Part shown: positions 1-64,000 of the stretch, piece by piece
How the letters are laid out: each line of letters starts with the position of its first letter
Numbering within the stretch: position 1 is the first letter of the stretch
Source: Collinsella sp. An307
GTDB lineage: Bacteria > Actinomycetota > Coriobacteriia > Coriobacteriales > Coriobacteriaceae
Reading direction: 5' to 3'
Length of the DNA: 64,000 nucleotides
Assembly: GCF_002161805.1 (NCBI RefSeq)
Contig: NZ_NFIP01000004.1
Coordinates: 62,001 to 126,000, forward strand
Program-made: the position numbers and the translations under genes
The notes under the pieces: model-generated
Seen by the model: the letters and a program-made list of their open reading frames with translations, nothing else
Told to the model about the DNA's origin: nothing
Databases searched by the model: none

Positions 1-459
1 CGCGCCGTGCGTCCAACGCGCCATGAACGCGCACACGACGCGCCCGCAGGCGACAAGAACAGCAAACGCGAGCAGGCGGAGTGCGAGGAACAGCACCGGG
101 TCCTCAGCCATCACTGCCGCAGCATCGATGGGCTTTCCTGCAAGTACAAGAAACAAAAAGCCCGTAACCTCGCCTGCAATCGCCACCCCGATGCAGAGCG
201 CCGTGGCTACGAGACGGCGCGCCACGGGGCCGCGCATCAAAAACGGCGGCAGGATGAACATGCAGAGCAGGAAGTGTATGCGCGTGACTGCGGGATATAC
301 CTCACCCGTAACGATATCGAACGCCATGGCCGCGCCGCTCGCAACAAGATAGGCTGTACGGCCGCGCATAGGTAGCGCCATAGCCATATTCCAGCACATG
401 ACGAACGTGTTGACGCCGCCGGCAAGCGTGATAAGCACCTGAAGCGCACCCTCGCCCAT
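1..459 (-). CDS. Membrane N-terminal part of a sensor protein, probably a LytS/AgrC-like histidine kinase (3' end beyond window)
   Basis: The minus strand is open from the ATG at 457-459 to the window edge (153 codons seen, starting MGEGALQVLITLAGGVNTF). The visible part is almost entirely hydrophobic, with about four to five predicted membrane segments and short loops such as ARWTHGA. It begins 7 bases after the stop of the LytTR response regulator, so the two are an operon. LytTR regulators are normally paired with multi-membrane-segment GHKL kinases, so the missing part probably holds the DHp and ATPase domains. No kinase motif is visible inside the window, so the kinase identity is inferred from context. 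Confidence 0.7.
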   Translation of the reverse strand, partial: MGEGALQVLITLAGGVNTFVMCWNMAMALPMRGRTAYLVASGAAMAFDIVTGEVYPAVTRIHFLLCMFILPPFLMRGPVARRLVATALCIGVAIAGEVTGFLFLVLAGKPIDAAAVMAEDPVLFLALRLLAFAVLVACGRVVCAFMARWTHGA

Positions 460-466
460 CGTCCAC

Positions 467-1231
467 CTACAGTGTCCGGCGGACGAAGGCCATAAGGTGC
501 TCGGCAAACGCTTTGCGGCAGCGCTGACTTACTGGAAGATGCGCGCCATCCGCAAGAACGAGCTCGCGACCGGTAAACTCCGCCACATACGCCAAGTTGA
601 CGAGAAAACTCTTATGGCAGCGCACAAACTGGTCGGGCAGCTGCGCCTCGAGTTCTGATATGCGCGCATAGGCCTCCACCGTGCGCGTGCGCTCGTGGAT
701 GCGCACCTTGCGGCGGTCGCTCTCGATATAGCGCACCTCGCGCGGTGCGATGCGAATGAGCGAGATACCCTGGTGGACCAGCAAGGGCTCCGCCCGCTCC
801 GCGTCCAGCGCTTCGACGGCGCGGGCGAGCGCCGCGTTGAGCTCGTCTTGCACCACAGGCTTGGAGAGAAACCACGTATGGCGCGTGTGATATGCAGCAG
901 GTGCGTACTCAAGATAGGCGGAGACGTAGATGACCTGCACGGATGCGGTGGACGGAATGAGCCGGTGGACGAGGTCGATGCCGTTGAGGCCATCTGCCAG
1001 CCGTACATCGACAAAGAGGATGTCGGGCAGCGCCGCTGCCGAGAGTACGCGATGGGAGTCGGTATCCAAGGGGCGCGGAGAAGCATTATCCGAAGGCGTC
1101 CGCTGGATGTTGTCGACCGCCCGCCACGCTGCCGCGAGCTCAAGACGCTCCGTCGCGGGCGAGGCCGCAATCATGCGAGCGAGCTCGGCGGCGTGCGCCG
1201 CATCGTCCTCCACTATGGCCACCGTATACAT
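467..1231 (-). CDS. LytTR-family response regulator
   Basis: A 254-residue two-component regulator. The receiver domain (about 1-140) shows the acidic pair D9/D10, the phospho-acceptor D75 in LFVDVRL, S104 in YVSA and K124 in SKPV. The C-terminal LytTR DNA-binding domain (about 150-254) has IRYIES-like and FVRCHKSFLVN motifs typical of AgrA/LytR/VirR proteins. These regulators bind direct repeats upstream of genes for peptide signals, envelope functions or virulence. It is first in the operon, followed by the partial sensor gene. The Shine-Dalgarno position is taken by a run of ten G residues (1238-1247, minus strand) six bases before the ATG, which is unusual and possibly slippage-prone. Confidence 0.9.
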   Translation of the reverse strand: MYTVAIVEDDAAHAAELARMIAASPATERLELAAAWRAVDNIQRTPSDNASPRPLDTDSHRVLSAAALPDILFVDVRLADGLNGIDLVHRLIPSTASVQVIYVSAYLEYAPAAYHTRHTWFLSKPVVQDELNAALARAVEALDAERAEPLLVHQGISLIRIAPREVRYIESDRRKVRIHERTRTVEAYARISELEAQLPDQFVRCHKSFLVNLAYVAEFTGRELVLADGAHLPVSQRCRKAFAEHLMAFVRRTL

Positions 1232-1237
1232 AGAGCA

Positions 1238-1247
1238 CCCCCCCCCC
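1238..1247 (-). promoter_or_regulatory. Poly-G(10) tract serving as ribosome binding site
   Basis: Ten consecutive C on the plus strand read as ten G on the minus strand, followed by TGCTCT and the ATG of the LytTR regulator gene. No other SD-like sequence is present. Homopolymer runs of this length are known slippage sites, so SD strength and spacing may vary between cells. That consequence is an inference. Confidence 0.5.
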
Positions 1248-1420
1248 GTGATCTGCTACTGTCCAATGCGGGGAATAGGGCTCCATACTACCATCGGGAA
1301 GCTGCGGAAAGGCGCTATCGCGGCGGGCGATGTCACAACCGCGCGGTTATCCGTCACGAGCGATGCGATGGGCCGCACCCATCCCCTGTACGCAGCAAAG
1401 CGCCCGGCGTTGGGGGGTTG

Positions 1421-2020
1421 CTAGGCGAAGAGCTGGTCCCGCACCTCGGGAAACGGTCGCACGGGCGGCTGATCGGCGCGGTGCGGGGCGATGTGCCGCT
1501 CCATCCAGATCATGTTCCACCAGCGGCCGTACTTGTAACCGCACTGCCTAAACTCGCCCACGAGGCGGTACCCCATGTGCTCGTGAAAGCGCCAGCTATC
1601 GTTGGTGAGGTGCTCGTCCTCCACGTCGGTCGTGGCGATGCAGGCCTCCATGTTGAGGATGCCTTGGGCGAGCAGACAGCGTTCGAGCGCGTCGTGGAGC
1701 GCGCGGCCCACGCCGCCGCGGCGCTCGCTCCGGTCGACGTAAATGGATGTCTCGACCGCCCAGTCGTAGGCGGGGCGCGCCTTAAAGGGGCTCGCGTAGA
1801 CGTAACCCACAATGTGAGGCTGGCCGTCCACACCGGGTCGCTCGGCCACCAGATAGGGATAGCGCTCGAGCGTGTGCCCCATGCGCGCGGTGAACTCCGC
1901 GAGCGTCGGCGGTTCGTACTCAAACGTGATCGCCGTGTCGCGCACGTAGGGCGCGTAAATCTCGTGGCAGCGGGGCGCATCGGTTTCAGGACGCGCCACG
2001 CGAATGGTCAGGTCGCTCAT
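1421..2020 (-). CDS. GNAT N-acetyltransferase, phosphinothricin/methionine-sulfoximine acetyltransferase type
   Basis: A 199-residue GNAT enzyme of the PAT/MnaT branch. Diagnostic segments are EIYAPYVRDTAITFE near residue 25, YVYASPFKARPAYDWAVE near 75, the acetyl-CoA loop ERRGGVGRALHDAL near 100, and the C-terminal GYKYGRWWNMIWMER. Family members acetylate the amino group of methionine sulfoximine or sulfone and, in some cases, phosphinothricin, using acetyl-CoA in the cytosol. The usual family length is 170-185, so the C-terminus carries a short Pro-rich tail. AGGAG lies eight bases before the ATG. The gene stands alone downstream of mfd in the same orientation. Confidence 0.85.
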   Translation of the reverse strand: MSDLTIRVARPETDAPRCHEIYAPYVRDTAITFEYEPPTLAEFTARMGHTLERYPYLVAERPGVDGQPHIVGYVYASPFKARPAYDWAVETSIYVDRSERRGGVGRALHDALERCLLAQGILNMEACIATTDVEDEHLTNDSWRFHEHMGYRLVGEFRQCGYKYGRWWNMIWMERHIAPHRADQPPVRPFPEVRDQLFA

Positions 2021-2133
2021 GCTGCCTTGCTCCTAACAATCAGAATGCCGTACAGAACCTATGGTAACGAGGTACAACCGCCCCCGGGCGGATGGTGCAC
2101 GGTTTGAACCCGTCCCCAAATGAGCCAAATGAG

Positions 2134-5100
2134 CTAGTCGTCGTCGCCGGAAGGGCCGAGCTGCTCGAGCACCTTGAGTGCCGCGGCCACAGGACCGGCA
2201 GGGTCGTTGGCGTCGAGCCCGCGCCCCACACCCGTACCCGACCCGGCCCCCGCCTTGTAGGGCACCGAGAGCTTGCGGCTCTTGGGGAAGTTCACCGCAG
2301 ACAGGCGACTCTTGAGGTCGAAGGCAACCGTCTTGGGCACGTCGACGCCCTGGAACGTGAGGCGCCCTGCCGCCAGCGAGATGCTCTCGAGTCCCAGCCG
2401 GTCGGCGCGGATGCGCAGACGCGCGCGGTCGAAGAGATTCTTGGCGGCAAGAGGCAGCTCGCCAAACTCCTCCACGCACGCAGCTTCGGCCTCGTCCACC
2501 GCAGCCAGCGTATCTGCCGCGGCAACCTTGCGGTAGATGAGCACGCGCTTGTCGACCGCGGGCACATACTCCTCCGCCAAGAAGAAGTCCGCCGGCAGGT
2601 TGATGGTGACGCTTGCCTCCTCAACGTCGCCGCCCTCGCCGCGCGCCTCGGCCACCGCCTGCCCCAGCATCTGCGTGAAGAGGTCAAAGCCTACGCTCGA
2701 GAGGTTGCCGTGCTGCTCGGCGCCCACAAGCGACCCCGCACCGCGGATCTCAAGGTCGCGCATGGCGATACGCATGCCGGAACCCAGGTCCTGGAACTCA
2801 GCGAGCGCGGTCAGGCGCTCCGTGGCCTCGGGCGTGAGCGGAATCTCACCCGGGAACATGAAGTAGGCATACGCCTGCGTGGCCGAGCGGCCCACGCGAC
2901 CCTTCAGCTGGTAGAGCTGCGCCAGGCCAAGGCGCTGCGAGTCCTCGATGATGAGGGTGTTGGTATGCGGATTGTCGATGCCGCTCTCGATGATGGTCGT
3001 TGCTACGAGCACATCGATCTTGCCCGTAGCGAAGTCGATCATGACGTCCTCGACCTCGCGCGGGCTCATCTTGCCGTGCGCCACGCCTACACGTGCCTCG
3101 GGCGCAACCTCGTGCACGCGGTCGACCGCGTCATCGATGGTCTTCACGCGGTTGCTCACGTAATAGACCTGCCCCTTGCGCTCGAGCTCCAGGCGGATGG
3201 CAGCAGACACCACATCGGGGTCGTACTCGCCCACATGCACAATGACCGGGCGACGTCCCGTGGGCGGCGTGGTGATGAGGCTCATGTCGCGCACACCGCT
3301 GATTGCCATCTGCATGGTGCGCGGGATGGGCGTTGCCGAAAGCGTGAGCACGTCAATCTGCTCGCGCAGGTTCTTGAGCTGCTCTTTGTGCTGAACGCCA
3401 AAGCGCTGCTCCTCGTCGATGATGACGAGCCCGAGTTTTGCCGGGTTGACGTCCGAGGAGAGCAAGCGATGCGTACCTACCAGCACATCGACTTTGCCCT
3501 CGGCAAACGCGGCGAGCGCGCGCTTTTGCTGAGCCGGCGTGCGGAAGCGGGAGAGCACCTCGACCTCCACCCCAAAGGGCGCAAAACGCTCGAAAAACGT
3601 TTGGTAGTGCTGCTGCGCGAGAATCGTCGTGGGGCAGAGCACCATCACCTGGCGCCCCGAGTCGACGCACTTGAACGCCGCGCGCAGCGCCACCTCGGTC
3701 TTGCCAAAACCCACGTCGCCGCAGAGCAGGCGGTCCATAGGCTTGGCGGATTCCATATCGGCCTTGATATCGTGGATGGCCTCGAGCTGGTCATGCGTGG
3801 GTTCGTACGGAAAGCTCGCCTCCATCTCAAGCTGCTCGGGCGTGTCGGGCGGGCAGGCAAAACCCGTGATGGAGCTACGGCGCGTGTAAAGGTCGACGAG
3901 GTCGAACGCGAGCTTTTTGGCGCTCTTGCGCGCCTTGTTTGTCGCGCGTGACCAGTCCGCCGTATTGAGGCGCGTGAGGCGCGGGCTGTCGCCATCGGGG
4001 CCAACATAGCGCGTGATGCGGTCGACCTGTTCGAGCGGCACGTACAGCTTGTCGCCGCCGGCGTACTCCAGAAGGAAGTAATCACGCTCGCGCCCCGCAA
4101 CCTCCTGGCGCACGATGGAGGAGAAAAGCGCGATGCCGTGCGTGGCGTGGACCACGTAGTCGCCCGGCTTGAAGGGGAAGGTCACCTCGGTGATGTCCAC
4201 ACGCCGGCGACGGGCTCGCCCGCGGCGGGCGTCGAGCCGCGCGTTCAGGTCGGCAATGGAGAAGACGGCGAGGTGCGCCTCGGGAATCACCACGCCGGAG
4301 GGCAGCGGTAAATCGATAAAGGTGACGCGCCCGCGCGTGAGCGTGGGCACCGTCGACGCACGCTCGGCGGGGTCGATACGTTTTAGGTTGAGCGGGTCGG
4401 TCACGCGGATCTGGATGGACGCATCGACCGCCCCCTCGTTCTCGGGCGCGGCCTGCAGCGACTCCTCAAAGGGGATCGACTCGTCGCCGAGCGAAAGCTC
4501 CAGCGACTCGCGGGCGCCGCGGTCGGGGGCGGCGAACACCACAGCAAAGCGGTTTGAGACGCATTCGCGGATGCGCGAAATAAAGCGCGTGTCGGACCCG
4601 GCAATGGCGGGTTGCTCGATCTTGAGCTCGGCGGTGACCGCACCGCCTGCGCGGATGAGCGAGACGTAGTTCAGGCGCTGTTGACGGCCAAAGTCGAGCT
4701 CCTGCGGACGCACGTACAGACCGTCGAGCCTGCTCACGCGTGCCTCCCCCGCACGGCGCTCCCAGTCCTCGTAGGCGCGCGAGCAGTCGTCAAAAAGCGA
4801 CCGCGGCTCCGAGAGGACCACGAGCGCGTCTTTGGCGAGATGCTCGAGCGGCGTCACGGTGCGCTCGTACAGAAGGGGCAGGAATCGGTCGAGCTCGGGC
4901 GTGGCGACGCGTGCCTCGGCAAGCTCAAGCAGCGCCGCAAGCTCGGTATCTTGCTGTGCCGGCTGATACAGGGCCGCCCGCAGGCGATGCAGCGCGTCAT
5001 CGGTCAGCGCGAGTTCGCGGCAGGGGTAGATGTCGACGGCATCCTCGTCGCCGATGGTCTGGCCCGTAGAGGTCACCATGCGCCGGATTCGGTCTATCTC

Positions 5101-5745
5101 ATCGCCAAAGAACTCCAAACGCACGGGCGAGGTGCCCTGCGCGGGAAAAACGTCCACCGTATCGCCGTGCACGCGGAAAAGCCCGGGCGCATCTGCCGCC
5201 TCCGCGGCGGTATAGCCCATACCTACCAGACGGCGGGGAACGTCCTCAAAGGAAACCTCATCCCCCACCGCAAAATGCGCTTCCTGCCAGTAGCGACTCG
5301 AGGGATCGGGCACGCAGCGCAGCAGAGCACGGGCCGAGGCAACCATAATGACGGCCTCACCACGCGCCACGCGGCCAATCGCCTGGCAACGCTGCGCCAC
5401 GGCGGCATCGTCCAGGTCCGCCTTGGCGTTCCAAGGAAGATCGCGGCGCTCGGGGTAGCGCACCACATGCTCCAGCCCCAGATACGCAGCAAGAGCGCGG
5501 GCGGCGCGGTCCGCCGCCTCCTCACCCGAGACGATGTAGACCGTCGCGCGAGGGCGCCGGGCAAACTGCGCGGCAAGCATAAGCGTGCGGCCCGACTGCG
5601 ACACCGCAAGCGTGGCATCCTTGCCCGCATCGAGCGCGGCCTCGATGGCGGCAGGGCCTTCTGCGCAGAAGAGCTGCGCGGCGATTCGATGGATAAGCAT
5701 GCGGTCTCCCGTCTGACCGGGCGCGGGCACCATTTCTTGCGCCAC
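2134..5745 (-). CDS. mfd: Transcription-repair coupling factor Mfd
   Basis: A protein of 1203 residues that removes RNA polymerase stalled at DNA lesions and recruits UvrA. The N-terminal part (about 20-350) resembles the UvrB-homology region. The CarD-like RNAP-interaction module begins near residue 525 (FKPGDYVVHATHGIALF). Helicase motif I is GDVGFGKTE near 677 and the Walker B variant DEEQRFG is near 777. RecG-like translocation motifs (LSATPIPRTMQ, QLYQLKGRVGRS) follow, and the TRCF C-terminal domain ends the protein. The length is normal. The longest frame starts at GTG 5745; ATG 5700 (MLIHRIAAQLF), preceded by GGGAG, is an equally good or better start. It diverges from the DUF1016 gene. 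Confidence 0.97.
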   Translation of the reverse strand: MAQEMVPAPGQTGDRMLIHRIAAQLFCAEGPAAIEAALDAGKDATLAVSQSGRTLMLAAQFARRPRATVYIVSGEEAADRAARALAAYLGLEHVVRYPERRDLPWNAKADLDDAAVAQRCQAIGRVARGEAVIMVASARALLRCVPDPSSRYWQEAHFAVGDEVSFEDVPRRLVGMGYTAAEAADAPGLFRVHGDTVDVFPAQGTSPVRLEFFGDEIDRIRRMVTSTGQTIGDEDAVDIYPCRELALTDDALHRLRAALYQPAQQDTELAALLELAEARVATPELDRFLPLLYERTVTPLEHLAKDALVVLSEPRSLFDDCSRAYEDWERRAGEARVSRLDGLYVRPQELDFGRQQRLNYVSLIRAGGAVTAELKIEQPAIAGSDTRFISRIRECVSNRFAVVFAAPDRGARESLELSLGDESIPFEESLQAAPENEGAVDASIQIRVTDPLNLKRIDPAERASTVPTLTRGRVTFIDLPLPSGVVIPEAHLAVFSIADLNARLDARRGRARRRRVDITEVTFPFKPGDYVVHATHGIALFSSIVRQEVAGRERDYFLLEYAGGDKLYVPLEQVDRITRYVGPDGDSPRLTRLNTADWSRATNKARKSAKKLAFDLVDLYTRRSSITGFACPPDTPEQLEMEASFPYEPTHDQLEAIHDIKADMESAKPMDRLLCGDVGFGKTEVALRAAFKCVDSGRQVMVLCPTTILAQQHYQTFFERFAPFGVEVEVLSRFRTPAQQKRALAAFAEGKVDVLVGTHRLLSSDVNPAKLGLVIIDEEQRFGVQHKEQLKNLREQIDVLTLSATPIPRTMQMAISGVRDMSLITTPPTGRRPVIVHVGEYDPDVVSAAIRLELERKGQVYYVSNRVKTIDDAVDRVHEVAPEARVGVAHGKMSPREVEDVMIDFATGKIDVLVATTIIESGIDNPHTNTLIIEDSQRLGLAQLYQLKGRVGRSATQAYAYFMFPGEIPLTPEATERLTALAEFQDLGSGMRIAMRDLEIRGAGSLVGAEQHGNLSSVGFDLFTQMLGQAVAEARGEGGDVEEASVTINLPADFFLAEEYVPAVDKRVLIYRKVAAADTLAAVDEAEAACVEEFGELPLAAKNLFDRARLRIRADRLGLESISLAAGRLTFQGVDVPKTVAFDLKSRLSAVNFPKSRKLSVPYKAGAGSGTGVGRGLDANDPAGPVAAALKVLEQLGPSGDDD

Positions 5746-5838
5746 GCACGCCGAAAACCCGCCCAGGCAAGCTGGTACGGACCAGTCGTTATGTTTTGCC
5801 CTATCTTAGCGCACAGCAGCGACGCGAATGCCTCGTCC

Positions 5839-6963
5839 ATGCAGACCCTAGTCATCCCTACCAAGCGGCAATATTTTGCACTACCTGTAGACTCTTCATA
5901 TCATTCAACAGCAGATATCGTGGCTGACGCACGGACCATTATCGAAAGCGCCCACGACGCCGCACGCCGCTCCGTCAACACAACCCTGGTGCTGCGCAAC
6001 TGGTATTTGGGCAAGCGCATTGCTGAGGAGGAGCTCAAAGGCGCCGATCGTGCGGAATACGGCAAGCAGGTCATCGAGCGACTCTCCAACGAGCTTAAAA
6101 CTGTGGGCAAAGGATTTAGCAAACAGGAGCTTCACAAATATGTTCAGTTCTACCGCCTGTTTCCCACAATTGTCGACTCAGCGAGTCGACAATTGGCGCA
6201 CAGGCTATCTTGGACGCATTATCGCGAGCTTCTACGCATTAGTAACGACGGTGCGCGCACATGGTATGCACGCGAAGCATCCGAGCAAGGATGGAGCGTC
6301 CGCACGCTCGCGCGGAACATTGGCACCAAGTACTATGAGCGCCTGCTCCTCTCGGGAAATAAAACGCCCGTGGAACAGGAGATGCGAACAAAAGCCGCAC
6401 CGTACCAAACGCGCGCGTATCGCGTTGCCGAGTTCGTCAAAGACCCTTACGTTGCCGAGTTCCTCGGCTTCTCACCCGATGCCGAGGCGCGCGAGACAGA
6501 TCTGGAAAGCGCCATACTCGCCAACCTCCAAAAGTTCCTCCTGGAGATGGGCAAAGGTTATGCCTTTATGGGACGCCAATACCATCTGCGCGGCATGAGC
6601 GGGGACTACTACATCGGCCTCATCTTCTACAACGTCATCCTTAAGTGCTACGTACTCGTGGACCTCAAATGCGGGCCCGTCACCCATCAAGACATCGGAC
6701 AGATGGACATGTATGTCCGCATGTTTGACGACAAGATACGACGCGCCGATGATAATCCCACCATAGGCATCGTCCTCACCTCGGAAACAAGCGCAGACAT
6801 TGCCCGCTACTCTGTCCTGCACGATAGCGACCAGCTCTATGCAAGCAGCTACCTGCTCTATCTCCCGAGCGAGGACGAGCTGCGCCAAGCCATAGAGACC
6901 GAAAAACAGCGGTTCGCCTTACGGGGCGGGCAGACAAGTGAAGCAGGGGCGATCGCTAGATAA
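5839..6963 (+). CDS. DUF1016 (YhcG-type) PDDEXK nuclease-family protein with substituted catalytic Asp
   Basis: A 374-residue protein. An N-terminal DUF1016_N helical domain (about 20-170; GKRIAEEELKGADRAEYGKQ, KGFSKQELHKYVQFY) precedes a C-terminal PDDEXK nuclease-like domain (about 210-360; FLLEMGKGYAFMGRQY, VLVDLKCG, THQDIGQMDMYVR). In the family the first catalytic aspartate sits in the motif IDL(I/V)FYN. Here residue 260 is Gly (GGC at 6616-6618), reading YYIGLIFYN, one base from GAC. The DxK of VDLK (275-277) is kept. The protein may therefore be inactive as a nuclease. The start is uncertain: ATG 5791 is an in-frame alternative and neither has a clear SD. The 3' end overlaps the convergent HAD gene by 8 bases. 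Family members occur near restriction systems, but none is here. Confidence 0.85.
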   Translation: MQTLVIPTKRQYFALPVDSSYHSTADIVADARTIIESAHDAARRSVNTTLVLRNWYLGKRIAEEELKGADRAEYGKQVIERLSNELKTVGKGFSKQELHKYVQFYRLFPTIVDSASRQLAHRLSWTHYRELLRISNDGARTWYAREASEQGWSVRTLARNIGTKYYERLLLSGNKTPVEQEMRTKAAPYQTRAYRVAEFVKDPYVAEFLGFSPDAEARETDLESAILANLQKFLLEMGKGYAFMGRQYHLRGMSGDYYIGLIFYNVILKCYVLVDLKCGPVTHQDIGQMDMYVRMFDDKIRRADDNPTIGIVLTSETSADIARYSVLHDSDQLYASSYLLYLPSEDELRQAIETEKQRFALRGGQTSEAGAIAR

Positions 6964-7741
6964 GGCCGAGCTCCTCGCAGGCGATGAGGATGCCGTCTTC
7001 GTCGATGTCGGGCGCGACGTAGCTCGCCGCCGCCTTGACGGCGTCTGAAGCGTTGCCCATAGCGACGCTCGTCCCCACACAGCCGAACATCGGGACGTCA
7101 TTGCCGCCGTCGCCAAACGCCGCGCACTCCTCGGGTTCGATGCCGAGCATCTCAAGCGTCGCGGCAATCCCTGCGGGCTTGCCGCCGCCCGCGGGAATGA
7201 CGTCACAAAACGCATCGCTCCAGCGAACATGCTCGACCTGCGAACAGACATCAGCGAAGACGCCCTCGCCGCCTGGTTCCACATAGGCGCACATCTGATA
7301 AACCGGCTCGTCAAAGGCATGCTCAAGGGGCAGGACCTGTGTCGGAGAATCCGTGTGCTCCTCTGCCTTGCGAACGCGCTCGCTCCGGCGATTCACAAAC
7401 AGGCGGTTAAGCTGCATGACCTCGACCTCGTAGAGACCCGCATCTGCCTGCGAGGCGATGGTTCGCACATCCTCCCAAGGCAACGAGACATCACGGTAGA
7501 CGGTTCCGTTGCTCAGATAGCAGTACTGGCCGTTGAAAGCAAGCACACCGTCAAAGGGAACCTCCTCGCAGAGCTCGTTGATAACATCCGGCAAGGCGTT
7601 CGACGATCTGCCCGTAGCGATAAAGAGATTGACGCCCGCATCGTAAAGGCGGTGCAGCGCGCGGCGCGCCGAGGCGGGAACGGTATGGGTCTTGAAGCTC
7701 ACAAGCGTACCGTCTATGTCGAAGAACGCCGCCTTAATCAT
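6956..7741 (-). CDS. Cof-type HAD-superfamily hydrolase
   Basis: A 261-residue HAD phosphatase of the Cof/YidA (IIB cap) type. Motif I is FFDIDGTLVSF at residues 6-16. FIATGRSSNALPDVI carries motif II, K/AGI near 195 is the motif III region, and FGDGGNDVPMFGCVGTSVAMGNA near 215 is motif IV. Such enzymes dephosphorylate sugar phosphates, FMN/PLP or similar small molecules in the cytosol; the substrate cannot be read from sequence. ATG 7741 is chosen because a full AAGGAGG sits four bases upstream and it begins exactly at the HAD core. Upstream in-frame starts would add an unrelated tail. It diverges from the GntR regulator, with two GntR-like operators between them, so it may be a target. Confidence 0.9.
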   Translation of the reverse strand: MIKAAFFDIDGTLVSFKTHTVPASARRALHRLYDAGVNLFIATGRSSNALPDVINELCEEVPFDGVLAFNGQYCYLSNGTVYRDVSLPWEDVRTIASQADAGLYEVEVMQLNRLFVNRRSERVRKAEEHTDSPTQVLPLEHAFDEPVYQMCAYVEPGGEGVFADVCSQVEHVRWSDAFCDVIPAGGGKPAGIAATLEMLGIEPEECAAFGDGGNDVPMFGCVGTSVAMGNASDAVKAAASYVAPDIDEDGILIACEELGLI

Positions 7742-7902
7742 AAGTCCTCCTTGATGCCGTCGGCATACGCAATGGGGCCCTGCCGGGATCCACACCGCTC
7801 GGCAGGGCCGGTTGGGGACAATTGGACACGACGCCATACGTAACCCAAAAGCCGGTTTGAGAAAAAAATACGCAGGGAGTTGAAGGAATTGGGGTTGAGG
7901 TA

Positions 7903-7918
7903 ATTTATGCGTATAAAT
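7903..7918. promoter_or_regulatory. Palindromic operator, copy 1
   Basis: ATTTATGCGTATAAAT is a perfect 6+6 inverted repeat around GCGT. A second copy differing by one base lies 37 bases downstream. Both precede the GntR gene and sit in the divergent region with the HAD gene, as expected for an autoregulated GntR-family repressor. Assignment to this regulator is inferred. Confidence 0.6.
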
Positions 7919-7939
7919 TTCTCAAGAGCATTGTAGTAT

Positions 7940-7955
7940 ATTTATTCGTATAAAT
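7940..7955. promoter_or_regulatory. Palindromic operator, copy 2
   Basis: ATTTATTCGTATAAAT is identical to the upstream copy except for one base of the 4-base spacer. It is 24 bases before the start codon of the GntR regulator, where a bound dimer would block transcription or initiation. Confidence 0.6.
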
Positions 7956-7978
7956 CAACAGATTGCGAGTTCCAAACC

Positions 7979-8707
7979 ATGAAGAGCATCTATCACTCCA
8001 TAGCCGCAACGCTCCGCGATGAGATTCGTGCCGGAGCGCACCCGTTTCAGACGCTGCTGCCTACCGAGGTTGAGCTCTGCAAACGCTTTGGCTGTTCGCA
8101 CGCCCCCGTGCGCCGTGCGCTTGCGGAGCTCGCTCAAGAGGGCTACGTTCAGGCGCGCCAAGGTCGCGGAGTCACCGTCATCTGGCAGCCAGAGCCCACA
8201 GGCGTGCAGGGCTATGCCACCGGCGGAATCGACACCTTCCCCGAGATTTGCGCGGCACGCGGCCTCATCCCCAAGACGCGCCTGCTCACCTTTGAGCGCA
8301 TAACGACAAACGACACTCTATCTGAGACAACGGGCTTTGCGCCGGGTACACCGCTCGTCCATCTCTTGCGCCTGCGTATAGCGAGCGGGGACCCCGTGGC
8401 TGTAGAGGAGACCTATACCTCCGAACTTGAGGTTCCCGGCATCACGCCCGAGATTGCCGTCACCGGCACCTACGCCCATATCGAAGGGACGCTCGGCATA
8501 GAGATCCTCACCAGCAAACGCACCATCACCATGCGCAAAGCGGGCGCGACAGACGGCGAGCTTCTCTCCTTGGACCCCAATACCTACCTGGCTTTTGTAG
8601 AGTCCCATACCTTTGCTTCAACCGGCAACCAGTTTGAGGTCATCTACTCGCGTCAGCATCCCGAGTTCTTCTCTGCGCGCATCCTCGCCACGCGACCGCG
8701 TAGATGA
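7979..8707 (+). CDS. GntR-family (HutC subfamily) transcriptional regulator
   Basis: A 242-residue regulator. The N-terminal winged helix (about 1-70) has the GntR signature LPTEVELCKRFGCSHAPVRRALAELAQEG. Residues about 85-240 form a UTRA effector domain (HLLRLRIASGDPVAVEETY) that in this subfamily binds small ligands such as sugar phosphates or histidine-pathway intermediates. Two near-identical palindromes lie immediately upstream, suggesting autorepression. The only adjacent enzyme is the divergent Cof-type phosphatase, which fits sugar-phosphate sensing, but the ligand is unknown. The SD is weak (GCGAG). Confidence 0.9.
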   Translation: MKSIYHSIAATLRDEIRAGAHPFQTLLPTEVELCKRFGCSHAPVRRALAELAQEGYVQARQGRGVTVIWQPEPTGVQGYATGGIDTFPEICAARGLIPKTRLLTFERITTNDTLSETTGFAPGTPLVHLLRLRIASGDPVAVEETYTSELEVPGITPEIAVTGTYAHIEGTLGIEILTSKRTITMRKAGATDGELLSLDPNTYLAFVESHTFASTGNQFEVIYSRQHPEFFSARILATRPRR

Positions 8708-8799
8708 ATCTGCAAATAGGCACATATAATGTATTCTTGAATCGGCAAAAACTAGACAAGCTTCAATCTTCATACGAAAGCATTGGAGGAATTGACGAC

Positions 8800-9423
8800 A
8801 TGAGGATTACCAAACTTTTTATTGCACTCGTGTTATCAGCTTCGGTTGTACTAGTCGCTGGATGCTCAGCGACCACGTCAAATAGTGGCAGTGTGACGGT
8901 AGGAGACGTCAACGATTCAACCGGACATAACGTTGACGCCAGTGGCCCAACTCACGTTGGAGTCGGAGAAACATTCACCATTCCCGACATGTTTGAAGTG
9001 ACACTCGATTCCGCAGAGTGGCTAGACGAAGTTGTACTACATGGGGATGGCTGGACCTCAACCGTCGGCCAGCGGACCGAAGGTGCGTCTTATTTCGTAA
9101 TAAGGGCCACTGTTAAAAACATTGGTACTGCAGCGCAGTCAGTGGGCAGCGGCAAGACGGCTCATTTAACTGCAAGCTACAAAATAAATGACACTTACGA
9201 CATTGAGCCAGATATAGTAGTAGATACGGAAACCGGGCACAATTATGAAATTGGTCCGCTCATGGGCGGGAATGTTTTCATCTACGGGCTCGTCTCCAAC
9301 GAAATAAAGGATCAATTCGAAAAATGCGACGTAACCCTCATGGGGAACATGCCTGACGAAAATGGGGTATGGCACCTTGACGCCAAGCCGATAGGTGAGT
9401 ACATTTCGACTTTTAGCAACTAA
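8800..9423 (+). CDS. DUF4352-type lipoprotein
   Basis: A 207-residue secreted lipoprotein with a signal peptide (MRITKLFIALVLSASVVLV) and lipobox VAGC, so Cys-19 or near it would be lipidated. The mature part (GETFTIPDMFEVTLDSAEW, SYFVIRATVKNIGTAAQSV) matches the immunoglobulin-like DUF4352/telokin-like fold of extracytoplasmic proteins of unknown function. ATG 8800 is chosen over upstream in-frame codons because GGAGGA lies 9 bases before it and a signal peptide starts there. Base composition is distinctly more AT-rich than the neighbours, and the next gene is also a low-GC lipoprotein, which suggests acquired DNA. Confidence 0.75.
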   Translation: MRITKLFIALVLSASVVLVAGCSATTSNSGSVTVGDVNDSTGHNVDASGPTHVGVGETFTIPDMFEVTLDSAEWLDEVVLHGDGWTSTVGQRTEGASYFVIRATVKNIGTAAQSVGSGKTAHLTASYKINDTYDIEPDIVVDTETGHNYEIGPLMGGNVFIYGLVSNEIKDQFEKCDVTLMGNMPDENGVWHLDAKPIGEYISTFSN

Positions 9424-9465
9424 CACGTTGGCGTGAAGAGTTGGCAATCTAAATATAGCTGAGAA

Positions 9466-9512
9466 CATTATGAGCCCGGCGTTTCGTATATTCGAGCGCG
9501 GGGCTCATAATG
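9466..9512. terminator. Bidirectional terminator-like inverted repeat
   Basis: The arms CATTATGAGCCC (9466-9477) and GGGCTCATAATG (9501-9512) are perfectly complementary over 12 bp. The repeat lies between two convergent lipoprotein genes. There is no long T tract, so it may be a transcription-blocking hairpin rather than a classical terminator. Confidence 0.6.
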
Positions 9513-9551
9513 CATAAAGACAGTGCCAATCTGTTTTTGACGAAAGCCTAT

Positions 9552-10091
9552 CTACATCATTGCCTGAGTAAGCTCGCTAACAATGTCATCGTCGATATGC
9601 CAAATTCCTTCATCATCCTGCGAGTAGGTAAACGATGCCTTCTGTTCCTCAACTGAAGTACCATCGACAACATTTAGCAAAATCGCGCCAGCTTGTTGCA
9701 TGCGCGTTGTGCTGTCAGCAGACTCATTGTCCACCAGGTATTCAGCATACTTAATCTGAAATTCCTGGAGAATGTCACTTATCGGCTTGATGGTTAACGT
9801 CACATCAGCTCGCGCGGCTCTATCGTCAACGACGACTTCATCGATGGCGTAATCAAACCCTTCCAAAGCGGAATGGACAAACTCGTCAACGTTGATACCG
9901 AGCTGCTCAAGCGAATCACCCGAATTCTGACCTATAAGAGCCAGTAGATCCTCGTCCTCGGATTTCAATTTTTCGAAATGACCTGTGAGGTCCTCACGAA
10001 TCAGCTCCTCCGCTGAAGGGCTGCACCCCCCAAACATCGGAAGAGTGAACGCGAGTAGAAGCATCAACACTAGAGCGAGTTTCCTTTTCAT
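9552..10091 (-). CDS. Lipoprotein of unknown function
   Basis: A 179-residue protein starting MKRKLALVLMLLLAFTLP with lipobox MFGGC, so it is an exported lipoprotein. The mature region is acidic and helical (PSAEELIREDLTGHFEKLKSED) and ends with EGIWHIDDDIVSELTQAMM. The layout recalls DUF5105-like lipoproteins, but I do not recognise the family with certainty. An in-frame ATG at 10109 would add six residues; 10091 gives a cleaner signal peptide with GAGA upstream. It converges with the DUF4352 lipoprotein and shares its lower GC content. Confidence 0.75.
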   Translation of the reverse strand: MKRKLALVLMLLLAFTLPMFGGCSPSAEELIREDLTGHFEKLKSEDEDLLALIGQNSGDSLEQLGINVDEFVHSALEGFDYAIDEVVVDDRAARADVTLTIKPISDILQEFQIKYAEYLVDNESADSTTRMQQAGAILLNVVDGTSVEEQKASFTYSQDDEGIWHIDDDIVSELTQAMM

Positions 10092-10134
10092 TTTTCTTAT
10101 CTCTATCATCTCAGACTAGCTTTACCCAACCTGC

Positions 10135-10818
10135 CTATTCCTTGGCGCCGTACTGCTCGTAGTAGGCGTCGAGCGCGTCTTTGATCGCGTCGTCAATCAC
10201 CACGCTGCCACCGACCTCGTGGTTGTGGAGCACCTCGGTGACCTCGGCCATCGACACAATCGACGCCACGGGGAAACCGTACTTGGCCTCAATCTCCTTC
10301 TGGGCCGTGGTGACACCGCCTTTGCCGACCTCCATGCGGTTGAGGCTGACGATAAGGCCCTTTACCTCTACGTTTGCAGCCGCCATGAGCTTGGGGTAGG
10401 TCTCGTCGATGGACTTGCCCGAGGTCGTGACGTCCTCGACCATGACAACGCGGTCGCCGTCCTTGAGCTCGTAGCCAAGCATGCCGCCCTTGTCGGCGCC
10501 GTGGTCCTTGACCTCCTTGCGGTCGGAGCAGTAACGAACCTCCTTGCCGTAAAGGTCGTGAAGCGCGATCGCCGTGACCACCGCGAGCGGAATGCCCTTG
10601 TAGGCGGGGCCAAACACCACGTCAAAATCGAGGCCAAAGTTATCATGAATGGCGCGCGCGTAGTACTCGCCCAGGCGCTTGAGCTGCTCGCCCGTCACGT
10701 ACGCCCCCGCGTTCATGAAAAACGGCGACTTGCGGCCGCTCTTGAGCGTGAACTCGCCAAACTTGAGCACGTCGGACTCGACCATGAACTCGATAAACTC
10801 CTGCTTATAAGCCTCCAT
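10135..10818 (-). CDS. pyrE: Orotate phosphoribosyltransferase
   Basis: A 227-residue enzyme converting orotate and PRPP to orotidine 5'-phosphate in pyrimidine synthesis. Visible motifs are FGEFTLKSGRKSPFFMN near residue 20, FGPAYKGIPLA near 70, the KEVKDHG flexible-loop segment near 100 and the PRPP-binding VVMVEDVTTSGKSI near 125. The length is typical of the longer PyrE branch. Start ATG 10818 is preceded by an AAAGGAG-like SD. A 7-bp inverted repeat (TGAGTCT/AGACTCA, 10847-10869) lies just upstream and may be a control site or the end of the upstream salvage operon. Confidence 0.95.
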   Translation of the reverse strand: MEAYKQEFIEFMVESDVLKFGEFTLKSGRKSPFFMNAGAYVTGEQLKRLGEYYARAIHDNFGLDFDVVFGPAYKGIPLAVVTAIALHDLYGKEVRYCSDRKEVKDHGADKGGMLGYELKDGDRVVMVEDVTTSGKSIDETYPKLMAAANVEVKGLIVSLNRMEVGKGGVTTAQKEIEAKYGFPVASIVSMAEVTEVLHNHEVGGSVVIDDAIKDALDAYYEQYGAKE

Positions 10819-10925
10819 GGATGGGCTCCTTTCACGTATATCCAGATGAGTCTAAGGGTACCAGACTCACCCCTGCGTACGGCCGAGATGCGCGCTTGCA
10901 TACGCTAACGAGGCGGCACGCCCGC

Positions 10926-11885
10926 TCACCCGAGCGCTTGGCGCACGCGTTCGCAGAAGCGCTCGACAAAGCGGGGCGCGTCCACGGTCACGGCGACCTT
11001 GGCAGACTTTTGCGGATCATGCAGGCGCAGAGGGTCACCGATGGTGCGCCCGCGGAACGGTCCGTCCAGATCGACCTTGAGGTTGATGGCGAGCGTGCCC
11101 GCAAGCGTGGGGTCAAGTGCGATCGCCACCGCAAGCGGGTCGTGCAGGGCACATCCGCCGAGGTAGCCCTGATGCTCTAGGTAGAAGTTGAAGTAATAGC
11201 CCACGATATCGGCAAAGGCCGCGCCCGCCGGGGTACCGAGCGCGCGCCAGCAGGCAAGCTCGTCAAAAGGCAGAATCGTTTGGTGCGTGACATCGAGCCC
11301 CACCATGGTCACCGGCACGCCCGAGCGCAAAACGGCGTCAGCCGCCTCCGGGTCGTTGGCGGTGTTTGCCTCGGCGCCCGGCGTGACGTTGCCGGGGATG
11401 GTGAGGGCACCACCCATGAAGACGATGCCGCCAATGGCACGCAGCGCCTCCGCATCGCGGTGGGCGGCGAGCGCCAGGTTTGTCAGAGGACCGGTGGGGA
11501 CGTAGATGAGGTCGCTCCCCCAGGTACGCGCGGCGTCCAGCAGAAAATCGACCGCGGCTCCGCCCTCGGCATTGGGTGTACCCACGGCCTCACGCGTGGG
11601 CTCGGAAAGCGCAACCCCGCCAAGGCCGTTGGTTCCGTGCACGTCGACCATCGTGGTATAGGGCACCTTGGCCGCAAGCGCGCGGTCCGCACCCGCAACG
11701 ACCGGCACCTCGGGATGGCCGAGGAGCTCGAGCATGGCAAGGCAGTTCTCAACCGACTGGGCACAGGGCACGTTGCCAAACACCGTCGTGATGCCAATGA
11801 GCTCCACCTCAGGACTCGCCAGCGCATAGGCGAGCGCCATGGCATCGTCCACGCCCATATCAAGATCGAGTATCAGCTTTTTCAT
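10926..11885 (-). CDS. Inosine-uridine preferring nucleoside hydrolase
   Basis: A 319-residue IUNH-family enzyme that hydrolyses nucleosides to ribose and free base. The calcium-binding signature LDLDMGVDDAMALAYAL is at the N-terminus. VHGTNGLGG near residue 80, the PTGPLTNLAL motif near 120 and the C-terminal HDPLAVAIALDP complete the active-site set. ATG 11885 is supported by AGAGG eight bases upstream and by the family's N-terminal DxD motif. The ribokinase gene ends 84 bases upstream in the same direction, so the pair would release ribose and then phosphorylate it. Confidence 0.93.
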   Translation of the reverse strand: MKKLILDLDMGVDDAMALAYALASPEVELIGITTVFGNVPCAQSVENCLAMLELLGHPEVPVVAGADRALAAKVPYTTMVDVHGTNGLGGVALSEPTREAVGTPNAEGGAAVDFLLDAARTWGSDLIYVPTGPLTNLALAAHRDAEALRAIGGIVFMGGALTIPGNVTPGAEANTANDPEAADAVLRSGVPVTMVGLDVTHQTILPFDELACWRALGTPAGAAFADIVGYYFNFYLEHQGYLGGCALHDPLAVAIALDPTLAGTLAINLKVDLDGPFRGRTIGDPLRLHDPQKSAKVAVTVDAPRFVERFCERVRQALG

Positions 11886-11968
11886 CTCAGTTCCTCTCCC
11901 CCAGCAGCTGCCCGCCAATCCAGCGGCAGCAGCGTGCCTGTTACAACATGACGCTCCGGCCTTAGCGG

Positions 11969-12913
11969 CTACCAACCCATCATCCAAGCGACAACCTCGT
12001 CCCACGTAGGGATGGAAGGTTGCGCGCCCAAGCGCGTGACCGCGAGCCCCGAGGCAAACGATGCCTGTATCATGCACTCAAAGATAAGCTCGCCCGCGGC
12101 ACGCGCCGCAGCGAACACGCCGATGTAGGTGTCCCCCGCGCCCGTGGTGTCCACGGCCTCGCAGCGCTGGGCCGGCACGTGCATGAAGTCGTCGTCAATA
12201 AGCGCGACCGACCCGGCGGAGCCGAGCGTGATGACACCCATGCCGCCGTCGGTGAGCTCCTCTATCTTTCTGAGAGCCGCGGTGCAAGACGCCTCGTCCA
12301 CCGGCATGATTCCCGTGATGGCGGCACACTCGGTCTCGTTCAGACACACAAGATCTACCTCATGCCACGCCTCTTCGGGCAGGTTGCAGGCAGGAGCCGG
12401 GTTAAAAATGGTAAAAAGCCCGTGCCGGTGTGCGCGCACAAGAGCCGCTGCCGTAGCACCCAGATCGCACTCGCCCTGAGCAATAAAGACGCTGCCCATG
12501 GGTGCCGCGCCAGATGCCGCCAGCTTATCAATCACGCTCTCGACATCCTCGGGTGTGCGCACCGCGTTCGCGCCGGCTGAAAGCACGATGCGGTTGTCCC
12601 CGCCACTGCGTAAGATCGTGGCGGTGCCCGTGGGGACGTCGGCGAGGTGAGCCACGTTTGCGCAATCAACCCCGGCGTCCTCAAGCCCCGCCATGAGCTC
12701 GCGGCCAAAGCCGTCATCGCCCACGGCTGCAATCATGTAGGTTGTGGCCCCGCGGCGCGCCGCGGCAACCGCCTGGTTTGCGCCCTTGCCGCCTGCCGCC
12801 GTAAAGAAGTCGCTCCCCGCGATGGTCTCGCCCGCCTCGGGTATGCGCTCACACGCCACCGAAAGGTCCATGTTCATGCTGCCGAACACCACAACGCTAT
12901 GCTGCCCGTCCAT
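11969..12913 (-). CDS. rbsK: Ribokinase (PfkB family)
   Basis: A 314-residue sugar kinase phosphorylating ribose to ribose 5-phosphate. PfkB signature 1 is AAGGKGANQAVAAARRGA near residue 40 and the anion-hole/catalytic motif DTTGAGDTYIGVFAA is near 255. SMNMDLSV and ETI at the N-terminus are the typical ribose-binding start. GAAGGGGG precedes the ATG. Together with the downstream nucleoside hydrolase it forms a nucleoside-ribose salvage pair. It diverges from a TetR regulator gene, which could control it, although no operator is obvious. Confidence 0.92.
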   Translation of the reverse strand: MDGQHSVVVFGSMNMDLSVACERIPEAGETIAGSDFFTAAGGKGANQAVAAARRGATTYMIAAVGDDGFGRELMAGLEDAGVDCANVAHLADVPTGTATILRSGGDNRIVLSAGANAVRTPEDVESVIDKLAASGAAPMGSVFIAQGECDLGATAAALVRAHRHGLFTIFNPAPACNLPEEAWHEVDLVCLNETECAAITGIMPVDEASCTAALRKIEELTDGGMGVITLGSAGSVALIDDDFMHVPAQRCEAVDTTGAGDTYIGVFAAARAAGELIFECMIQASFASGLAVTRLGAQPSIPTWDEVVAWMMGW

Positions 12914-13120
12914 GGCGGCCCCCTTCCGTCGCAGCGGGCGCGCGCTCGGCGCCCGCTGCCCCCATCATACGCGCGCATGCTCGCGCCCTCGTGACAAGTC
13001 TGTAAACCGGCTTCAAACGTAGGTATGCGGCGTATTGACGTACTGTTAACGACGCGGCAAACTAACATCATCCCGCCCTAGAGCACGTTGGGGACCTCTG
13101 TCCCCGTTGGGAAGGCCGCC

Positions 13121-13750
13121 ATGGAAAAGCATACCGAGCACAGCCGCGTGCGCCACTCGCATGACGAGCGACGCGACGAGATTCTGCGCGCCGTCGTGGC
13201 CGTCTGCGCCGAGCAGGGGCTCTCGCGCCTATCTGTCTCGAGCGTCACCGCCCGCGTGGGCTGCACCCGCTCGCTGTTCTACCACTACTTCCCCAGCAAA
13301 GAGGCGGCCTTTGACGCCGCGCTCGAGCTCACCATCGACGCCTTTATCGACCGGTTGCGCGCCTGGGACCGCGAACGCGTGAGGGGCGATATCGAGGGCG
13401 CGCTCGACGGCATATCTCATCTGCTCAAGACCTTGGTGGTGGAGACCCCCGACCTCTCGCGCTCCATCGCCGCCGATGGTGACGCCGTGCTCTACACCGC
13501 CTTTGTACATCGCGTGGCCGAGCGCTGCGCTCGCTTTATGTGCGAGACCACGGTCGTCGACTTCTCGCGCTACCACGAGGTGCTGATCGACCACGTCTAC
13601 GAGACGTTCTACATCCTCATCAGCGGTCTCATCCTCTTCATCCGCTCGCACCCCGATGTAGAGGAGACCGCCATCAAAGACGTCATCGCAAGCACGCTGC
13701 ACATCGAGGGCTACACCGAGAAGTACCCAGAGCGCCGCCCGGAGCGCTGA
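13121..13750 (+). CDS. TetR/AcrR-family transcriptional regulator
   Basis: A 209-residue regulator. The N-terminal HTH (about 15-60) reads RRDEILRAVVAVCAEQGLSRLSVSSVTARVGCTRSLFYHYFPSKEAAF split over helices 1-4, the classic TetR pattern. The C-terminal ligand domain is not diagnostic. ATG 13121 is chosen because GGGAAGG lies 5 bases upstream; an earlier in-frame start at 13088 lacks support. It is divergent from ribokinase, so control of the nucleoside/ribose genes is possible but not shown. Confidence 0.9.
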   Translation: MEKHTEHSRVRHSHDERRDEILRAVVAVCAEQGLSRLSVSSVTARVGCTRSLFYHYFPSKEAAFDAALELTIDAFIDRLRAWDRERVRGDIEGALDGISHLLKTLVVETPDLSRSIAADGDAVLYTAFVHRVAERCARFMCETTVVDFSRYHEVLIDHVYETFYILISGLILFIRSHPDVEETAIKDVIASTLHIEGYTEKYPERRPER

Positions 13751-13796
13751 ATCAGGCATCGTTTGCCATACGCGGTTTTCGCATTATAGCTGATAT

Positions 13797-13874
13797 GTCA
13801 TAACTATATATGTAATTATGACGTGTACGTGTTACCTCCTATTTTATATTTGTTCACGCTATATTGTGTCATAA
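13797..13874. promoter_or_regulatory. Three GTCATAA repeats upstream of the HipA-like cassette
   Basis: GTCATAA occurs at 13797-13803, inverted (TTATGAC) at 13816-13822, and again direct at 13868-13874, in a very AT-rich stretch before the HipA-like gene. The first two form an inverted repeat with a 12-base spacer, the layout of a dimer-binding operator. Binding by the cassette's own HTH protein is inferred. Confidence 0.45.
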
Positions 13875-13906
13875 TGTGTTATATGGTTTTGGCACGAGGA
13901 GGAGCC

Positions 13907-14791
13907 ATGTATCCCGCTTTTGACTTCACCATGTACCCACAGAGCAACACGTATTATGGTGGGTCGGAGCGAAAACTCGGCATCTTGGTTGACGGAGCGG
14001 AATTCATGCTTAAGTTCCGCAAAGAGGACCGTTTTGGTACCAAAAGAAACAACCATCTTTCCGAGTTCCTTGGCTCGCACATTTTCGAAGAGCTTGGCTT
14101 TCCTGTACAAGAAACGCATCTTGGCTGGTATAAAGGCGAGGAAGTGGTCGCCTGCAGGAACTTTGTGCGGGACGACGAGACATTTGTCCCCTTTGACGAT
14201 GTCGGCGAAAGCTCGTTGGAGCAGGATAAGGACACCTACCAATACGAGTACGACGACATCATGCGTATGCTGCGCGACAACCAGAAACTGACCCAGGTAA
14301 ACCAAACCATAGAGCTCTTTTGGGACATGTATGTTGTCGATGCTCTGCTCGGGAACTTTGATCGTCACGGCGCCAACTGGGGGTTCATCAAGCACAATGG
14401 CTCCTATCGCGCTGCTCCGATATTTGATAACGGGTCTTGCCTTTATCCAAGCCTGACAGACGAGGACGAAATGCGCTCCATCGTTTCATCGCGCGAGGAG
14501 ACCGAAAAGCGCATCTTTACCTTCCCCACCTCGCAAATTCGCTACAACGGGCAAAAAAGCTCCTACACACAGGTCATCCGAAGTCTTGCATTCCAAGAGT
14601 GCAACGCAGCAGTCGCGCGCATCTATGAGCGCTGCGATATGGCGAGAATTGAGCACCTCGTGGACAATACGCCCATGTCCAGCGATGCGTGGAGAACGTT
14701 CATGATGCACATGTTGAAAGAACGCTATCGCGTAATCGTGCAGGAGCCGTACGAGATGCTATCCACTTCCGCGGATCGGAGGCGTTCATGA
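13907..14791 (+). CDS. HipA-like/CtkA-like serine-threonine kinase-fold protein
   Basis: A 294-residue single-domain protein with the HipA C-terminal kinase fold. It shows a Gly-rich loop (YYGGSERKLGI, 16-26), a lysine in EFMLKFRK (K36), the catalytic GNFDRHGANWGF (150-160: D152, H154, N157) and the metal-binding PIFDNGSCL (D174, N175). HipA toxins phosphorylate translation factors or tRNA synthetases, whereas CtkA-type relatives have other targets. There is no N-terminal HipA subdomain, so it resembles short HipT/CtkA proteins. ATG 13907 has GAGGAGG four bases upstream. Its stop overlaps the next gene's start (ATGA), so the two are translationally coupled. The target is unknown. Confidence 0.8.
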   Translation: MYPAFDFTMYPQSNTYYGGSERKLGILVDGAEFMLKFRKEDRFGTKRNNHLSEFLGSHIFEELGFPVQETHLGWYKGEEVVACRNFVRDDETFVPFDDVGESSLEQDKDTYQYEYDDIMRMLRDNQKLTQVNQTIELFWDMYVVDALLGNFDRHGANWGFIKHNGSYRAAPIFDNGSCLYPSLTDEDEMRSIVSSREETEKRIFTFPTSQIRYNGQKSSYTQVIRSLAFQECNAAVARIYERCDMARIEHLVDNTPMSSDAWRTFMMHMLKERYRVIVQEPYEMLSTSADRRRS

Positions 14792-15573
14792 AAGAGATAA
14801 GAACTGCTGGAGAGATCTGTATTGACCGAGAGGGCCTTGCCCACGTTGTTGCTGACGTGGTGTATATCGAGCGTGAGGATGGGACCTTCACCTATGAATT
14901 CTATCCCCGCTACGAGGTAATCGACCTGCTCGTCGACTATCCCGCGTTTCAGGGAATCCCGGGGTTGAACCTGAGCCTGCGTCGCACTGTATACCGGCGC
15001 GACAATCGCACGCCCGTGTTTATCGAAGAGCGTTCTCCCGCACCAAACCGACAAGATCTGTGGCAGTTGCTCGATCAAGCAGGGCTGAGGCATCTCAATC
15101 GCCTGGCATGGCTCATCTCTACATCTCGCCCCTATAGCGGCGATGATCTCTACGTACGCGCACCTGAACGCAACCGGCGCCATGGCCTTGTTAAAGTCGA
15201 GACATACGGGCAGACGTCCGCAAGCATCGCCGAGATGATGAAGCGAGTGCTCCTGCCGCTATGCGCTGGAAACAATATCGAGGTCAACGGGACGGTTATC
15301 GCAGACAGTTCCTCCAGAGCCATGGCGTATCGCCTGCTTCTGCCCCTCTACTCACGTGAGCGCGCACGCATACGCGCGCGACGCCTGCAGGGTGCTCAGC
15401 AAGCTCGGGCAGAAGGGCGACGGGCAGGAAGAAAGCGCGTTCAAACAGACGGCCTGCGTCTGCGCGAGCTTTGGTCGGCTGTTCAGAGCCATCACTGCAC
15501 AGCGAAAGAAGCAGCAGACAAGCTCGGCATAAGCACATCCACGTTCTATCGACGTGTTCGCGAACTTGAATAA
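14788..15573 (+). CDS. HTH-containing partner protein of the HipA-like kinase
   Basis: A 261-residue protein coupled to the kinase by a 4-base ATGA overlap. I do not recognise the N-terminal 200 residues (they include YEVIDLLVDYPAFQGIPGLNL and RRTVYRRDNRTPVFIEER), which look like a compact folded domain followed by a basic Arg-rich segment. The last ~37 residues (LRELWSAVQSHHCTAKEAADKLGISTSTFYRRVREL in two helices and a turn) are a resolvase/Hin-type helix-turn-helix. A DNA-binding antidote and autoregulator is a reasonable guess, but in classical hipBA the HTH gene comes first and is far smaller, so the arrangement is different. Confidence 0.75.
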   Translation: MKEIRTAGEICIDREGLAHVVADVVYIEREDGTFTYEFYPRYEVIDLLVDYPAFQGIPGLNLSLRRTVYRRDNRTPVFIEERSPAPNRQDLWQLLDQAGLRHLNRLAWLISTSRPYSGDDLYVRAPERNRRHGLVKVETYGQTSASIAEMMKRVLLPLCAGNNIEVNGTVIADSSSRAMAYRLLLPLYSRERARIRARRLQGAQQARAEGRRAGRKRVQTDGLRLRELWSAVQSHHCTAKEAADKLGISTSTFYRRVRELE

Positions 15574-15601
15574 TGCGCTTCCTACGCGACCAGGCGCGAC
15601 A

Positions 15602-15958
15602 TCAGGCACCTTCCTCCGGCGTGGCAATCTCTTTGATCATGGCCTCGTTGCCCTGCACGAGATAGGTGTTGTCGCTGCCGCATGCGGGGCAGATGCGACC
15701 ATGCGCCACGGTCTCGTAGGTGGTACCGCATGCCTCGCAAAACGTGCGCGCGGGAATCTTCTCCACCACAAGCTCGCAGCCGCGCATCACCTCATGTTTG
15801 TCGCACGCCCAGCGCCAGCAATCCTGAAGGTAGCTCGGTATGATGCCCGACACCTCGCCGAGCTCGAGCGTCACCGCCGAGACCCGCCCTATGCGGGCCT
15901 CGGCAGCGATCTCCTCGACACTTTTGATGATGTGAAAGACAATCCCGAGCTCGTGCAC
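15602..15958 (-). CDS. hypA: Hydrogenase/urease nickel incorporation protein HypA
   Basis: A 118-residue nickel metallochaperone. The start is GTG 15958: it places the essential (M)HELGI motif with His-2 at the N-terminus, and AAAGGAG lies four bases before it, whereas longer frames bury the motif. The zinc site is CEACG...CPACG near residues 74-94. HypA passes Ni(II) with HypB to the [NiFe]-hydrogenase large subunit. No hydrogenase gene lies in this window. It is the last gene of an operon reading hypB, Fe-S flavoprotein, hypA. Confidence 0.93.
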   Translation of the reverse strand: MHELGIVFHIIKSVEEIAAEARIGRVSAVTLELGEVSGIIPSYLQDCWRWACDKHEVMRGCELVVEKIPARTFCEACGTTYETVAHGRICPACGSDNTYLVQGNEAMIKEIATPEEGA

Positions 15959-16005
15959 GGCGCTCCTTTCCCAGCGCGTAGGCCCAACGGTCGCGCTGGC
16001 CTCCT

Positions 16006-18804
16006 CTACTTGCCCCGCTTGCCGAACTTGATCTTGATGGCGCGCTTGAGAGCGTACTTGCCAATCGCCGGGAGCTTGTCCTCGTACTTGATCATCGTGC
16101 TTGCCTCGGGGTGCTCGCGATGCAGATGGATTGCGTCGAACGCGCACTTGGTAGTGCAAAGGCCGCAGCCGATGCACTTGTTCTCGTCCACAATGCTCGC
16201 CCCGCAGCCCAGGCAGCGCGCGGTCTCAGCGCGCACCTGCTCCTCGGTGAAGGTGGCCGTGTACTCGCGGAAGGGCGCGTCGGCTCGGCCAAGGTCGGGC
16301 TTTACCGCAGGCTGCTGGCGGCTCGCGGTATCGTAGCTCGCCAGGTCAGCGGCATCCTTATCGAGCTCGCGGTAAGCCCGCGGGTTGCGGCCGATGGTGA
16401 GGGTCGCCCCCTGCACGTAGCGATGGAGCGATACCGCCGCCTCGTGCCCCGCGGCAATGGCGTCGATGGCAAACTTTGGCCCCGTAAAGGCGTCGCCGCC
16501 CACAAAAATATCGGGCTCGGCGGTCTGATAGGTCTGCGTGTCGGCAACTGCCGTACCGCCGCGGCCGAACTCGACCGCGCTTCCGGCAAGGAGCTCGCCC
16601 CATGCCACGCCCTGGCCGATGGAGAAGATCACGCGGTCGGCCGCAACGGTACGGAGCTCCGCATCGTCATAGACGGGTGCGAAGCGGCCCTCGTCATCGT
16701 AGACGCGTGTGCAACGGCGGAAGACGATTTCGCTCACATGGCCCGCATCGTCGGTACGCACCTCAAGAGGGCCCCAGCCGTGGCTGATGTGGACACCGTC
16801 CTCCACGGCCTCGCGCACCTCCTCCGCACTCGCCGGCATCTCGTCCTCCTGCTCGAGGCAGAACATCTCCACGTGGGGCGAGCCCAGACGCGCGGCGGCG
16901 CGCGCCGCGTCGATGGCAACGTTGCCGCCGCCGACCACGATGGTGCGCCCGGTAAGCGCGTCCGCCTCGCCGCCGGCATCTTGTGCCTCAGCCACGCCGC
17001 GCAAAAAGTCGACCGCGGTCAACGCGCCCTCGGCCTTCTCACCGGGAATACCCGGCAGACGGCCCGTCTGGCAACCAACGGCTACATAGAACGCGCGGTA
17101 GCCCTCGGCGCGCAGGTCCGCGAGCGTCACATCGCGTCCCACCTCCACACCGTAGCGGAACTCAACGCCCATGGCCTCGATAACGGCAACCTCTGCCGCG
17201 ATGACATCTTTCTCGAGCTTGTAGGAGGGGATCCCGTAGGTGAGCATGCCGCCCGGGCGCGCGCTCTTTTCAAACACCACCGGCTCATAGCCGCGCTCTG
17301 CCAAATAAAACGCGCAGCTAAGGCCCGCCGGACCGGCGCCGATGATGGCAATCTTCTCGTCAAAGGCGCCCTCCACGCGAGGGATCACCTTGGGCGGGAT
17401 GTAGCGCGTCTGCTCGTCGAGGTCGCGCGCAGCAATGAACTTCTTTACCTCGTCAATGGCAATGGCCTCGTCCACCCGTCCGCGCGTGCAGGCGTCCTCG
17501 CAGCGGCGGTTGCAGATGCGCCCGCAGATGGCGGGCAGCGGGTTCTCGCGCTTGATGAGGGCGAGCGCCTCGGTATAGCGTCCCTGCGCCGCGAGCTTGA
17601 GGTACCCCTGCACCGCAACGTGCGCCGGGCAGGCCGTCTTGCAGGGGGCCGTGCCCGCCTCGTAGGTCTCGATGCGGTTCTTGTTGCGATAGTCGGGCGA
17701 CCACTTCTCGGGCCCCCACGAAACCGTGTCGGGGAGCTCCTGTTTGGGGTAGGCGGGAACCTTGCCCGTGGCCTTCTCGCACAGCTTCTGCCCGAGCTTG
17801 ACGGCGCCCGCCGGGCACACCTCCACGCAACGGCCGCAAGCGACGCACTTGTCCGCCTCTGTGCGCGCGACGTATGCCGACCGCGAGAGGTTGGGCGTGT
17901 TGAAGAGCTGCGAGGTGCGCAGCGCGTAGCACACGTTCACGTTGCAGTTGCAGATGGCAAAGATCTTGTTCTCGCCGTCGATGTTGGTGATCTGGTGCAC
18001 AAAGCCGTTGTCCTCCGCCTTTTGGAGGATCTCCATCGCCTCGTCGCGCGTGATGTAGCGCCCGCCCTTACCGGTCTCCACCACGTAGTCGGCCATGTCG
18101 CCCACCGCGATGCACCAGTCGGCCGGATCGTCGCCGCACGCCTCGCCGAGCACGCTTCTGCTCATTCGGCAGCTGCAGGGACTTGCCGCGTACTTGCCGT
18201 CGTACTTGTCGAGCCAATGGCTGATGTGCTCGATGGAGACGCTTCTGTTTTCGGTCTCGATGGCCTGCTCGACGGGAATAACGTGCATGCCTATGCCCGC
18301 ACCGCCCGGCGGCACCATGGGCGTGATGCGCGAGAGCGGGCCCTTTGATGCCTGCTCAAAGAACTTTGCCGTCGCGGGGTGCTCCTTCATCTGCTCCCAA
18401 CGCATGTTGAGAAACTCGGCCGATCCCGGCACCAAAATGGGGCTCACCCACTGCTTGGTGCGCGTGGGGTTCTCCCAGTTGTACTCCAGAAGGCCAATCT
18501 CGCTCATCTCGTCGAGCAGCGGACGCAGCACATCCGCCGCAAGCCCCGTCGCACGCTGGACCTCCTCAAACGTGTAGGGGCGGCGCACCTTGAGCTTGAG
18601 CAGCACGTCTGCCATCTCGTCGGTCGTCACGCTCTCAAACGCCCAGTACTCGTACGGCAGGAGATTGCCCTTGCCGAGCGTACGGTTGGTGAGATGCTTG
18701 CAGAGCGCGACGATCTTCTCACGCGGATGCTCGGGCAGCGGTGGCACAAACTCCGCGCCGATATCGGGCTCGGTATAGGAGATGCCGGGACCGTTCAAGA
18801 TCAT
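16006..18804 (-). CDS. Large Fe-S flavoprotein: 4Fe-4S ferredoxin domains fused to a GltD-type NAD(P)H oxidoreductase
   Basis: A 932-residue protein in three parts. Residues about 1-330 form an N-terminal region with a winged-helix-like segment and Cys clusters (SPCSCRMSRS, AICNCNVNVC). A ferredoxin motif CVACGRCVEVCP follows near 335. The middle and C-terminal part (about 390-840) is a glutamate-synthase small-subunit-like flavoprotein: CKTACPAHVAVQGYLKL, ICGRICNRRCEDAC, FAD site IIGAGPAGLSCAFYLAERG, NAD(P) site IVVGGGNVAIDAARAA and IFVGGDAFTGP. A C-terminal ferredoxin domain (CLGCGASIV...CIGCGLCTTKC) ends it. It probably moves electrons between NAD(P)H and a low-potential acceptor. ATG 18804 is favoured by AAAGGAA; an in-frame upstream start exists. 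Its position between hypB and hypA suggests co-regulation with anaerobic nickel/redox functions. Confidence 0.85.
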   Translation of the reverse strand: MILNGPGISYTEPDIGAEFVPPLPEHPREKIVALCKHLTNRTLGKGNLLPYEYWAFESVTTDEMADVLLKLKVRRPYTFEEVQRATGLAADVLRPLLDEMSEIGLLEYNWENPTRTKQWVSPILVPGSAEFLNMRWEQMKEHPATAKFFEQASKGPLSRITPMVPPGGAGIGMHVIPVEQAIETENRSVSIEHISHWLDKYDGKYAASPCSCRMSRSVLGEACGDDPADWCIAVGDMADYVVETGKGGRYITRDEAMEILQKAEDNGFVHQITNIDGENKIFAICNCNVNVCYALRTSQLFNTPNLSRSAYVARTEADKCVACGRCVEVCPAGAVKLGQKLCEKATGKVPAYPKQELPDTVSWGPEKWSPDYRNKNRIETYEAGTAPCKTACPAHVAVQGYLKLAAQGRYTEALALIKRENPLPAICGRICNRRCEDACTRGRVDEAIAIDEVKKFIAARDLDEQTRYIPPKVIPRVEGAFDEKIAIIGAGPAGLSCAFYLAERGYEPVVFEKSARPGGMLTYGIPSYKLEKDVIAAEVAVIEAMGVEFRYGVEVGRDVTLADLRAEGYRAFYVAVGCQTGRLPGIPGEKAEGALTAVDFLRGVAEAQDAGGEADALTGRTIVVGGGNVAIDAARAAARLGSPHVEMFCLEQEDEMPASAEEVREAVEDGVHISHGWGPLEVRTDDAGHVSEIVFRRCTRVYDDEGRFAPVYDDAELRTVAADRVIFSIGQGVAWGELLAGSAVEFGRGGTAVADTQTYQTAEPDIFVGGDAFTGPKFAIDAIAAGHEAAVSLHRYVQGATLTIGRNPRAYRELDKDAADLASYDTASRQQPAVKPDLGRADAPFREYTATFTEEQVRAETARCLGCGASIVDENKCIGCGLCTTKCAFDAIHLHREHPEASTMIKYEDKLPAIGKYALKRAIKIKFGKRGK

Positions 18805-18836
18805 GCTCGTTCCTTTCGCACGTAGCTTGCGCATTT

Positions 18837-18903
18837 GGGGACGGGGTCAAAGTGTGCAATCGCACGAGTGGGTGCACAGATGGGGGCGGGGTCGAAGTGT
18901 GCA
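18837..18903 (+). repeat. Two 22-bp direct repeats in the hypB-flavoprotein spacer
   Basis: Two copies of a 22-bp unit beginning GGGGACGGGGTC / GGGGGCGGGGTC and ending AAGTGTGCA lie at 18837-18858 and 18882-18903. They differ at two positions. They fill much of the 151-bp gap between hypB and the flavoprotein gene. Function unknown. Confidence 0.55.
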
Positions 18904-18955
18904 TTACCGGATGGGTGCCGCGGCCGCCCGTCTGACGCGGCCGCGTACCTCGACG

Positions 18956-19642
18956 CTAGGCGCCGCTTTTCCAAGCGGCGACGCGCTCGCGCAGCCACTC
19001 TACCCACACGTCGATGCCCTCGCCCGTCTTGGCGCAGATGGGAATGACCTGCGCTGCAGGGTTGCGGCGGGCAATGTTCTCGCGCACGCGGTCCATGCTA
19101 AACGTATCGAATATCGGCAGCGCGTCGATCTTGTTGATGAGCACCACGTCGCAAACCGAGAACATGAGCGGGTACTTGAGCGGCTTGTCGTCCCCCTCTG
19201 GAACCGAGAGGATCATCGCGTTGGCAGAGGCGCCCGTATCAAACTCGGCCGGGCACACGAGATTTCCCACGTTCTCCAAAATTGCGAGGTCGACGGGCGC
19301 GGGGTCCTCCGCACGAAGCGCGTCGAGTCCCTGCTCGGTCATATACGCATCGAGATGGCACATGCCGCCCGTGTGAAGCTGGATGGAGCGCACGCCCGCG
19401 CCTGCGATGGTGCGCGCGTCGACATCGGAGTCGATATCCGCCTCCATCACCGCAATCGAGAGCTCGCCCGCAAGCGCCTCGATAGTACGCAGAAGCGTCG
19501 TGGTCTTGCCCGAGCCGGGGCTCGACATGAGGTTCAGCAAAAACGTGCCCTCGCGCCTGAGCCGCGCACGGAGCTCGTCCGCCTTGCGGTCGTTGTCGGC
19601 AAATACGCTCTGCTTTACCTCGATAACGCGAAAATCAGCCAT
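18956..19642 (-). CDS. hypB: Hydrogenase nickel incorporation GTPase HypB
   Basis: A 228-residue SIMIBI GTPase that powers nickel insertion with HypA. Seen are the P-loop LMSSPGSGKTTTLL near residue 38, EADIDSDVDA, the metal-site signature HTGGMCHLDA near 95, ENVGNLVCPAEFDTGA near 125 and NKIDALP near 165. The N-terminus lacks both the CxxCGC high-affinity nickel motif and a His-rich stretch, so this is a minimal HypB. ATG 19642 is chosen because family homology starts there; longer frames run into the operator region. First gene of the hyp operon. Confidence 0.93.
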   Translation of the reverse strand: MADFRVIEVKQSVFADNDRKADELRARLRREGTFLLNLMSSPGSGKTTTLLRTIEALAGELSIAVMEADIDSDVDARTIAGAGVRSIQLHTGGMCHLDAYMTEQGLDALRAEDPAPVDLAILENVGNLVCPAEFDTGASANAMILSVPEGDDKPLKYPLMFSVCDVVLINKIDALPIFDTFSMDRVRENIARRNPAAQVIPICAKTGEGIDVWVEWLRERVAAWKSGA

Positions 19643-19666
19643 GGCACCGCCGTTCGTCGGAAAGTG

Positions 19667-19681
19667 TTGACGTTTCGTCAA
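19667..19681. promoter_or_regulatory. TTGAC/GTCAA palindrome, copy 1
   Basis: TTGACGTTTCGTCAA is a 15-bp palindrome in the divergent region between hypB and the DUF5692 gene, 25 bases upstream of the hypB ATG. The half-sites resemble those of the CRP/FNR superfamily. Regulator assignment is inferred. Confidence 0.6.
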
Positions 19682-19689
19682 ATTCAAGA

Positions 19690-19704
19690 TTGACATATCG
19701 TCAA
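19690..19704. promoter_or_regulatory. TTGAC/GTCAA palindrome, copy 2
   Basis: TTGACATATCGTCAA keeps the TTGAC/GTCAA half-sites of copy 1 and sits 23 bp away (about two helical turns), so two dimers could bind the same DNA face and act on both divergent promoters. Confidence 0.6.
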
Positions 19705-19823
19705 CTCCGGTCAAGACTGAAATCGGCGAGCCGGGTCGTTCGCACGGGGAACGGTCCCCTATCCCGCATGCCCGCGCTATCGCCTGCAACCGCGCCCCTC
19801 GGGGCATGTTCGAAGGAGGCTGC

Positions 19824-20810
19824 ATGCTGTTCCAAGTGTATGGGGAGAACGCTCCGTTCCAGTGGCTCGGCTGGGTGCTGGTGTTTGCCGCCCTCATCCT
19901 CGCCAACGAATTCGCCCGCCGCTCCAAACTCGGCGGTATCCTATGCTTCCTCGCGCTCCCGGCAGCGCTTACCGTCTACTTCGCCGCCATCTACATTGGC
20001 GCGGCGGCGGGAGCGGAATGGGCGCTCACCAATCCGACCTATGTCTACATGAACAGCTGGTTCCACTACGCAAAGCTCTATGCCGCAACGGCCGGCTGCA
20101 TCGGTTTCATGATTTTGAAGTATCGCTGGGGCTCGCTTGGCAAGAGCCATTGGTTCCGCGCCTATCCATTTGTGATTGTTGCCATCAACATCCTGATTGC
20201 CGTGGTCTCGGACTTTGAGAGCGCCGTGCGCGCCTGGGGCACCACCTGGGTCTCAAGCGAGGGCGTCACCCTCATGGGAGGTTGGCACAACGTCTTTAAC
20301 GGCATCGCCGGCATCCTAAACATCTTCTGTATGACCGGCTGGTGGGGCATCTACACCTCCAAGAAGCGCGACGACATGCTCTGGCCCGACATGACCTGGG
20401 TCTTTATCATCGCCTACGATCTCTGGAACTTCTGCTACACCTACAACTGCCTGCCCACCCACGCGTGGTACTGCGGCTTGGCGCTGCTGCTTGCGCCCAC
20501 CGTGGCCAACTTCTTCTGGAACAAGGGCGGTTGGATCCAAAACCGCGCCAACACGCTCGCGCTCTGGTGCATGTTTGCCCAGGTATTCCCCATGTTCCAG
20601 GATTACTCGGTCTTCTCCACCGATTCGGTAAACGACCCAACCGTGAACCTCGTGGTGTCTGTACTCGCCCTCGCCGCCAATGTGGCCGCCCTTGCCTACA
20701 TTGCCTACCGTGCTAAGAAGCTCGGTGTGAACCCCTATAAGCAGGAGGTCTTCCGCGGCACGCGTGACTTTGAGAAGGCGATCGCCCGCGCCGACCTCAC
20801 CGTCGAGTAG
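19824..20810 (+). CDS. DUF5692-type polytopic membrane protein
   Basis: A 328-residue integral membrane protein with about eight predicted membrane segments (for example WLGWVLVFAALILANEF and FVIVAINILIAVV) and many conserved Trp/Tyr/Asn between them (GGWHNVFNGIAGIL, FIIAYDLWNFCYTYNCLPTHAWYCG). I recognise the overall pattern as the DUF5692 family, common in Coriobacteriia and anaerobic Firmicutes; its function is not known. ATG 19824 has GAAGGAGG four bases upstream. It is divergent from hypB across two shared palindromes, so it is probably co-regulated with the hyp/Fe-S flavoprotein operon. Confidence 0.8.
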   Translation: MLFQVYGENAPFQWLGWVLVFAALILANEFARRSKLGGILCFLALPAALTVYFAAIYIGAAAGAEWALTNPTYVYMNSWFHYAKLYAATAGCIGFMILKYRWGSLGKSHWFRAYPFVIVAINILIAVVSDFESAVRAWGTTWVSSEGVTLMGGWHNVFNGIAGILNIFCMTGWWGIYTSKKRDDMLWPDMTWVFIIAYDLWNFCYTYNCLPTHAWYCGLALLLAPTVANFFWNKGGWIQNRANTLALWCMFAQVFPMFQDYSVFSTDSVNDPTVNLVVSVLALAANVAALAYIAYRAKKLGVNPYKQEVFRGTRDFEKAIARADLTVE

Positions 20811-20877
20811 CCACAGCGCGCGACGACCGAAGCACTTGCCATTGCCAATGTTTCGATTCTAAAGCATGTCAACAGAT

Positions 20878-20912
20878 CGCCCGCACCGCTGTCCTTTCCA
20901 GCGGTGCGGGCG
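20878..20912. terminator. Strong hairpin terminator between convergent genes
   Basis: A perfect 14-bp stem (CGCCCGCACCGCTG at 20878-20891 with CAGCGGTGCGGGCG at 20899-20912) and a 7-base loop. It lies between the DUF5692 gene and the convergent small-protein/esterase operon, so it can serve both. There is no long U-run. Confidence 0.65.
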
Positions 20913-20939
20913 CGTCGTTCAAAACTCAAATTACAGGAA

Positions 20940-21131
20940 TCAGCCCCACGGATCGCGCTCGAAGAGCGGCTCTGGATCGGGCCGACGGTCTGAATAGGGA
21001 TCGTAGCCGTCGTCGTCCTCGTTTTCCGCCCGAATAAACGGATCGCGCGGTGCGCCCCCATGCTTGGGCTGCGTCTTCTGAGGATGCTGCTCCGTCGGCG
21101 CGGTGTTCTGCGTGTTAGGCATCGATGCCAT
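20940..21131 (-). CDS. Small acidic hypothetical protein
   Basis: A 63-residue hydrophilic protein (MASMPNTQNTAPTEQHPQKT at the start, acidic DDDGYDPY in the middle, FERDPWG at the end), rich in Pro, Asp and Gln and probably disordered. It begins 12 bases after the stop of the esterase gene, with AGGGGTGG as a possible SD. No family recognised. It is supported by operon position and protein-like composition only. Confidence 0.45.
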   Translation of the reverse strand: MASMPNTQNTAPTEQHPQKTQPKHGGAPRDPFIRAENEDDDGYDPYSDRRPDPEPLFERDPWG

Positions 21132-21142
21132 ATGAACCACCC

Positions 21143-21946
21143 CTACACCGGGCGCTTGCCCATCTTTGCGTACACGTCGTCGCGCGGGATCCAGTCGAGG
21201 AACTTCTCCACCTGCATGTCCCAGAAGCGCCACTCGTGCCCAAAACCGGCTACCTCGTCCCAGGTCACATCTGCACCGAGCTCCACCAGGTGATCGCGGA
21301 AATCGACGTTTGCCTGGAAGAGGAAGTCCTCGGTGCCGCACGCAATGTAGAGGGGCGGCAGCGTGCGACCGGCTGCCGCGGCGTCGTCTGCAAGCGCAGC
21401 GAGGTCGTACTCATGCGGCAGCGGTGCCTCCTCGCCCTTGGAGCCCATGGGGTCCTTTACAAACGTTACCGGGTTGATGCCCACGCCGCCCGAGAACGAG
21501 CCGATGGCACGATAGCGCTCGGGATGCGTGATGCCGTGCAAGAGCGCCCCAAAGCCGCCCATGGATAGCCCTGCGATATAGGACTCCTCCGGCTTGTCGG
21601 AAACGGGGAAGTAGTTGCAGACAAACTCGGGCAGCTCCTCGTCCACAAAGCGCATGAAGTCGTCCGCGCCCGCGTCTGCATAGGCCTTGTTCTCGGCGGA
21701 CATGGTCACCACGGCAATGCGCTGCTCCTCGGCGTACATCTCAACGTTGGAATAGCCCAGCCACTGCGCATGGTTGTTGCCAAAGCCGTGCAGCAGGTAC
21801 AGCACGGGGAACTTGGCAGGGAGCTTGTGCGAAGGCGTGATACCCCCTAAGCCGAGCGACTCCGGGCAGGTGACCGAAGGCACCACGACCGAGATATCGA
21901 CCGCGCGGTTCAGCACATACGAGTAGAAGTTGCAGACGGTTCTCAT
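21143..21946 (-). CDS. Alpha/beta-hydrolase esterase (esterase D / tributyrin-esterase family)
   Basis: A 267-residue serine hydrolase with the esterase-D fold: FPVLYLLHGFGNNHAQW (oxyanion strand and HGxxN) near residue 47, nucleophile elbow GLSMGGFGALLHG near 125, and the acid/base region CGTEDFLFQ and GHEWRFWDMQ near 215-245. The residues fit a Ser-Asp-His triad. Family members hydrolyse short acyl esters or S-formylglutathione-like substrates. No signal peptide, so it is cytosolic. It heads a two-gene unit with a small acidic protein. Confidence 0.9.
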   Translation of the reverse strand: MRTVCNFYSYVLNRAVDISVVVPSVTCPESLGLGGITPSHKLPAKFPVLYLLHGFGNNHAQWLGYSNVEMYAEEQRIAVVTMSAENKAYADAGADDFMRFVDEELPEFVCNYFPVSDKPEESYIAGLSMGGFGALLHGITHPERYRAIGSFSGGVGINPVTFVKDPMGSKGEEAPLPHEYDLAALADDAAAAGRTLPPLYIACGTEDFLFQANVDFRDHLVELGADVTWDEVAGFGHEWRFWDMQVEKFLDWIPRDDVYAKMGKRPV

Positions 21947-21978
21947 GAGCGCTCCTCACATCGAGGTGGTTGACGCTC

Positions 21979-22446
21979 CTATTGTAGGCCGAGCGCGCGC
22001 AGAACCGTAAGGACGAGCTGAGCGGCGAGCAAGATGAGAAAGCCGCCCGCCAGCATGAGGCCAATATGCTTGAGGCCAGACGCGAGGTACGCCCCACGCA
22101 GGGAGGCATTGATCTCGTTGACGTTTTGAACCTGCGCCCAAACGCGCTCGCCGCACTGCGGGCAGGTAACTTTCTTGGCAAAGGAGCGATAGGTGGGCTC
22201 GTCCACCATCGCGGCCCCCTCGCGGCGCGTGCGCGTAACGCTCGCCGACTTGGAGAACCACATATCGGCAAGCTCACCGGCGGGCAGGTCAAACGTCGAG
22301 CCGCAAGACTCGCAGGTAAGGTGTGCCGTAAGGCCGCTCGCACACAAAAGGGCACGGCCGCTGCGCAGGAAATGCACGGCGCAGGCAACGACCCAGCCAA
22401 GAAGGGCAACACCCATAACGATGAGGACAATGGCCGACGTGCTCAT
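21979..22446 (-). CDS. Membrane protein with a zinc ribbon between two membrane segments
   Basis: A 155-residue protein. The first membrane helix is at about 4-26 (SAIVLIVMGVALLGWVVACAV) and the second at about 128-150 (HIGLMLAGGFLILLAAQLVL). Between them is a soluble loop with two CxxC knuckles (CESCGSTFDLP and CPQCGERVW), which would bind one zinc. Function not recognised. The gene starts four bases after the stop of the HAD phosphatase gene, so they are co-transcribed. Confidence 0.75.
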   Translation of the reverse strand: MSTSAIVLIVMGVALLGWVVACAVHFLRSGRALLCASGLTAHLTCESCGSTFDLPAGELADMWFSKSASVTRTRREGAAMVDEPTYRSFAKKVTCPQCGERVWAQVQNVNEINASLRGAYLASGLKHIGLMLAGGFLILLAAQLVLTVLRALGLQ

Positions 22447-22450
22447 GAGC

Positions 22451-23107
22451 CTACCTTTCTGCAAGAACAAGCGCCGGCAGCTCGTGCAGGCTGTCGAGCA
22501 CCGCGGCGCACTGGGCCGTAAGGTCGGGCGTTGGCGCCGCCCACTCGGGCACGAGATAGGTGCGCATGCCAGCGGCCACAGCGGCACGGGCACCGTTGAC
22601 GGAGTCCTCCACCGCAGCGCACGTCACAGGATCGAGCGAAAGACGCGAAGCGGCCTTGAGGTAGATATCGGGCTCGGGCTTGGCGCGCTCAATCTCGTCC
22701 CCAAAGGTCATCGAGGTAAAATACGGCACCATGCCAAAACGGTCGAGGGTGGGAAGTGCCCGCTCGCGCGCCGTCGAGGTGGCAAGGGCGAGCGTCACAT
22801 TCGCCTCGGAGAGCGCCGCGAGCGCCTCCAGAGCACCGGCGCAGGGCTCGAGCGCCTCGTCTTCGATCTGAAAAAACAGCTTGCGCTGGTGAGCAAAGAG
22901 CCGGTCAGTGAGCGCCGGGTCGCCAAACTCGGCGTTGATCATCGCGCGGGCGTTGGGCAGCGAGCAGCCCACAAAGGCATGCCAGATGCGCTCCGGCACG
23001 TCGAGGCCAAAATCTGCCGCCGCACGGCGCCAGGCGGTCTGGCTCACGCGCTCGGTATCGACGAGCGTGCCATCCATGTCGAAGATCACTGCCTCGGGTA
23101 GCGCCAT
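22451..23107 (-). CDS. HAD-superfamily phosphatase, beta-phosphoglucomutase-like
   Basis: A 218-residue HAD subfamily IA enzyme. Motif I is VIFDMDGTLVDTERVS at the N-terminus, motif II is ALATSTARERAL near residue 113, motif III is KPEPDIYLKAA near 148 and motif IV is CAAVEDSVNGARAAVAAGM near 168. The DMDGTLVDTE start and the cap sequence place it with beta-phosphoglucomutase or 2-deoxyglucose-6-phosphatase-like proteins. The substrate is unknown. Confidence 0.88.
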   Translation of the reverse strand: MALPEAVIFDMDGTLVDTERVSQTAWRRAAADFGLDVPERIWHAFVGCSLPNARAMINAEFGDPALTDRLFAHQRKLFFQIEDEALEPCAGALEALAALSEANVTLALATSTARERALPTLDRFGMVPYFTSMTFGDEIERAKPEPDIYLKAASRLSLDPVTCAAVEDSVNGARAAVAAGMRTYLVPEWAAPTPDLTAQCAAVLDSLHELPALVLAER

Positions 23108-23165
23108 GCCGATCCTTTCCTAGATGTGCTGCGGGTGTATTGTAGCGAATCCAACCGGCACAAAA

Positions 23166-23198
23166 CAGCCGGGTACGGCCAAATTCCGTACCCGGCTG
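23166..23198 (-). terminator. Rho-independent terminator of clpB
   Basis: A 13-bp perfect stem (CAGCCGGGTACGG / CCGTACCCGGCTG) with a 7-base loop, followed on the minus strand by TTTTGTG. It is 51 bases past the clpB stop codon. Confidence 0.8.
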
Positions 23199-23248
23199 CA
23201 CTTGTTTGGCGGTCGCACCCTCGACGTCTAAGACGCCTCTCTGGGTCC

Positions 23249-25876
<2,628 letters not shown>

Positions 25877-26415
25877 GCGAATCACCTCTCTTAGGGCGGT
25901 CGCTCGACCTATCCAGCCGAGCGACCTCGCCGCCCTGCGGGGCAGCATTCGTTCAGTCAGCTACCTTATAGCCCGTATGTGAGAGGTTATACACAAATCT
26001 AAGTCTCTCTATATAAGATTTTCTTAGTCATAGCATTTAGCATAAGCCAATCGCCGACGTGCGTCGTCTTATCATTGGTTAATGCAGCGTTTTCTACTCA
26101 GGGGGATACTTCTGCCGCCATCGCCTTAGATTTTCGTTCCATGCTGCTTAGGCGGCCGCAAAGCCGTTTGGGATAGCGATGCCCAACGTCAAGCATCGAA
26201 TCTCATCATCAGCCCCGATAGGCCCTGCACTCAAACACTTGTTTCGCGTCCTCGTGGTCATTGGAGCGCTTAGAATAGTGATTTTGAACGCCTTCATGCC
26301 CTCCGAAGACGACAAATCAGCAATCGTGGCATGCAGGGGCATTCGTTTTCTGCGCAAATGTCACCGTCATCCCCCGCTCTGACTCAAACCTCCTCGTCCG
26401 ACAGGGGGTCTTTTA
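25877..26415. other. Intergenic region without recognisable gene
   Basis: About 540 bp between clpB and a small membrane-protein gene. The part at 25975-26060 is AT-rich with several TATA-like words and probably contains the clpB promoter. Short open frames at 26148-26382 on both strands have no RBS or recognisable homology. No heat-shock operator, repeat or RNA gene is evident. Confidence 0.5.
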
Positions 26416-26736
26416 TTATTCTGCCCACCCTTTTGACCACAGAGGGCATTGCAGGGTCGCGCGCGCAAAGATATTCTCCTCGAGCTCCCGGTCGCGACGC
26501 TCAATCTCATCGGCGTTGATGCGTTCCCAGCGCGCCAACGGCGTCTCATGGACATATGCCATATAGAGCGCCCCGGCGATGAGCACGAGCACACAAAGCA
26601 CCACAATGCCGGCCGTCCGAACCTGTGGAAACAGCACGCAGGCGATTGCTAAAAACACCAAGCAAAATCCAGCGGTAGCCGCTAGCGCTATCATCCACAT
26701 CTGCATGCTCCGTCTCGTCATGCCAATACGCTGCAC
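26416..26736 (-). CDS. Small two-helix membrane protein
   Basis: An open frame of 106 residues with two adjacent membrane segments (MIALAATAGFCLVFLAIACV and TAGIVVLCVLVLIAGALYMA), then a charged tail (RWERINADEIERRDRELEEN). The start is uncertain: GTG 26736 or ATG 26721/26706, none with a good SD. No family recognised. It is reported because the hydrophobic pattern and charged juxtamembrane residues are protein-like. Confidence 0.5.
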   Translation of the reverse strand: MQRIGMTRRSMQMWMIALAATAGFCLVFLAIACVLFPQVRTAGIVVLCVLVLIAGALYMAYVHETPLARWERINADEIERRDRELEENIFARATLQCPLWSKGWAE

Positions 26737-26879
26737 GGCCTAGCGTCTCGGCGCCATCCCAAACCATCGGATAGGCGGGGCGTTAGATCATTGCAGATTC
26801 CGAAAAGATGCCCCCATCTGCTTATTTATTCTACGCTATGCCCAACAATCCGCGTCCCGCAGGCAGGCCGAAACGCGAA

Positions 26880-26910
26880 AGGGCCCTTGGCTAATCGTAC
26901 CAAGAGCCCT
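26880..26910 (-). terminator. Terminator of the amino-acid ABC operon
   Basis: Arms AGGGCCCTTGG (26880-26890) and CCAAGAGCCCT (26900-26910) pair over 11 positions with one mismatch. It lies 69 bases past the stop of the substrate-binding protein gene. On the minus strand the stem is followed by TTTCGCGTTT. Confidence 0.65.
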
Positions 26911-26978
26911 CGATACACATACTTTGCGCGGTGGAAAGATCCCCGGGGAGCGGCCGCGCGGCATCGCGCCCCCGCCCG

Positions 26979-27812
26979 CTACGACTCGCTGGTGATGTCG
27001 ACGCCAAAGAACTCCTCCGAGAGGCTCGAGAGCGTGCCGTTCTCGCGCAGCACATCAATCGCCCCGTTCATGGCCTCGCGCAGCTCCGCCGTCTCCTCAC
27101 CCTTGCGCAGCGGGAATGCCACGGGTGTAGGATCGGCGTTCTCGGCAGCGATTTTGAGCGGTGCGTCAGGGTGCGCCTTCATGTAGTCGTAGAACACGAC
27201 CTCGTCGTTTAGCGTGGCGTCGATACGCCCCTGCTCGAGGAGCTCGATGGTCTGGTTGAAATCGTCCACGCCGGTGTTGGTCGCGCCAAAGCTCTCGGCG
27301 AGCGTGGCATAACTCGAACCAAGCGTGTTGGCCGTATGCTTGCCGTCGAGGTCCTCCATGCTGGCGATGTCAGAGTCATCCATGGTAATAACCACGATGC
27401 GGTTGTAAGCGTAGGGCTCGGTGAAGTCATAGCGCTCCTCGCGCTCGGGCGTGACCGAGACGCCGTTTGCCATGGTATCGAAACGCCCCGAGTCAAGGCC
27501 CGCGAGCAGGCCGTCCCACTCGCCCTCGGCAAAGACCGCCTCCACGTCGAGTTCGGAAGCGATAGCGCGAGCGACCTCGATATCAAAACCGGTCAGCTCG
27601 TCGTCTGCGTTGTGGAACGTCCACGGACTCCAGGTGCCCTCGGTCGCAAAGGTCATCTTGCCGCTCTCCACAATCGTGTCGAGGAGATTGCCGCTCGTCA
27701 CCGTCGAGCCCGAGCCGGCATCCGTGCCGCCACAGCCGGCAAGCCCGAGGCCCGCCAGCACCGCCAACGACCCCGCGCCTCCGATAAAAGCCCTTCTTGA
27801 AATGCTGTGCAT
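26979..27812 (-). CDS. Amino-acid ABC transporter substrate-binding lipoprotein (SBP family 3)
   Basis: A 277-residue binding protein. The N-terminus carries SRRAFIGGAGSLAVLAGLGLAGC: a twin-arginine-like motif plus lipobox LAGC. The mature part has family-3 signatures TEGTWSPWTFHNADDELTGFDIEVA near residue 57 and FDTMANGVSVTPEREERYDFTEPY near 110. This is the polar amino-acid/cystine binding family. It is the last gene of an operon with an ATPase and a permease 79 bp and more upstream. A perfect 12-bp palindrome (TTCACGCGTGAA, 27865-27876) lies in the gap before it and may modulate its expression or mRNA stability. Confidence 0.92.
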   Translation of the reverse strand: MHSISRRAFIGGAGSLAVLAGLGLAGCGGTDAGSGSTVTSGNLLDTIVESGKMTFATEGTWSPWTFHNADDELTGFDIEVARAIASELDVEAVFAEGEWDGLLAGLDSGRFDTMANGVSVTPEREERYDFTEPYAYNRIVVITMDDSDIASMEDLDGKHTANTLGSSYATLAESFGATNTGVDDFNQTIELLEQGRIDATLNDEVVFYDYMKAHPDAPLKIAAENADPTPVAFPLRKGEETAELREAMNGAIDVLRENGTLSSLSEEFFGVDITSES

Positions 27813-27891
27813 AGCTGCGTCCTTTCTTGACGTTCAAGCTGCTAGATAGTCGTACTTGCAAACGTTCACGCGTGAAAACGTTGTTGCTCGC

Positions 27892-28644
27892 CTACGTTGC
27901 CGAAGCATCGACCGTGCGCAAAAAGGCGCGCACGCGGTCGTTGGCGGGGCGCTCAAAGAAGTCCCGCGCCGGAGCGTCTGCCACCACGCGGCCCGCTTCC
28001 ATGAAGACCACGCGGTCGGCGACGTTTCTGGCAAAGCTCATCTCGTGCGTGACCACGAGCATGGTCATGCCCTCCTCCGCCAGACGCCGCATGACGGCGA
28101 GCACCTCGCCGGTGAGCTCGGGGTCGAGCGCTGAGGTGGGCTCGTCGAAGTAGATGATCTCGGGATCGGTCGCCATGGCGCGTGCGATAGCGACGCGCTG
28201 CTGCTGACCACCGGAGAGCGCTGCCGGATAGGCGTCGCAGCGGTCGTCCATCCCCACGTGCTCGAGCATCTCGTGCGCCCGCGCCTCGGCCTCCGTCTTA
28301 GGCACCTTGCGCGCAACTACCAAGCCCTCGGTCACGTTGCCGAGCACCGTGCGGTTGCGAAAGAGGTTGTAGCTCTGGAAAACAAACCCGGCGCGCCGCC
28401 GAACCGCCGCGACCTCGCGGTGCGTGGCGCGCGCGAGGTCATAGGTCTCGCCGCCAAGCGAAAGCGTGCCGGCGTCTGCCCGCTCGAGAAAGTTCGCGCA
28501 GCGCAGAAGCGTCGTCTTACCCGATCCGGAGGGGCCAAGCACCGCCACGACCTCGCCTTTGTTGACCGCAAGGTCAATACCGTGCAGCACCTCGGTGCCG
28601 TCAAAGGACTTGCGCACGCCGGTCAATCTCAACATCTCGGACAT
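27892..28644 (-). CDS. Polar amino-acid ABC transporter ATP-binding protein
   Basis: A 250-residue ATPase: Walker A GPSGSGKTTLLRCANFLE near residue 35, signature LSGGQQQRVAIARAMA near 140, Walker B EIIYFDEPTSALDPEL and switch VVTHEMSFARNVADRVVFMEAG. The ALDPEL and THEM sequences are typical of GlnQ/HisP-type ATPases. ATG 28644 (MSEMLRL) has AAGGGG upstream. The start is four bases after the permease stop, so translation is probably coupled. Confidence 0.95.
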   Translation of the reverse strand: MSEMLRLTGVRKSFDGTEVLHGIDLAVNKGEVVAVLGPSGSGKTTLLRCANFLERADAGTLSLGGETYDLARATHREVAAVRRRAGFVFQSYNLFRNRTVLGNVTEGLVVARKVPKTEAEARAHEMLEHVGMDDRCDAYPAALSGGQQQRVAIARAMATDPEIIYFDEPTSALDPELTGEVLAVMRRLAEEGMTMLVVTHEMSFARNVADRVVFMEAGRVVADAPARDFFERPANDRVRAFLRTVDASAT

Positions 28645-28648
28645 ACCA

Positions 28649-29323
28649 TCAGCCCCTTTCCATACCCTGAGCGGCAAGCTTGCGCTCGCCTACGCGCTGC
28701 AACCAGGTGAGCACCGTCGAGAAGAGGAGGTACACGAGCGCAACCTCCAGGTAGAGCGGCATGGTCACCCACTCGCGCGAAACAATCTCCTGCGTGGCGC
28801 GGAACATCTCGGTCACCATGATGCCGGACGCAAGCGAGGTGTCCTTCACGAGCGAGATGAGCTCGTTGGAAAGCGGCGGGAAGGCGGTCCGCAGCGCCTG
28901 CGGCAACACGATGCGCCGCATGACCTGCAAGTAGCTCATACCCACGCAGTAACCGGCCTCGGCCTGGCCCGCAGGCACGCTCTCAAGCGCGCCGCGCATG
29001 GTCTCGGCAGAATAGGCACCCGTGTTGATGGAGAGCACAAGGATCGCCGTCGGCAGCGGATCGAGCGTGATGCCCAGGTCCGGCAGGCCAAAGAACACAA
29101 TGTAGAGCTGGACAAAGAGCGGCGTGCCGCGCACCACCCAGATGTAGAAGCGCGCAATTTGGCGAAGCACCGGCACGCGAGCGTACTGGATGAGCGCAAC
29201 GACCGTGGCGATAACGAGCGCGATGGCAAACGACACGAGTGCGAGCGGCAGCGTGACCGTTACGCCCGCGATAAAGATCTTGGGCAGCGCATCGACCAGG
29301 AGCTCAATAGTGGCACTATCCAC
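28649..29323 (-). CDS. Polar amino-acid ABC transporter permease (HisM/GlnP family)
   Basis: A 224-residue permease with about five membrane segments and the EAA loop EAGYCVGMSYLQVMRRIVLPQALRTAFPPL near residue 125. PLFVQLYIVFFGLPDLGI near 75 is the conserved start of the transporter core. One permease gene is present, so the complex would be a homodimer. Its start overlaps the end of the upstream Cys-rich gene by 8 bases. Confidence 0.94.
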   Translation of the reverse strand: MDSATIELLVDALPKIFIAGVTVTLPLALVSFAIALVIATVVALIQYARVPVLRQIARFYIWVVRGTPLFVQLYIVFFGLPDLGITLDPLPTAILVLSINTGAYSAETMRGALESVPAGQAEAGYCVGMSYLQVMRRIVLPQALRTAFPPLSNELISLVKDTSLASGIMVTEMFRATQEIVSREWVTMPLYLEVALVYLLFSTVLTWLQRVGERKLAAQGMERG

Positions 29324-29642
29324 GGGCGCTCACCTCGCCTTCGCCAGAACAGCCGGTATCTTCTTCGGCGCACGCCCCGGCATCTTTCTCCTGCGCACCG
29401 TCGGCTTGCGTGCGGCGAGGCGCGCACTCGCAACTCACACGATGAAGCATATGATCGATGGCGTCGATACCGCGCTGACGGCTGTGCATCTCGTCGAGCA
29501 GGCGCTGCCGCTCGGTCAGGAGCACGCGCTTTGCCTCACGCGCACGGCCCTCTTCGCAGGAACACTTGGCACGTTGCACGCGCTCGGCGTCGCAGGCGCA
29601 GTCGCAGAGGCACCGCTCGACATCGGAACTTAAATCGCCCAT
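29316..29642 (-). CDS. Cys-rich protein at the head of the ABC transporter operon
   Basis: A 108-residue protein with ten Cys. The N-terminal cluster is CLCDCACD (about 10-17), followed by CSCEEG, a helical middle (LLTERQRLLDEMHSRQRGIDAIDHMLHRV) and C-terminal CECAP and GACAEEDTGCS. No signal peptide. ATG 29642 is clear from AAAGGAG five bases upstream. The stop codon lies inside the permease start, so permease translation probably depends on ribosomes finishing this ORF. The Cys richness suggests metal binding, or a translational sensor for Cys-tRNA if the transporter imports cyst(e)ine. No family recognised. Confidence 0.75.
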   Translation of the reverse strand: MGDLSSDVERCLCDCACDAERVQRAKCSCEEGRAREAKRVLLTERQRLLDEMHSRQRGIDAIDHMLHRVSCECAPRRTQADGAQEKDAGACAEEDTGCSGEGEVSARG

Positions 29643-29734
29643 AGCAGTCTCCTTTCCAACATAGATACTACGGGCGTGCCTCATCTATGTAAAAGACCTA
29701 TAAGCTATGCCTTGCCATACGTGGACGCTATAGA

Positions 29735-30013
29735 TTACGAAGAACGCTTCGCCACCTCTTGAATGCGCGAGAACTGCTGCATAATCCAGTCGTAATTCTC
29801 GCGCCGGTGCGGAACCGTGCAGGCGCTGCAATCTTTGATGTCGTCCTTCTCGCCCACATAGCGCGGGTTGCCGCCGCAATCGGGGCCGAGCGCATACAGC
29901 GGGCAGAAGCAGAAGAGACAGTTGAGGTCCTCTGCGGGCATGTCGTGGCACGGGTAGAACTCGCATGCTGCATGGTTGAAGAACCGGTAGTTCTGGGTCT
30001 CGGGCAACTCCAT
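29735..30013 (-). CDS. Cysteine-rich small-domain protein (zf-like, PF04071 type)
   Basis: A 92-residue protein matching the small Cys-rich domain pattern: FFNHAACEFYPCHDMP, then LNCLFCFCPLYALGPDCGGNP, then KDCSACTVPH. Eight or more Cys plus His are positioned to bind metal, probably zinc. The family is found in anaerobes; its role is not established. ATG 30013 is preceded by a strong GGGAGGAG. It follows a lipoprotein gene by 13 bases and precedes the Cys-rich/ABC operon by 92 bases. Confidence 0.85.
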   Translation of the reverse strand: MELPETQNYRFFNHAACEFYPCHDMPAEDLNCLFCFCPLYALGPDCGGNPRYVGEKDDIKDCSACTVPHRRENYDWIMQQFSRIQEVAKRSS

Positions 30014-30026
30014 GGCTCTCTCCTCC

Positions 30027-30716
30027 CTACGCCGCGATGCCGCGCAGCGTGGCGATGTCCTCGGCGGGCAGCTCGAAATCATAATCGATATCCATCTCGG
30101 GCAGGGCAAGGCGCACCACACGCGACCCGTGGTAGGTGGTGATGCGCGCAACCTCCACGTCGTGCGTTACCTCCGCATCGCCCAGACCGGACAAGGCAGA
30201 GTCCGCCCCCTCGAAGATGTGAAAGATACGCCGTCGCTGACTGTCGGCAGGGCGGTCGCACACAAGCTTCCAGCGCCCGCAATCGAGCTTGTCAAGGGCA
30301 GAGGCGGCATCCGGCCCGCCCGACGACCGGGCAACGACCGTCGATCCAGTGGCGGCATCTTCTACCTCAAGCCGGCAATCCGCGGTGAGGGAGCGTTCCC
30401 GGTTGAGCGCCGCCCAAAGCAGGGCGGGCGCCTCGTCGAGGTTGTCGAGGGCGGAGTCGATGGCACCCGCAATCGCTGCGGAATCGAGCCCAAACGCCGC
30501 CGCACCCGCTTGCGCGGCAGATACCGCGCCCTCGCCCAGAGCAGACGATGCCTCCCCTGCCGCCGCACTCAGCTGCTCGGCAACGTCGTGCATGCTGTGC
30601 CATGCGAGCGCAGACGCGGGAGTCGCGCTGTCCGTGACGACGCAACCCGAGAGCGGCAGAGCGCACCCAAGCGCCAAGGCGGCGGCGATACAGAAGCGCG
30701 CGGAGATAAACGACAA
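30027..30716 (-). CDS. Lipoprotein of unknown function
   Basis: A 229-residue secreted lipoprotein: signal ARFCIAAALALGCALPL and lipobox LSGC near residue 25. The middle is Ala-rich and helical (AAAGEASSALGEGAVSAAQAG) and the C-terminal half looks like a beta domain (CRLEVEDAATGSTVVARS, ITTYHGSRVVRLALPEM). The start is TTG 30716 with AAAGGGG upstream. No family recognised. It is the first gene of a run of same-strand genes reaching the amino-acid transporter. Confidence 0.7.
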   Translation of the reverse strand: MSFISARFCIAAALALGCALPLSGCVVTDSATPASALAWHSMHDVAEQLSAAAGEASSALGEGAVSAAQAGAAAFGLDSAAIAGAIDSALDNLDEAPALLWAALNRERSLTADCRLEVEDAATGSTVVARSSGGPDAASALDKLDCGRWKLVCDRPADSQRRRIFHIFEGADSALSGLGDAEVTHDVEVARITTYHGSRVVRLALPEMDIDYDFELPAEDIATLRGIAA

Positions 30717-30884
30717 AACGGACCCCTTTCTCGGTACGGTCTCATCCTACCCATGCCGTCCGATTCCAAGGGGTCCGCCCACTTAAGAATGAGGTAAGCT
30801 CGCGCGGCGGGGTCGTCAGGCGACAGAGTTCTCGCCCAGCCTATCCGCCGCGAACACCTTGCTGAGCCGCGCGTCGCAAGCGCC

Positions 30885-31637
30885 TTACGCCTGCGGGTAC
30901 TCCTCGTCCGTCACCGGCTCGAGCCACTCGTTAGAGGTGTTCTCGCCCGGCGCCTCAAAGGCAATGTGGCTCATCCAGCTGTCGCGTGCGGCACCGTGCC
31001 AGTGCTTCACGCCCGCGGGGATATACACCACCGTGCCCGGCGTGAGCAGCTGCGGCTCGCGGCCCCACTCCTGGTACCAGCCACGACCATCGGTCACAAT
31101 GAGCATCTGGCCGCCGCCCTTGTTGGCGTGGTGAATGTGCCAGTTGTTGCGGCACCCAGGCTCAAACGTCACGTTTGAGAGCGCCATTCCGCACGCGGCC
31201 GGATTGGTCAGCGGGTTCAGGAACGACTGGCCGATAAAGTACTGCGCATAGGCGTCGTTGGGGCTGCCCTTGCCAAACATTGGCGAGAAGCTTTCGCCTT
31301 GGCCATCGTCCGCCTCGTTGCCGTAAACGGTGAGCAGCACGCGGAAGGCAGCCCACGCGTTAGGCCAGCCGGCGTAGAACGCCTCGTGGGTCAAGATCTC
31401 GGCCATCTCGTCGCGCGTGACGCCGTTTTGCTTGGCAGTTGCCATGTGGTACTCAAACGAGCTGTCCACCATGCCCTTGGCTACGAGCGTCACCACAGTA
31501 ACGATGGAGCGCATCTTGAGCGAGAGCTTGTCCTCGCGCGACCACACCTCGCCAAAGAGCACATCGTCGTTGAGCTCGGCGAACTTTGGCGCCACAACAC
31601 CCAGCTGGTTGCGGCCTGCGGTTTGCTTGACTGCCAT
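30885..31637 (-). CDS. Carboxymuconolactone decarboxylase-cupin fusion protein
   Basis: A 250-residue two-domain protein. Residues about 15-120 are a CMD/AhpD-like helical domain (REDKLSLKMRSIVTVVTLVAKG, HMATAKQNGVTRDEMAEILTHEAFYAGWPNA). Residues about 145-240 are a cupin with metal-binding histidines (NVTFEPGCRNNWHIHHANKGGGQMLIV and PAGVKHWHGA). This fusion is common in anaerobes; the reaction is not established, although a role in quinone or reactive-carbonyl chemistry is often assumed. No CxxC peroxidase motif is seen in the CMD part. ATG 31637 has AAAAGGAG upstream. Confidence 0.88.
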   Translation of the reverse strand: MAVKQTAGRNQLGVVAPKFAELNDDVLFGEVWSREDKLSLKMRSIVTVVTLVAKGMVDSSFEYHMATAKQNGVTRDEMAEILTHEAFYAGWPNAWAAFRVLLTVYGNEADDGQGESFSPMFGKGSPNDAYAQYFIGQSFLNPLTNPAACGMALSNVTFEPGCRNNWHIHHANKGGGQMLIVTDGRGWYQEWGREPQLLTPGTVVYIPAGVKHWHGAARDSWMSHIAFEAPGENTSNEWLEPVTDEEYPQA

Positions 31638-31764
31638 ATTGATCTCCTTTTCTGCCGGCTTTCGAGGGTGCCGGCCCGCCCCGGTTACCAATACAAGCGA
31701 GACTTAGGTGCCCATGTCTCGCAACGCGCTATCTCACGCTCATAAGCGAACTGAACATGCGGAT

Positions 31765-32751
31765 TTAGCCCAAGTTCATGACGGTTATGAGCGCGGGCAC
31801 GATCATGAACGACGCTACCGTGGAGACGATGGTCCCCTGCGCAGGGAGCTCGCCGTCCTGCCCATAGGTTGCCGCGATGGGGCCCGCCATGGAACCCGTG
31901 GGCATGGCAAGCATCACCACAAAGACGCCGAGGGCAAGCGCGCTCGGCACCACCGGCGCCAGCAGTACGTACACCGCAAGCGGCACCGCGAGGAAGCGGA
32001 CGAGGGTGAAGCCCCAAAGCCGCGGCTGTATGAGCACTACGGCCAGGTCCGCGTCGGCAATAGAGAGACCTACGAGCATCATGGCTAAGGGTGAGGTGAC
32101 ACCGCCCGCCATCCTTGTCGCTTGCATGATGGGCACGGGTACGGGAATCTGCGCGAAGAAAATCACCATGGCAACGAGACTCGCCACCAAGGGCACATTC
32201 ACCATGTCGCGCAGCATGCCGCGCACGTCGACGGTGCGCCGACGGCGCTTGCCGTCCGCGACAGCGCTCTCGGCGTTCTCGCTGCGCGCCCCGCCCGAGC
32301 GCAACACTGCCACGCCCAGGCTGTAGAGAAAGACGTTCGAGATAGCGATGAAGATGCTCCCCAGAAACACGCTCGGACCACCAAAGATTGATTCGAGCAC
32401 CGCAAAACCGATAAAGCCCGTGTTGGTGAGCACGCCCATCCAAAGGTAGAGGCTCCGCTCCGCGCGCGGGGTGCGCATCACGAGGTTGGCGAGCGAGCCG
32501 CCCGCGAGCATCACGAAGAAGAGCGCGGCAGCGAGTGCGAGCGACCAGGTGATGGCCTCCACGCCTGTGGAGGCATCGACCTCTCCCACCGAGGCGAGAA
32601 TCGTGCACGGTAGCGTGATGTTGAAGATAAGGCCCGAGAGTTTGGGGCGGATGTCGGCAGAGAGGAACCCGCAGCGCGCCGCCACATAGCCCAGCATCGT
32701 AACGATGATGAGCGAGAACATGCCCCCCAATGTGTTTGCGATATCTGCCAT
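31765..32751 (-). CDS. AEC-family (auxin efflux carrier) transporter
   Basis: A 328-residue secondary transporter with about ten predicted membrane helices. N-terminal features are LGGMFSLIIVTMLGYVAARCG and LSGLIFNITLPCTILASVGEV, the conserved AEC start; the TGFIGFAVLESIFG and crossover-region residues (MPTGSMAGPIAATYG) are also typical. Bacterial AEC proteins export malate, lactate or other organic anions. A basic central loop (DGKRRRRTVDVRG) separates the halves. It is preceded by a cyclophilin-like protein gene and a divergent LysR gene, the likely regulator. Confidence 0.9.
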   Translation of the reverse strand: MADIANTLGGMFSLIIVTMLGYVAARCGFLSADIRPKLSGLIFNITLPCTILASVGEVDASTGVEAITWSLALAAALFFVMLAGGSLANLVMRTPRAERSLYLWMGVLTNTGFIGFAVLESIFGGPSVFLGSIFIAISNVFLYSLGVAVLRSGGARSENAESAVADGKRRRRTVDVRGMLRDMVNVPLVASLVAMVIFFAQIPVPVPIMQATRMAGGVTSPLAMMLVGLSIADADLAVVLIQPRLWGFTLVRFLAVPLAVYVLLAPVVPSALALGVFVVMLAMPTGSMAGPIAATYGQDGELPAQGTIVSTVASFMIVPALITVMNLG

Positions 32752-32760
32752 CAGGACCTC

Positions 32761-33135
32761 CTACGCGAACGTAATGCGCAACGCTTGACGGCCCTCGAGC
32801 GCGCGCAACGCCTCAAGGTCGCCCTCAATGTGGCCGAGCGTCACCTGATCGCCGTAGCGTAGCGAATTCTCTTCGTCGCCGATGAGCACCGAGAGCCATC
32901 CGCCCGCTGGGTTATAGGCTATGTCGCCATTGCACCAGCCGCGATGCACTGCGCCCACATCGACCGGCAGCGCGCAGGGCATAGCTGCACAAAGCGCCAC
33001 GCCCGTGCAGCAGGCGGTGAGCGATAGCGGCAGCAGCTCAGCAAAAGCAGCAGCGGATGCCGCGTCCTTAAGAAGCGCCGTGGCGGAGCAGGCATCGAAA
33101 TCCAACTTGATGCGATTCGATCGTTCGCCTCGCAT
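32761..33135 (-). CDS. Cyclophilin-like fold protein
   Basis: A 124-residue protein matching the cyclophilin-like beta-barrel family (PF18050 type): ATALLKDAASAAAFAELLPLSLT near the N-terminus and NGDIAYNPAGGWLSVLIGDEEN in the middle. Such proteins occur in flavodoxin and anaerobic gene neighbourhoods, with no proven catalytic role. ATG 33135 is chosen because GGTGG lies eight bases upstream; a GTG at 33147 is the alternative. It precedes the AEC transporter by nine bases, so they are co-transcribed. Confidence 0.75.
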   Translation of the reverse strand: MRGERSNRIKLDFDACSATALLKDAASAAAFAELLPLSLTACCTGVALCAAMPCALPVDVGAVHRGWCNGDIAYNPAGGWLSVLIGDEENSLRYGDQVTLGHIEGDLEALRALEGRQALRITFA

Positions 33136-33260
33136 CCGCCTCACCACCTTCTCTCAGCGCGCCAACTCTACCTGGCCTTAGTTTCGCGCGACGCAGCATA
33201 AATTACTACTACTTATGTTCTATAGTGTGATATGAGTGACACTTATGGTTAGGAGGCACT

Positions 33261-34157
33261 GTGGAGCTTCGCACCCTGCGCTACTTTCTCGCCGTCTGCC
33301 AAGAGGGCACCATGTCGCGTGCCGCCGAGGTTTTGCATGTGACGCAACCGGCGCTCTCGCGACAGATCGCCGCACTCGAGCGCGAACTGGGTACGCAACT
33401 GCTCGAGCGGCACAGCAGAAGCGTCACCCCTACCGAGCGCGGCCTCTACCTGCGTCGCCGTGCCGAGGAAATCGTGGGGCTCGCCGACCAGACTGCCTCG
33501 GACTTCACCTGTCCCGACGAGATCGTCGCCGGGGACATCCGCATCGGGGCGGGCGAGAGCCAGGGTGTGCGCGTCATCGCGCAGGCGGCGCGCGCCTTTC
33601 GCGAGTGCTATCCCGGCGTGCGCTTTCATCTGCACAGCGCCAACGCCATCGACCTCGTGGAGCGGCTCGAGCGCGGTGTGGACGACTTCGCCGTGCTCAT
33701 GAACTACGCCGACATCGAGCGCTTTGCACACCTGCGGCTGCGCCCCACCGATGCCTGGGGCGTCATCATGCGCGAGGACGACCCGCTCACCGCCCAAGAA
33801 ACCGTCGGCCCCGCTGACCTTGGCGACACTCCGCTCATCGTACCCGAGCGCCTCTGGCGAGGTGATGCTCCGGCGGGCATCTTTGCCACCTGGCTCGGCG
33901 AGCATGCAGACGACATTGAGGTGGTGGCAACCTACAATCTCAACTTCAACGCGGCGGTCTTTGTGCGCGAGGGCGCTGGCCGCATGATTGGCTACGAGGG
34001 GCTCAACGCTACGGGGCCGGGCACCGGCCTGGCGTTTCGTTTACTCTATCCGCCCGCCGTCGCACCCATCGACTTTGCGTGGAAGCGCGGTGTGGCCCTC
34101 CCCCACGCCGCGCAGCTGTTCTTGGACGAGCTACAGGCGCAGCAATCCGCCGACTAG
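33261..34157 (+). CDS. LysR-family transcriptional regulator
   Basis: A 298-residue LysR protein: the N-terminal winged HTH (MELRTLRYFLAVCQEGTMSR, then VTQPALSRQIAALERELG) and a periplasmic-binding-like effector domain from about residue 90. The start is GTG 33261 with AGGAGG four bases upstream. It is divergent from the cyclophilin-like/AEC operon; the 125-bp AT-rich gap with two ACTTATG words is the likely operator region. It closely resembles the LysR at 43453-44328 in layout and effector-domain wording (WGVIMR-DD), so the two look like paralogs. Confidence 0.92.
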   Translation: MELRTLRYFLAVCQEGTMSRAAEVLHVTQPALSRQIAALERELGTQLLERHSRSVTPTERGLYLRRRAEEIVGLADQTASDFTCPDEIVAGDIRIGAGESQGVRVIAQAARAFRECYPGVRFHLHSANAIDLVERLERGVDDFAVLMNYADIERFAHLRLRPTDAWGVIMREDDPLTAQETVGPADLGDTPLIVPERLWRGDAPAGIFATWLGEHADDIEVVATYNLNFNAAVFVREGAGRMIGYEGLNATGPGTGLAFRLLYPPAVAPIDFAWKRGVALPHAAQLFLDELQAQQSAD

Positions 34158-34237
34158 GCTCACGCTATCAATCCCGTATTCCTCTGCCAATATTGTCACT
34201 GAGCTATACCGTCAGTGATCCAGATGGGAGGGGTGCC

Positions 34238-35875
34238 ATGATTGATCGTAAAGAAGTTATCTACACCATCAATCGACTGCGAAGCCAAGGGAAAGACGAT
34301 GCGTATTGCGAGGCAAAGGCCTGCACCCACTCCCTTAGCGCCGATGTCTGGGAGACGGTCAGCGCGTTCGCCAACACACATAGCGGCATAATCCTTCTGG
34401 GCGTCGATGAACGCCACGGGTTCGAACCATGTCCCGGCTTTGATACGCCACGCGCCATAGACCAGTTTGTCGAGGGAATCGGCGACGGGAGCCCATCAGG
34501 AGCGCACCTTGCCAATCCACCTCGCTACGAGCTCGCGCGACTGGAAATGTAAGGCGCCGAGATTCTCGCTATTGCTATAGAAGAAAATGATGTCAGCCGA
34601 AAACCTTGCTATCTCATTGCATGCGGTGTTGCTTCGGGAACGTTCAAGCGAGTCGATGACAAGGACCTACTGCTCTCTAAAGCCGAGATCTACGAGCTGC
34701 AAACCGCCGGCACTCCCGTAGGCAGCGACCGCCGCCCTGTGCCGGAGACGGACGTATCCGACCTCGATGCTGAACAGGTTGCCCGCTATCTTGCCGCCAT
34801 GTCTTCATCCAAAGCGCTACGTGGCGTCGCGGACGATGCGCAGGCCCTAGAACGCCTGGGCATTACGGACAAGCAGGGCACGGTAAGGCTCGCCGGCCTT
34901 TTGACCTTAGGAGCCTATCCCCAGCAATACTTCCCCGCATTGGTTATCGAAGTTGCGCACCACCCGGGCACAGAAAAGTCTGAGCCCGGTCAGCCGCGCT
35001 TTCTCGACCGCGTGACGTGCGACGGCGCGCTCTCGGAAACCGTCACCGATGCCGTTCGCGCGGTGCTGCGCAACCTGCGCACCATATCCTATGTCGATGG
35101 CGTTAGCAGGCACGATACCCCCGAGATTCCCGAGGAGGTTCTTCGCGAGGCGATTGTCAATGCGGTCGCCCATCGTGAGTACCGGAAACTGTTTGTCGGT
35201 CAGTCTGTTGCGATCGACATCTACCGCGACCGGGTGGAAGTCACGAGCCCCGGAGGGCTCTGGGGTGGCAAAACCCTTGCCAATCTCGCCGACGGCACCT
35301 CCCGCTGTCGCAACAGCACGCTCATGCATCTGATGGAGACGATGCCGGTGCGCAATGGAGATGGCCTGCACGCCGAGCGACAAGGATCGGGCATCCCCTT
35401 TATGATCAACATGATGCGCGAACGCGGACTGCCTGATCCTGCGTTTTACGCCGGCATCGATCAGTTCAAAGTCGTCTTATGGCGTCCAAGTGCTGAGATG
35501 GCACCAGCGGAGCACGCGTCGCGCAGAAAAGAAATAGTCGTTACCAGCTGTAATGTAACGAATGGCATTCCTCAATCAAGGAGCACAGACACCGCGCTGG
35601 ACATCCTGCCGACGATGCCACATTCCAACCGCGTCTGTCTCGATTTCGATGGCTCCTCTCACAGAAAGGAGCGTCTACAGCAAATTATGAACTTCGTCGA
35701 GGAGCGGGCGCCGGTAGGAATCCAAGAGATATCCGAGAGCCTCGATATCAACCTGGCGACCACGCGCCGCGACATAAGAGCCCTGCTCAAGGCGGGATAT
35801 ATACAGGCAACGGCGCCCGCACAAAGCAGACGCCGCCGTTATTACCCTGCGCCAGCAGGGCATTCCCCAAGCTAG
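34238..35875 (+). pseudogene. AlbA_2-type ATP-binding regulator, interrupted by an in-frame TAA
   Basis: One continuous reading frame (545 codons) is broken only by TAA at 34550-34552. The front part has the AlbA_2 pattern (EAKACTHSLSADVWETVSAFANTHSGIILLGVDE) and ends RYELARLEM. The frame resumes GAEILAIAIEEND, then KPCYLIACGVASGTFKRVDDKD, as family members continue without a break. The rear part has a HATPase_c_4 domain (EVLREAIVNAVAHREYRKL, GSGIPFMINMMRERGLPDP) and a C-terminal winged helix (VGIQEISESLDINLATTRRDIRALLKAG). Start ATG 34238 has GGGAGGGG. The downstream part could restart at GTG 34739. Function would be DNA or RNA-linked regulation. Confidence 0.85.
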
Positions 35876-35991
35876 CAAGCTAAGTCTCCTCGACAAACCG
35901 TCATCAAGGCCCTCTCGCCGGTGACCACTACTCCACAAGTCCGTAGCAGCACACGCCAGAATCGATTGCTGTAAAATGCCTGGCCGAGCCG

Positions 35992-36205
35992 CTACAACGC
36001 AAGGCCGTCAACCCATGCGTCGATATCCGCTGTGGGCGTACCGGAGCCAAAGCGCGTGCTAGCAACCCACGTACCCGTACCGGTCATACCCGCCAGCTCA
36101 TCGGCACTCGACCCTATACCTGATGATGCCGATGTGCAAAACGGCACCACGGTCTTTCCCGAGAAATCGTTGACAGATGCGAACGTCTTAACAGGCCAGC
36201 TTGGG
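35992..36205 (-). pseudogene. 3' remnant of a flavodoxin gene
   Basis: The last ~70 codons encode a recognisable flavodoxin C-terminus: DFSGKTVVPFCTSASSGIG, SADELAGMTGTGTW and DIDAWVDGLAL followed by TAG. The FMN-binding N-terminal half (TxSxT loop, PxWW segment) is missing, and the fragment begins about 20 bases after the stop of the flavin reductase gene. It has no start or RBS. It appears to be the leftover of a deletion inside a redox operon (flavin reductase, aldo/keto reductase, ABM protein). Confidence 0.75.
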
Positions 36206-36224
36206 ACCCTTTCCGCCCGCCCGG

Positions 36225-36797
36225 TTAGTCTGTGACGGCCATCTCGGCCTCGCGCGCCTTGGCAAAGCTCAGGCACTCGGCAATCTTCTCGCCGCAGGCC
36301 AGGTAGGTGTAGGTGGGCATCTCAAAGAGCACGGGGCTCAGCGCTGCGATGTCAACCTTGCCGTCGTCGGCCACAATTGCATCGTCCGCATAGGTGCCCG
36401 CAATGGAACAGATAAAGTTCTCAAAGTGATCGATCTCGTAAACATCCTCGACACGGCACTCCATGGAAAGCTTGGCGTCGTCGATAAGCGGGGCGCCGGC
36501 CTCGCCATCCGTCCAAGCGAAGACATCGGCCTTGCTCTGACGCGCGCCGCTCACGCTGCCGCAGAAGTCCGCACGGTCAAGCCAGCTCTCGTCCACTACG
36601 TTGACGGACAGCACGCCCGTCTTCTCGATGCAGCTGTTGATAAAGTGCGCTCCCGCGAGGCTCACCATGATCTTGCTATGACTTGGGATGCCTGTGTGCG
36701 CCACGAGCGTCCACGTAGGTTCGTCGCCGTTCATAGCGCCCACCACCACGACGGGCGTGGGATAGAGGGCGAGTTTGGGTCCAATGCTTTTCTTCAT
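36225..36797 (-). CDS. Flavin reductase-like (FMN-binding split-barrel) protein
   Basis: A 190-residue protein of the flavin reductase/flavoredoxin fold. It starts KSIGPKLALYPTPVVVVGAM, the usual P(x)PVVLVG FMN-binding strand, with HTGIPSHSKIMVSLAGAHFINSCIEKTGVLSVNVV in the centre. Such proteins transfer electrons from NAD(P)H or reduced cofactors to FMN. It is the downstream partner of the aldo/keto reductase gene (56-base gap) and is followed by the flavodoxin remnant. Confidence 0.88.
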   Translation of the reverse strand: MKKSIGPKLALYPTPVVVVGAMNGDEPTWTLVAHTGIPSHSKIMVSLAGAHFINSCIEKTGVLSVNVVDESWLDRADFCGSVSGARQSKADVFAWTDGEAGAPLIDDAKLSMECRVEDVYEIDHFENFICSIAGTYADDAIVADDGKVDIAALSPVLFEMPTYTYLACGEKIAECLSFAKAREAEMAVTD

Positions 36798-36853
36798 ACG
36801 GGTCCTCTCTCGATTCGGAGCGATACGTCCCTAGGGATAGATAGAGCAAGTCC

Positions 36854-37879
36854 CTATTTCTTGTGGGGGTCGGTTGTGCCTGCCAGCGGCTTCTCGCCGG
36901 GGCGCGCAAGCGGTCCCACCAGCTCATGCGCCGCGTACGGCTCCTCCAGATAGGCGATCTCGTCGGGCGTGAGCGCCACGTCAAGCGCTGCCACCGCATC
37001 GTCCACGCGCTCGGGACGTGAGCAGCCCACAATAGGCGCCTCCACGCCGCGCGCCCACAGCCAGGCAAGCGCCACCCGCGCCATCGGCACAGCGTGCTTC
37101 TCGGCAACCTCTGCCAGCCGGGCAATAATCTGCATGTCGTTCTCACGCGCCGCATCGTACTTATTGCGCATGGTGGCGTCGGTGGTGGAGCGCTTAGAGT
37201 CCGAATCCCACGTGGGACGGCACAGGTGCCCCGATGCTAGGGGCGAATACGGCGTGAGCGCCATGTCGAACTGACGGCACACGGGAATCATCTCGCGCTC
37301 GTCCTCGCGATAGAGCAGGTTGTAGTGGCACTGCATGCTCGTGAACCTGGTCCCGCCGTTTTGCTCGGCAACTACCTGCATATTGTGCAGTTGGTAGGCA
37401 TACATCTCGCTCGCGCCGAGCGCGCGCACCTTACCGGCTCGCACGACCGCGTCGAGCGCCTCCATCGTCTCCTCGATGGGCGTGCCGTAGTCAAAGCGGT
37501 GGATAATGTAGAGGTCGAGGTAGTCGGTTCGAAGACGCTTGAGCGTGCCGTCGATCTCGCGATTGATGGCCTCGCGCGAGAGGTGCCCGTCGTTGAAGTA
37601 AACCTTGCTTGCCAGCACGATGTCCTCGCGCGGTACACCGAGGTCGCGCAGAGCCGCGCCGATATACTCCTCGCTCGTGCCGAAGGCGTAGGTGTTCGCC
37701 GTATCGATGAAGTTGATACCCAGTTCGAGCGCCCGCTTGATGACCGCACGGGTCTCATCCGGTCCGATGGTCCACTGGTGGAAATCGGGCGACGCCTTAC
37801 CAAAGCTCATACCGCCGAGGCACAGGCGCGACACTTTGATGCCGGAATGACCGAGCGTTGCATACTGCATATCTGCCAT
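36854..37879 (-). CDS. Aldo/keto reductase
   Basis: A 341-residue NADPH-dependent reductase of the YajO/YghZ-like branch: YATLGHSGIKVSRLCLGGMSFG at the start, GINFIDTANTYAFGTSEEYIG with the catalytic Asp and Tyr near residue 55, LASKVYF with the catalytic Lys, DLYIIHRFD with the catalytic-site His, and the cofactor-binding VGCSRPERVDDAV near 290. ATG 37879 lies just after the stop of the ABM gene. It is part of a four-gene redox cluster. Confidence 0.93.
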   Translation of the reverse strand: MADMQYATLGHSGIKVSRLCLGGMSFGKASPDFHQWTIGPDETRAVIKRALELGINFIDTANTYAFGTSEEYIGAALRDLGVPREDIVLASKVYFNDGHLSREAINREIDGTLKRLRTDYLDLYIIHRFDYGTPIEETMEALDAVVRAGKVRALGASEMYAYQLHNMQVVAEQNGGTRFTSMQCHYNLLYREDEREMIPVCRQFDMALTPYSPLASGHLCRPTWDSDSKRSTTDATMRNKYDAARENDMQIIARLAEVAEKHAVPMARVALAWLWARGVEAPIVGCSRPERVDDAVAALDVALTPDEIAYLEEPYAAHELVGPLARPGEKPLAGTTDPHKK

Positions 37880-37886
37880 AGAGCGC

Positions 37887-38219
37887 CTACTTTCGAATAA
37901 ACGCCTGGTCATGGGCGGGAAGGCCCGCCTCGTCCGTGACGTAGCGCTCGGCCGTCATGTGCAGGTCGTACTTATCGCGTAGCTCCGCGATCTTTGCCAT
38001 CATAGGCGAGGCGTGGTGGGCATCGATCGCCTCCTGGTCGCGCCATGCGTCGATAAGCAGCACCGTCTCCGAGTCATCGAGCGGCTGGAAGTAGCGGTAG
38101 CGCACGTTGCCTTCCTCGGCACGGATGGCGTCGGCCGTACCGGACGCCTCCATCTCCTCCGCGAACTTGCGCGCCGCGCCGTTCTCGCCCGTGTAATACA
38201 GATTCACCGTAATAGCCAT
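37887..38219 (-). CDS. Antibiotic biosynthesis monooxygenase (ABM) domain protein
   Basis: A 110-residue single-domain protein with the dimeric alpha/beta-barrel ABM pattern: ITVNLYYTGENGAARKFAEEM, EEGNVRYRYFQPLDDSETVLLIDAWRDQEAIDAHHASPMM. Relatives include YgiN (quinol monooxygenase) and heme- or quinone-handling enzymes. No cofactor is needed in several members. It starts the operon with the aldo/keto reductase; the stop is seven bases before that gene's start. Confidence 0.88.
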   Translation of the reverse strand: MAITVNLYYTGENGAARKFAEEMEASGTADAIRAEEGNVRYRYFQPLDDSETVLLIDAWRDQEAIDAHHASPMMAKIAELRDKYDLHMTAERYVTDEAGLPAHDQAFIRK

Positions 38220-38294
38220 TGTGTCCTCCTCATCTCTGCGCGGCCCGTGCCGCGTACCTATAGCCGAAATCGCGGTATATGTCCTTTGAGTCTC

Positions 38295-38891
38295 TTATCC
38301 CTCATCTGCCCCAAGCGGCTCGAGCTCGCGAATCACGCGCGCCGGCACACCAGCGACGACACAGTTGTCCGGCACATCACGCGTGACTACGGCACCCGCG
38401 CCTACCACCACATTGCTGCCGATGGTGACGCCCGGCACCACAATGACGCCGCCGCCAATCCACACGTCGCTGCCGATGGTGATGGGCTTGGTGGTGGTCA
38501 CGAGCTTAAGCGTCCCGTCCGCGCCGCGCTTCCAGCGCTCACGGGCGTCCACCGCATGGCTGCCGCAGAAGAGCTTCACGTCGGGCGCAATCACCACGCG
38601 GTCGCCGATGGTCACGAGCGCGCTGTCTTGGATGGTGCAGTTGCCGTTGATGAAGACATCGTGGCCGATGCTCGTGTGCTTACCGTAGAGAACGCTTGCG
38701 GGCGATTGCACGGTCACGTTATCGCCGCAGCTGCCGAGCATGTCACGTAGAATCTCGCCGCGCCGCGCCGGCTCTTTTCCAGCGTTGTAGGCGACGAGCA
38801 GCTCTCGCGTACGGGCGAGCATGCTCTGGATTTCTGGATCCGTGTAGTCGTACTCAAGCCCTGCCAGCAGTTTCTCGTGTTCAGTCATCAC
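38295..38891 (-). CDS. Maltose/galactoside O-acetyltransferase-type hexapeptide transferase
   Basis: A 198-residue left-handed beta-helix enzyme. It has the maltose acetyltransferase N-terminal domain (EKLLAGLEYDYTDPEIQSMLARTRELLVAYN) and hexapeptide repeats including FINGNCTIQDSALVTIGDRVVIAPDV, IGSDVWIGGGVIVVPGVTIG and VVGAGAVVTRDVP. The catalytic His is in LFCGSHAVDARER near residue 110. It acetylates a sugar hydroxyl using acetyl-CoA. It is divergent from the TetR gene across a short palindrome and is probably regulated by it. Confidence 0.92.
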   Translation of the reverse strand: MMTEHEKLLAGLEYDYTDPEIQSMLARTRELLVAYNAGKEPARRGEILRDMLGSCGDNVTVQSPASVLYGKHTSIGHDVFINGNCTIQDSALVTIGDRVVIAPDVKLFCGSHAVDARERWKRGADGTLKLVTTTKPITIGSDVWIGGGVIVVPGVTIGSNVVVGAGAVVTRDVPDNCVVAGVPARVIRELEPLGADEG

Positions 38892-38951
38892 GAATCCCTC
38901 CCGAAGCTAGATCTTCCTTGTCTGTAATTTACGCTACGCTACGTTACTTGT

Positions 38952-38970
38952 AAAGTAGTTTTTCTACTTT
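38952..38970. promoter_or_regulatory. Palindromic candidate TetR operator
   Basis: AAAGTAGTTTTTCTACTTT has perfect 7-bp arms and lies in the AT-rich divergent region between the acetyltransferase gene and the TetR gene. Assignment to the adjacent TetR protein is inferred. Confidence 0.5.
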
Positions 38971-39051
38971 GATTATCTTATTTGCTCTTTTGAGATACTT
39001 CTGATACTATCTTGGCGAAAAGATACGTTCATACGGAGGCACCGACCGCAT

Positions 39052-39693
39052 ATGGCAGAATTCGTCCGAGCGCGCAGCGACGAGCAGAAAGAACAGCGCC
39101 TGTCAGAAATCAAGCAGGTTACCCGCGATCTTTTTAGCGAGCTTTCCTATCACGAGATAACGCTCGCCGCCATCGCCGAGCGCCTCGGTTGGTCGCGCGC
39201 CGCACTCTATAAATACGTTACGTCCAAAGAGGACATCTTCCTCGAGCTCACGAACGATGCCATGGAGGCGTACCAAAACGACCTGCTCACGGTCTATCCG
39301 GCAGGCTCCACGTTCTCGCCCACCGTGCTCGCAGAGGTCTGGTGCGAGCAGGTGGTTGCCCACCGCGATTACTTCCGCTACGGCGACCTTCTCATGACCA
39401 TCATCGAGACCAACTGCACGCTCGAGCGCCTCGCCGCCTTCAAGGCACGCTACTACGCAGGTCAAGACGCGCTCTCTGCGCGCTTTGCCGAGAACCTCGG
39501 CTGCGAGCCCGCCCGCATGGCACAGATGCTCTACGCCGTGTACTGCCATGCCGTGGGCATCGCCGGCTGGTGTCAGGAGAGCCCCCGCGTGGCGGAGGCC
39601 ATCGAGCTTGCCGGGCTTGAGCGACGCACGGTGGACTTCCGGGGCGAGATGCGCGATTTCATAGGGATGTGCCTTACCCACTACACGGCCTAA
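39052..39693 (+). CDS. TetR-family transcriptional regulator
   Basis: A 213-residue regulator with an N-terminal TetR HTH (KQVTRDLFSELSYHEITLAAIAERLGWSRAALYKYVTSKEDIFLEL, helices 1-4) and a helical effector domain (YFRYGDLLMTIIETNCTLERLAAFK). CGGAGG lies about nine bases before the ATG. It is divergent from the acetyltransferase/ABM/aldo-keto reductase genes, which it may repress through the 38952-38970 palindrome. Confidence 0.92.
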   Translation: MAEFVRARSDEQKEQRLSEIKQVTRDLFSELSYHEITLAAIAERLGWSRAALYKYVTSKEDIFLELTNDAMEAYQNDLLTVYPAGSTFSPTVLAEVWCEQVVAHRDYFRYGDLLMTIIETNCTLERLAAFKARYYAGQDALSARFAENLGCEPARMAQMLYAVYCHAVGIAGWCQESPRVAEAIELAGLERRTVDFRGEMRDFIGMCLTHYTA

Positions 39694-39815
39694 TCCCCTG
39701 TTCTTCGGGTAGCGCGCGATGGCCGCGCGACGCTACCCGCTGCCATAACAATCTATACCGCCATGCAGGAACCCTGCGGTTCCCGCACCCTTCCGTCATA
39801 CCGAAAGGAAGCGTT

Positions 39816-40670
39816 ATGACCGACTACGCACCAACCGCCTGCACCCATACGTTCAATCCCGCCACGACCGTCATCACCAACGAGCGCGGGCAGGCTGTGC
39901 CCACCGGCACCGTGCCCGTCGACGCCTGCGCCTTCGGCCCGCAAGAAGCGACCACCGTCACCTGGCTCGGCGGCGCGGGGCTCCTCATCAACGCCCGCGG
40001 CACGCGCATCATGATTGACCCTGTGCTCGAGGGGTTCGACATGCCGGTGGTCTTTGAGGCGCCCATCGCCCCGGCAGACGTCCCCGCGCTCGACGCGGTG
40101 CTTCTCACCCATATCGATAACGACCACTTCAGCCGTCCCACCTGCCACGACGTCGCCGGCGTGTGCCCGGCCTACCATGCGCCGCAGTACGTGGCAGAGG
40201 TGGCGCGCGAGGAGGGGCTTCCCGGCATCGGCCACAATATCGACGAGACGTTCACCGTGGGCAGCATGACCTGCTACCTCACCCCGGCGTGGCACAACTG
40301 GCAAAACGACTCTAAGAAGTGGGCATACCGCGAGTGGAAGCGCGAGGACTACTGCGGTTACTGGCTGGACACGCCGGACGGTACCATCTGGCTGCCAGGC
40401 GACTCCAAACTCCTGCCCGAGCATCTAGAGATGTCCGAGCCCAAGATGATCCTGCTCGACTTCTCGGACAACGAGTGGCACATCACCTTCGAGGGCGCGG
40501 TCAAGCTCGCAAACACCTATCCAAACGCGCAGCTCCTCTGCATCCACTGGGGCACGGTGGACGCGCCCGACTGGTCAACCTTCAATGGTGACCCGCGTGC
40601 TCTGGCCGCCGCTGTCGCGAACCCCGAGCGCGTGCTCGCGCCGCTTCCCGGTGAGGCGGTGACCCTGTAA
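39816..40670 (+). CDS. MBL-fold metallo-hydrolase (UlaG-like)
   Basis: A 284-residue metallo-beta-lactamase-fold protein: VTWLGGAGLLINARGTRIMIDPVLEG near residue 50, the metal motif LTHIDNDHFSRPT (HxDxDH) near 100, TPAWHNWQND near 155, WLPGDSK near 190 and IHWGT near 245. This set matches the UlaG/ArfA-type lactonase-like branch. ATG 39816 has GAAAGGAA upstream and begins at a sensible N-terminus; longer frames are unsupported. Its stop overlaps the next start (TAATG). Confidence 0.88.
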   Translation: MTDYAPTACTHTFNPATTVITNERGQAVPTGTVPVDACAFGPQEATTVTWLGGAGLLINARGTRIMIDPVLEGFDMPVVFEAPIAPADVPALDAVLLTHIDNDHFSRPTCHDVAGVCPAYHAPQYVAEVAREEGLPGIGHNIDETFTVGSMTCYLTPAWHNWQNDSKKWAYREWKREDYCGYWLDTPDGTIWLPGDSKLLPEHLEMSEPKMILLDFSDNEWHITFEGAVKLANTYPNAQLLCIHWGTVDAPDWSTFNGDPRALAAAVANPERVLAPLPGEAVTL

Positions 40671-41296
40671 TGAAGACGCTTTACCTTACGCGTCACGGCG
40701 AGACCATGTTCAACCGCCAGCACCGCATCCAAGGCTGGTGCGACTCGCCTCTCACCGAGCATGGACGCGATCAGGCGCGCGAGATGGGCGCAATCCTGCG
40801 CGAGCGCGACGTGAATCCCGATGCGGCCTTTTGCTCGACAGCCGAGCGCGCCGGCGACACGCTCGAGCTTCTGCTTGGTGCGCTCAATCCCGCACAGCAC
40901 CTAAGCTACACACGCCTGAAAGGCCTGCGTGAAATGTTTTATGGCGACCTCGAAGCACAGCAGGATTTTCTTGCCGAGAACGATCCCGAGGCATGCCGGA
41001 CCTACTACCTGCAGTTTGGCGGCGAGTCGTCCGATGCGGTACGCGACCGCATGGTGGCAACGCTCACCGATATCATGCGCGCACCCGGACACGACTGCGT
41101 GCTCGCCGTGGGACACGGCGGCGCCAACTTCAACTTCCTGCGAGCTGTGACCGACCCCATGCCCATCCTCAACGCAGGCTGGGGCAATCTCACCACCTGC
41201 GTCTACACCTTTGACGAGGCACGGGCCGACGAGCTGCCCGATGGGCAGGGCGCCGGCCCGTGGAACCTGGTTGAGGTTATACGTTTGCCTAAATAG
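40670..41296 (+). CDS. Histidine phosphatase family protein
   Basis: A 208-residue phosphoglycerate-mutase-like phosphatase. The catalytic RHGE is at residues 8-11 (LYLTRHGETMFNRQHRIQGW), CSTAERAGDTLELLL near 60 is the second arginine region, and AVGHGGANFNFLRA near 145 carries the second active-site His. Substrate unknown; the family ranges from alpha-ribazole phosphatase to general phosphatases. It is translationally coupled to the MBL-fold gene. Confidence 0.92.
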   Translation: MKTLYLTRHGETMFNRQHRIQGWCDSPLTEHGRDQAREMGAILRERDVNPDAAFCSTAERAGDTLELLLGALNPAQHLSYTRLKGLREMFYGDLEAQQDFLAENDPEACRTYYLQFGGESSDAVRDRMVATLTDIMRAPGHDCVLAVGHGGANFNFLRAVTDPMPILNAGWGNLTTCVYTFDEARADELPDGQGAGPWNLVEVIRLPK

Positions 41297-41316
41297 CGCA
41301 ATTTGCGCCGGCACGC

Positions 41317-42693
41317 TTATGCGTCGGCGCCCGCCTCCACCTCATCTTCCTCATGCGGGAGCAGGAAGTTTGCCACCACCGCCACCACAAAGGCAATGGC
41401 GATGCAGTTGCTACCAAAGATGGACTGCACAATGGGCGGAAACGCCACAAAGATGCCCTGCACCTGCGTAAAGCCAATACCGGCAGAGAGCGCGAGCGCC
41501 GCAATGGTGATGTTTCGCTGCGTAAAGCCCGCCTCGGCAATCATCTGAGCACCCGAGAGCACGATGTTGCCAAACATCATGACCGTGCAACCGCCAAGCA
41601 CCGCCTCGGGAAGCGAGTTGAAAACCGCCGCCACCGCGGGCACAAAAGCCGCGAGGATAAGAATCGCGCCGCCGCAGGCAATGACGCGGCGGTTGACAAC
41701 GCGCGTCATGGCAACAAGACCGACGTTCTGCGCAAACGAGGTGATGGGAAGGCAGCCGAAAAGGCCCGCGACCGAGGAGACAACGCCGTCCGCCGTGATG
41801 GCACCCGACATCTCGCGGTCGGTGGGCGTACGGTCAAAACCCACCTTGGTGAGCGCGGTGGTGTTACCCATGACCTCGACGGAACTCACGAGATAGAGCA
41901 GCCCGAGCGAGATAATCGCGCCAAGGTCAAACTCCGGCGCAAAGGGCATGAACTGCGGGATAGAGACGGGCGCGAGCCCCGAGAACGCGCTCAGGTCAAC
42001 CTTGCCGAGCACAAGCGCTACCACGTAGCCCACCACAAGACCAAAGAGGACCGAGAGCTGCTTTTTGGTTCCCTTGGCGAGGCACTGGAAGGCAAGGCAG
42101 CTCACGAGCGAGATGGTCGCGAGCAAAAGGTTCTGCCAACTGCCAAAGTCCTCGGCACCCGATCCGCCGCCAAACGATTCCGCGCCCACCGAGAGCAGCG
42201 AGAAACCAATGGAGGTCACCACCACGGCCGATACGATCGGCGGCACAAAGCGACGCCAGTAGCGCACCGTGAGGCCGAGCGCGCCCTCAATAAGGCCGCC
42301 GACAATGATGGCACCGACCGCGATGTTATACCCCTGGGCGGCGACAATGGCAACGACCGCCGAGACGTACGTGAAGCTAATGCCTGTCACAATGGGCAGC
42401 GCGCCGCCCACGCGCCACAGGGGAAAGAGCTGGACCATCGTACCGAGGCCCGCCATAAGCAAGGCGTTTTGGATGAGCGCCGCAGACTGCGACGCATCCA
42501 TACCGGCTGCCGCCGCAACGATGAAGATGGGCGCGAGGTTTGCCACAAACATGGCGAGCACATGCTGGAGGCCATACGGGAAACCCTGCGCTATCGATAT
42601 TTTGGCGTAGAAGTCACCGAGTGCCGACGCCATGCTGGCAGCGCCGTCTGCACTGGCCGCCGCGCCGTTGGGGCGCTTGTCCTCGGCCGCCAT
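41317..42693 (-). CDS. pbuX: Xanthine permease (NCS2 family)
   Basis: A 458-residue nucleobase:cation symporter with about 14 membrane segments. The NCS2 signature is the region SSVEVMGNTTALTKVGF (substrate-site acidic residue) and SVAGLFGCLPITSFAQNVGLVAMTRVVNRRV. The N-terminus (FPYGLQHVLAMFVANLAPIFIV) is typical of purine permeases. Its start overlaps the xpt stop by one base (TAATG), and that linkage indicates xanthine rather than uracil as substrate. Confidence 0.93.
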   Translation of the reverse strand: MAAEDKRPNGAAASADGAASMASALGDFYAKISIAQGFPYGLQHVLAMFVANLAPIFIVAAAAGMDASQSAALIQNALLMAGLGTMVQLFPLWRVGGALPIVTGISFTYVSAVVAIVAAQGYNIAVGAIIVGGLIEGALGLTVRYWRRFVPPIVSAVVVTSIGFSLLSVGAESFGGGSGAEDFGSWQNLLLATISLVSCLAFQCLAKGTKKQLSVLFGLVVGYVVALVLGKVDLSAFSGLAPVSIPQFMPFAPEFDLGAIISLGLLYLVSSVEVMGNTTALTKVGFDRTPTDREMSGAITADGVVSSVAGLFGCLPITSFAQNVGLVAMTRVVNRRVIACGGAILILAAFVPAVAAVFNSLPEAVLGGCTVMMFGNIVLSGAQMIAEAGFTQRNITIAALALSAGIGFTQVQGIFVAFPPIVQSIFGSNCIAIAFVVAVVANFLLPHEEDEVEAGADA

Positions 42694-43271
42694 TAGCGGA
42701 ACTCGATTTCGCCGGTCGCGGGATCCATCGCATCGACAATGGCAAGCGACTGCAGGTCATAGCCACGCTCGCGCAGACTCGCGCCGCCGTCCTGGAAGCC
42801 CTTTTCGATGGCGATGCCAATGCCCTCAACAACCGCACCGGCAGCTTCGCAGATCTCAATGAGGCCGTTCAGGGCGCAGCCGTTGGCGAGGAAGTCATCA
42901 ACAAGCAGCACGTGCTCGCCGGCGTTCAGGAACTTCTTGGCCACGATCACGTGGAAGTCCTTCTGCTTGGTGAACGAGTGGATGGAGGTCGCGTACTGCT
43001 CGCCATCGAGATTGATGGACTGATACTTCTTGGCAAATACCACGGGAACGTTATTGAAGTGGCGCGCTGCCACACAGGCGATGCCAATACCCGACGCCTC
43101 GATGGTCAAGATCTTGTCGACGGGCTTGCCGGCAAAAAGACGCGCCCACTCCTCGCCCATGCGATCAAACAGCGCAACATCGCACTGGTGGTTGAGAAAC
43201 GCGTCGACCTTAAGGACGTTGCCCTCCTTAACGGTGCCAAAGCGGCGAATGTACTCCTCGAGCTCCTTCAT
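42693..43271 (-). CDS. xpt: Xanthine phosphoribosyltransferase
   Basis: A 192-residue purine salvage enzyme making XMP from xanthine and PRPP. Seen are [29 protein letters not shown] at the start, [15 protein letters not shown] near residue 55, and the PRPP motif [19 protein letters not shown] near 120. This matches Bacillus-type Xpt in length. It is the first gene of the xpt-pbuX operon. The leader is short and shows no purine riboswitch core. Confidence 0.95.
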
Positions 43272-43327
43272 GCAACCTCTTCTCGTCGGCGCCCGGCACG
43301 AGTGACAGGCGCGTTGTCCCTGCTGTG

Positions 43328-43333
43328 ATTATA
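43328..43333 (-). promoter_or_regulatory. -10 element of the xpt-pbuX promoter
   Basis: TATAAT on the minus strand, about 57 bases before the xpt ATG. The upstream TTTCAT is at best a weak -35. Confidence 0.4.
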
Positions 43334-43452
43334 CGTGCCCCTACCCTGATGAAACAGCGTTTCGTGCATTTGGGCTATAGTTCGAAGCTGAGCATTCAGT
43401 ACCATGGTTTTGTTCAAACCGCGCCACATCGAAGCGGCAACGAAGGGACTCT

Positions 43453-44328
43453 ATGGAACTCCGCCATCTGCAGTACTTCCTCATGGTCGCCCGCGAGGGG
43501 ACCATCTCCGGCGCGGCGCATGCGCTCCATCTATCCCAGCCCTCGCTCTCGCGCCAGATGCAGGACCTGGAACAGGAGCTCGGCCTCAAGCTCTTTGACC
43601 GTGGCAGCCGTCGCATCGAGCTCACCGCGGCGGGCATGCGTTTGCGTCGGCGCGCGGAGGAGATTGTCGACCTGGTGGGGCGCACGGAGGCGGAGCTGCG
43701 CGTATCAGCCGAGACGCTCACGGGCGAGGTGCGCATCGGTTGCGGCGAAACGCCGGCGGTAAGGCTTATCGCCAACGTGATCGCCGAGATGCAAGACGAC
43801 TATCCGCTGGTGCGCTTTGCCCTGCACAGCGGCAACGCCGAGGACGTGCGCGAGCGGCTCGACAATGGCCTTATCGACTTTGGCCTCTTTGTGGGCCAGG
43901 TCGACCTCACGCGCTACGAGAGCATCGAGCTGCCCGCGCGCGACCGTTGGGGCGTTATCATGCGGCGTGACGACGCTCTGAGCCGCAAGGAGTCCGTGCA
44001 GGCGAGCGACCTTGCGGGTCTTCCGCTCATCCTTTCTGCCCAAGGCGGTGACGAGCTGGCGCCGTGGTTCCACCGCGACCTCGCAGAACTCGACGTTGTT
44101 GCCACGTACAACCTGCTCTACAACGCTGCGGCACTCGCCGAGGCGCGCGTGGGATACGTGGTGTGCCTTGAGGGGATCGTCGAGGCTTCGCTCGCCACCG
44201 ACCTTGCTTTCCGCCCGCTGGAGCCCGAGGTCACCGCTGGCGTTGCCATCGCCTGGAAGCGCTACCAGGAACTGTCGCCCGCGGCCGAGGCGTTTCGCCA
44301 GACCATAAGCGAACTTTGGGGCAATTGA
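43453..44328 (+). CDS. LysR-family transcriptional regulator
   Basis: A 291-residue LysR protein: HTH MELRHLQYFLMVAREGTISG...LSQPSLSRQMQDLEQELG and an effector domain with VRIGCGETPAVRLIANVI near residue 92. It is divergent from xpt, so control of purine salvage is possible, though LysR regulators of xpt are not usual. Similar in sequence and length to the LysR at 33261-34157 (shared WGVIMR-DD and VATYNL-N motifs), implying a duplicated regulator family. Confidence 0.92.
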   Translation: MELRHLQYFLMVAREGTISGAAHALHLSQPSLSRQMQDLEQELGLKLFDRGSRRIELTAAGMRLRRRAEEIVDLVGRTEAELRVSAETLTGEVRIGCGETPAVRLIANVIAEMQDDYPLVRFALHSGNAEDVRERLDNGLIDFGLFVGQVDLTRYESIELPARDRWGVIMRRDDALSRKESVQASDLAGLPLILSAQGGDELAPWFHRDLAELDVVATYNLLYNAAALAEARVGYVVCLEGIVEASLATDLAFRPLEPEVTAGVAIAWKRYQELSPAAEAFRQTISELWGN

Positions 44329-44355
44329 TATTAAGTCAAAGGCAAACGCTATCGT

Positions 44356-44692
44356 TTAGTCGTCAATATGCTCTAGTATCCACGACTTTACGCGAGGATA
44401 ATCTTCAGTTGCCGTCTTATACACCGTTTCAAAATGAAGCGTGTAATACCCATGGGCATATACATCGCGCGTTCGTGCGGCATACTTCAATTCGCTACCA
44501 GGATAGGCTTGATAGAAATCATCCGAGAGATGCTTCGCAAGCTCGCCGATATTGATTGATGCCATTGCTGCAGCACGTTTTATTGTCTCGTCATTCAATA
44601 AAAGCCGAGTCGTCCACGCCTAGCAACAAGTTTTCGAGAAAACTAATTTCATCGAGTATCTTCTCGAGGATATGTCGATCAGGCTGCTTCAT
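44356..44692 (-). pseudogene. HepT-like HEPN toxin gene, frameshifted
   Basis: The frame from ATG 44692 reads MKQPDRHILEKILDEISFLE... to ...DDSAFIE and hits TGA at 44591-44593. The continuation is in another frame from 44598: NDETIKRAAAMASINIGELAKHLSDDF, then AARTRDVYAHGYY, which has the HEPN RNase motif R-x4-H. Together they make one DUF86/HepT protein of about 112 residues, so two bases were lost or one gained near 44595. The start codon overlaps the mntA end by 14 bases, the normal linkage for this module. HepT-family proteins cleave RNA; here the toxin should be truncated before its active site. Confidence 0.8.
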
Positions 44693-44996
44693 ACAGCGGC
44701 ACCTTCTCGCATATATCCAAAAGCGACCCATGGGGAAGAGGGTCTTGAACCATATCGACATCAGTGGCTAGATGGGCCTCCATGGCCTCGAGGGCACGGG
44801 CAAGCGTGAAAAAGCTAACAACGGGATCTATGAATTCGACAAGGAGGTCGACATCCGACTCGTCGGACGCAGTTCCTCGAGCATAGCTACCAAATAACTT
44901 CACGCTTTTAATCTTCTCGTTATGGGCGGCGGCCGAATTGTATTCCAATACCGCCGCCTTAACGGCGTTACGAATCTCGTCAATGGTGTAGCACAC
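44679..44996 (-). CDS. MntA-type nucleotidyltransferase antitoxin
   Basis: A 105-residue minimal nucleotidyltransferase. The signature is KLFGSYARGTASDESDVDLLVEF near residue 35 (GSxARG and SDxDL). MntA antitoxins neutralise HepT by AMPylation of the toxin. GTG 44996 is chosen because GGGAGG and AGG lie upstream and it starts at the family N-terminus. It is intact, while its HepT partner is frameshifted, which fits loss of the toxin first. Confidence 0.88.
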   Translation of the reverse strand: MCYTIDEIRNAVKAAVLEYNSAAAHNEKIKSVKLFGSYARGTASDESDVDLLVEFIDPVVSFFTLARALEAMEAHLATDVDMVQDPLPHGSLLDICEKVPLYEAA

Positions 44997-45480
44997 GGCA
45001 ACCTCCCCTCCCTTGATGGGAGTATTGTACCCGCATCTGCATTTAGTTGGCATCGCAGCACATAGAAGCCCAAACCGCACGTACGGAAACGAATCATGCA
45101 ATATTCGAGGTAGTGAACCCCAAAACACGCGATTCGGCGCCCTTCCCGCTCTCGGGTTCACTACCTCGATTATTGCAGGCCCTCTACCTGCACTTCCTCC
45201 GAGGGCGCATCCCCGGGTTCACTACCCGGGTTCACTACCTCAATTCTTGCAAAAAACTCGGTGGCAGATGGCCACCGCAGCGAGCCGAGCAGCGAGCCGT
45301 GCGCCCGGGCCGCGGGCGATAACGTCTGCAACGCGGTGGCGGGCACCCAAAGCGAACCGGGCAAGGCACGCGGCACGGGCCCGCAAACGCATACACCCCG
45401 CTCCGCACAAGCAGGCGAAGCGGGATGCTCTTGAAACCAAAGTGGCACGCCGGCAAGCGGCGTGGTTCTCTGCGCGGCTC
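44997..45480. other. Intergenic region with 24-bp repeats, no gene recognised
   Basis: About 480 bp between the NlpC/P60 gene end and mntA. It holds three copies of a 24-bp unit at 45097-45251. The rest (45252-45480) is GC-rich with only short frames on both strands. No RNA gene, RBS-led ORF or clear terminator is visible. Confidence 0.55.
45097..45251. repeat. Three copies of a 24-bp repeat, one inverted
   Basis: Copies at 45154-45177 and 45228-45251 are direct, beginning GGGTTCACTACCTC and ending TTGCA. One at 45097-45120 is inverted (TGCAATATTCGAGGTAGTG then AACCC). They differ at two to four positions. A partial 12-bp copy (GGGTTCACTACC) sits at 45215-45226. The first pair could form a long stem around a 33-base loop. 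Confidence 0.7.
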
Positions 45481-46755
45481 TTACTGAGCGGCGAGGTTGA
45501 TGCCCATTGCCCAACCCCAACGGGGGGCGACGGTATCGCCGTAGTAGTTGCACCACGTATCGAGGTTGGTGGTGGCGATGCGGCCGATGTTCTCCATGAT
45601 GCGATTATCGCCAATGTAGATGCCCACGTGACCCCAAATGCGACCGGCGTAGTTCTTGCTGTACGTCGACACGGCAACAATCATGCCCACCTGCAGCTGG
45701 GCCTTGTTGGAGTACGTGCAGTAGCGCGCATACATGTCGTTGGCGTTGCCACCGATGTAGCCGTAGCCCGCACGCTGGAACACGCGCGAAACCCATGCCG
45801 CGCAATAGTTGGCGCCGGGGGACGGCGTAGCGTAGCAGGAGTCGACGATACGGCGCTGTGCCGAGCTGGCAGCGTTGTAGTCCTGGCCGCTACCCGCCTG
45901 CGGGATGTAGCCACCGCCGCCGCTGCTTCCGCCACCGCTCGACGAACCCTGCTGGGCGGCGAGTTCCGCCTGGCGACGGGCCTCCTCGGCAGCACGAGCC
46001 TCGGCCTCGGCCGCAGCGACAATTTCGGCGTCGCGCTGGGCCACAAGCTGCTGCACCTCGCCAGAAAGACCGCTCAGCACCTCTTGGACCTCGTCCTGCT
46101 TCGCTTGCATGCTCGCAAGCTGCTGCGTCTGCTGGTCACGCAACTCCTCGAGGTCGGCCTTCTGGCCCTCGAGCTCGGTCTTCTTCTCCTCGAGCTCGGC
46201 CCGGATCGCGTTGATCTCCTTGATGGCCTCGCGGTCAGCCGCGTTGATCTTATCGATGTAGTAGATGTTGGAGAGCAGCTCATCGAACGACTCGGACGAG
46301 AACAGCAGCGCGAGCGCGTCGTTGCCGCCGTTCTTGTAGCTCGACGCCACGCGATCGGAAAGCTCGCCCTGCTTCCCCTCGAGCTCCTCTTGCTTCTTGT
46401 CGATCTCTGCCTGCGTGTCGTCGATCTGGAGCTGGACGTCCTCGATCTTGTCGAGCGTCTGCCCCTGCTGAACGGTGAGCGCCTGGAACTGCGAGGCAAT
46501 CTCGTTCAGCTGGGCTTGCACGGCGTCGTACTCCGCCTGCGCCTCCGCAAGGGCGTCAAGCGTCTCCTGCGTGGCCTCGGCTGCACCCGCCGCACGCGGC
46601 AGGCCGAACAGCACCGCGGCACCGGCAAGGCCCAAAAGGCCCTTGAAGGCGGTGCGACGAGAGACCTGGTCCTGATAGGCAATGCTCAGGAAGGCGTTGG
46701 TGAGGTCGGTTTGCTTCTGCGCATCCGTAAGCGCGTCTTCTGTGCGTTGTGACAT
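45481..46755 (-). CDS. CwlO-like peptidoglycan hydrolase with coiled coil and NlpC/P60-type domain
   Basis: A 424-residue exported protein. The N-terminus carries SRRTAFKGLLGLAGAAVLFG followed by AGAAEA, a twin-arginine-like signal with a probable AxA cleavage site. Residues about 60-285 are a long Glu/Gln/Ala-rich coiled coil as in CwlO/RipA/PcsB; a Ser/Gly linker follows. The C-terminal papain-like domain has the catalytic Cys in NYCAAWVSRVF near 317 and His in IWGHVGIYIGD near 373. It would cleave peptide cross-links during growth or division. The end is slightly divergent from classic NlpC/P60. It is divergent from galE. Confidence 0.88.
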   Translation of the reverse strand: MSQRTEDALTDAQKQTDLTNAFLSIAYQDQVSRRTAFKGLLGLAGAAVLFGLPRAAGAAEATQETLDALAEAQAEYDAVQAQLNEIASQFQALTVQQGQTLDKIEDVQLQIDDTQAEIDKKQEELEGKQGELSDRVASSYKNGGNDALALLFSSESFDELLSNIYYIDKINAADREAIKEINAIRAELEEKKTELEGQKADLEELRDQQTQQLASMQAKQDEVQEVLSGLSGEVQQLVAQRDAEIVAAAEAEARAAEEARRQAELAAQQGSSSGGGSSGGGGYIPQAGSGQDYNAASSAQRRIVDSCYATPSPGANYCAAWVSRVFQRAGYGYIGGNANDMYARYCTYSNKAQLQVGMIVAVSTYSKNYAGRIWGHVGIYIGDNRIMENIGRIATTNLDTWCNYYGDTVAPRWGWAMGINLAAQ

Positions 46756-46977
46756 ATGTGCTCCGTTAGTAATGTGTGTATATGTCGCCGAACGTAGACT
46801 TAAGGATAGCGTACTTTGCGGGCATCCGTTCTATTTACACAGACGTGTTTGTGTTGCGAATTGTTCACTTCTGCAGCATAGGGTGTCATTTCGGCATCAA
46901 AACAGACCAAGTTGCACGAAGGCGTGTCCGTTGTCGTAACCTTTGCCCCTGCGGCGTTTACGGCGTGTTGCCTGCGC

Positions 46978-46983
46978 TATACT
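46978..46983 (+). promoter_or_regulatory. -10 element of the galE promoter
   Basis: TATACT 29 bases before the galE ATG, with a TTTACG-like -35 about 15-16 bases upstream. The match is modest. Confidence 0.35.
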
Positions 46984-47012
46984 CGGTGGGACCATCAGCG
47001 GAAGGAGACCGC

Positions 47013-48077
47013 ATGTCCAGCACGCTTACCCCCAATCAGACCTGCGTCCTTGTAACCGGTGGCGCCGGGTTTATCGGCTCGCACACCGTCGTCGAACTTC
47101 TCGAGCAGGGATATAAGGTCGTCATTGTGGATGACCTGTCCAACTCGAGCGCCGTTGCCGTCGAGCGCATCAAGCGCATCGTGGGCGACGAGGCGGCGGC
47201 CAACCTCACCTTCTACGAGGCAGACGTCAACGACCGCGAGGCACTCGAGCGCATCTTTAGCGCGCACCAGATCGACCGCGTCATCCATTTTGCCGGCTAC
47301 AAAGCCGTGGGCGAGAGCGTCTCGAAGCCGATCGAGTACTACGCCAACAACATTGGCAATACGCTTACGCTCGTGGACGTCATGCGCGCGCATGGCTGCA
47401 AGTCCATCATCTTCTCCAGCTCGGCCACCGTCTACGGCGACCCGGACAGCCTGCCGCTTACCGAGGCGGCGCCCAAGAAGCCCGCGACCAACCCCTACGG
47501 CTGGACAAAGTGGATGATCGAGCAGATTTTGACCGACCTTCACACCGCAGACCCGGAGTGGGACGTCGTGCTGCTGCGCTACTTCAACCCCATCGGCGCG
47601 CATCCCTCGGGCCTCATTGGCGAGGACCCCAAGGGCATCCCCAACAACCTCGTGCCCTACGTGGCGCAGACCGCCATCGGCAAGCGCGACGCCGTGCACG
47701 TCTTTGGCGGCGACTACGACACCCCCGATGGCACTGGCGTGCGTGACTACATCCACGTGGTCGACCTCGCGCTCGGCCATGTGGCGGCGCTTGCCTGGAT
47801 GAACGGTAAGACCGGCGTGGAGGTCTTCAACCTCGGCACCGGCACGGGTACCTCGGTGCTCGAAATCATCCGCGCGTTTTCCGCCGCCTGCGGACACGAG
47901 ATCCCCTATGTGATCGAGGCGCGCCGCCCCGGCGACGTGACCGCCAACTACGCCGACTGCGCCAAGGCGCGCGAGCTCATGGGCTGGGAGGCCAAGTACA
48001 ACATCGACGACATGTGCCGCGATTCGTGGAACTGGCAGTCCAAGAACCCCGACGGTTACGCCACGCCCGAGGCGTAA
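47013..48077 (+). CDS. galE: UDP-glucose 4-epimerase
   Basis: A 354-residue short-chain dehydrogenase-type epimerase interconverting UDP-glucose and UDP-galactose. It has the NAD site VTGGAGFIGSHTVVELLEQGY near residue 15, HFAGYKAVGESV near 95, catalytic SSSATVYG near 135 and YGWTK near 160 (YxxxK), and substrate residues in RYFNPIGAHPSGLIGEDP and GVRDYIHVVDLALGH. ATG 47013 has GAAGGAG upstream; the frame is open further but without support. It supplies UDP-galactose for surface glycans. Confidence 0.95.
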   Translation: MSSTLTPNQTCVLVTGGAGFIGSHTVVELLEQGYKVVIVDDLSNSSAVAVERIKRIVGDEAAANLTFYEADVNDREALERIFSAHQIDRVIHFAGYKAVGESVSKPIEYYANNIGNTLTLVDVMRAHGCKSIIFSSSATVYGDPDSLPLTEAAPKKPATNPYGWTKWMIEQILTDLHTADPEWDVVLLRYFNPIGAHPSGLIGEDPKGIPNNLVPYVAQTAIGKRDAVHVFGGDYDTPDGTGVRDYIHVVDLALGHVAALAWMNGKTGVEVFNLGTGTGTSVLEIIRAFSAACGHEIPYVIEARRPGDVTANYADCAKARELMGWEAKYNIDDMCRDSWNWQSKNPDGYATPEA

Positions 48078-48183
48078 CGAACACCGCCGCGGCCAAGGCA
48101 TAACCGCAGCGCCACACACGATAGCAACCACCGCGGGGCGAACTCCTTTTGGGGCTCGCCCCGCCTCAGAAGAAGGGCCCGCC

Positions 48184-49257
48184 ATGGCAGAGAAAAATCC
48201 ACGCAGCACCGCAGATGGCACACGCTTTGTTGCCTACCTGACCGAGAAGCTGCCACTTGTGGAGCAAGCACTTGCCGAGACCGTGGCACGCCCCCTGACC
48301 GACCTGCCGCAGGAGCGCGACCTCACGCGCTACCTCTACGAGCCGCTCGAGCGCTTCACCGCATCCGGCGGCAAGCGCGTGCGCCCCGTGCTCGCCCTGC
48401 TTGGGGCCGAAGCCGTGGGCGGCGAGGGCGCGCGCGCCCTCTCCCCCGCCGTTGCCATCGAGCTTTTCCAGAGCGCCGCGCTCATCCACGACGACATCGC
48501 CGACGAGGGAGAACTCCGCCGCGGCGAGCCGTGCCTGCACGTGAGCGAGGGCACCGGCATCGCCATCAACGCGGGCGACCTTGCGCTCACCCGTGTGTTT
48601 GAGATTGTGCTTGCCGATGGGGGACTCGAGCCCGCGCGGCGCCTGCGCGTGCTCGACGAGCTCGCCCGTATGGAGCGCCACACGCTCGAGGGTCAGGCCC
48701 TCGACCTTGGCTGGGTGCGCGACGCGCGCTGGGACATCTCGAGCGCAGACTACTTCTACATGGTGGACAGCAAGACCGCGTGGTACACCGCCGCGAGCCC
48801 GCTTCTCATTGGCGCCATCGCCGGTGGGGCGGACGACGCCCGCGCACGCCGCCTCATTGAGGTGGGCACGCCCGCGGGCATTGTCTTCCAGGTGCAAGAC
48901 GACCTCTTGAACCTTGTGGGCGACGCCGATGCCCAGGGCAAGGACTTCCGCTCCGACATCACCGAGGGAAAGCGTACCCTCGCCGTGGTAACCGCGCTCG
49001 AGAATCTCGAGGGCGCACCTCGCGAGGAGCTGGTGGGGCTTTTGCGCGCCAAGACGAGCGACCCGGCAGACCTCGCGCGCGCCGTGGAGCTCATCGAGGC
49101 CGGCGGCGGCATCACAACCTGCCGCGACGTAGCGCGCAAAAACGCCGAGCGTGCCATCGCGGCCGCGCACTCCCTTGCCGATGAGGGCGTTATCGCGCAT
49201 CCTGCGGCCGAGGTGCTCGAGTCGATGGTCCACTTCTTTATGGAGCGCAACAAATAG
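48184..49257 (+). CDS. Polyprenyl diphosphate synthase (class-I isoprenyl synthase)
   Basis: A 357-residue trans-prenyltransferase. The first Asp-rich motif is IHDDIADEGELRRGEP near residue 103 and the second is FQVQDDLLNLVGDADAQGKDF near 238. GGKRVRP near 62 is the IPP-binding region and ITEGKRTL near 260 is conserved. The DDLLN form is usual for one branch of the family. Chain length cannot be read reliably, but it probably makes a precursor of menaquinone or another isoprenoid. SD GAAGGG lies before the ATG. Confidence 0.92.
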   Translation: MAEKNPRSTADGTRFVAYLTEKLPLVEQALAETVARPLTDLPQERDLTRYLYEPLERFTASGGKRVRPVLALLGAEAVGGEGARALSPAVAIELFQSAALIHDDIADEGELRRGEPCLHVSEGTGIAINAGDLALTRVFEIVLADGGLEPARRLRVLDELARMERHTLEGQALDLGWVRDARWDISSADYFYMVDSKTAWYTAASPLLIGAIAGGADDARARRLIEVGTPAGIVFQVQDDLLNLVGDADAQGKDFRSDITEGKRTLAVVTALENLEGAPREELVGLLRAKTSDPADLARAVELIEAGGGITTCRDVARKNAERAIAAAHSLADEGVIAHPAAEVLESMVHFFMERNK

Positions 49258-49298
49258 CCGACGAGCCGGCGCGCCGCAGCAAAAAGAGACGAGAGGCG

Positions 49299-50021
49299 CT
49301 ACACTCGCCCACGCGCCTCGAGGCGCTTGTACGCGATGCCACCCGCCACAATCAGCATGCCCGCTACCACTACGGCAACCGCCGCCAAGACATAGTTGCC
49401 GTCCCCAAAGGCAGAAGCCGCTATGGTCGAGGTCACGATGGAGGGAATGCGCCCCGCCGTGGCAATAGCGAGCACCGCCGCAAAGCGCATGCGCGTGAGA
49501 CCAGCAAAGTACGTGAGAAAATCCTTGGGCGTTCCCGGAATGAGAAAGACGATGAGCATGATGAGCTCGAGCTTGCGTGCGTCTCTGATCCATCCGTACC
49601 GCTCGAGTTGACTGCGGTCAAAAAAGAGCCCCACCACGCGCCAGCCCCATGCGCGCACCGCGAAGTAGATGACGCTGGATGCCACGGTGCTCGCGATCAG
49701 ACACAAGATGGTACCCTCGACAAACCCAAATGCGTAGCCACTCGCCAGCTCTACAGGCTCTCCCGGTAAAAACGCCAGCAATACCTGCAGGATATTCACT
49801 CCAACGATGGCCAGGCGCGACAGCACGGGATGCTCCGCCACATACGCGCGCACCGCGTCCGCATCGGCAAGCCACGCGTAAACCGCCGGAAGATACTCCC
49901 AGCAAGCAATGAGCACGCCCACGAGCGCCACTATGCCGGCAGCGATAACCAGCGCACGCTTGCGCCGCAGCGTGGATTCTCCAGAGAGACCCTTGATGTC
50001 CAACGTCGCCTCTTCTCCCAT
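49299..50021 (-). CDS. TVP38/TMEM64 (DedA-like) membrane protein
   Basis: A 240-residue polytopic membrane protein with about six segments. The conserved core is LLAFLPGEPVELASGYAFGFVEGTILCLIAS near residue 95 and FLIPGTPKDFLTYFAGLTRM near 170, the two re-entrant-helix motifs of the SNARE-associated/VTT family. Relatives act as lipid scramblases or undecaprenyl-phosphate flippases. ATG 50021 has AAGGAGG ten bases upstream; longer frames are unsupported. Confidence 0.9.
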   Translation of the reverse strand: MGEEATLDIKGLSGESTLRRKRALVIAAGIVALVGVLIACWEYLPAVYAWLADADAVRAYVAEHPVLSRLAIVGVNILQVLLAFLPGEPVELASGYAFGFVEGTILCLIASTVASSVIYFAVRAWGWRVVGLFFDRSQLERYGWIRDARKLELIMLIVFLIPGTPKDFLTYFAGLTRMRFAAVLAIATAGRIPSIVTSTIAASAFGDGNYVLAAVAVVVAGMLIVAGGIAYKRLEARGRV

Positions 50022-50147
50022 GTGGGATCGGCCTCCTTCCGCTTGGCGGGCACGACACAGTACGCCCCTGCACACGCCGTTACACGGCATGCGACTTCTC
50101 GCCTTAGAGTGTAGAAAGGGGCCGATAAACGGAACTTGAAGGCACGG

Positions 50148-51884
50148 TTAAGGTTTTGCTAACTCCACGGCAAAGGTCACGTGGACGAGCGCCCCGCCCG
50201 ACGTGTCATTTGCAAGCTCAAGGGACCCGCCGTGCAACCGCGCAAGCATCGAAGCAACCGTGAGTCCCAGACCAAAGTGCTCCGCAGACTTCTGCTCGCT
50301 AAAGAACGACTCGCAGCCGCGTCTGAGCGCCTCAGCGCTAAATCCCGGGCCATCATCGGTGACCGTCAGATCAAGCACGGCAGGCAGAGCCCCTTCCGCC
50401 TCGTCTGGAGCAGACGCCTTCTCGCCGTCCGTCTCGCACCGGCGGCGCAGGCAGACGGCCAGCGACACACGCTGCCGGGCAAACCGGCACGCGTTCGACA
50501 TCACGTTGCCCAGAACTTCCTCGACAAGCGACGCGTCCACGCAAAGCTCTGCAGCGCCGGTGGAACCGCACACATCGGCAAGCTCGTTGCGCACCGCCAC
50601 GTGGCAGGCAATTCCCGCCTCGGACGCCAGCGTACGCGCGGTGCGGCCCAAATCGCCGGCAAGTACCGAGAAAGCAACCAAGCCGCGCTCCACCTCGCGA
50701 TCTTCCAGCTTGGTTATCCCCGTCATGGCTTGAGCATAGGATTGAAGGCGCTCGACTTGCCCTTGCAAGGTCGCGATATGCGGCGACGGCTCTTTGCCCT
50801 CCATCATCTCGAGCGTACCCTTGAGCACCGTCACCGGCGTGCGGAGATCGTGCGCAAAGGCAGCGTTTAGGCGCCTACGCTCCTCTGCCGTCTCAAACAG
50901 CTCGCGCTGGGCCTCCTCAAGAGACGCGCGCATACGTTCAAAAGCAGAGGCCAGACCTGCAAACTCCCTGCCCGCTACCGCACCGAACGTAAAATCCAAA
51001 TCCTGCGCGGCGATACGCTCCGCCGCGTGATGGAGCGACCCCAACGGCTCGGCAAGACGAACCCGACAAAACTGCCTGAAGAACACCGTTGCAAGAATGC
51101 CCAGGACAGCAAAGGGCGCTAGCCCTGCCGCGATGCGCAGGGCGAACATGAGCGTGGTCTCGGTACTCGTCTGCGCCTGTGACACGTAATAGCCGATGTT
51201 CGAGGTAAGGATCTCATCGTTCGCCGCGCCAAGCTGCTCTATCGCGCCCCCCAGTTCACCTGCAGCGGACAGTCGCTCGCGTCGCTCGCGCTCGTCGTAA
51301 CGCGCAAGCTCGTCCGCCGCGATGGGCTCAGGGTCGTAGGGATTCCCTCCCGCCTCAACATAGTCCGCCTCGGTATAGTTGCCGCCCCAATCGTAGAGTT
51401 TGAGGCCAGCGTCAGAGGAAACCCGCTCGAGCGTCGCGTACACGATCGGCCGCTCGGTCGAAGCATTGATAACCTGCGGAGATTCTTTATCCGTCTCTGT
51501 GCTCGCACGCCCGATGCCGTCGTGCATCCCCACATACAACATGCGCTCGCCCGTCCCGCTGCCCAGATCGACGGAGACCGCAGGAACAAGCTCATTCGAT
51601 GCCTTGTCATAGATGTACGGACCACTGTCCACCTCGGTGCGGCCCTCGTTCTCCATACGGTCCAGGTAGCGATATCCCTCGAGGCACGCCACCATGAGCG
51701 CTACCGAAATCACGCCAGAAAGCACCAGGCAGATTGCCGTGTAACAGGCAAACGACCGCATAAGGGGAAGATTGCGCCACCACGCAGACAAACGCGTCCG
51801 CAGCGCGCCGGGAGTGCCGTTTCCAGAAGCGGCCTCATAACGGCGCCCGCCCACGGTGCATGCCTTGTCCCTTTTCTCGCTCAT
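50148..51884 (-). CDS. Sensor histidine kinase (HisKA type)
   Basis: A 578-residue kinase with two membrane helices (about 44-68 and 240-265) enclosing an extracellular sensor domain of about 170 residues, a HAMP-like segment, then DHp with the phospho-acceptor His in FAHDLRTPVTVLKGTLEMM near residue 345. The ATPase domain has N-box NVMSNACRFA, G1 DDGPGF and G2 FGLGLTVASMLARLHGG. The first sequence motif HDLRTP marks the HisKA class. Its ATG overlaps the regulator's stop (ATGA), with GGGAGG upstream. Signal unknown. Confidence 0.92.
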   Translation of the reverse strand: MSEKRDKACTVGGRRYEAASGNGTPGALRTRLSAWWRNLPLMRSFACYTAICLVLSGVISVALMVACLEGYRYLDRMENEGRTEVDSGPYIYDKASNELVPAVSVDLGSGTGERMLYVGMHDGIGRASTETDKESPQVINASTERPIVYATLERVSSDAGLKLYDWGGNYTEADYVEAGGNPYDPEPIAADELARYDERERRERLSAAGELGGAIEQLGAANDEILTSNIGYYVSQAQTSTETTLMFALRIAAGLAPFAVLGILATVFFRQFCRVRLAEPLGSLHHAAERIAAQDLDFTFGAVAGREFAGLASAFERMRASLEEAQRELFETAEERRRLNAAFAHDLRTPVTVLKGTLEMMEGKEPSPHIATLQGQVERLQSYAQAMTGITKLEDREVERGLVAFSVLAGDLGRTARTLASEAGIACHVAVRNELADVCGSTGAAELCVDASLVEEVLGNVMSNACRFARQRVSLAVCLRRRCETDGEKASAPDEAEGALPAVLDLTVTDDGPGFSAEALRRGCESFFSEQKSAEHFGLGLTVASMLARLHGGSLELANDTSGGALVHVTFAVELAKP

Positions 51885-52615
51885 CGTGCCTCCCATTTGT
51901 ACCCGACACCCCACACCGTCGCTATGGGATCTTGCGCACATCCCGCATCGGCAAACTTGCGCCGGATGCGCCTCACATGCTCACGCACAATGCCGGGGTC
52001 GCCCTCGGCGTCCCAATCCCACACCTGCTCGTAAATCTGCTGGCGGTCATACACGCGTCCCGGGTTCTTGGAGAGCATCGCCACGATGTCAAACTCCGTC
52101 CGCGTGAGGTCGAGCGCAACGGCGGCCTCGTCCGGCCGTTCGACCGAAACCGCGCGCCGCCCGTAATCGACAGTGATCTTTGAGAACATGCGCACGCTCT
52201 CCGTCGTGGCAGGCCGACGCGCCTCTCGGGCAAGATGGGCGCGAACGCGACCGCCCAACACGGCGAGCGAGAAGGGCTTGAGCACATAGTCGTCCGCCCC
52301 TGCGGCGAACCCGTCGAGCTGGTCGGCGTCTTCCACGCGTGCCGTCAGAAAGATGATGGGGCAGCTCAGATGCTCCCGAATCTTTCGGCAGAGCGCAAAC
52401 CCATCCATACCCGGCATATTCACGTCGAGCAGCGCCAGATCGATTGCTCGCTGCGAACCGTTGCCCCCAGCAAGTGCAGCGTTGACTGCCTCCAGCGCTT
52501 CACGAGCGCTCGTGGCACAAACGCACCGATATCCCTCGCCCTCAAAAAACGCGCCCAGCATGCGAACAATATCCGGTTCGTCGTCCACAATTAGCAGGCG
52601 CGCGCCCTCGTCCAT
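51881..52615 (-). CDS. OmpR/PhoB-family response regulator
   Basis: A 244-residue regulator. The receiver domain has acidic pair DDE near residue 11, phospho-acceptor in LALLDVNMPGMDGF near 64, T in LTAR near 92 and K in LKPFSL near 113. The C-terminal winged helix (about 140-244; LTRTEFDIVAMLSKNPGRVYDRQQIYEQVW and WGVGYKW) is the OmpR type. A short insertion (AALAGGNGSQRA) in the receiver is unusual. Operon with the downstream kinase, coupled by ATGA. Confidence 0.94.
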   Translation of the reverse strand: MDEGARLLIVDDEPDIVRMLGAFFEGEGYRCVCATSAREALEAVNAALAGGNGSQRAIDLALLDVNMPGMDGFALCRKIREHLSCPIIFLTARVEDADQLDGFAAGADDYVLKPFSLAVLGGRVRAHLAREARRPATTESVRMFSKITVDYGRRAVSVERPDEAAVALDLTRTEFDIVAMLSKNPGRVYDRQQIYEQVWDWDAEGDPGIVREHVRRIRRKFADAGCAQDPIATVWGVGYKWEAR

Positions 52616-52836
52616 ACCGGCCTCCGATCGGTTGCTCCCGTCGATTGTATTCTGGCAGGCTTTTGTCGAGTTTTTTCCTACAGCCGTCTTGCCGTGGAAT
52701 CTTTCTTGAAGCGACCCCCTATAGCCGGCTCCGCCAGCATGAGTGACCCCGAATTGCTAGACTAATAGCCAGTTATGCCGTTTTTCGCTCGCATCGTGCT
52801 GCGCGAGGCGGGCGCTTCGATACGAAGAGGTTGTCC

Positions 52837-53739
52837 ATGGAACCGATTACGCGTGGTATGCAGGGTCCCGCCGTAGAGGACGTCCAGACCCGTCTTGCCG
52901 CCCTCGGGTTTACGCTCGACGCGGGCGAGGTGGCCGAGCACAGCTTTGGCCCCACAACTGAGGAGGCGGTACGTTCGTTCCGCGTCCAGCAGGGTCTTGC
53001 TGCTGAGGGTGCCGTCGACCTTGCTTGCTGGAGCAAGCTCGTGGATGCCTCCTATCGCCTGGGCGATCGCACCCTCTACCTCCGCCTCCCCAATTTCCAC
53101 GGCGCGGACGTGCAGACGCTGCAAAACGCGCTCAACGCCCTCGGCTTCTCGTGCGGAGAGGCGGACGGTTACTTTGGCCCGCATACGGAAGCTGCCCTGC
53201 AACAGTTCCAAGAGAACGTTGGCCTTTTTGCCGACGGCATGGCCTTCCAGGATACGTTTAGTTACATCAAGCGCCTGCATCACGTGTGGGGCGGCAAGCC
53301 CTCGGTAAGCGAGTCCGAGGTCCGCACCGGCTTTGCGCGCGCTGCAAGCGTGCTTGAGCGCTACCGCATCGCCGTTATTGGCGACGACCCCATCTCGCGC
53401 AACGTTGCCTCGCGCATGTGGAATATCGCCTCTGCCACAACCGAGGGCAGCGGTTTCACGCTTTGCGACGACGCCGCTCCCGAGGACGCAGACCTCATTC
53501 TCGAGGTCGCGTCTACCGAGCTTCCCGAGGACGCCGAGCCGCGCGCGACCATTGACCTCTCCAACTGCGCGAACCTTTCGCAGCGTCTGCGCACCGCGTT
53601 TGCCGCTGCGGAGAAGGCGCCCGCGCGCATTCGCATCGAGCTTACCGGCATGACGCGCATCGGCTCGTTTACCACCAGCGACGCGCAGGCGCTCGCCGTG
53701 CAGCTGCTCGACGGCGTTTGCGATGCACTGAGCAATTAG
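52837..53739 (+). CDS. Peptidoglycan-binding domain protein
   Basis: A 300-residue protein with two tandem PG_binding_1 repeats: GMQGPAVEDVQTRLAALGF, then FGPTTEEAVRSFRVQQGL (residues 8-65) and FHGADVQTLQNALNALGF, then FGPHTEAALQQFQENVGL (about 85-145). The C-terminal half (RYRIAVIGDDPISRNVASRMW, EDADLILEVASTELPEDA) looks like an amidase_3-related or degenerate fold. There is no signal peptide. ATG 52837 follows GAAGAGG by six bases. Relatives lie upstream of tRNA genes in related genomes, but this is not something I can verify. Confidence 0.8.
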   Translation: MEPITRGMQGPAVEDVQTRLAALGFTLDAGEVAEHSFGPTTEEAVRSFRVQQGLAAEGAVDLACWSKLVDASYRLGDRTLYLRLPNFHGADVQTLQNALNALGFSCGEADGYFGPHTEAALQQFQENVGLFADGMAFQDTFSYIKRLHHVWGGKPSVSESEVRTGFARAASVLERYRIAVIGDDPISRNVASRMWNIASATTEGSGFTLCDDAAPEDADLILEVASTELPEDAEPRATIDLSNCANLSQRLRTAFAAAEKAPARIRIELTGMTRIGSFTTSDAQALAVQLLDGVCDALSN

Positions 53740-53782
53740 GTACACTGTCTGACGCGCGCCGCATACGGTTAGCGCAGCATAG

Positions 53783-53856
53783 TGGGGCATCGTCCAGCGG
53801 CAGGACCCCGGTTTTTGGTGCCGGTTACGGGGGTTCGAATCCCTCTGCCCCAGCCA
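53783..53856 (+). tRNA. tRNA-Gln (anticodon TTG), CCA encoded
   Basis: A full cloverleaf: acceptor TGGGGCA/TGCCCCA, D arm GTCC/GGAC, anticodon stem CCGGT/GCCGG around TTTTGGT with TTG at 53815-53817, T arm around TTCGAAT, discriminator G and CCA at 53854-53856. The anticodon reads Gln codons CAA and CAG. A terminator follows 10 bases later. Confidence 0.97.
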
Positions 53857-53865
53857 CGCACAATG

Positions 53866-53893
53866 AAGCCCGCCCCTCATGGGGCGGGCTTTC
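53866..53893 (+). terminator. Terminator after tRNA-Gln
   Basis: Arms AGCCCGCCCC (53867-53876) and GGGGCGGGCT (53881-53890) form a 10-bp stem with loop TCAT, followed by TTCTGTG. Confidence 0.8.
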
Positions 53894-53950
53894 TGTGTCA
53901 GGCGACCGTTTCCTGATCCGTAGCATGCCTTAGGCGTTCGCATTCGCCAC

Positions 53951-54140
53951 TTTGGTCAAATTACCCCGCGAGAGAGCAGTTGCTCGTATTCCATTAGTCC
54001 ATTCCGCACGCCATGCAGAGCCAATTCGGTAGCTTCTGTATCCCCGCTCACGCCAAAAGCTGAATATGGGCCGAGCCCGAGCGCTTCGCGCTCCCCTTGC
54101 GGCAGTACAAAATGCCCCCTCACAACCCAATTTGACCAAA
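53951..54140. repeat. Possible MITE-like element with 12-bp inverted ends
   Basis: TTTGGTCAAATT at 53951-53962 is the exact reverse complement of AATTTGACCAAA at 54129-54140. The 166 bp between carry a protein-like minus-strand frame without a start. The element class is not recognised. Confidence 0.35.
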
Positions 54141-54155
54141 CTGCTCCAATGGAAC

Positions 54156-54191
54156 AGGGACGGTACCAGCGATACCGCCAGAACCGTCCCT
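54156..54191 (-). terminator. Terminator-like hairpin downstream of cstA
   Basis: Arms AGGGACGGT (54156-54164) and ACCGTCCCT (54183-54191) pair over 9 bp around an 18-base loop, 42 bases past the cstA stop on the minus strand. No U-run follows. Confidence 0.5.
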
Positions 54192-54232
54192 TCACTCGAG
54201 AGCATCCTAATAGTTCTCAAGAAACCATGGCG

Positions 54233-56071
54233 CTACGCGCGGGCGCTGGCACCCTCTGCGGGAGCGTCCGCCGCGTCGGGACGCGCGCAATGGGCGCGAC
54301 CGAGCTCGGTCCACTCGGGCTCCTCGTCGGGAAGCGAGCCCGCTTCCTTGGTGAAGAACTCCTTCAGGCAGTTGTACGCCACGATTACGCCAAGGACCAT
54401 CAGCAGAATCGCAAACACGAGCTGCAGGCCGGACGTTGCGATAACCGCAACGCCGCTCGTCTGGAGCGCGGTGATGCAGCCGAGCGTGGACTGCACGAGC
54501 GACGTAAACGTGGAGCACAGCAGAAAGACCACGGGCACGTAGAGCATGAAGCCGCGACGGCCAGTGCACTTGCAGAACACCGCGAGCGTGATCATGGTCA
54601 TGCCACCGAGAAGCTGGTTGGAAGCACCAAAGAGCGGCCAGATGTTGGTGTAGCCGCCAAAGGCGAGCGCGAGGCCAAGGGCGAGCGTGAGCACGGTGGC
54701 GACCCAGGTGTTAGAAAGGACCTTGGCGGCGCCGGTAAGCTCGGCCTGCTCATCCTCAAGCGCGTCGTTGCTCTTGGCAAAGAACTCCTGGAAGGAGAGG
54801 CGGCCGATACGCGCGACGGCATCAACCGAGGTAAGGGCGAGTGCAGAGACGCACATGGTCATAAAGACCGTGGCGAGCGTCGAGTCGACCCCAAAGGCGG
54901 TCATACCGCGGGCGACGCCCTGGCTGAAGATCTGGAACGGAGTGCCCACCTGCGCTCCACCCGCACCGGAGGTGTTCATGGTCGTGAACATGATAGCGGC
55001 AAACACGATGGCGAGCACGCCCACAAAGGACTCGAGCACCATGGCGCCGTAGCCCACCACGACCATATCCTGCTCCTTCTCCACCTGCTTGGAGGAGGTA
55101 TTGGTGGAGACAAGGCTGTGGAAGCCCGAGAGCGCGCCGCAGGCAACAGACACAAACAGCAGCGGGAACACGTAGCTGCCACCCTCGGCGAGCGCGCCAA
55201 AATCGGCGACCATCGGGGCAGTCATCTCGGCATTGCCACCGAGCGCGAGCACAAAGATGCCCACCACGGCGCAACCGATCATGACGAGCATCATGATGCT
55301 CGTGAGGTAGTCGCGCGGCTGCTTGAGCACCTGGATGGGCATGGCCGCCGCAAAGAGCAGGTACACCGTGATAACCGCGAACCAACCCATCTTATCGAGG
55401 TAGACCGGGAACTGCATACCGACGGCAAACATGGCCACAAAGAGCACGACGCCCACCGCAAGCTCACGCCAGCCGGTGAGGTTGAAACGGCGGCACACCC
55501 AGCCAAAGGCAATGGCAACAAAGGTGAAGAGGATCGAGATGGTGCCCGCCGTACCGCCAAAGTACGAGGCGGCCGTGTCGACGGCGCCCGAGGCGTCAGT
55601 CACCGTCATGAAGGTGCCCGCAACCATATCGACAAAAGCAGCGATCACGATGATGGTGAAAAGCCAGCTGAAGAGCAAGAAGAGCTTGCGGCCGGTGCGA
55701 CCGATGTACTTCTCAATCAACTGGGCAAGGGACTTGCCGTTGTTCTTCACGCTTGCGTACAGCGCGCCGAAGTCGTGCACCGCACCAAAGAAGATGCCGC
55801 CCACAAGCACCCACAGAAGCACCGGCAACCAGCCGAACATCATGGCGGCGATGGTGCCCGTGACAGGGCCCGCGCCGCAGATGGAGCTGAACTGATGCGA
55901 GAACACCGTGAAGCACGACGCGGGCGAGAAGTTCTTCCCGTCCTCCATGCGGCGCGCAGGGGTGAGCGCCTCGGCGTCCACGCCCCAGGTGCGGGCGAGC
56001 CAGCGCCCGTAGAGCAGATAGCCGACGGCGAGCACCACCGCCGCGGCAAGCACAACCAACAAACCGTTCAT
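54233..56071 (-). CDS. cstA: Carbon starvation protein CstA (peptide/pyruvate transporter)
   Basis: A 612-residue membrane protein with about 15-16 helices. Family hallmarks are GYLLYGRWLARTWGVD near residue 20, the motif SFTVFSHQFSSICGAGPVTGTIAAMMFGW-like region near 60-90 (SCFTVFSHQFSSICGAGPVT), and FGASNQLLGGMTMITLAV near 500. CstA proteins import peptides or pyruvate. ATG 56071 follows AAGGGGG by eight bases; longer frames run into the leader and are unlikely. The gene sits behind a leader peptide and an intrinsic terminator (56113-56144), so attenuation control is likely. Confidence 0.93.
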   Translation of the reverse strand: MNGLLVVLAAAVVLAVGYLLYGRWLARTWGVDAEALTPARRMEDGKNFSPASCFTVFSHQFSSICGAGPVTGTIAAMMFGWLPVLLWVLVGGIFFGAVHDFGALYASVKNNGKSLAQLIEKYIGRTGRKLFLLFSWLFTIIVIAAFVDMVAGTFMTVTDASGAVDTAASYFGGTAGTISILFTFVAIAFGWVCRRFNLTGWRELAVGVVLFVAMFAVGMQFPVYLDKMGWFAVITVYLLFAAAMPIQVLKQPRDYLTSIMMLVMIGCAVVGIFVLALGGNAEMTAPMVADFGALAEGGSYVFPLLFVSVACGALSGFHSLVSTNTSSKQVEKEQDMVVVGYGAMVLESFVGVLAIVFAAIMFTTMNTSGAGGAQVGTPFQIFSQGVARGMTAFGVDSTLATVFMTMCVSALALTSVDAVARIGRLSFQEFFAKSNDALEDEQAELTGAAKVLSNTWVATVLTLALGLALAFGGYTNIWPLFGASNQLLGGMTMITLAVFCKCTGRRGFMLYVPVVFLLCSTFTSLVQSTLGCITALQTSGVAVIATSGLQLVFAILLMVLGVIVAYNCLKEFFTKEAGSLPDEEPEWTELGRAHCARPDAADAPAEGASARA

Positions 56072-56100
56072 ACGAAATGCCCCCTTCAGAACCATCGCAA

Positions 56101-56197
56101 CGCAAACAAAACGCGGGGCCGTCGCATTCGGTCGACGGCCCCGCTCAGGACCGGTCCGCTTATGTAGCGCGGACCGGTATGGCACCTATCCGCGCTA
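56101..56197 (-). promoter_or_regulatory. Candidate transcription attenuator in the cstA leader
   Basis: In RNA order on the minus strand: segment 1 UAGCGCGGA (56197-56189, overlapping the leader stop codon); segment 2 UCCGCGCUA (56173-56165), a perfect 9-bp complement of segment 1; segment 3 GCGGACCGGU (56159-56150), which pairs 10 bp with ACCGGUCCGC (56178-56169); then the terminator. Segments 1:2 and 2:3 exclude each other. CGGUCC of segment 3 can also pair with GGGCCG of the terminator 5' arm (one G-U), giving an antiterminator. This is the layout of ribosome-controlled attenuation. Confidence 0.65.
56113..56144 (-). terminator. Intrinsic terminator upstream of cstA
   Basis: Arms GCGGGGCCGTCG and CGACGGCCCCGC form a perfect 12-bp stem with an 8-base loop. 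On the minus strand it is followed by GTTTTGTTTG. It lies 42 bases before the cstA start and after the leader-peptide ORF, so it can terminate transcription before cstA. Confidence 0.8.
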
Positions 56198-56239
56198 GGC
56201 AATAATCTCAATAGCGATAGATAGATGACGTACGTTCAT
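56195..56239 (-). CDS. Leader peptide of cstA (14 residues)
   Basis: ATG 56239 to TAG 56195 encodes MNVRHLSIAIEIIA, with AAAAGGA nine bases upstream. Four of 14 residues are Ile. The stop codon lies in the first base of segment 1 of the attenuator, so a ribosome at the stop would cover segment 1, whereas one stalled at Ile codons would not. It is too short to be a functional protein. Confidence 0.6.
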   Translation of the reverse strand: MNVRHLSIAIEIIA

Positions 56240-56304
56240 GTTGCGCGATCCTTTTGGTATCGGGTGCCGGCTCTGCGCCAGCACGTCTCGTTCCAACGAA
56301 AGGC

Positions 56305-56333
56305 AGTATCGCGCTTTAGTTTGATGGAGTCAA
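56305..56333 (-). promoter_or_regulatory. Candidate cstA promoter
   Basis: TTGACT (56333-56328) and GATACT (56310-56305) with a 17-bp spacer on the minus strand. This predicts a leader of about 225 nt before cstA, with the peptide ORF starting some 60 nt in. Confidence 0.5.
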
Positions 56334-56422
56334 CGCAGGGGCGTCGCATGTTACGAGCCTGTTGCGGATGTTTCGCCTTCGTTGCGTTCCCGGTTTTTGG
56401 CGCCGGGGACGCCGCGGGTGCG

Positions 56423-58822
56423 CTACTGGTCGTCCTTTGGGTTGAGCGGGTGTGCTTTGGGCGCGAGCGCCGCGCAGAACTTGGTCAGCGCGTCGCGCAC
56501 CGCCACGACCGCCGGATCATCGGTATGGTCCTCGGGATGGAGCGGCAGGTCGTTCTTAATGGCGTCGTAAACCAGGTTGATGTACTCCTTGGCGCCCGAG
56601 GACGATAGATGCGTGCCGTCGCCGTCAAAGAGGTCGTTGCGCCCCGCCGAGTAGCTATACCAGTCGATAACGCGCACGTTGGCATAACGCTCCGCCGCGC
56701 GGCCGATGGCGTCGTTGGTCGCCTGGACCCAGGGCTGAGGGCTGCGCGTGTTCACGAACACGGCAATGCGATCCTCCCCCACTGTCGCCATAAGGCCGTC
56801 GATTGCCTCGTCGGTCACCAGACCATTCGTGCCGAGGGCAAACACGGCAATCTTTCCAGCAAGGTTTTGCTGGACGTAGCTCGCATAGGACTCCGCGCCG
56901 GCCGAGAACTGGCGGCTCTTTGCCGCGTCGATGTGCCCATGCGGGAAGGTCGACTCAAAGTCGGGCACGGCGCGCAGCGACACGGAGTCGCCCACCATGA
57001 CCACGTCGTAGGAGCCCTCCGGGAATCCGTCCTCGCCCGCAACGACCGCATCGGTGGAAGTATCTTCTGCCGCACCCTGATCGGAGGCGTCCGGCGCTGC
57101 CTCGGTGTCGCCATCTCCGGTGGTGTCTGCCGCATCGGCATCCGCCGCAGCATCCTCCTCGGTGTTGAGCACCGCCGCGCCCTCAGCGGAGAGCGCCGAG
57201 GTGTCCGGCACAAAGGCCAGGCCGCCCAAGGCGACGGCAAGCACGAGCGCCAGGGCGCCCGCGCGCACCGGATAGGCGCGCACGATACTCGCCGGCGTCG
57301 CACCCTCGGCACGCACACGGCGCAGGAAGGCGCCAAGGACGCCCTTGCGGAACGGCGTCTCGATAAAGCGATAGGAAATCTCTGCCGCCGCCACCACAAC
57401 GAGCGCCTGAATGATGAGCATCCACCACGGGGTCTCGTTGATGTTGGAAACTGGGTTCATGAGCAGAAGCAACGGGTAGTGCCAGAGGTAAATGCTGTAC
57501 GAGCGCTGGCCGAGCCACACAAGCGGCGGCAGCGAGAGCGCGCGGGCGACCATACCGCCCGGCTGGACGGCGGCGGCGATGACCATGAGGGTCAGCACGG
57601 TGGCGAGCAGCGTGCCGCCCTGGTACTGGAACGCGGTGTATCCGTTGGTGAAGAGCACCATGAGCACAAGGCCAGCGATACCGATGAGACCGATCACATC
57701 GAGCTGCCAGACCTTGTCGCCCTCGGCCACTCCCGCAGCGCCGCGGCGCGAGGGGCGCGATGCTGCGGCACCGTATGTGCTCGGGGTGGCCGCGTTAAGC
57801 GCGGCGAGTTCCTCGGGCGTGAGCGCCTCGGCATCGGCATCGTTTTCTGCAAGCGCCGGCAGGAAACGGTCAAGGCCGAGCACGCGCACCAGGCGCGCGG
57901 GGCGCATAGACCCCTCGGGAATAAACGCGAGCCAGGCACCCAACAGCAGCGAGAACGCGCGGGTATCGGTTCCGTAGTACAGACGGCTCGGGTCGGCCGC
58001 CGGATCATAGAGAAGCGTCATCGCCGCCGCCGAGACGATGGCAAGCACAAGCACAAAGCGGCGCGCCACGCGGTGACGGATGCCGACGCGCAGCATCACC
58101 AGAAGAACCGGCGGCCAGACGAGGTAGAACTGCTCCTCGATGGCGAGCGACCAGAAGTGCGTAAGCGGCGAGGGATCGCCGAGCGCGTTGAAGTACGAGA
58201 CGTTGTTGAAGATCTGCCACCAGTTGTTGACGAACAAAAGCGACGGGATGATGTCCGGGCGCATCTTGGTGAGCATAACGTGGTTGAAGATGGTGCAGAG
58301 CACGATAGTGACAACCACAACGGTCACGATTGCCGGCAGCAAACGACGAATGCGGCGCAACCAGAAGCTCTTGAGGTCGATCTTGCCCGACTGGTCAAAC
58401 TCCGCGATAAGAAGGCGCGTGATGAGGTAGCCGGACAGGACGAAGAACATCGTCACGCCAAGAAGGCCACCCTGCGCCCAAGGCAGATGCAGATGGTAGA
58501 GCACCACCGCGATGACGGCGAGCGTACGAATGCCATCGAGGGCGGGGATGTAGCGCATACGGCGCGGCGTGGACTCAGGCACCGCCGCTGCGGAAGCAGA
58601 CGCGGCAGAAGGACGAGCACCGGCGCTGCGGGAAGCAACGCTCGCGCGGCGAGCGGAGCCGCTCTGGGAGGCAACAGGTCTTTGGCCGGCAACGGGGCGC
58701 CCCGCGCCCGCGCGGCGCTGCGATGCGCGCGAAGACGCGGACGGGCGACGACTCGAGCTGGGTTGAAATGAATAAGGCAACATAGGCAGCAGGTATATCC
58801 GTTTCTCAGACTCTACAGCCAC
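56423..58822 (-). CDS. Acyltransferase 3 family protein with C-terminal SGNH domain (OafA/YrhL type)
   Basis: A protein of up to 799 residues that probably O-acetylates surface polysaccharide or peptidoglycan. An N-terminal Ser/Arg/Ala-rich tail (about 1-85) is followed by the acyltransferase-3 membrane domain: MRYIPALDGIRTLAVIAVVLYH near residue 88, SGYLITRLLI, LLPAIVTVVV and FWSLAIEEQFYLVWP with about ten helices. A periplasmic SGNH domain holds block I GDSVSLRAV near 611 and block V DGTHLSSSG near 736. A Thr/Asp/Ala-rich linker joins them. The start is uncertain: GTG 58822 or ATG 58783, neither with a clear SD. Confidence 0.92.
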   Translation of the reverse strand: MAVESEKRIYLLPMLPYSFQPSSSRRPSASSRASQRRAGAGRPVAGQRPVASQSGSARRASVASRSAGARPSAASASAAAVPESTPRRMRYIPALDGIRTLAVIAVVLYHLHLPWAQGGLLGVTMFFVLSGYLITRLLIAEFDQSGKIDLKSFWLRRIRRLLPAIVTVVVVTIVLCTIFNHVMLTKMRPDIIPSLLFVNNWWQIFNNVSYFNALGDPSPLTHFWSLAIEEQFYLVWPPVLLVMLRVGIRHRVARRFVLVLAIVSAAAMTLLYDPAADPSRLYYGTDTRAFSLLLGAWLAFIPEGSMRPARLVRVLGLDRFLPALAENDADAEALTPEELAALNAATPSTYGAAASRPSRRGAAGVAEGDKVWQLDVIGLIGIAGLVLMVLFTNGYTAFQYQGGTLLATVLTLMVIAAAVQPGGMVARALSLPPLVWLGQRSYSIYLWHYPLLLLMNPVSNINETPWWMLIIQALVVVAAAEISYRFIETPFRKGVLGAFLRRVRAEGATPASIVRAYPVRAGALALVLAVALGGLAFVPDTSALSAEGAAVLNTEEDAAADADAADTTGDGDTEAAPDASDQGAAEDTSTDAVVAGEDGFPEGSYDVVMVGDSVSLRAVPDFESTFPHGHIDAAKSRQFSAGAESYASYVQQNLAGKIAVFALGTNGLVTDEAIDGLMATVGEDRIAVFVNTRSPQPWVQATNDAIGRAAERYANVRVIDWYSYSAGRNDLFDGDGTHLSSSGAKEYINLVYDAIKNDLPLHPEDHTDDPAVVAVRDALTKFCAALAPKAHPLNPKDDQ

Positions 58823-58924
58823 CTACTGTAATACCTGCGCCCTGCCCGCGCGACCGAAGACCGCCCAATCGCACCCGTCTCAATCAAAAGCTCAGGAACA
58901 GGCCGCACTGCGCCTACTCCGGTA

Positions 58925-60166
58925 CTAGAACCCCAGGAGCATGAGCGCAAACATGACCGCGGTGAGCACGGTGATGAGGGCGATGGTCGCCCACGTAAGG
59001 ATGTTCCACACGCGCCCGTTGCGATACGTCCCCATGATGATCTTGTCACTCGCGATAAAGACCAAAAACACGAGCAGCACCGGCAGGAGCACACCATTGA
59101 TGACCTGTGCCGACATCATAATCTCGAAGAGGTTCACACCGGGCAGGATGACGAGCAACGCCGCGCAGATGATGACGGCGGTGATGATGCCGCGGTAGAC
59201 GGGCGCCTCATCCCAGCTGCGGTCGGCGCCGCGCTCCCAGCCAAAGGCCTCGCAGATAGCAGACGACGTCACGCCTGGCAGCACACAGGCTGCCAGAAAA
59301 CTCGCCGCCACAAGACCGGCCGCAAAAAGCACCGTCGACCATGGGCCCACGATAGGCTCGAGGGCGAGCGCCGCGTCAGCGGCATCGGAGACCCCGATGC
59401 CCGCCGGGAAGAGCACCGACCCCGTGGTCACGATGATGAACCAGGCAATGGCGCAGGCGAGCACCGATCCCGACACGGTGTCCACGCGCTGCAGCGGGAT
59501 ATCGGACTCGTCGGCGTTTTTATCGACCACGTTGTTTTGGGCGAGAAAGATCATCCACGGGGCGATGGTGGTGCCGATGGTGGCAACCAGAAGCGACACG
59601 TAGTCGGGACTGGCGACCAGATGGGGAATCACCGTCGAGGCGGCCACGTCCCCCCAGTTGGGCCCGACCATAAACGCAGCGATCACGTAGGTCACAAAGA
59701 CGCAACTCACCGCCAGCAGAATGCGCTCGATGCGCCGGAAGCTCCCCGCCATGGTGAGCAGCCAGATCACAAGGCCCATGAGCGGGACGGAGATGGTCTT
59801 GGGCACCCCAAAGAGCGCAAGGCCGCTCGCAAGTCCGGCAAACTCCGAGATGGTGACCGCCGTATTGGCGATAAGCAGCGCCGCCATGGCAAGGGCGCTT
59901 CGGCGGATACCAAACTTCTCACGGATGAGGGACGCAAAGCCCTTACCCGTCACGCACCCGCAGCGCGCCGCCGTTTCCTGCACCACGATGAGCAGCACCG
60001 CCATGATGGGCAAGATCCACAGCGTCCGGTAGCCGTAGGTGGCACCGGCGCTTGAGTAGGTGGCAATGCCGCCGGCGTCGTTACCGGCAAGCGCCGCCAA
60101 AAGACCCGGCCCCATAGCGCCGAGCACCGCAGCGAGCGTCAGTTTGTCCGTATGGTCGCGAGCCAT
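58925..60166 (-). CDS. NRMT-type Nramp-related divalent metal (probably Mg2+) transporter
   Basis: A 413-residue Nramp-fold protein with about 11 helices. The canonical DPGN of helix 1 is DAGG here (LAGNDAGGIATYSSAGATYGY) and the MPH of helix 6 is APW (GTTIAPWMIFLAQ), so the methionine that selects transition metals is gone. These replacements match Nramp-related Mg2+ transporters known from Clostridium and Eggerthella. It follows the MgtE-like gene by 20 bases on the same strand, which supports magnesium as substrate. ATG 60166 is preferred over GTG 60175. Confidence 0.88.
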   Translation of the reverse strand: MARDHTDKLTLAAVLGAMGPGLLAALAGNDAGGIATYSSAGATYGYRTLWILPIMAVLLIVVQETAARCGCVTGKGFASLIREKFGIRRSALAMAALLIANTAVTISEFAGLASGLALFGVPKTISVPLMGLVIWLLTMAGSFRRIERILLAVSCVFVTYVIAAFMVGPNWGDVAASTVIPHLVASPDYVSLLVATIGTTIAPWMIFLAQNNVVDKNADESDIPLQRVDTVSGSVLACAIAWFIIVTTGSVLFPAGIGVSDAADAALALEPIVGPWSTVLFAAGLVAASFLAACVLPGVTSSAICEAFGWERGADRSWDEAPVYRGIITAVIICAALLVILPGVNLFEIMMSAQVINGVLLPVLLVFLVFIASDKIIMGTYRNGRVWNILTWATIALITVLTAVMFALMLLGF

Positions 60167-60186
60167 CGCACACACCAGCCGATCGG

Positions 60187-62037
60187 CTACGCCACAACCG
60201 CAAGCGTCGCCGCAACGGAGGCAGCGCTGTAAAGGGCGCAGGCGACGAGCATCGCCGTAACGGACAGGGCGTTTCCGGAGGTGTTGCGATCGTGCTCATC
60301 GCGCCAGAAGAGAATGGCCAGATACACCACCGACGTAGCGCAGCTCAAGAATGCCACCAGCGCCGCGCAGGCAAAGCACACGCTGAGGAGCTCGTCAATG
60401 ACCGAAGCGGCCGCACCGTCGGGATACGCCGCGCCGATGACAAGCTGACCGCAGAGGTAGATGACCGCACCGAGCACAAGGCCCACAAACGCCGTCTGGA
60501 CAAAGAAGCCGAGGTAGGGCTTGCCCCCATCCTCCGGCTCGCTGTACTCGAGGTAGTAGTTCTTCACGAAGGCGACCGCGCGATTCGCGGCGAGCAGTAC
60601 CACGGGCATGACGCACATGGGGTAGATGAAGAGCTCCGGCGCCCCGCCGAGCGCACCGAGCACGCTCGCGACAATACCCGAGGCCACCGCCCAGACAAGC
60701 AGCCAGTACTGGCGGTGTGCAAACCAGCCAAAGACGTGCACGGGCTCTCCCGAACCGCCCTCGGTCGCACCCACGCCGGCGATCTGCAGGTCCTCCTCGT
60801 GCTCCTCGGCAATGACGTCGAGGGCGTCGTCAACGGTGACGATACCCAGGATGTGGCGAGCGTCGTCGCAGACGGGAATCGCCGCAAGGTTGTATTTGGT
60901 CATCTCGTCGGCAACGTCTTCCTGGTCGAGGTCAGGGGCAACCCAGACCACGTCGCGATACGAAAGGTCAGAAAGCCGCGCGTCCGCCTCGGCAACGATG
61001 AGCGCGCGCAGGCTGAGCACGCCCGTGAGCGCGCCCGCAGGGTCGAGCGTGTAAACGTAGTAGATGCTCTCAAAGTCCTCGTCGAGCGCTCGGATGGCCT
61101 CGATGGCGTCCGCCACCGTGGCGGTTGCGGGAAGGGCCACAAACTCGGAGGTCATGATACGACCGGCCGTGTCCTCCTCATACCCCAGAAGGGTACGGAT
61201 CGCCTTCTCCTCCTTGACGCCCATGAGGCGCAGGAGCTTCTCGGCCTTCTCGTAATCGAGCTCCTCGATGAGCGCGGCGGCGTCGTCTGGGTCCATGAGG
61301 GCGAGCATGCTGGATGCGTCGCGGTCGCTCATGCCCTCGAGGACCTCCGCCGCGAGGTCGTCGTCATCGATCTCGCCGATGGCCTCGGCCGCCTGCGCCG
61401 TATCGAGCTGGTTGAAGACTTGAGCGCGCAGACGCGGGTCGAGCTGCTCGATAATATCGGCGATGTCGGCAGGATGGAGCTCGTCTAAAGTCTTGTGCGA
61501 AACCGAAAGCTTGATGTCGCGCGTAGAGCGGTCGAGCAGGTCCATATAGGACCACGCGACAATCTCCTCTTTTAAGGGGCGCCCGATGCACTTGGCGAGC
61601 GTGGTGACGATACGCTCGCACGCCGGGTGGAGCGAACGCAGAAGGCCGCGGGCGCCCACCTCGGCGCCCAGCAGACGCAGCTGGTTATCGCCGGTGGCGG
61701 AGAGCTTGATGTCGTTCACGCGCACGACCTTCATGCCCTGCGTGTCGACGATCTGCTTGTTCAGGATATCGCGCGCAAGCAGCACCTCGTCGGGCTGCAG
61801 GTACGAGAAGCGCACATCGGTGCTCACCGCTTTGAGGTAGACGCCCGTCTCGTCGATATGGTCGACGTATTTGCGCCAGCTGATCATAAAGGGCGTCTTG
61901 CCCGGCCCTTGGAACGCAAGCGAGGTGACATGGGGAAAGACCTCGCCGGTGGCGATGCCCAAATCGTTAACGACGCCGAGCTTCTCCCCCGCCACATCGA
62001 CAACGGGGAGCTTGAGCATCTCGGACAAGTAATTCAT
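60187..62037 (-). CDS. MgtE-like protein: PRC-barrel, MgtE_N and CBS domains plus atypical membrane domain
   Basis: A 616-residue protein. The PRC-barrel-like N-terminus is about 1-85 (LPVVDVAGEKLGVVNDLG). The MgtE_N superhelical repeat region is about 190-290 (HPADIADIIEQLDP, LMDPDDAAALIEELDYEKAEKLLRLM), followed by a CBS pair (DTAGRIMTSEFVALPATATVADA; IPVCDDARHILGIVTVDDALD). From about 435 there are five membrane helices, but the MgtE pore signature (P-x5-GGNxGxQ) is absent. It may sense Mg2+ and control the NRMT partner, or move ions by its own divergent domain. ATG 62037 has AAGGAG upstream. Confidence 0.85.
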   Translation of the reverse strand: MNYLSEMLKLPVVDVAGEKLGVVNDLGIATGEVFPHVTSLAFQGPGKTPFMISWRKYVDHIDETGVYLKAVSTDVRFSYLQPDEVLLARDILNKQIVDTQGMKVVRVNDIKLSATGDNQLRLLGAEVGARGLLRSLHPACERIVTTLAKCIGRPLKEEIVAWSYMDLLDRSTRDIKLSVSHKTLDELHPADIADIIEQLDPRLRAQVFNQLDTAQAAEAIGEIDDDDLAAEVLEGMSDRDASSMLALMDPDDAAALIEELDYEKAEKLLRLMGVKEEKAIRTLLGYEEDTAGRIMTSEFVALPATATVADAIEAIRALDEDFESIYYVYTLDPAGALTGVLSLRALIVAEADARLSDLSYRDVVWVAPDLDQEDVADEMTKYNLAAIPVCDDARHILGIVTVDDALDVIAEEHEEDLQIAGVGATEGGSGEPVHVFGWFAHRQYWLLVWAVASGIVASVLGALGGAPELFIYPMCVMPVVLLAANRAVAFVKNYYLEYSEPEDGGKPYLGFFVQTAFVGLVLGAVIYLCGQLVIGAAYPDGAAASVIDELLSVCFACAALVAFLSCATSVVYLAILFWRDEHDRNTSGNALSVTAMLVACALYSAASVAATLAVVA

Positions 62038-62339
62038 TAGCGCTCCTTCACGGCAAATCTCCCGGGCACCGCAAGCACCGGGGCGCGGGGTCATATCCCG
62101 CTCATATGAGACGCGCAGCGACAGGCCGGCTCAGCGGCCTTCGTGCGGGTAGGCACCCCGTGCGCGCGCCGAAGAAGCACTCGCAGGGGTTACCGACTAT
62201 GAGGTCGAGGTTTGGATTTCACCATGGCCCTTTCTAGTAACCCTTTAGAGACAGCCTTGTCACTATAGCACGAACGAGGCACCCGCACGCGCGGAGCGCC
62301 CCGTTCGACCTTGAGTAGATTGTTGACGAGTCCGGAGTG
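62038..62339 (-). ncRNA. Structured 5' leader of the MgtE-like/NRMT operon
   Basis: A -10 TATAGT at 62267-62262 predicts a leader of about 220 nt. The sequence closes with GGGTTAC (62243-62237) pairing GTAACCC (62193-62187), and holds CGAC...GTCG, CGGG...CCCG and GGCCG...CCGGCC stems. The words GGTGAAATCC and CGGTAAC are present, which recalls cobalamin-type aptamers, but no B12 box is visible. The M-box consensus is also absent. A riboswitch is possible but not shown. Confidence 0.4.
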
Positions 62340-63707
62340 CTACACCTCAGGTATGACCGTGCCCTCGGGCAGCGACACAGTACCCTCGATAACTTCCTCG
62401 GGCACGCGTCCGTCAAGACGCATGAGCTCGCTCACGGTAACCAGCGTGTAGCCGCGCTCGCGCAGCCCGTCGATGATGCCAGGCAGTGCCTCGATATCTT
62501 GCTCGCGGTTACCGCCGCCATCGTGCATGAGAACGATGGAGCCGTTGCGTGCGCCGTTCAACACCGCGCTGGTGATGGCCGCTGCACCCGGGCGCTCCCA
62601 GTCGAGTGTGTCGATGTTCCAGAGGACGTTCGTCGAGATGATGTCTCCCGCACGGGCCCACTCCACCTCGGTAAACGCACCATAGGGGGCGCGTATCATC
62701 TGCGGGCGCACGCCGGACGCCTGCTCGAGGGCATCGGCGGCAGAGGTAATCTCCTGACGGAGCGCATCGCGGTCGAGCGTGGGGAGGTTCTGGTGCGCGT
62801 TGGTGTGACTGGCGAGCTCGCAACCCGCATCCACGATCGCGCGGCACCCGTCCTGGTTGCCACTCGCCTGGCTTCCCAAGTTGAAGAAGGTCGCCACCGC
62901 GTTCTTCTCCTTGAGGATGCGCAGAATCTCGGGCGTGTATTTACTCGGACCGTCATCAAAGGTGAGCGCGATGTAAGGGCCGCCCGCGGGTTCCAGATTG
63001 ATGGAGCTCACGATCATATCGGTCGCAGGCTCAACAACCTCCACGTCGACGGTCTCGCCCGAGCGCTCGCCCCGACGCACCGTCTTTTTGCCGGCCTTGC
63101 CCCATTGCGAGACAAACTGCACCGCGCCGCCCCGCTCCTTTTGAACGCCCGGGGCAAGCGGCGCCTTCTCCTCATGACTCGGCTCCTCGACGTCGGTGCC
63201 GTTTCCCACAGCCACCTCGTCACCGTCCTTAAGAAGCGTTCCGGCAAAATCCTGCTCGGCAACGTTCTCGCCGTTGTAGGTCACGGTGCAGAGCACACCG
63301 CCCTGCTCGTCGATGACATTGCCCGTGATGGAAAGAAGACGCCCGGGTTGCACGCCAAAGTACTCGTTATCGGCAAGCAGGTTGGCAAGCGGCGTGTTGA
63401 TACGGGCGGTCATATCCTGGCCGTTTACCGTCAACTTGATATCGCGCAAGAAGAAATACCAGCCGCCAATGCCCGCACCAAAAAGCACCACGACAAAGAG
63501 CGCAACCACCGCAATCGCTGCAGATCCGCCGCGGCGCGGCGGGCGGGAAGAAGACGGTCGTGACGTGGGGCGGCGGGTCTCTTTGATAGCGGGATAGGTG
63601 CTCTGCGTCCGGTAAGTTGGCGCGACAGCGCCGCCCGACCCATGACGGCGCTTGCCATAATGGAGGTTTGTCGCCTTACCGATTTCTACATGGTCCCTGT
63701 GGGACAT
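62340..63707 (-). CDS. Membrane-anchored polysaccharide deacetylase (NodB fold)
   Basis: A 455-residue protein with one N-terminal membrane helix (about 62-88; IAVVALFVVVLFGAGIGGWY) and an extracellular part. Residues about 90-200 form a beta-rich domain, then the NodB deacetylase from about 240: YIALTFDDGPSKYTPEILRIL (catalytic Asp pair), ELASHTNAHQNLPTL (metal-binding HxxxH), RAPYGAF and DGGGNREQDIEALP. It would deacetylate peptidoglycan or another extracellular glycan. ATG 63707 has GGAAGG eight bases upstream. Its C-terminus is closely similar to the next gene's, so the two are tandem paralogs. Confidence 0.92.
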   Translation of the reverse strand: MSHRDHVEIGKATNLHYGKRRHGSGGAVAPTYRTQSTYPAIKETRRPTSRPSSSRPPRRGGSAAIAVVALFVVVLFGAGIGGWYFFLRDIKLTVNGQDMTARINTPLANLLADNEYFGVQPGRLLSITGNVIDEQGGVLCTVTYNGENVAEQDFAGTLLKDGDEVAVGNGTDVEEPSHEEKAPLAPGVQKERGGAVQFVSQWGKAGKKTVRRGERSGETVDVEVVEPATDMIVSSINLEPAGGPYIALTFDDGPSKYTPEILRILKEKNAVATFFNLGSQASGNQDGCRAIVDAGCELASHTNAHQNLPTLDRDALRQEITSAADALEQASGVRPQMIRAPYGAFTEVEWARAGDIISTNVLWNIDTLDWERPGAAAITSAVLNGARNGSIVLMHDGGGNREQDIEALPGIIDGLRERGYTLVTVSELMRLDGRVPEEVIEGTVSLPEGTVIPEV

Positions 63708-63851
63708 AGGATCCACCTTCCCCGGCAATCCAATGACATAGAGATGCGCTCAGCGTAGTTGTTTGCCCAGTTCATCGCAAGTAACTCAATCGTGAGTTGC
63801 TCCCCTATCAATCATACGTTGTTCCTCTAGGCGGACTTGCGCGCGACCCCG

Positions 63852-64000
63852 CTACTCCTCCTCTTCGGGGATAACCGGAAGCGACGCGCCCTCGGGCATA
63901 CCCACCTTAGTGAGGTCGACCTCTTCCCGCAGATCGACGTCGCTCTTGATGAGCTCGGAGAGCGTAACGAGGGTATAGCCCTCCTCCTGCAGGCGATCGA
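63852..64000 (-). CDS. C-terminal end of a second polysaccharide deacetylase (5' part beyond window)
   Basis: An open minus-strand frame from the window edge to TAG at 63852 encodes DRLQEEGYTLVTLSELIKSD and ends GMPEGASLPVIPEEEE. The pattern matches the end of the neighbouring deacetylase (GLRERGYTLVTVSELMRLDG ... EGTVIPEV), so it is a paralog in the same orientation. The catalytic part is outside the window. Confidence 0.8.
   Translation of the reverse strand, partial: DRLQEEGYTLVTLSELIKSDVDLREEVDLTKVGMPEGASLPVIPEEEE

Follow-up and report, generated by a model that had tools for sequence, protein, structure and literature searches.

The attenuator of the his operon in Escherichia coli and Salmonella is built from six pairing arms, A to F, and the enteric leu leader carries fixed rare CUA codons that heighten its sensitivity to Leu-tRNA. 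In actinobacteria, a short Ile/Leu/Val-rich ORF precedes a terminator in the ilvB leaders (PMC1262725) and in the Corynebacterium ilvB-II motif (PMC10272879), both of which belong to ilvB operons for biosynthesis. The abstract of PMC1262725 names candidate elements of which none lies ahead of cstA, and PMC10272879 makes no mention of this gene. Here we describe a leader upstream of cstA in a 64,000-nucleotide stretch of DNA from Collinsella sp. An307 (the window), which is very probably a ribosome-mediated transcription attenuator of the his/ilv type. It resembles the his attenuator in having a leader ORF with regulatory codons, an OFF structure composed of A:B, C:D, and E:F, an ON structure composed of B:C and D:E, and an intrinsic terminator before the first gene. 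It differs in that the codons are those of Ile, together with a fixed rare Leu codon (CUA), rather than His, that the target is a CstA transporter rather than a biosynthetic operon, and that the host belongs to Coriobacteriia. Unlike the ilvB leaders and the ilvB-II motif, it does not precede an ilvB operon, and the ilvD-ilvB-ilvN-ilvC genes of the same genome, which lie away from cstA, gave no match to a covariance model of the leader. The mechanism is classical, whereas the target and the RNA family are apparently new; the literature searched, which took in only a minor part of the subscription journals, yielded no account of attenuation through a leader peptide at cstA or in Collinsella.

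The whole leader lies on the minus strand, at about 56333-56103, and its elements were placed at the following exact coordinates.

56328..56333, minus strand, -35 element TTGACT, from the sequence and its conservation in leaders
56305..56310, minus strand, -10 element GATACT, 17 nt after TTGACT
56246..56254, minus strand, ribosome-binding site of the leader ORF, AAAGGATCG, from the sequence
56195..56239, minus strand, leader peptide ORF of 14 codons, MNVRHLSIAIEIIA followed by a stop, codon 6 being CUA (Leu) and codons 8, 10, 12, and 13 specifying Ile
56219..56227, minus strand, arm A, within the leader ORF, from folding and the own-partner duplex test of A:B
56183..56197, minus strand, arm B, which holds the ORF stop codon
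56165..56178, minus strand, arm C, which pairs with B or D
56147..56159, minus strand, arm D, which pairs with C or E
56133..56144, minus strand, arm E, the 5' half of the terminator, with D as its alternative partner, from alignment and covariation
56113..56124, minus strand, arm F, the 3' half of the terminator, from alignment and covariation
56103..56112, minus strand, U-rich tail of the terminator, GUUUUGUUUG, from the sequence
56085-56080, minus strand, possible ribosome-binding site of cstA, AGGGGG, from the sequence
54233..56071, minus strand, cstA, the regulated gene, encoding a CstA-family transporter of 612 aa by Pfam profile, with its ATG at 56071

Arm A, CAUCUAUCU (56227-56219), pairs with GGAUAGGUG of arm B (56191-56183), which joins early ORF codons to the loop past the stop. 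The segment UAGCGCGGA of arm B, which overlaps GGAUAGGUG, alternatively pairs with UCCGCGCUA of arm C over 9 bp (56197-56189 with 56173-56165), the stop codon lying in the first arm. Arm C can instead form a 10-bp hairpin with arm D through ACCGGUCCGC and GCGGACCGGU (56178-56169 with 56159-56150). The antiterminator pairing of D with E joins CGGUCCU to GGGGCCG (56153-56147 with 56142-56136), and E and F form the 12-bp terminator (56144-56133 with 56124-56113). The promoter, the ORF with its ribosome-binding site, the pairs, the hairpin, and the terminator that the original prediction had placed before cstA were thus all found; arm A, with the A:B pairing, was not explicitly among its elements. 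The minimum free energy of a 246-nt leader is -106.3 kcal/mol compared with -81.0 in shuffled sequences (z = -5.5), and none of 200 shuffles is as stable. Across the whole window, tRNA is the only match to Rfam 15 at the gathering score, and the best Rfam match within the leader reaches 13.4 bits against a gathering score of 49.5. The downstream gene matches the CstA family PF02554 at 468 bits; the sole NCBIfam match of the protein, pyruvate/proton symporter CstA, falls far short of the cut-off of 1188 with 177 bits. A 672-codon open frame on the plus strand (54149-56167) is antisense to all of cstA and is probably a by-product of the codon bias that accompanies high GC content.

CstA was found in 64 of the 67 Coriobacteriaceae genomes examined, and at all 56 loci read in this family the gene is preceded by a short ORF rich in Ile. 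A terminator was located by script at 55 of the 56 loci and by eye at L020, where the T run is short. Because the same arrangement precedes cstA throughout the family with different sequences, the layout is not due to chance. A sigma-70-like promoter, with a TTGAC-like -35 element and a -10 element spaced at 16-18 nt, is located 35-73 nt upstream of the leader ORF in 33 of 35 distinct leaders, which makes a transcription start downstream of 56195 unlikely.

Most of the alternative pairings show compensatory change or own-partner complementarity. The OFF pairs in C:D and E:F are 91.5% standard, with 13 pairs changed on both sides against a shuffled mean of 5.9, and their covariation score of 0.289 (0.155 shuffled) was not reached in any of 500 shuffles. 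For the ON pairs in B:C and D:E, which were specified by hand because the automatic RNAalifold consensus retained only C:D and E:F, 86.3% are standard, 7 are changed on both sides (shuffled mean 3.3), and the score is 0.218 (0.157 shuffled; 0 of 500). Slid-partner controls score lower for both structures. All seven double-sided changes in the ON structure lie in B:C, the D:E pairs being altered on a single side where they vary. Column 113 in arm C covaries both with column 83 in arm B (13 cells double-changed) and with column 124 in arm D (12 cells double-changed), so the two mutually exclusive helices B:C and C:D can be traced at a single base. Duplexes of A:B, B:C, C:D, and E:F are stronger between arms of the same leader than between swapped arms, with no excess in negative-control arm pairs; for A:B the difference has z = -5.0 (0 of 5000 permutations), phylogeny being handled in this and the ORF-swap test only by the use of distinct peptides. 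When ORFs were swapped between leaders, the expected number of A:B pairs dropped from 6.4 to 3.8 (p = 0.0005), and the ribosome-free D:E probability rose from 0.51 to 0.61 (p = 0.017). D:E showed no own-partner preference in the energy test, which, like its scant covariation, is explained by the near-invariance of the D and E arms: at least 7 contiguous pairs are present in nearly all leaders, and the variants include GCGGCUUU:GGAGCCGC and GGCGGCUU:AAGCCGCU. An antiterminator and an intrinsic terminator that exclude each other are therefore both conserved, the former being supported mainly by the near-invariance of D:E. With the leader ORF kept at every locus and compensatory changes in B:C, C:D, and E:F, the ribosome-controlled attenuator that had been proposed from the window alone is supported by its relatives.

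The leader ORF is enriched in the codons of one amino acid near the switch, as in the his/trp/ilv class. Ile accounts for 32% of residues in the 35 distinct leader peptides and for 6% in a background drawn from only 10 genes of the genome of the window, the same small set being used for codon usage below. At least three Ile residues are present in 34 of the 35 peptides, mostly just upstream of the stop. AUU makes up 68% of the leader Ile codons (18% in the background), and GUA 8 of the 14 Val codons (3.4% in the background). All 35 distinct leaders contain CUA, which supplies 41 of their 54 Leu codons but 0.7% of those in the background. Its third base has a mean pairing of 0.48, a value obtained in asking whether pairing accounts for the invariant CUA. 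The conserved rare codon suggests that the leader may sense Leu jointly with Ile, which the original prediction did not include.

To relate the position of the ribosome to the switch, the RNA downstream of a ribosome set at each codon was folded before arm F is transcribed, and the probability of D:E was recorded. In this calculation, a ribosome at any of codons -8 to -3 gives a mean probability of 0.84-0.87, one at the stop gives 0.35, and the ribosome-free RNA gives 0.51. The Ile and CUA codons lie mostly inside the predicted ON zone. In 24 leaders from other loci, which had no part in setting up the calculation, the values are 0.90-0.94 at these ORF codons, 0.55 at the stop, and 0.70 without a ribosome. 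Across the family, a stall on the regulatory codons is thus calculated to favor the antiterminator and arrival at the stop to favor the terminator. The effect is weak in the leader of the window, where D:E has a probability of 0.76-1.00 for ribosomes within the ORF, 0.57 for one at the stop, and 0.87 without a ribosome; this weak equilibrium switch, the chief reservation about the model, implies that the OFF state there depends on co-transcriptional order.

On these computational grounds, we propose that RNA polymerase starts just past TTGACT-17-GATACT and that a ribosome follows onto the 14-codon ORF. When Ile-tRNA is well charged, the ribosome would get to the stop codon and cover arm B, allowing C:D and E:F to form and transcription to terminate in the U-rich tail. 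When Ile-tRNA is scarce, and probably also Leu-tRNA by way of the invariant CUA, the ribosome would stall on or past arm A. B:C would then form, D would capture E, and in place of termination cstA would be transcribed. If the ORF is not translated, A:B would favor the OFF state. Control by Ile, which we infer, would turn cstA on when branched-chain amino acids are scarce, plausibly for CstA to import peptides as a source of Ile and Leu or pyruvate as a precursor of both.

A covariance model trained on 37 leaders and scanned across 398 Coriobacteriia genomes matched in 89 of them, two further families being represented; matches within Coriobacteriaceae are expected by construction, and those elsewhere mostly are not. 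Outside Coriobacteriaceae, the leaders stand before cstA, before MHS-type MFS transporters (TIGR00883 at 386 bits, under the cut-off of 443), and before an HpaH/MhpD-like protein. Isoleucine is also indicated at cstA, independently, in another lineage by a different RNA mechanism. Two Lachnospiraceae cstA genes, from Falcatimonas sp. and Roseburia porci (CstA proteins 51-54% identical), carry a T-box (RF00230) at L123:1982-2336 and L124:2163-2425, respectively, with cstA at 2501; the matches of 86.2 and 85.9 bits (E about 2e-19) fall just below the curated cut-off of 93. The specifier of both reads AUC (Ile); its position was calibrated with a pair of leuS T-boxes from these genomes, where the triplet is CUC. 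The same gene family is thereby placed under control of tRNA charging, although a T-box binds tRNA directly whereas the element in the window would act through a translating ribosome. A T-box near cstA1 is also described in Bacillus methanolicus by authors who were doubtful of its regulating that gene (PMC4342826). In the leader of the window, no T-box was matched at the gathering score or at E values up to 10.

These comparisons bear on other ways of reading the leader. If rare codons (CUA, AUU, and GUA) simply slow the ribosome, the switch would report overall translation capacity and not one amino acid, and the preference for these codons over the 10-gene background would be accounted for. 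Such a sensor would have no need of 32% Ile, however, the leaders of other families, which look unrelated, retain Ile codons but not always CUA, and an Ile T-box precedes the two Lachnospiraceae cstA genes; we regard it as unlikely. Between the two inputs that the original prediction had offered, isoleucine or general translation speed, the same three observations favor Ile over speed alone. Nascent-peptide arrest of the TnaC/ErmCL type, in which a small molecule causes the finished peptide to halt its ribosome at the stop or close to it and this halt sets the RNA switch, is distinctly improbable. It would fit the Ile found at codon -2 in 32 of 35 distinct peptides and the L-x-I-I-S-x-I-I pattern that recurs in many of them, and a stall close to the ORF end could alter folding; yet the folding calculation predicts OFF for a ribosome halted at the stop codon. 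The TnaC/Erm class moreover needs a conserved peptide, whereas the 35 distinct peptides are fixed only in Ile near the stop and in a Leu, range in length from 11 to 17, and share the RNA layout with no fixed sequence (for example, MFVAAALILSNLIIC, MGVSTLAEVIIII, MRQTSLVIRLIIS, MSMRRHELLLEIISIV, and MLSIRAIKIIGIIEII). This free variation argues for the reading of codons over peptide arrest. Most leaders have 3-5 scattered Ile codons and no long run, which counts against the attenuator, as does the lack of the leader at some Atopobiaceae cstA genes.

The hairpins could also be a conserved terminator next to a chance, non-regulatory ORF, serving to end transcription from the acyltransferase gene upstream or forming an element that binds a protein or a ligand. 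That gene (56423-58822) is co-directional with cstA, with about 90 bases between its end and the promoter. A conserved promoter nevertheless sits between it and the ORF, the ORF, the position of its stop, and the mutually exclusive pairings are conserved together, and the leader matches no Rfam family, so that this explanation has very little probability.

Returning to attenuation by a ribosome that reads Ile codons, the genome has an ilv set that is apparently complete (Pfam profiles identify ilvC and ilvD; ilvA-, ilvB-, and ilvN-like neighbors were recognized from sequence only), and a limitation for Ile could therefore be met by synthesis or uptake. Upstream of ilvD in this genome, the T-box model matches weakly and under its cut-off (34.5 bits, E 4e-6; L181:2268-2461, or G000:C1 about 5767-5960). 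Ile, Leu, and Val are synthesized from pyruvate and can be obtained directly from peptides. The E. coli homologues of CstA are reported to carry pyruvate or peptides (PMC5847655, PMC7730263). The convergence of two lineages on Ile control of cstA through two RNA mechanisms suggests that the role of CstA is tied to branched-chain amino-acid supply, a link that bears on whether CstA in these bacteria imports peptides or pyruvate. If the proposal is correct, a transporter joins the targets of ribosome-mediated attenuation, and Coriobacteriia, which are common gut bacteria, gain an attenuator family of their own. A wider reading, quite possible though short of probable, is that this family extends across the class, senses Ile and Leu charging jointly, and governs not biosynthesis but the uptake of carbon and amino acids (CstA and MHS-type transporters), which would link the import of pyruvate or peptides to branched-chain amino-acid supply, with the two Lachnospiraceae cstA genes reaching the same control by Ile T-boxes.

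Several further observations were made during the scan. In the genome of the window, only the cstA leader passes the threshold of the covariance model. Weak or partial matches in two genomes of the same class (G124 and G147; L178 and L176) look like chance resemblances to the terminator, and a match before a CobW-like gene (L173) looks like another. Some cstA genes of Atopobiaceae (Olsenella and Thermophilibacter) have no leader; these (L083-L094 and L128) share a conserved block resembling GTGAACGGTATGTTTC...GGTTAGCGGT about 100-130 nt upstream, which is perhaps another regulatory site. The related Ile/Leu leaders before MHS-type MFS transporters were found at L161, L164, L167, L169-L172, L174, and L175 in other Coriobacteriia families. 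One Collinsella genome has extra copies of the leader before a PanE-like reductase and an HpaH/MhpD-like protein, and this attenuator type precedes a PanE/ApbA-family reductase (peptide MLSIRAIKIIGIIEII) and HpaH/MhpD-like proteins at L160 (G029:C6:5000-5165), L165, and L168. A Leu-rich variant of the leader peptide, MLIGLLDMLVLLIS, occurs with the same RNA layout at L126 and L151-L153, before cstA wherever the downstream gene is readable, and its composition suggests that the sensed amino acid may have changed.
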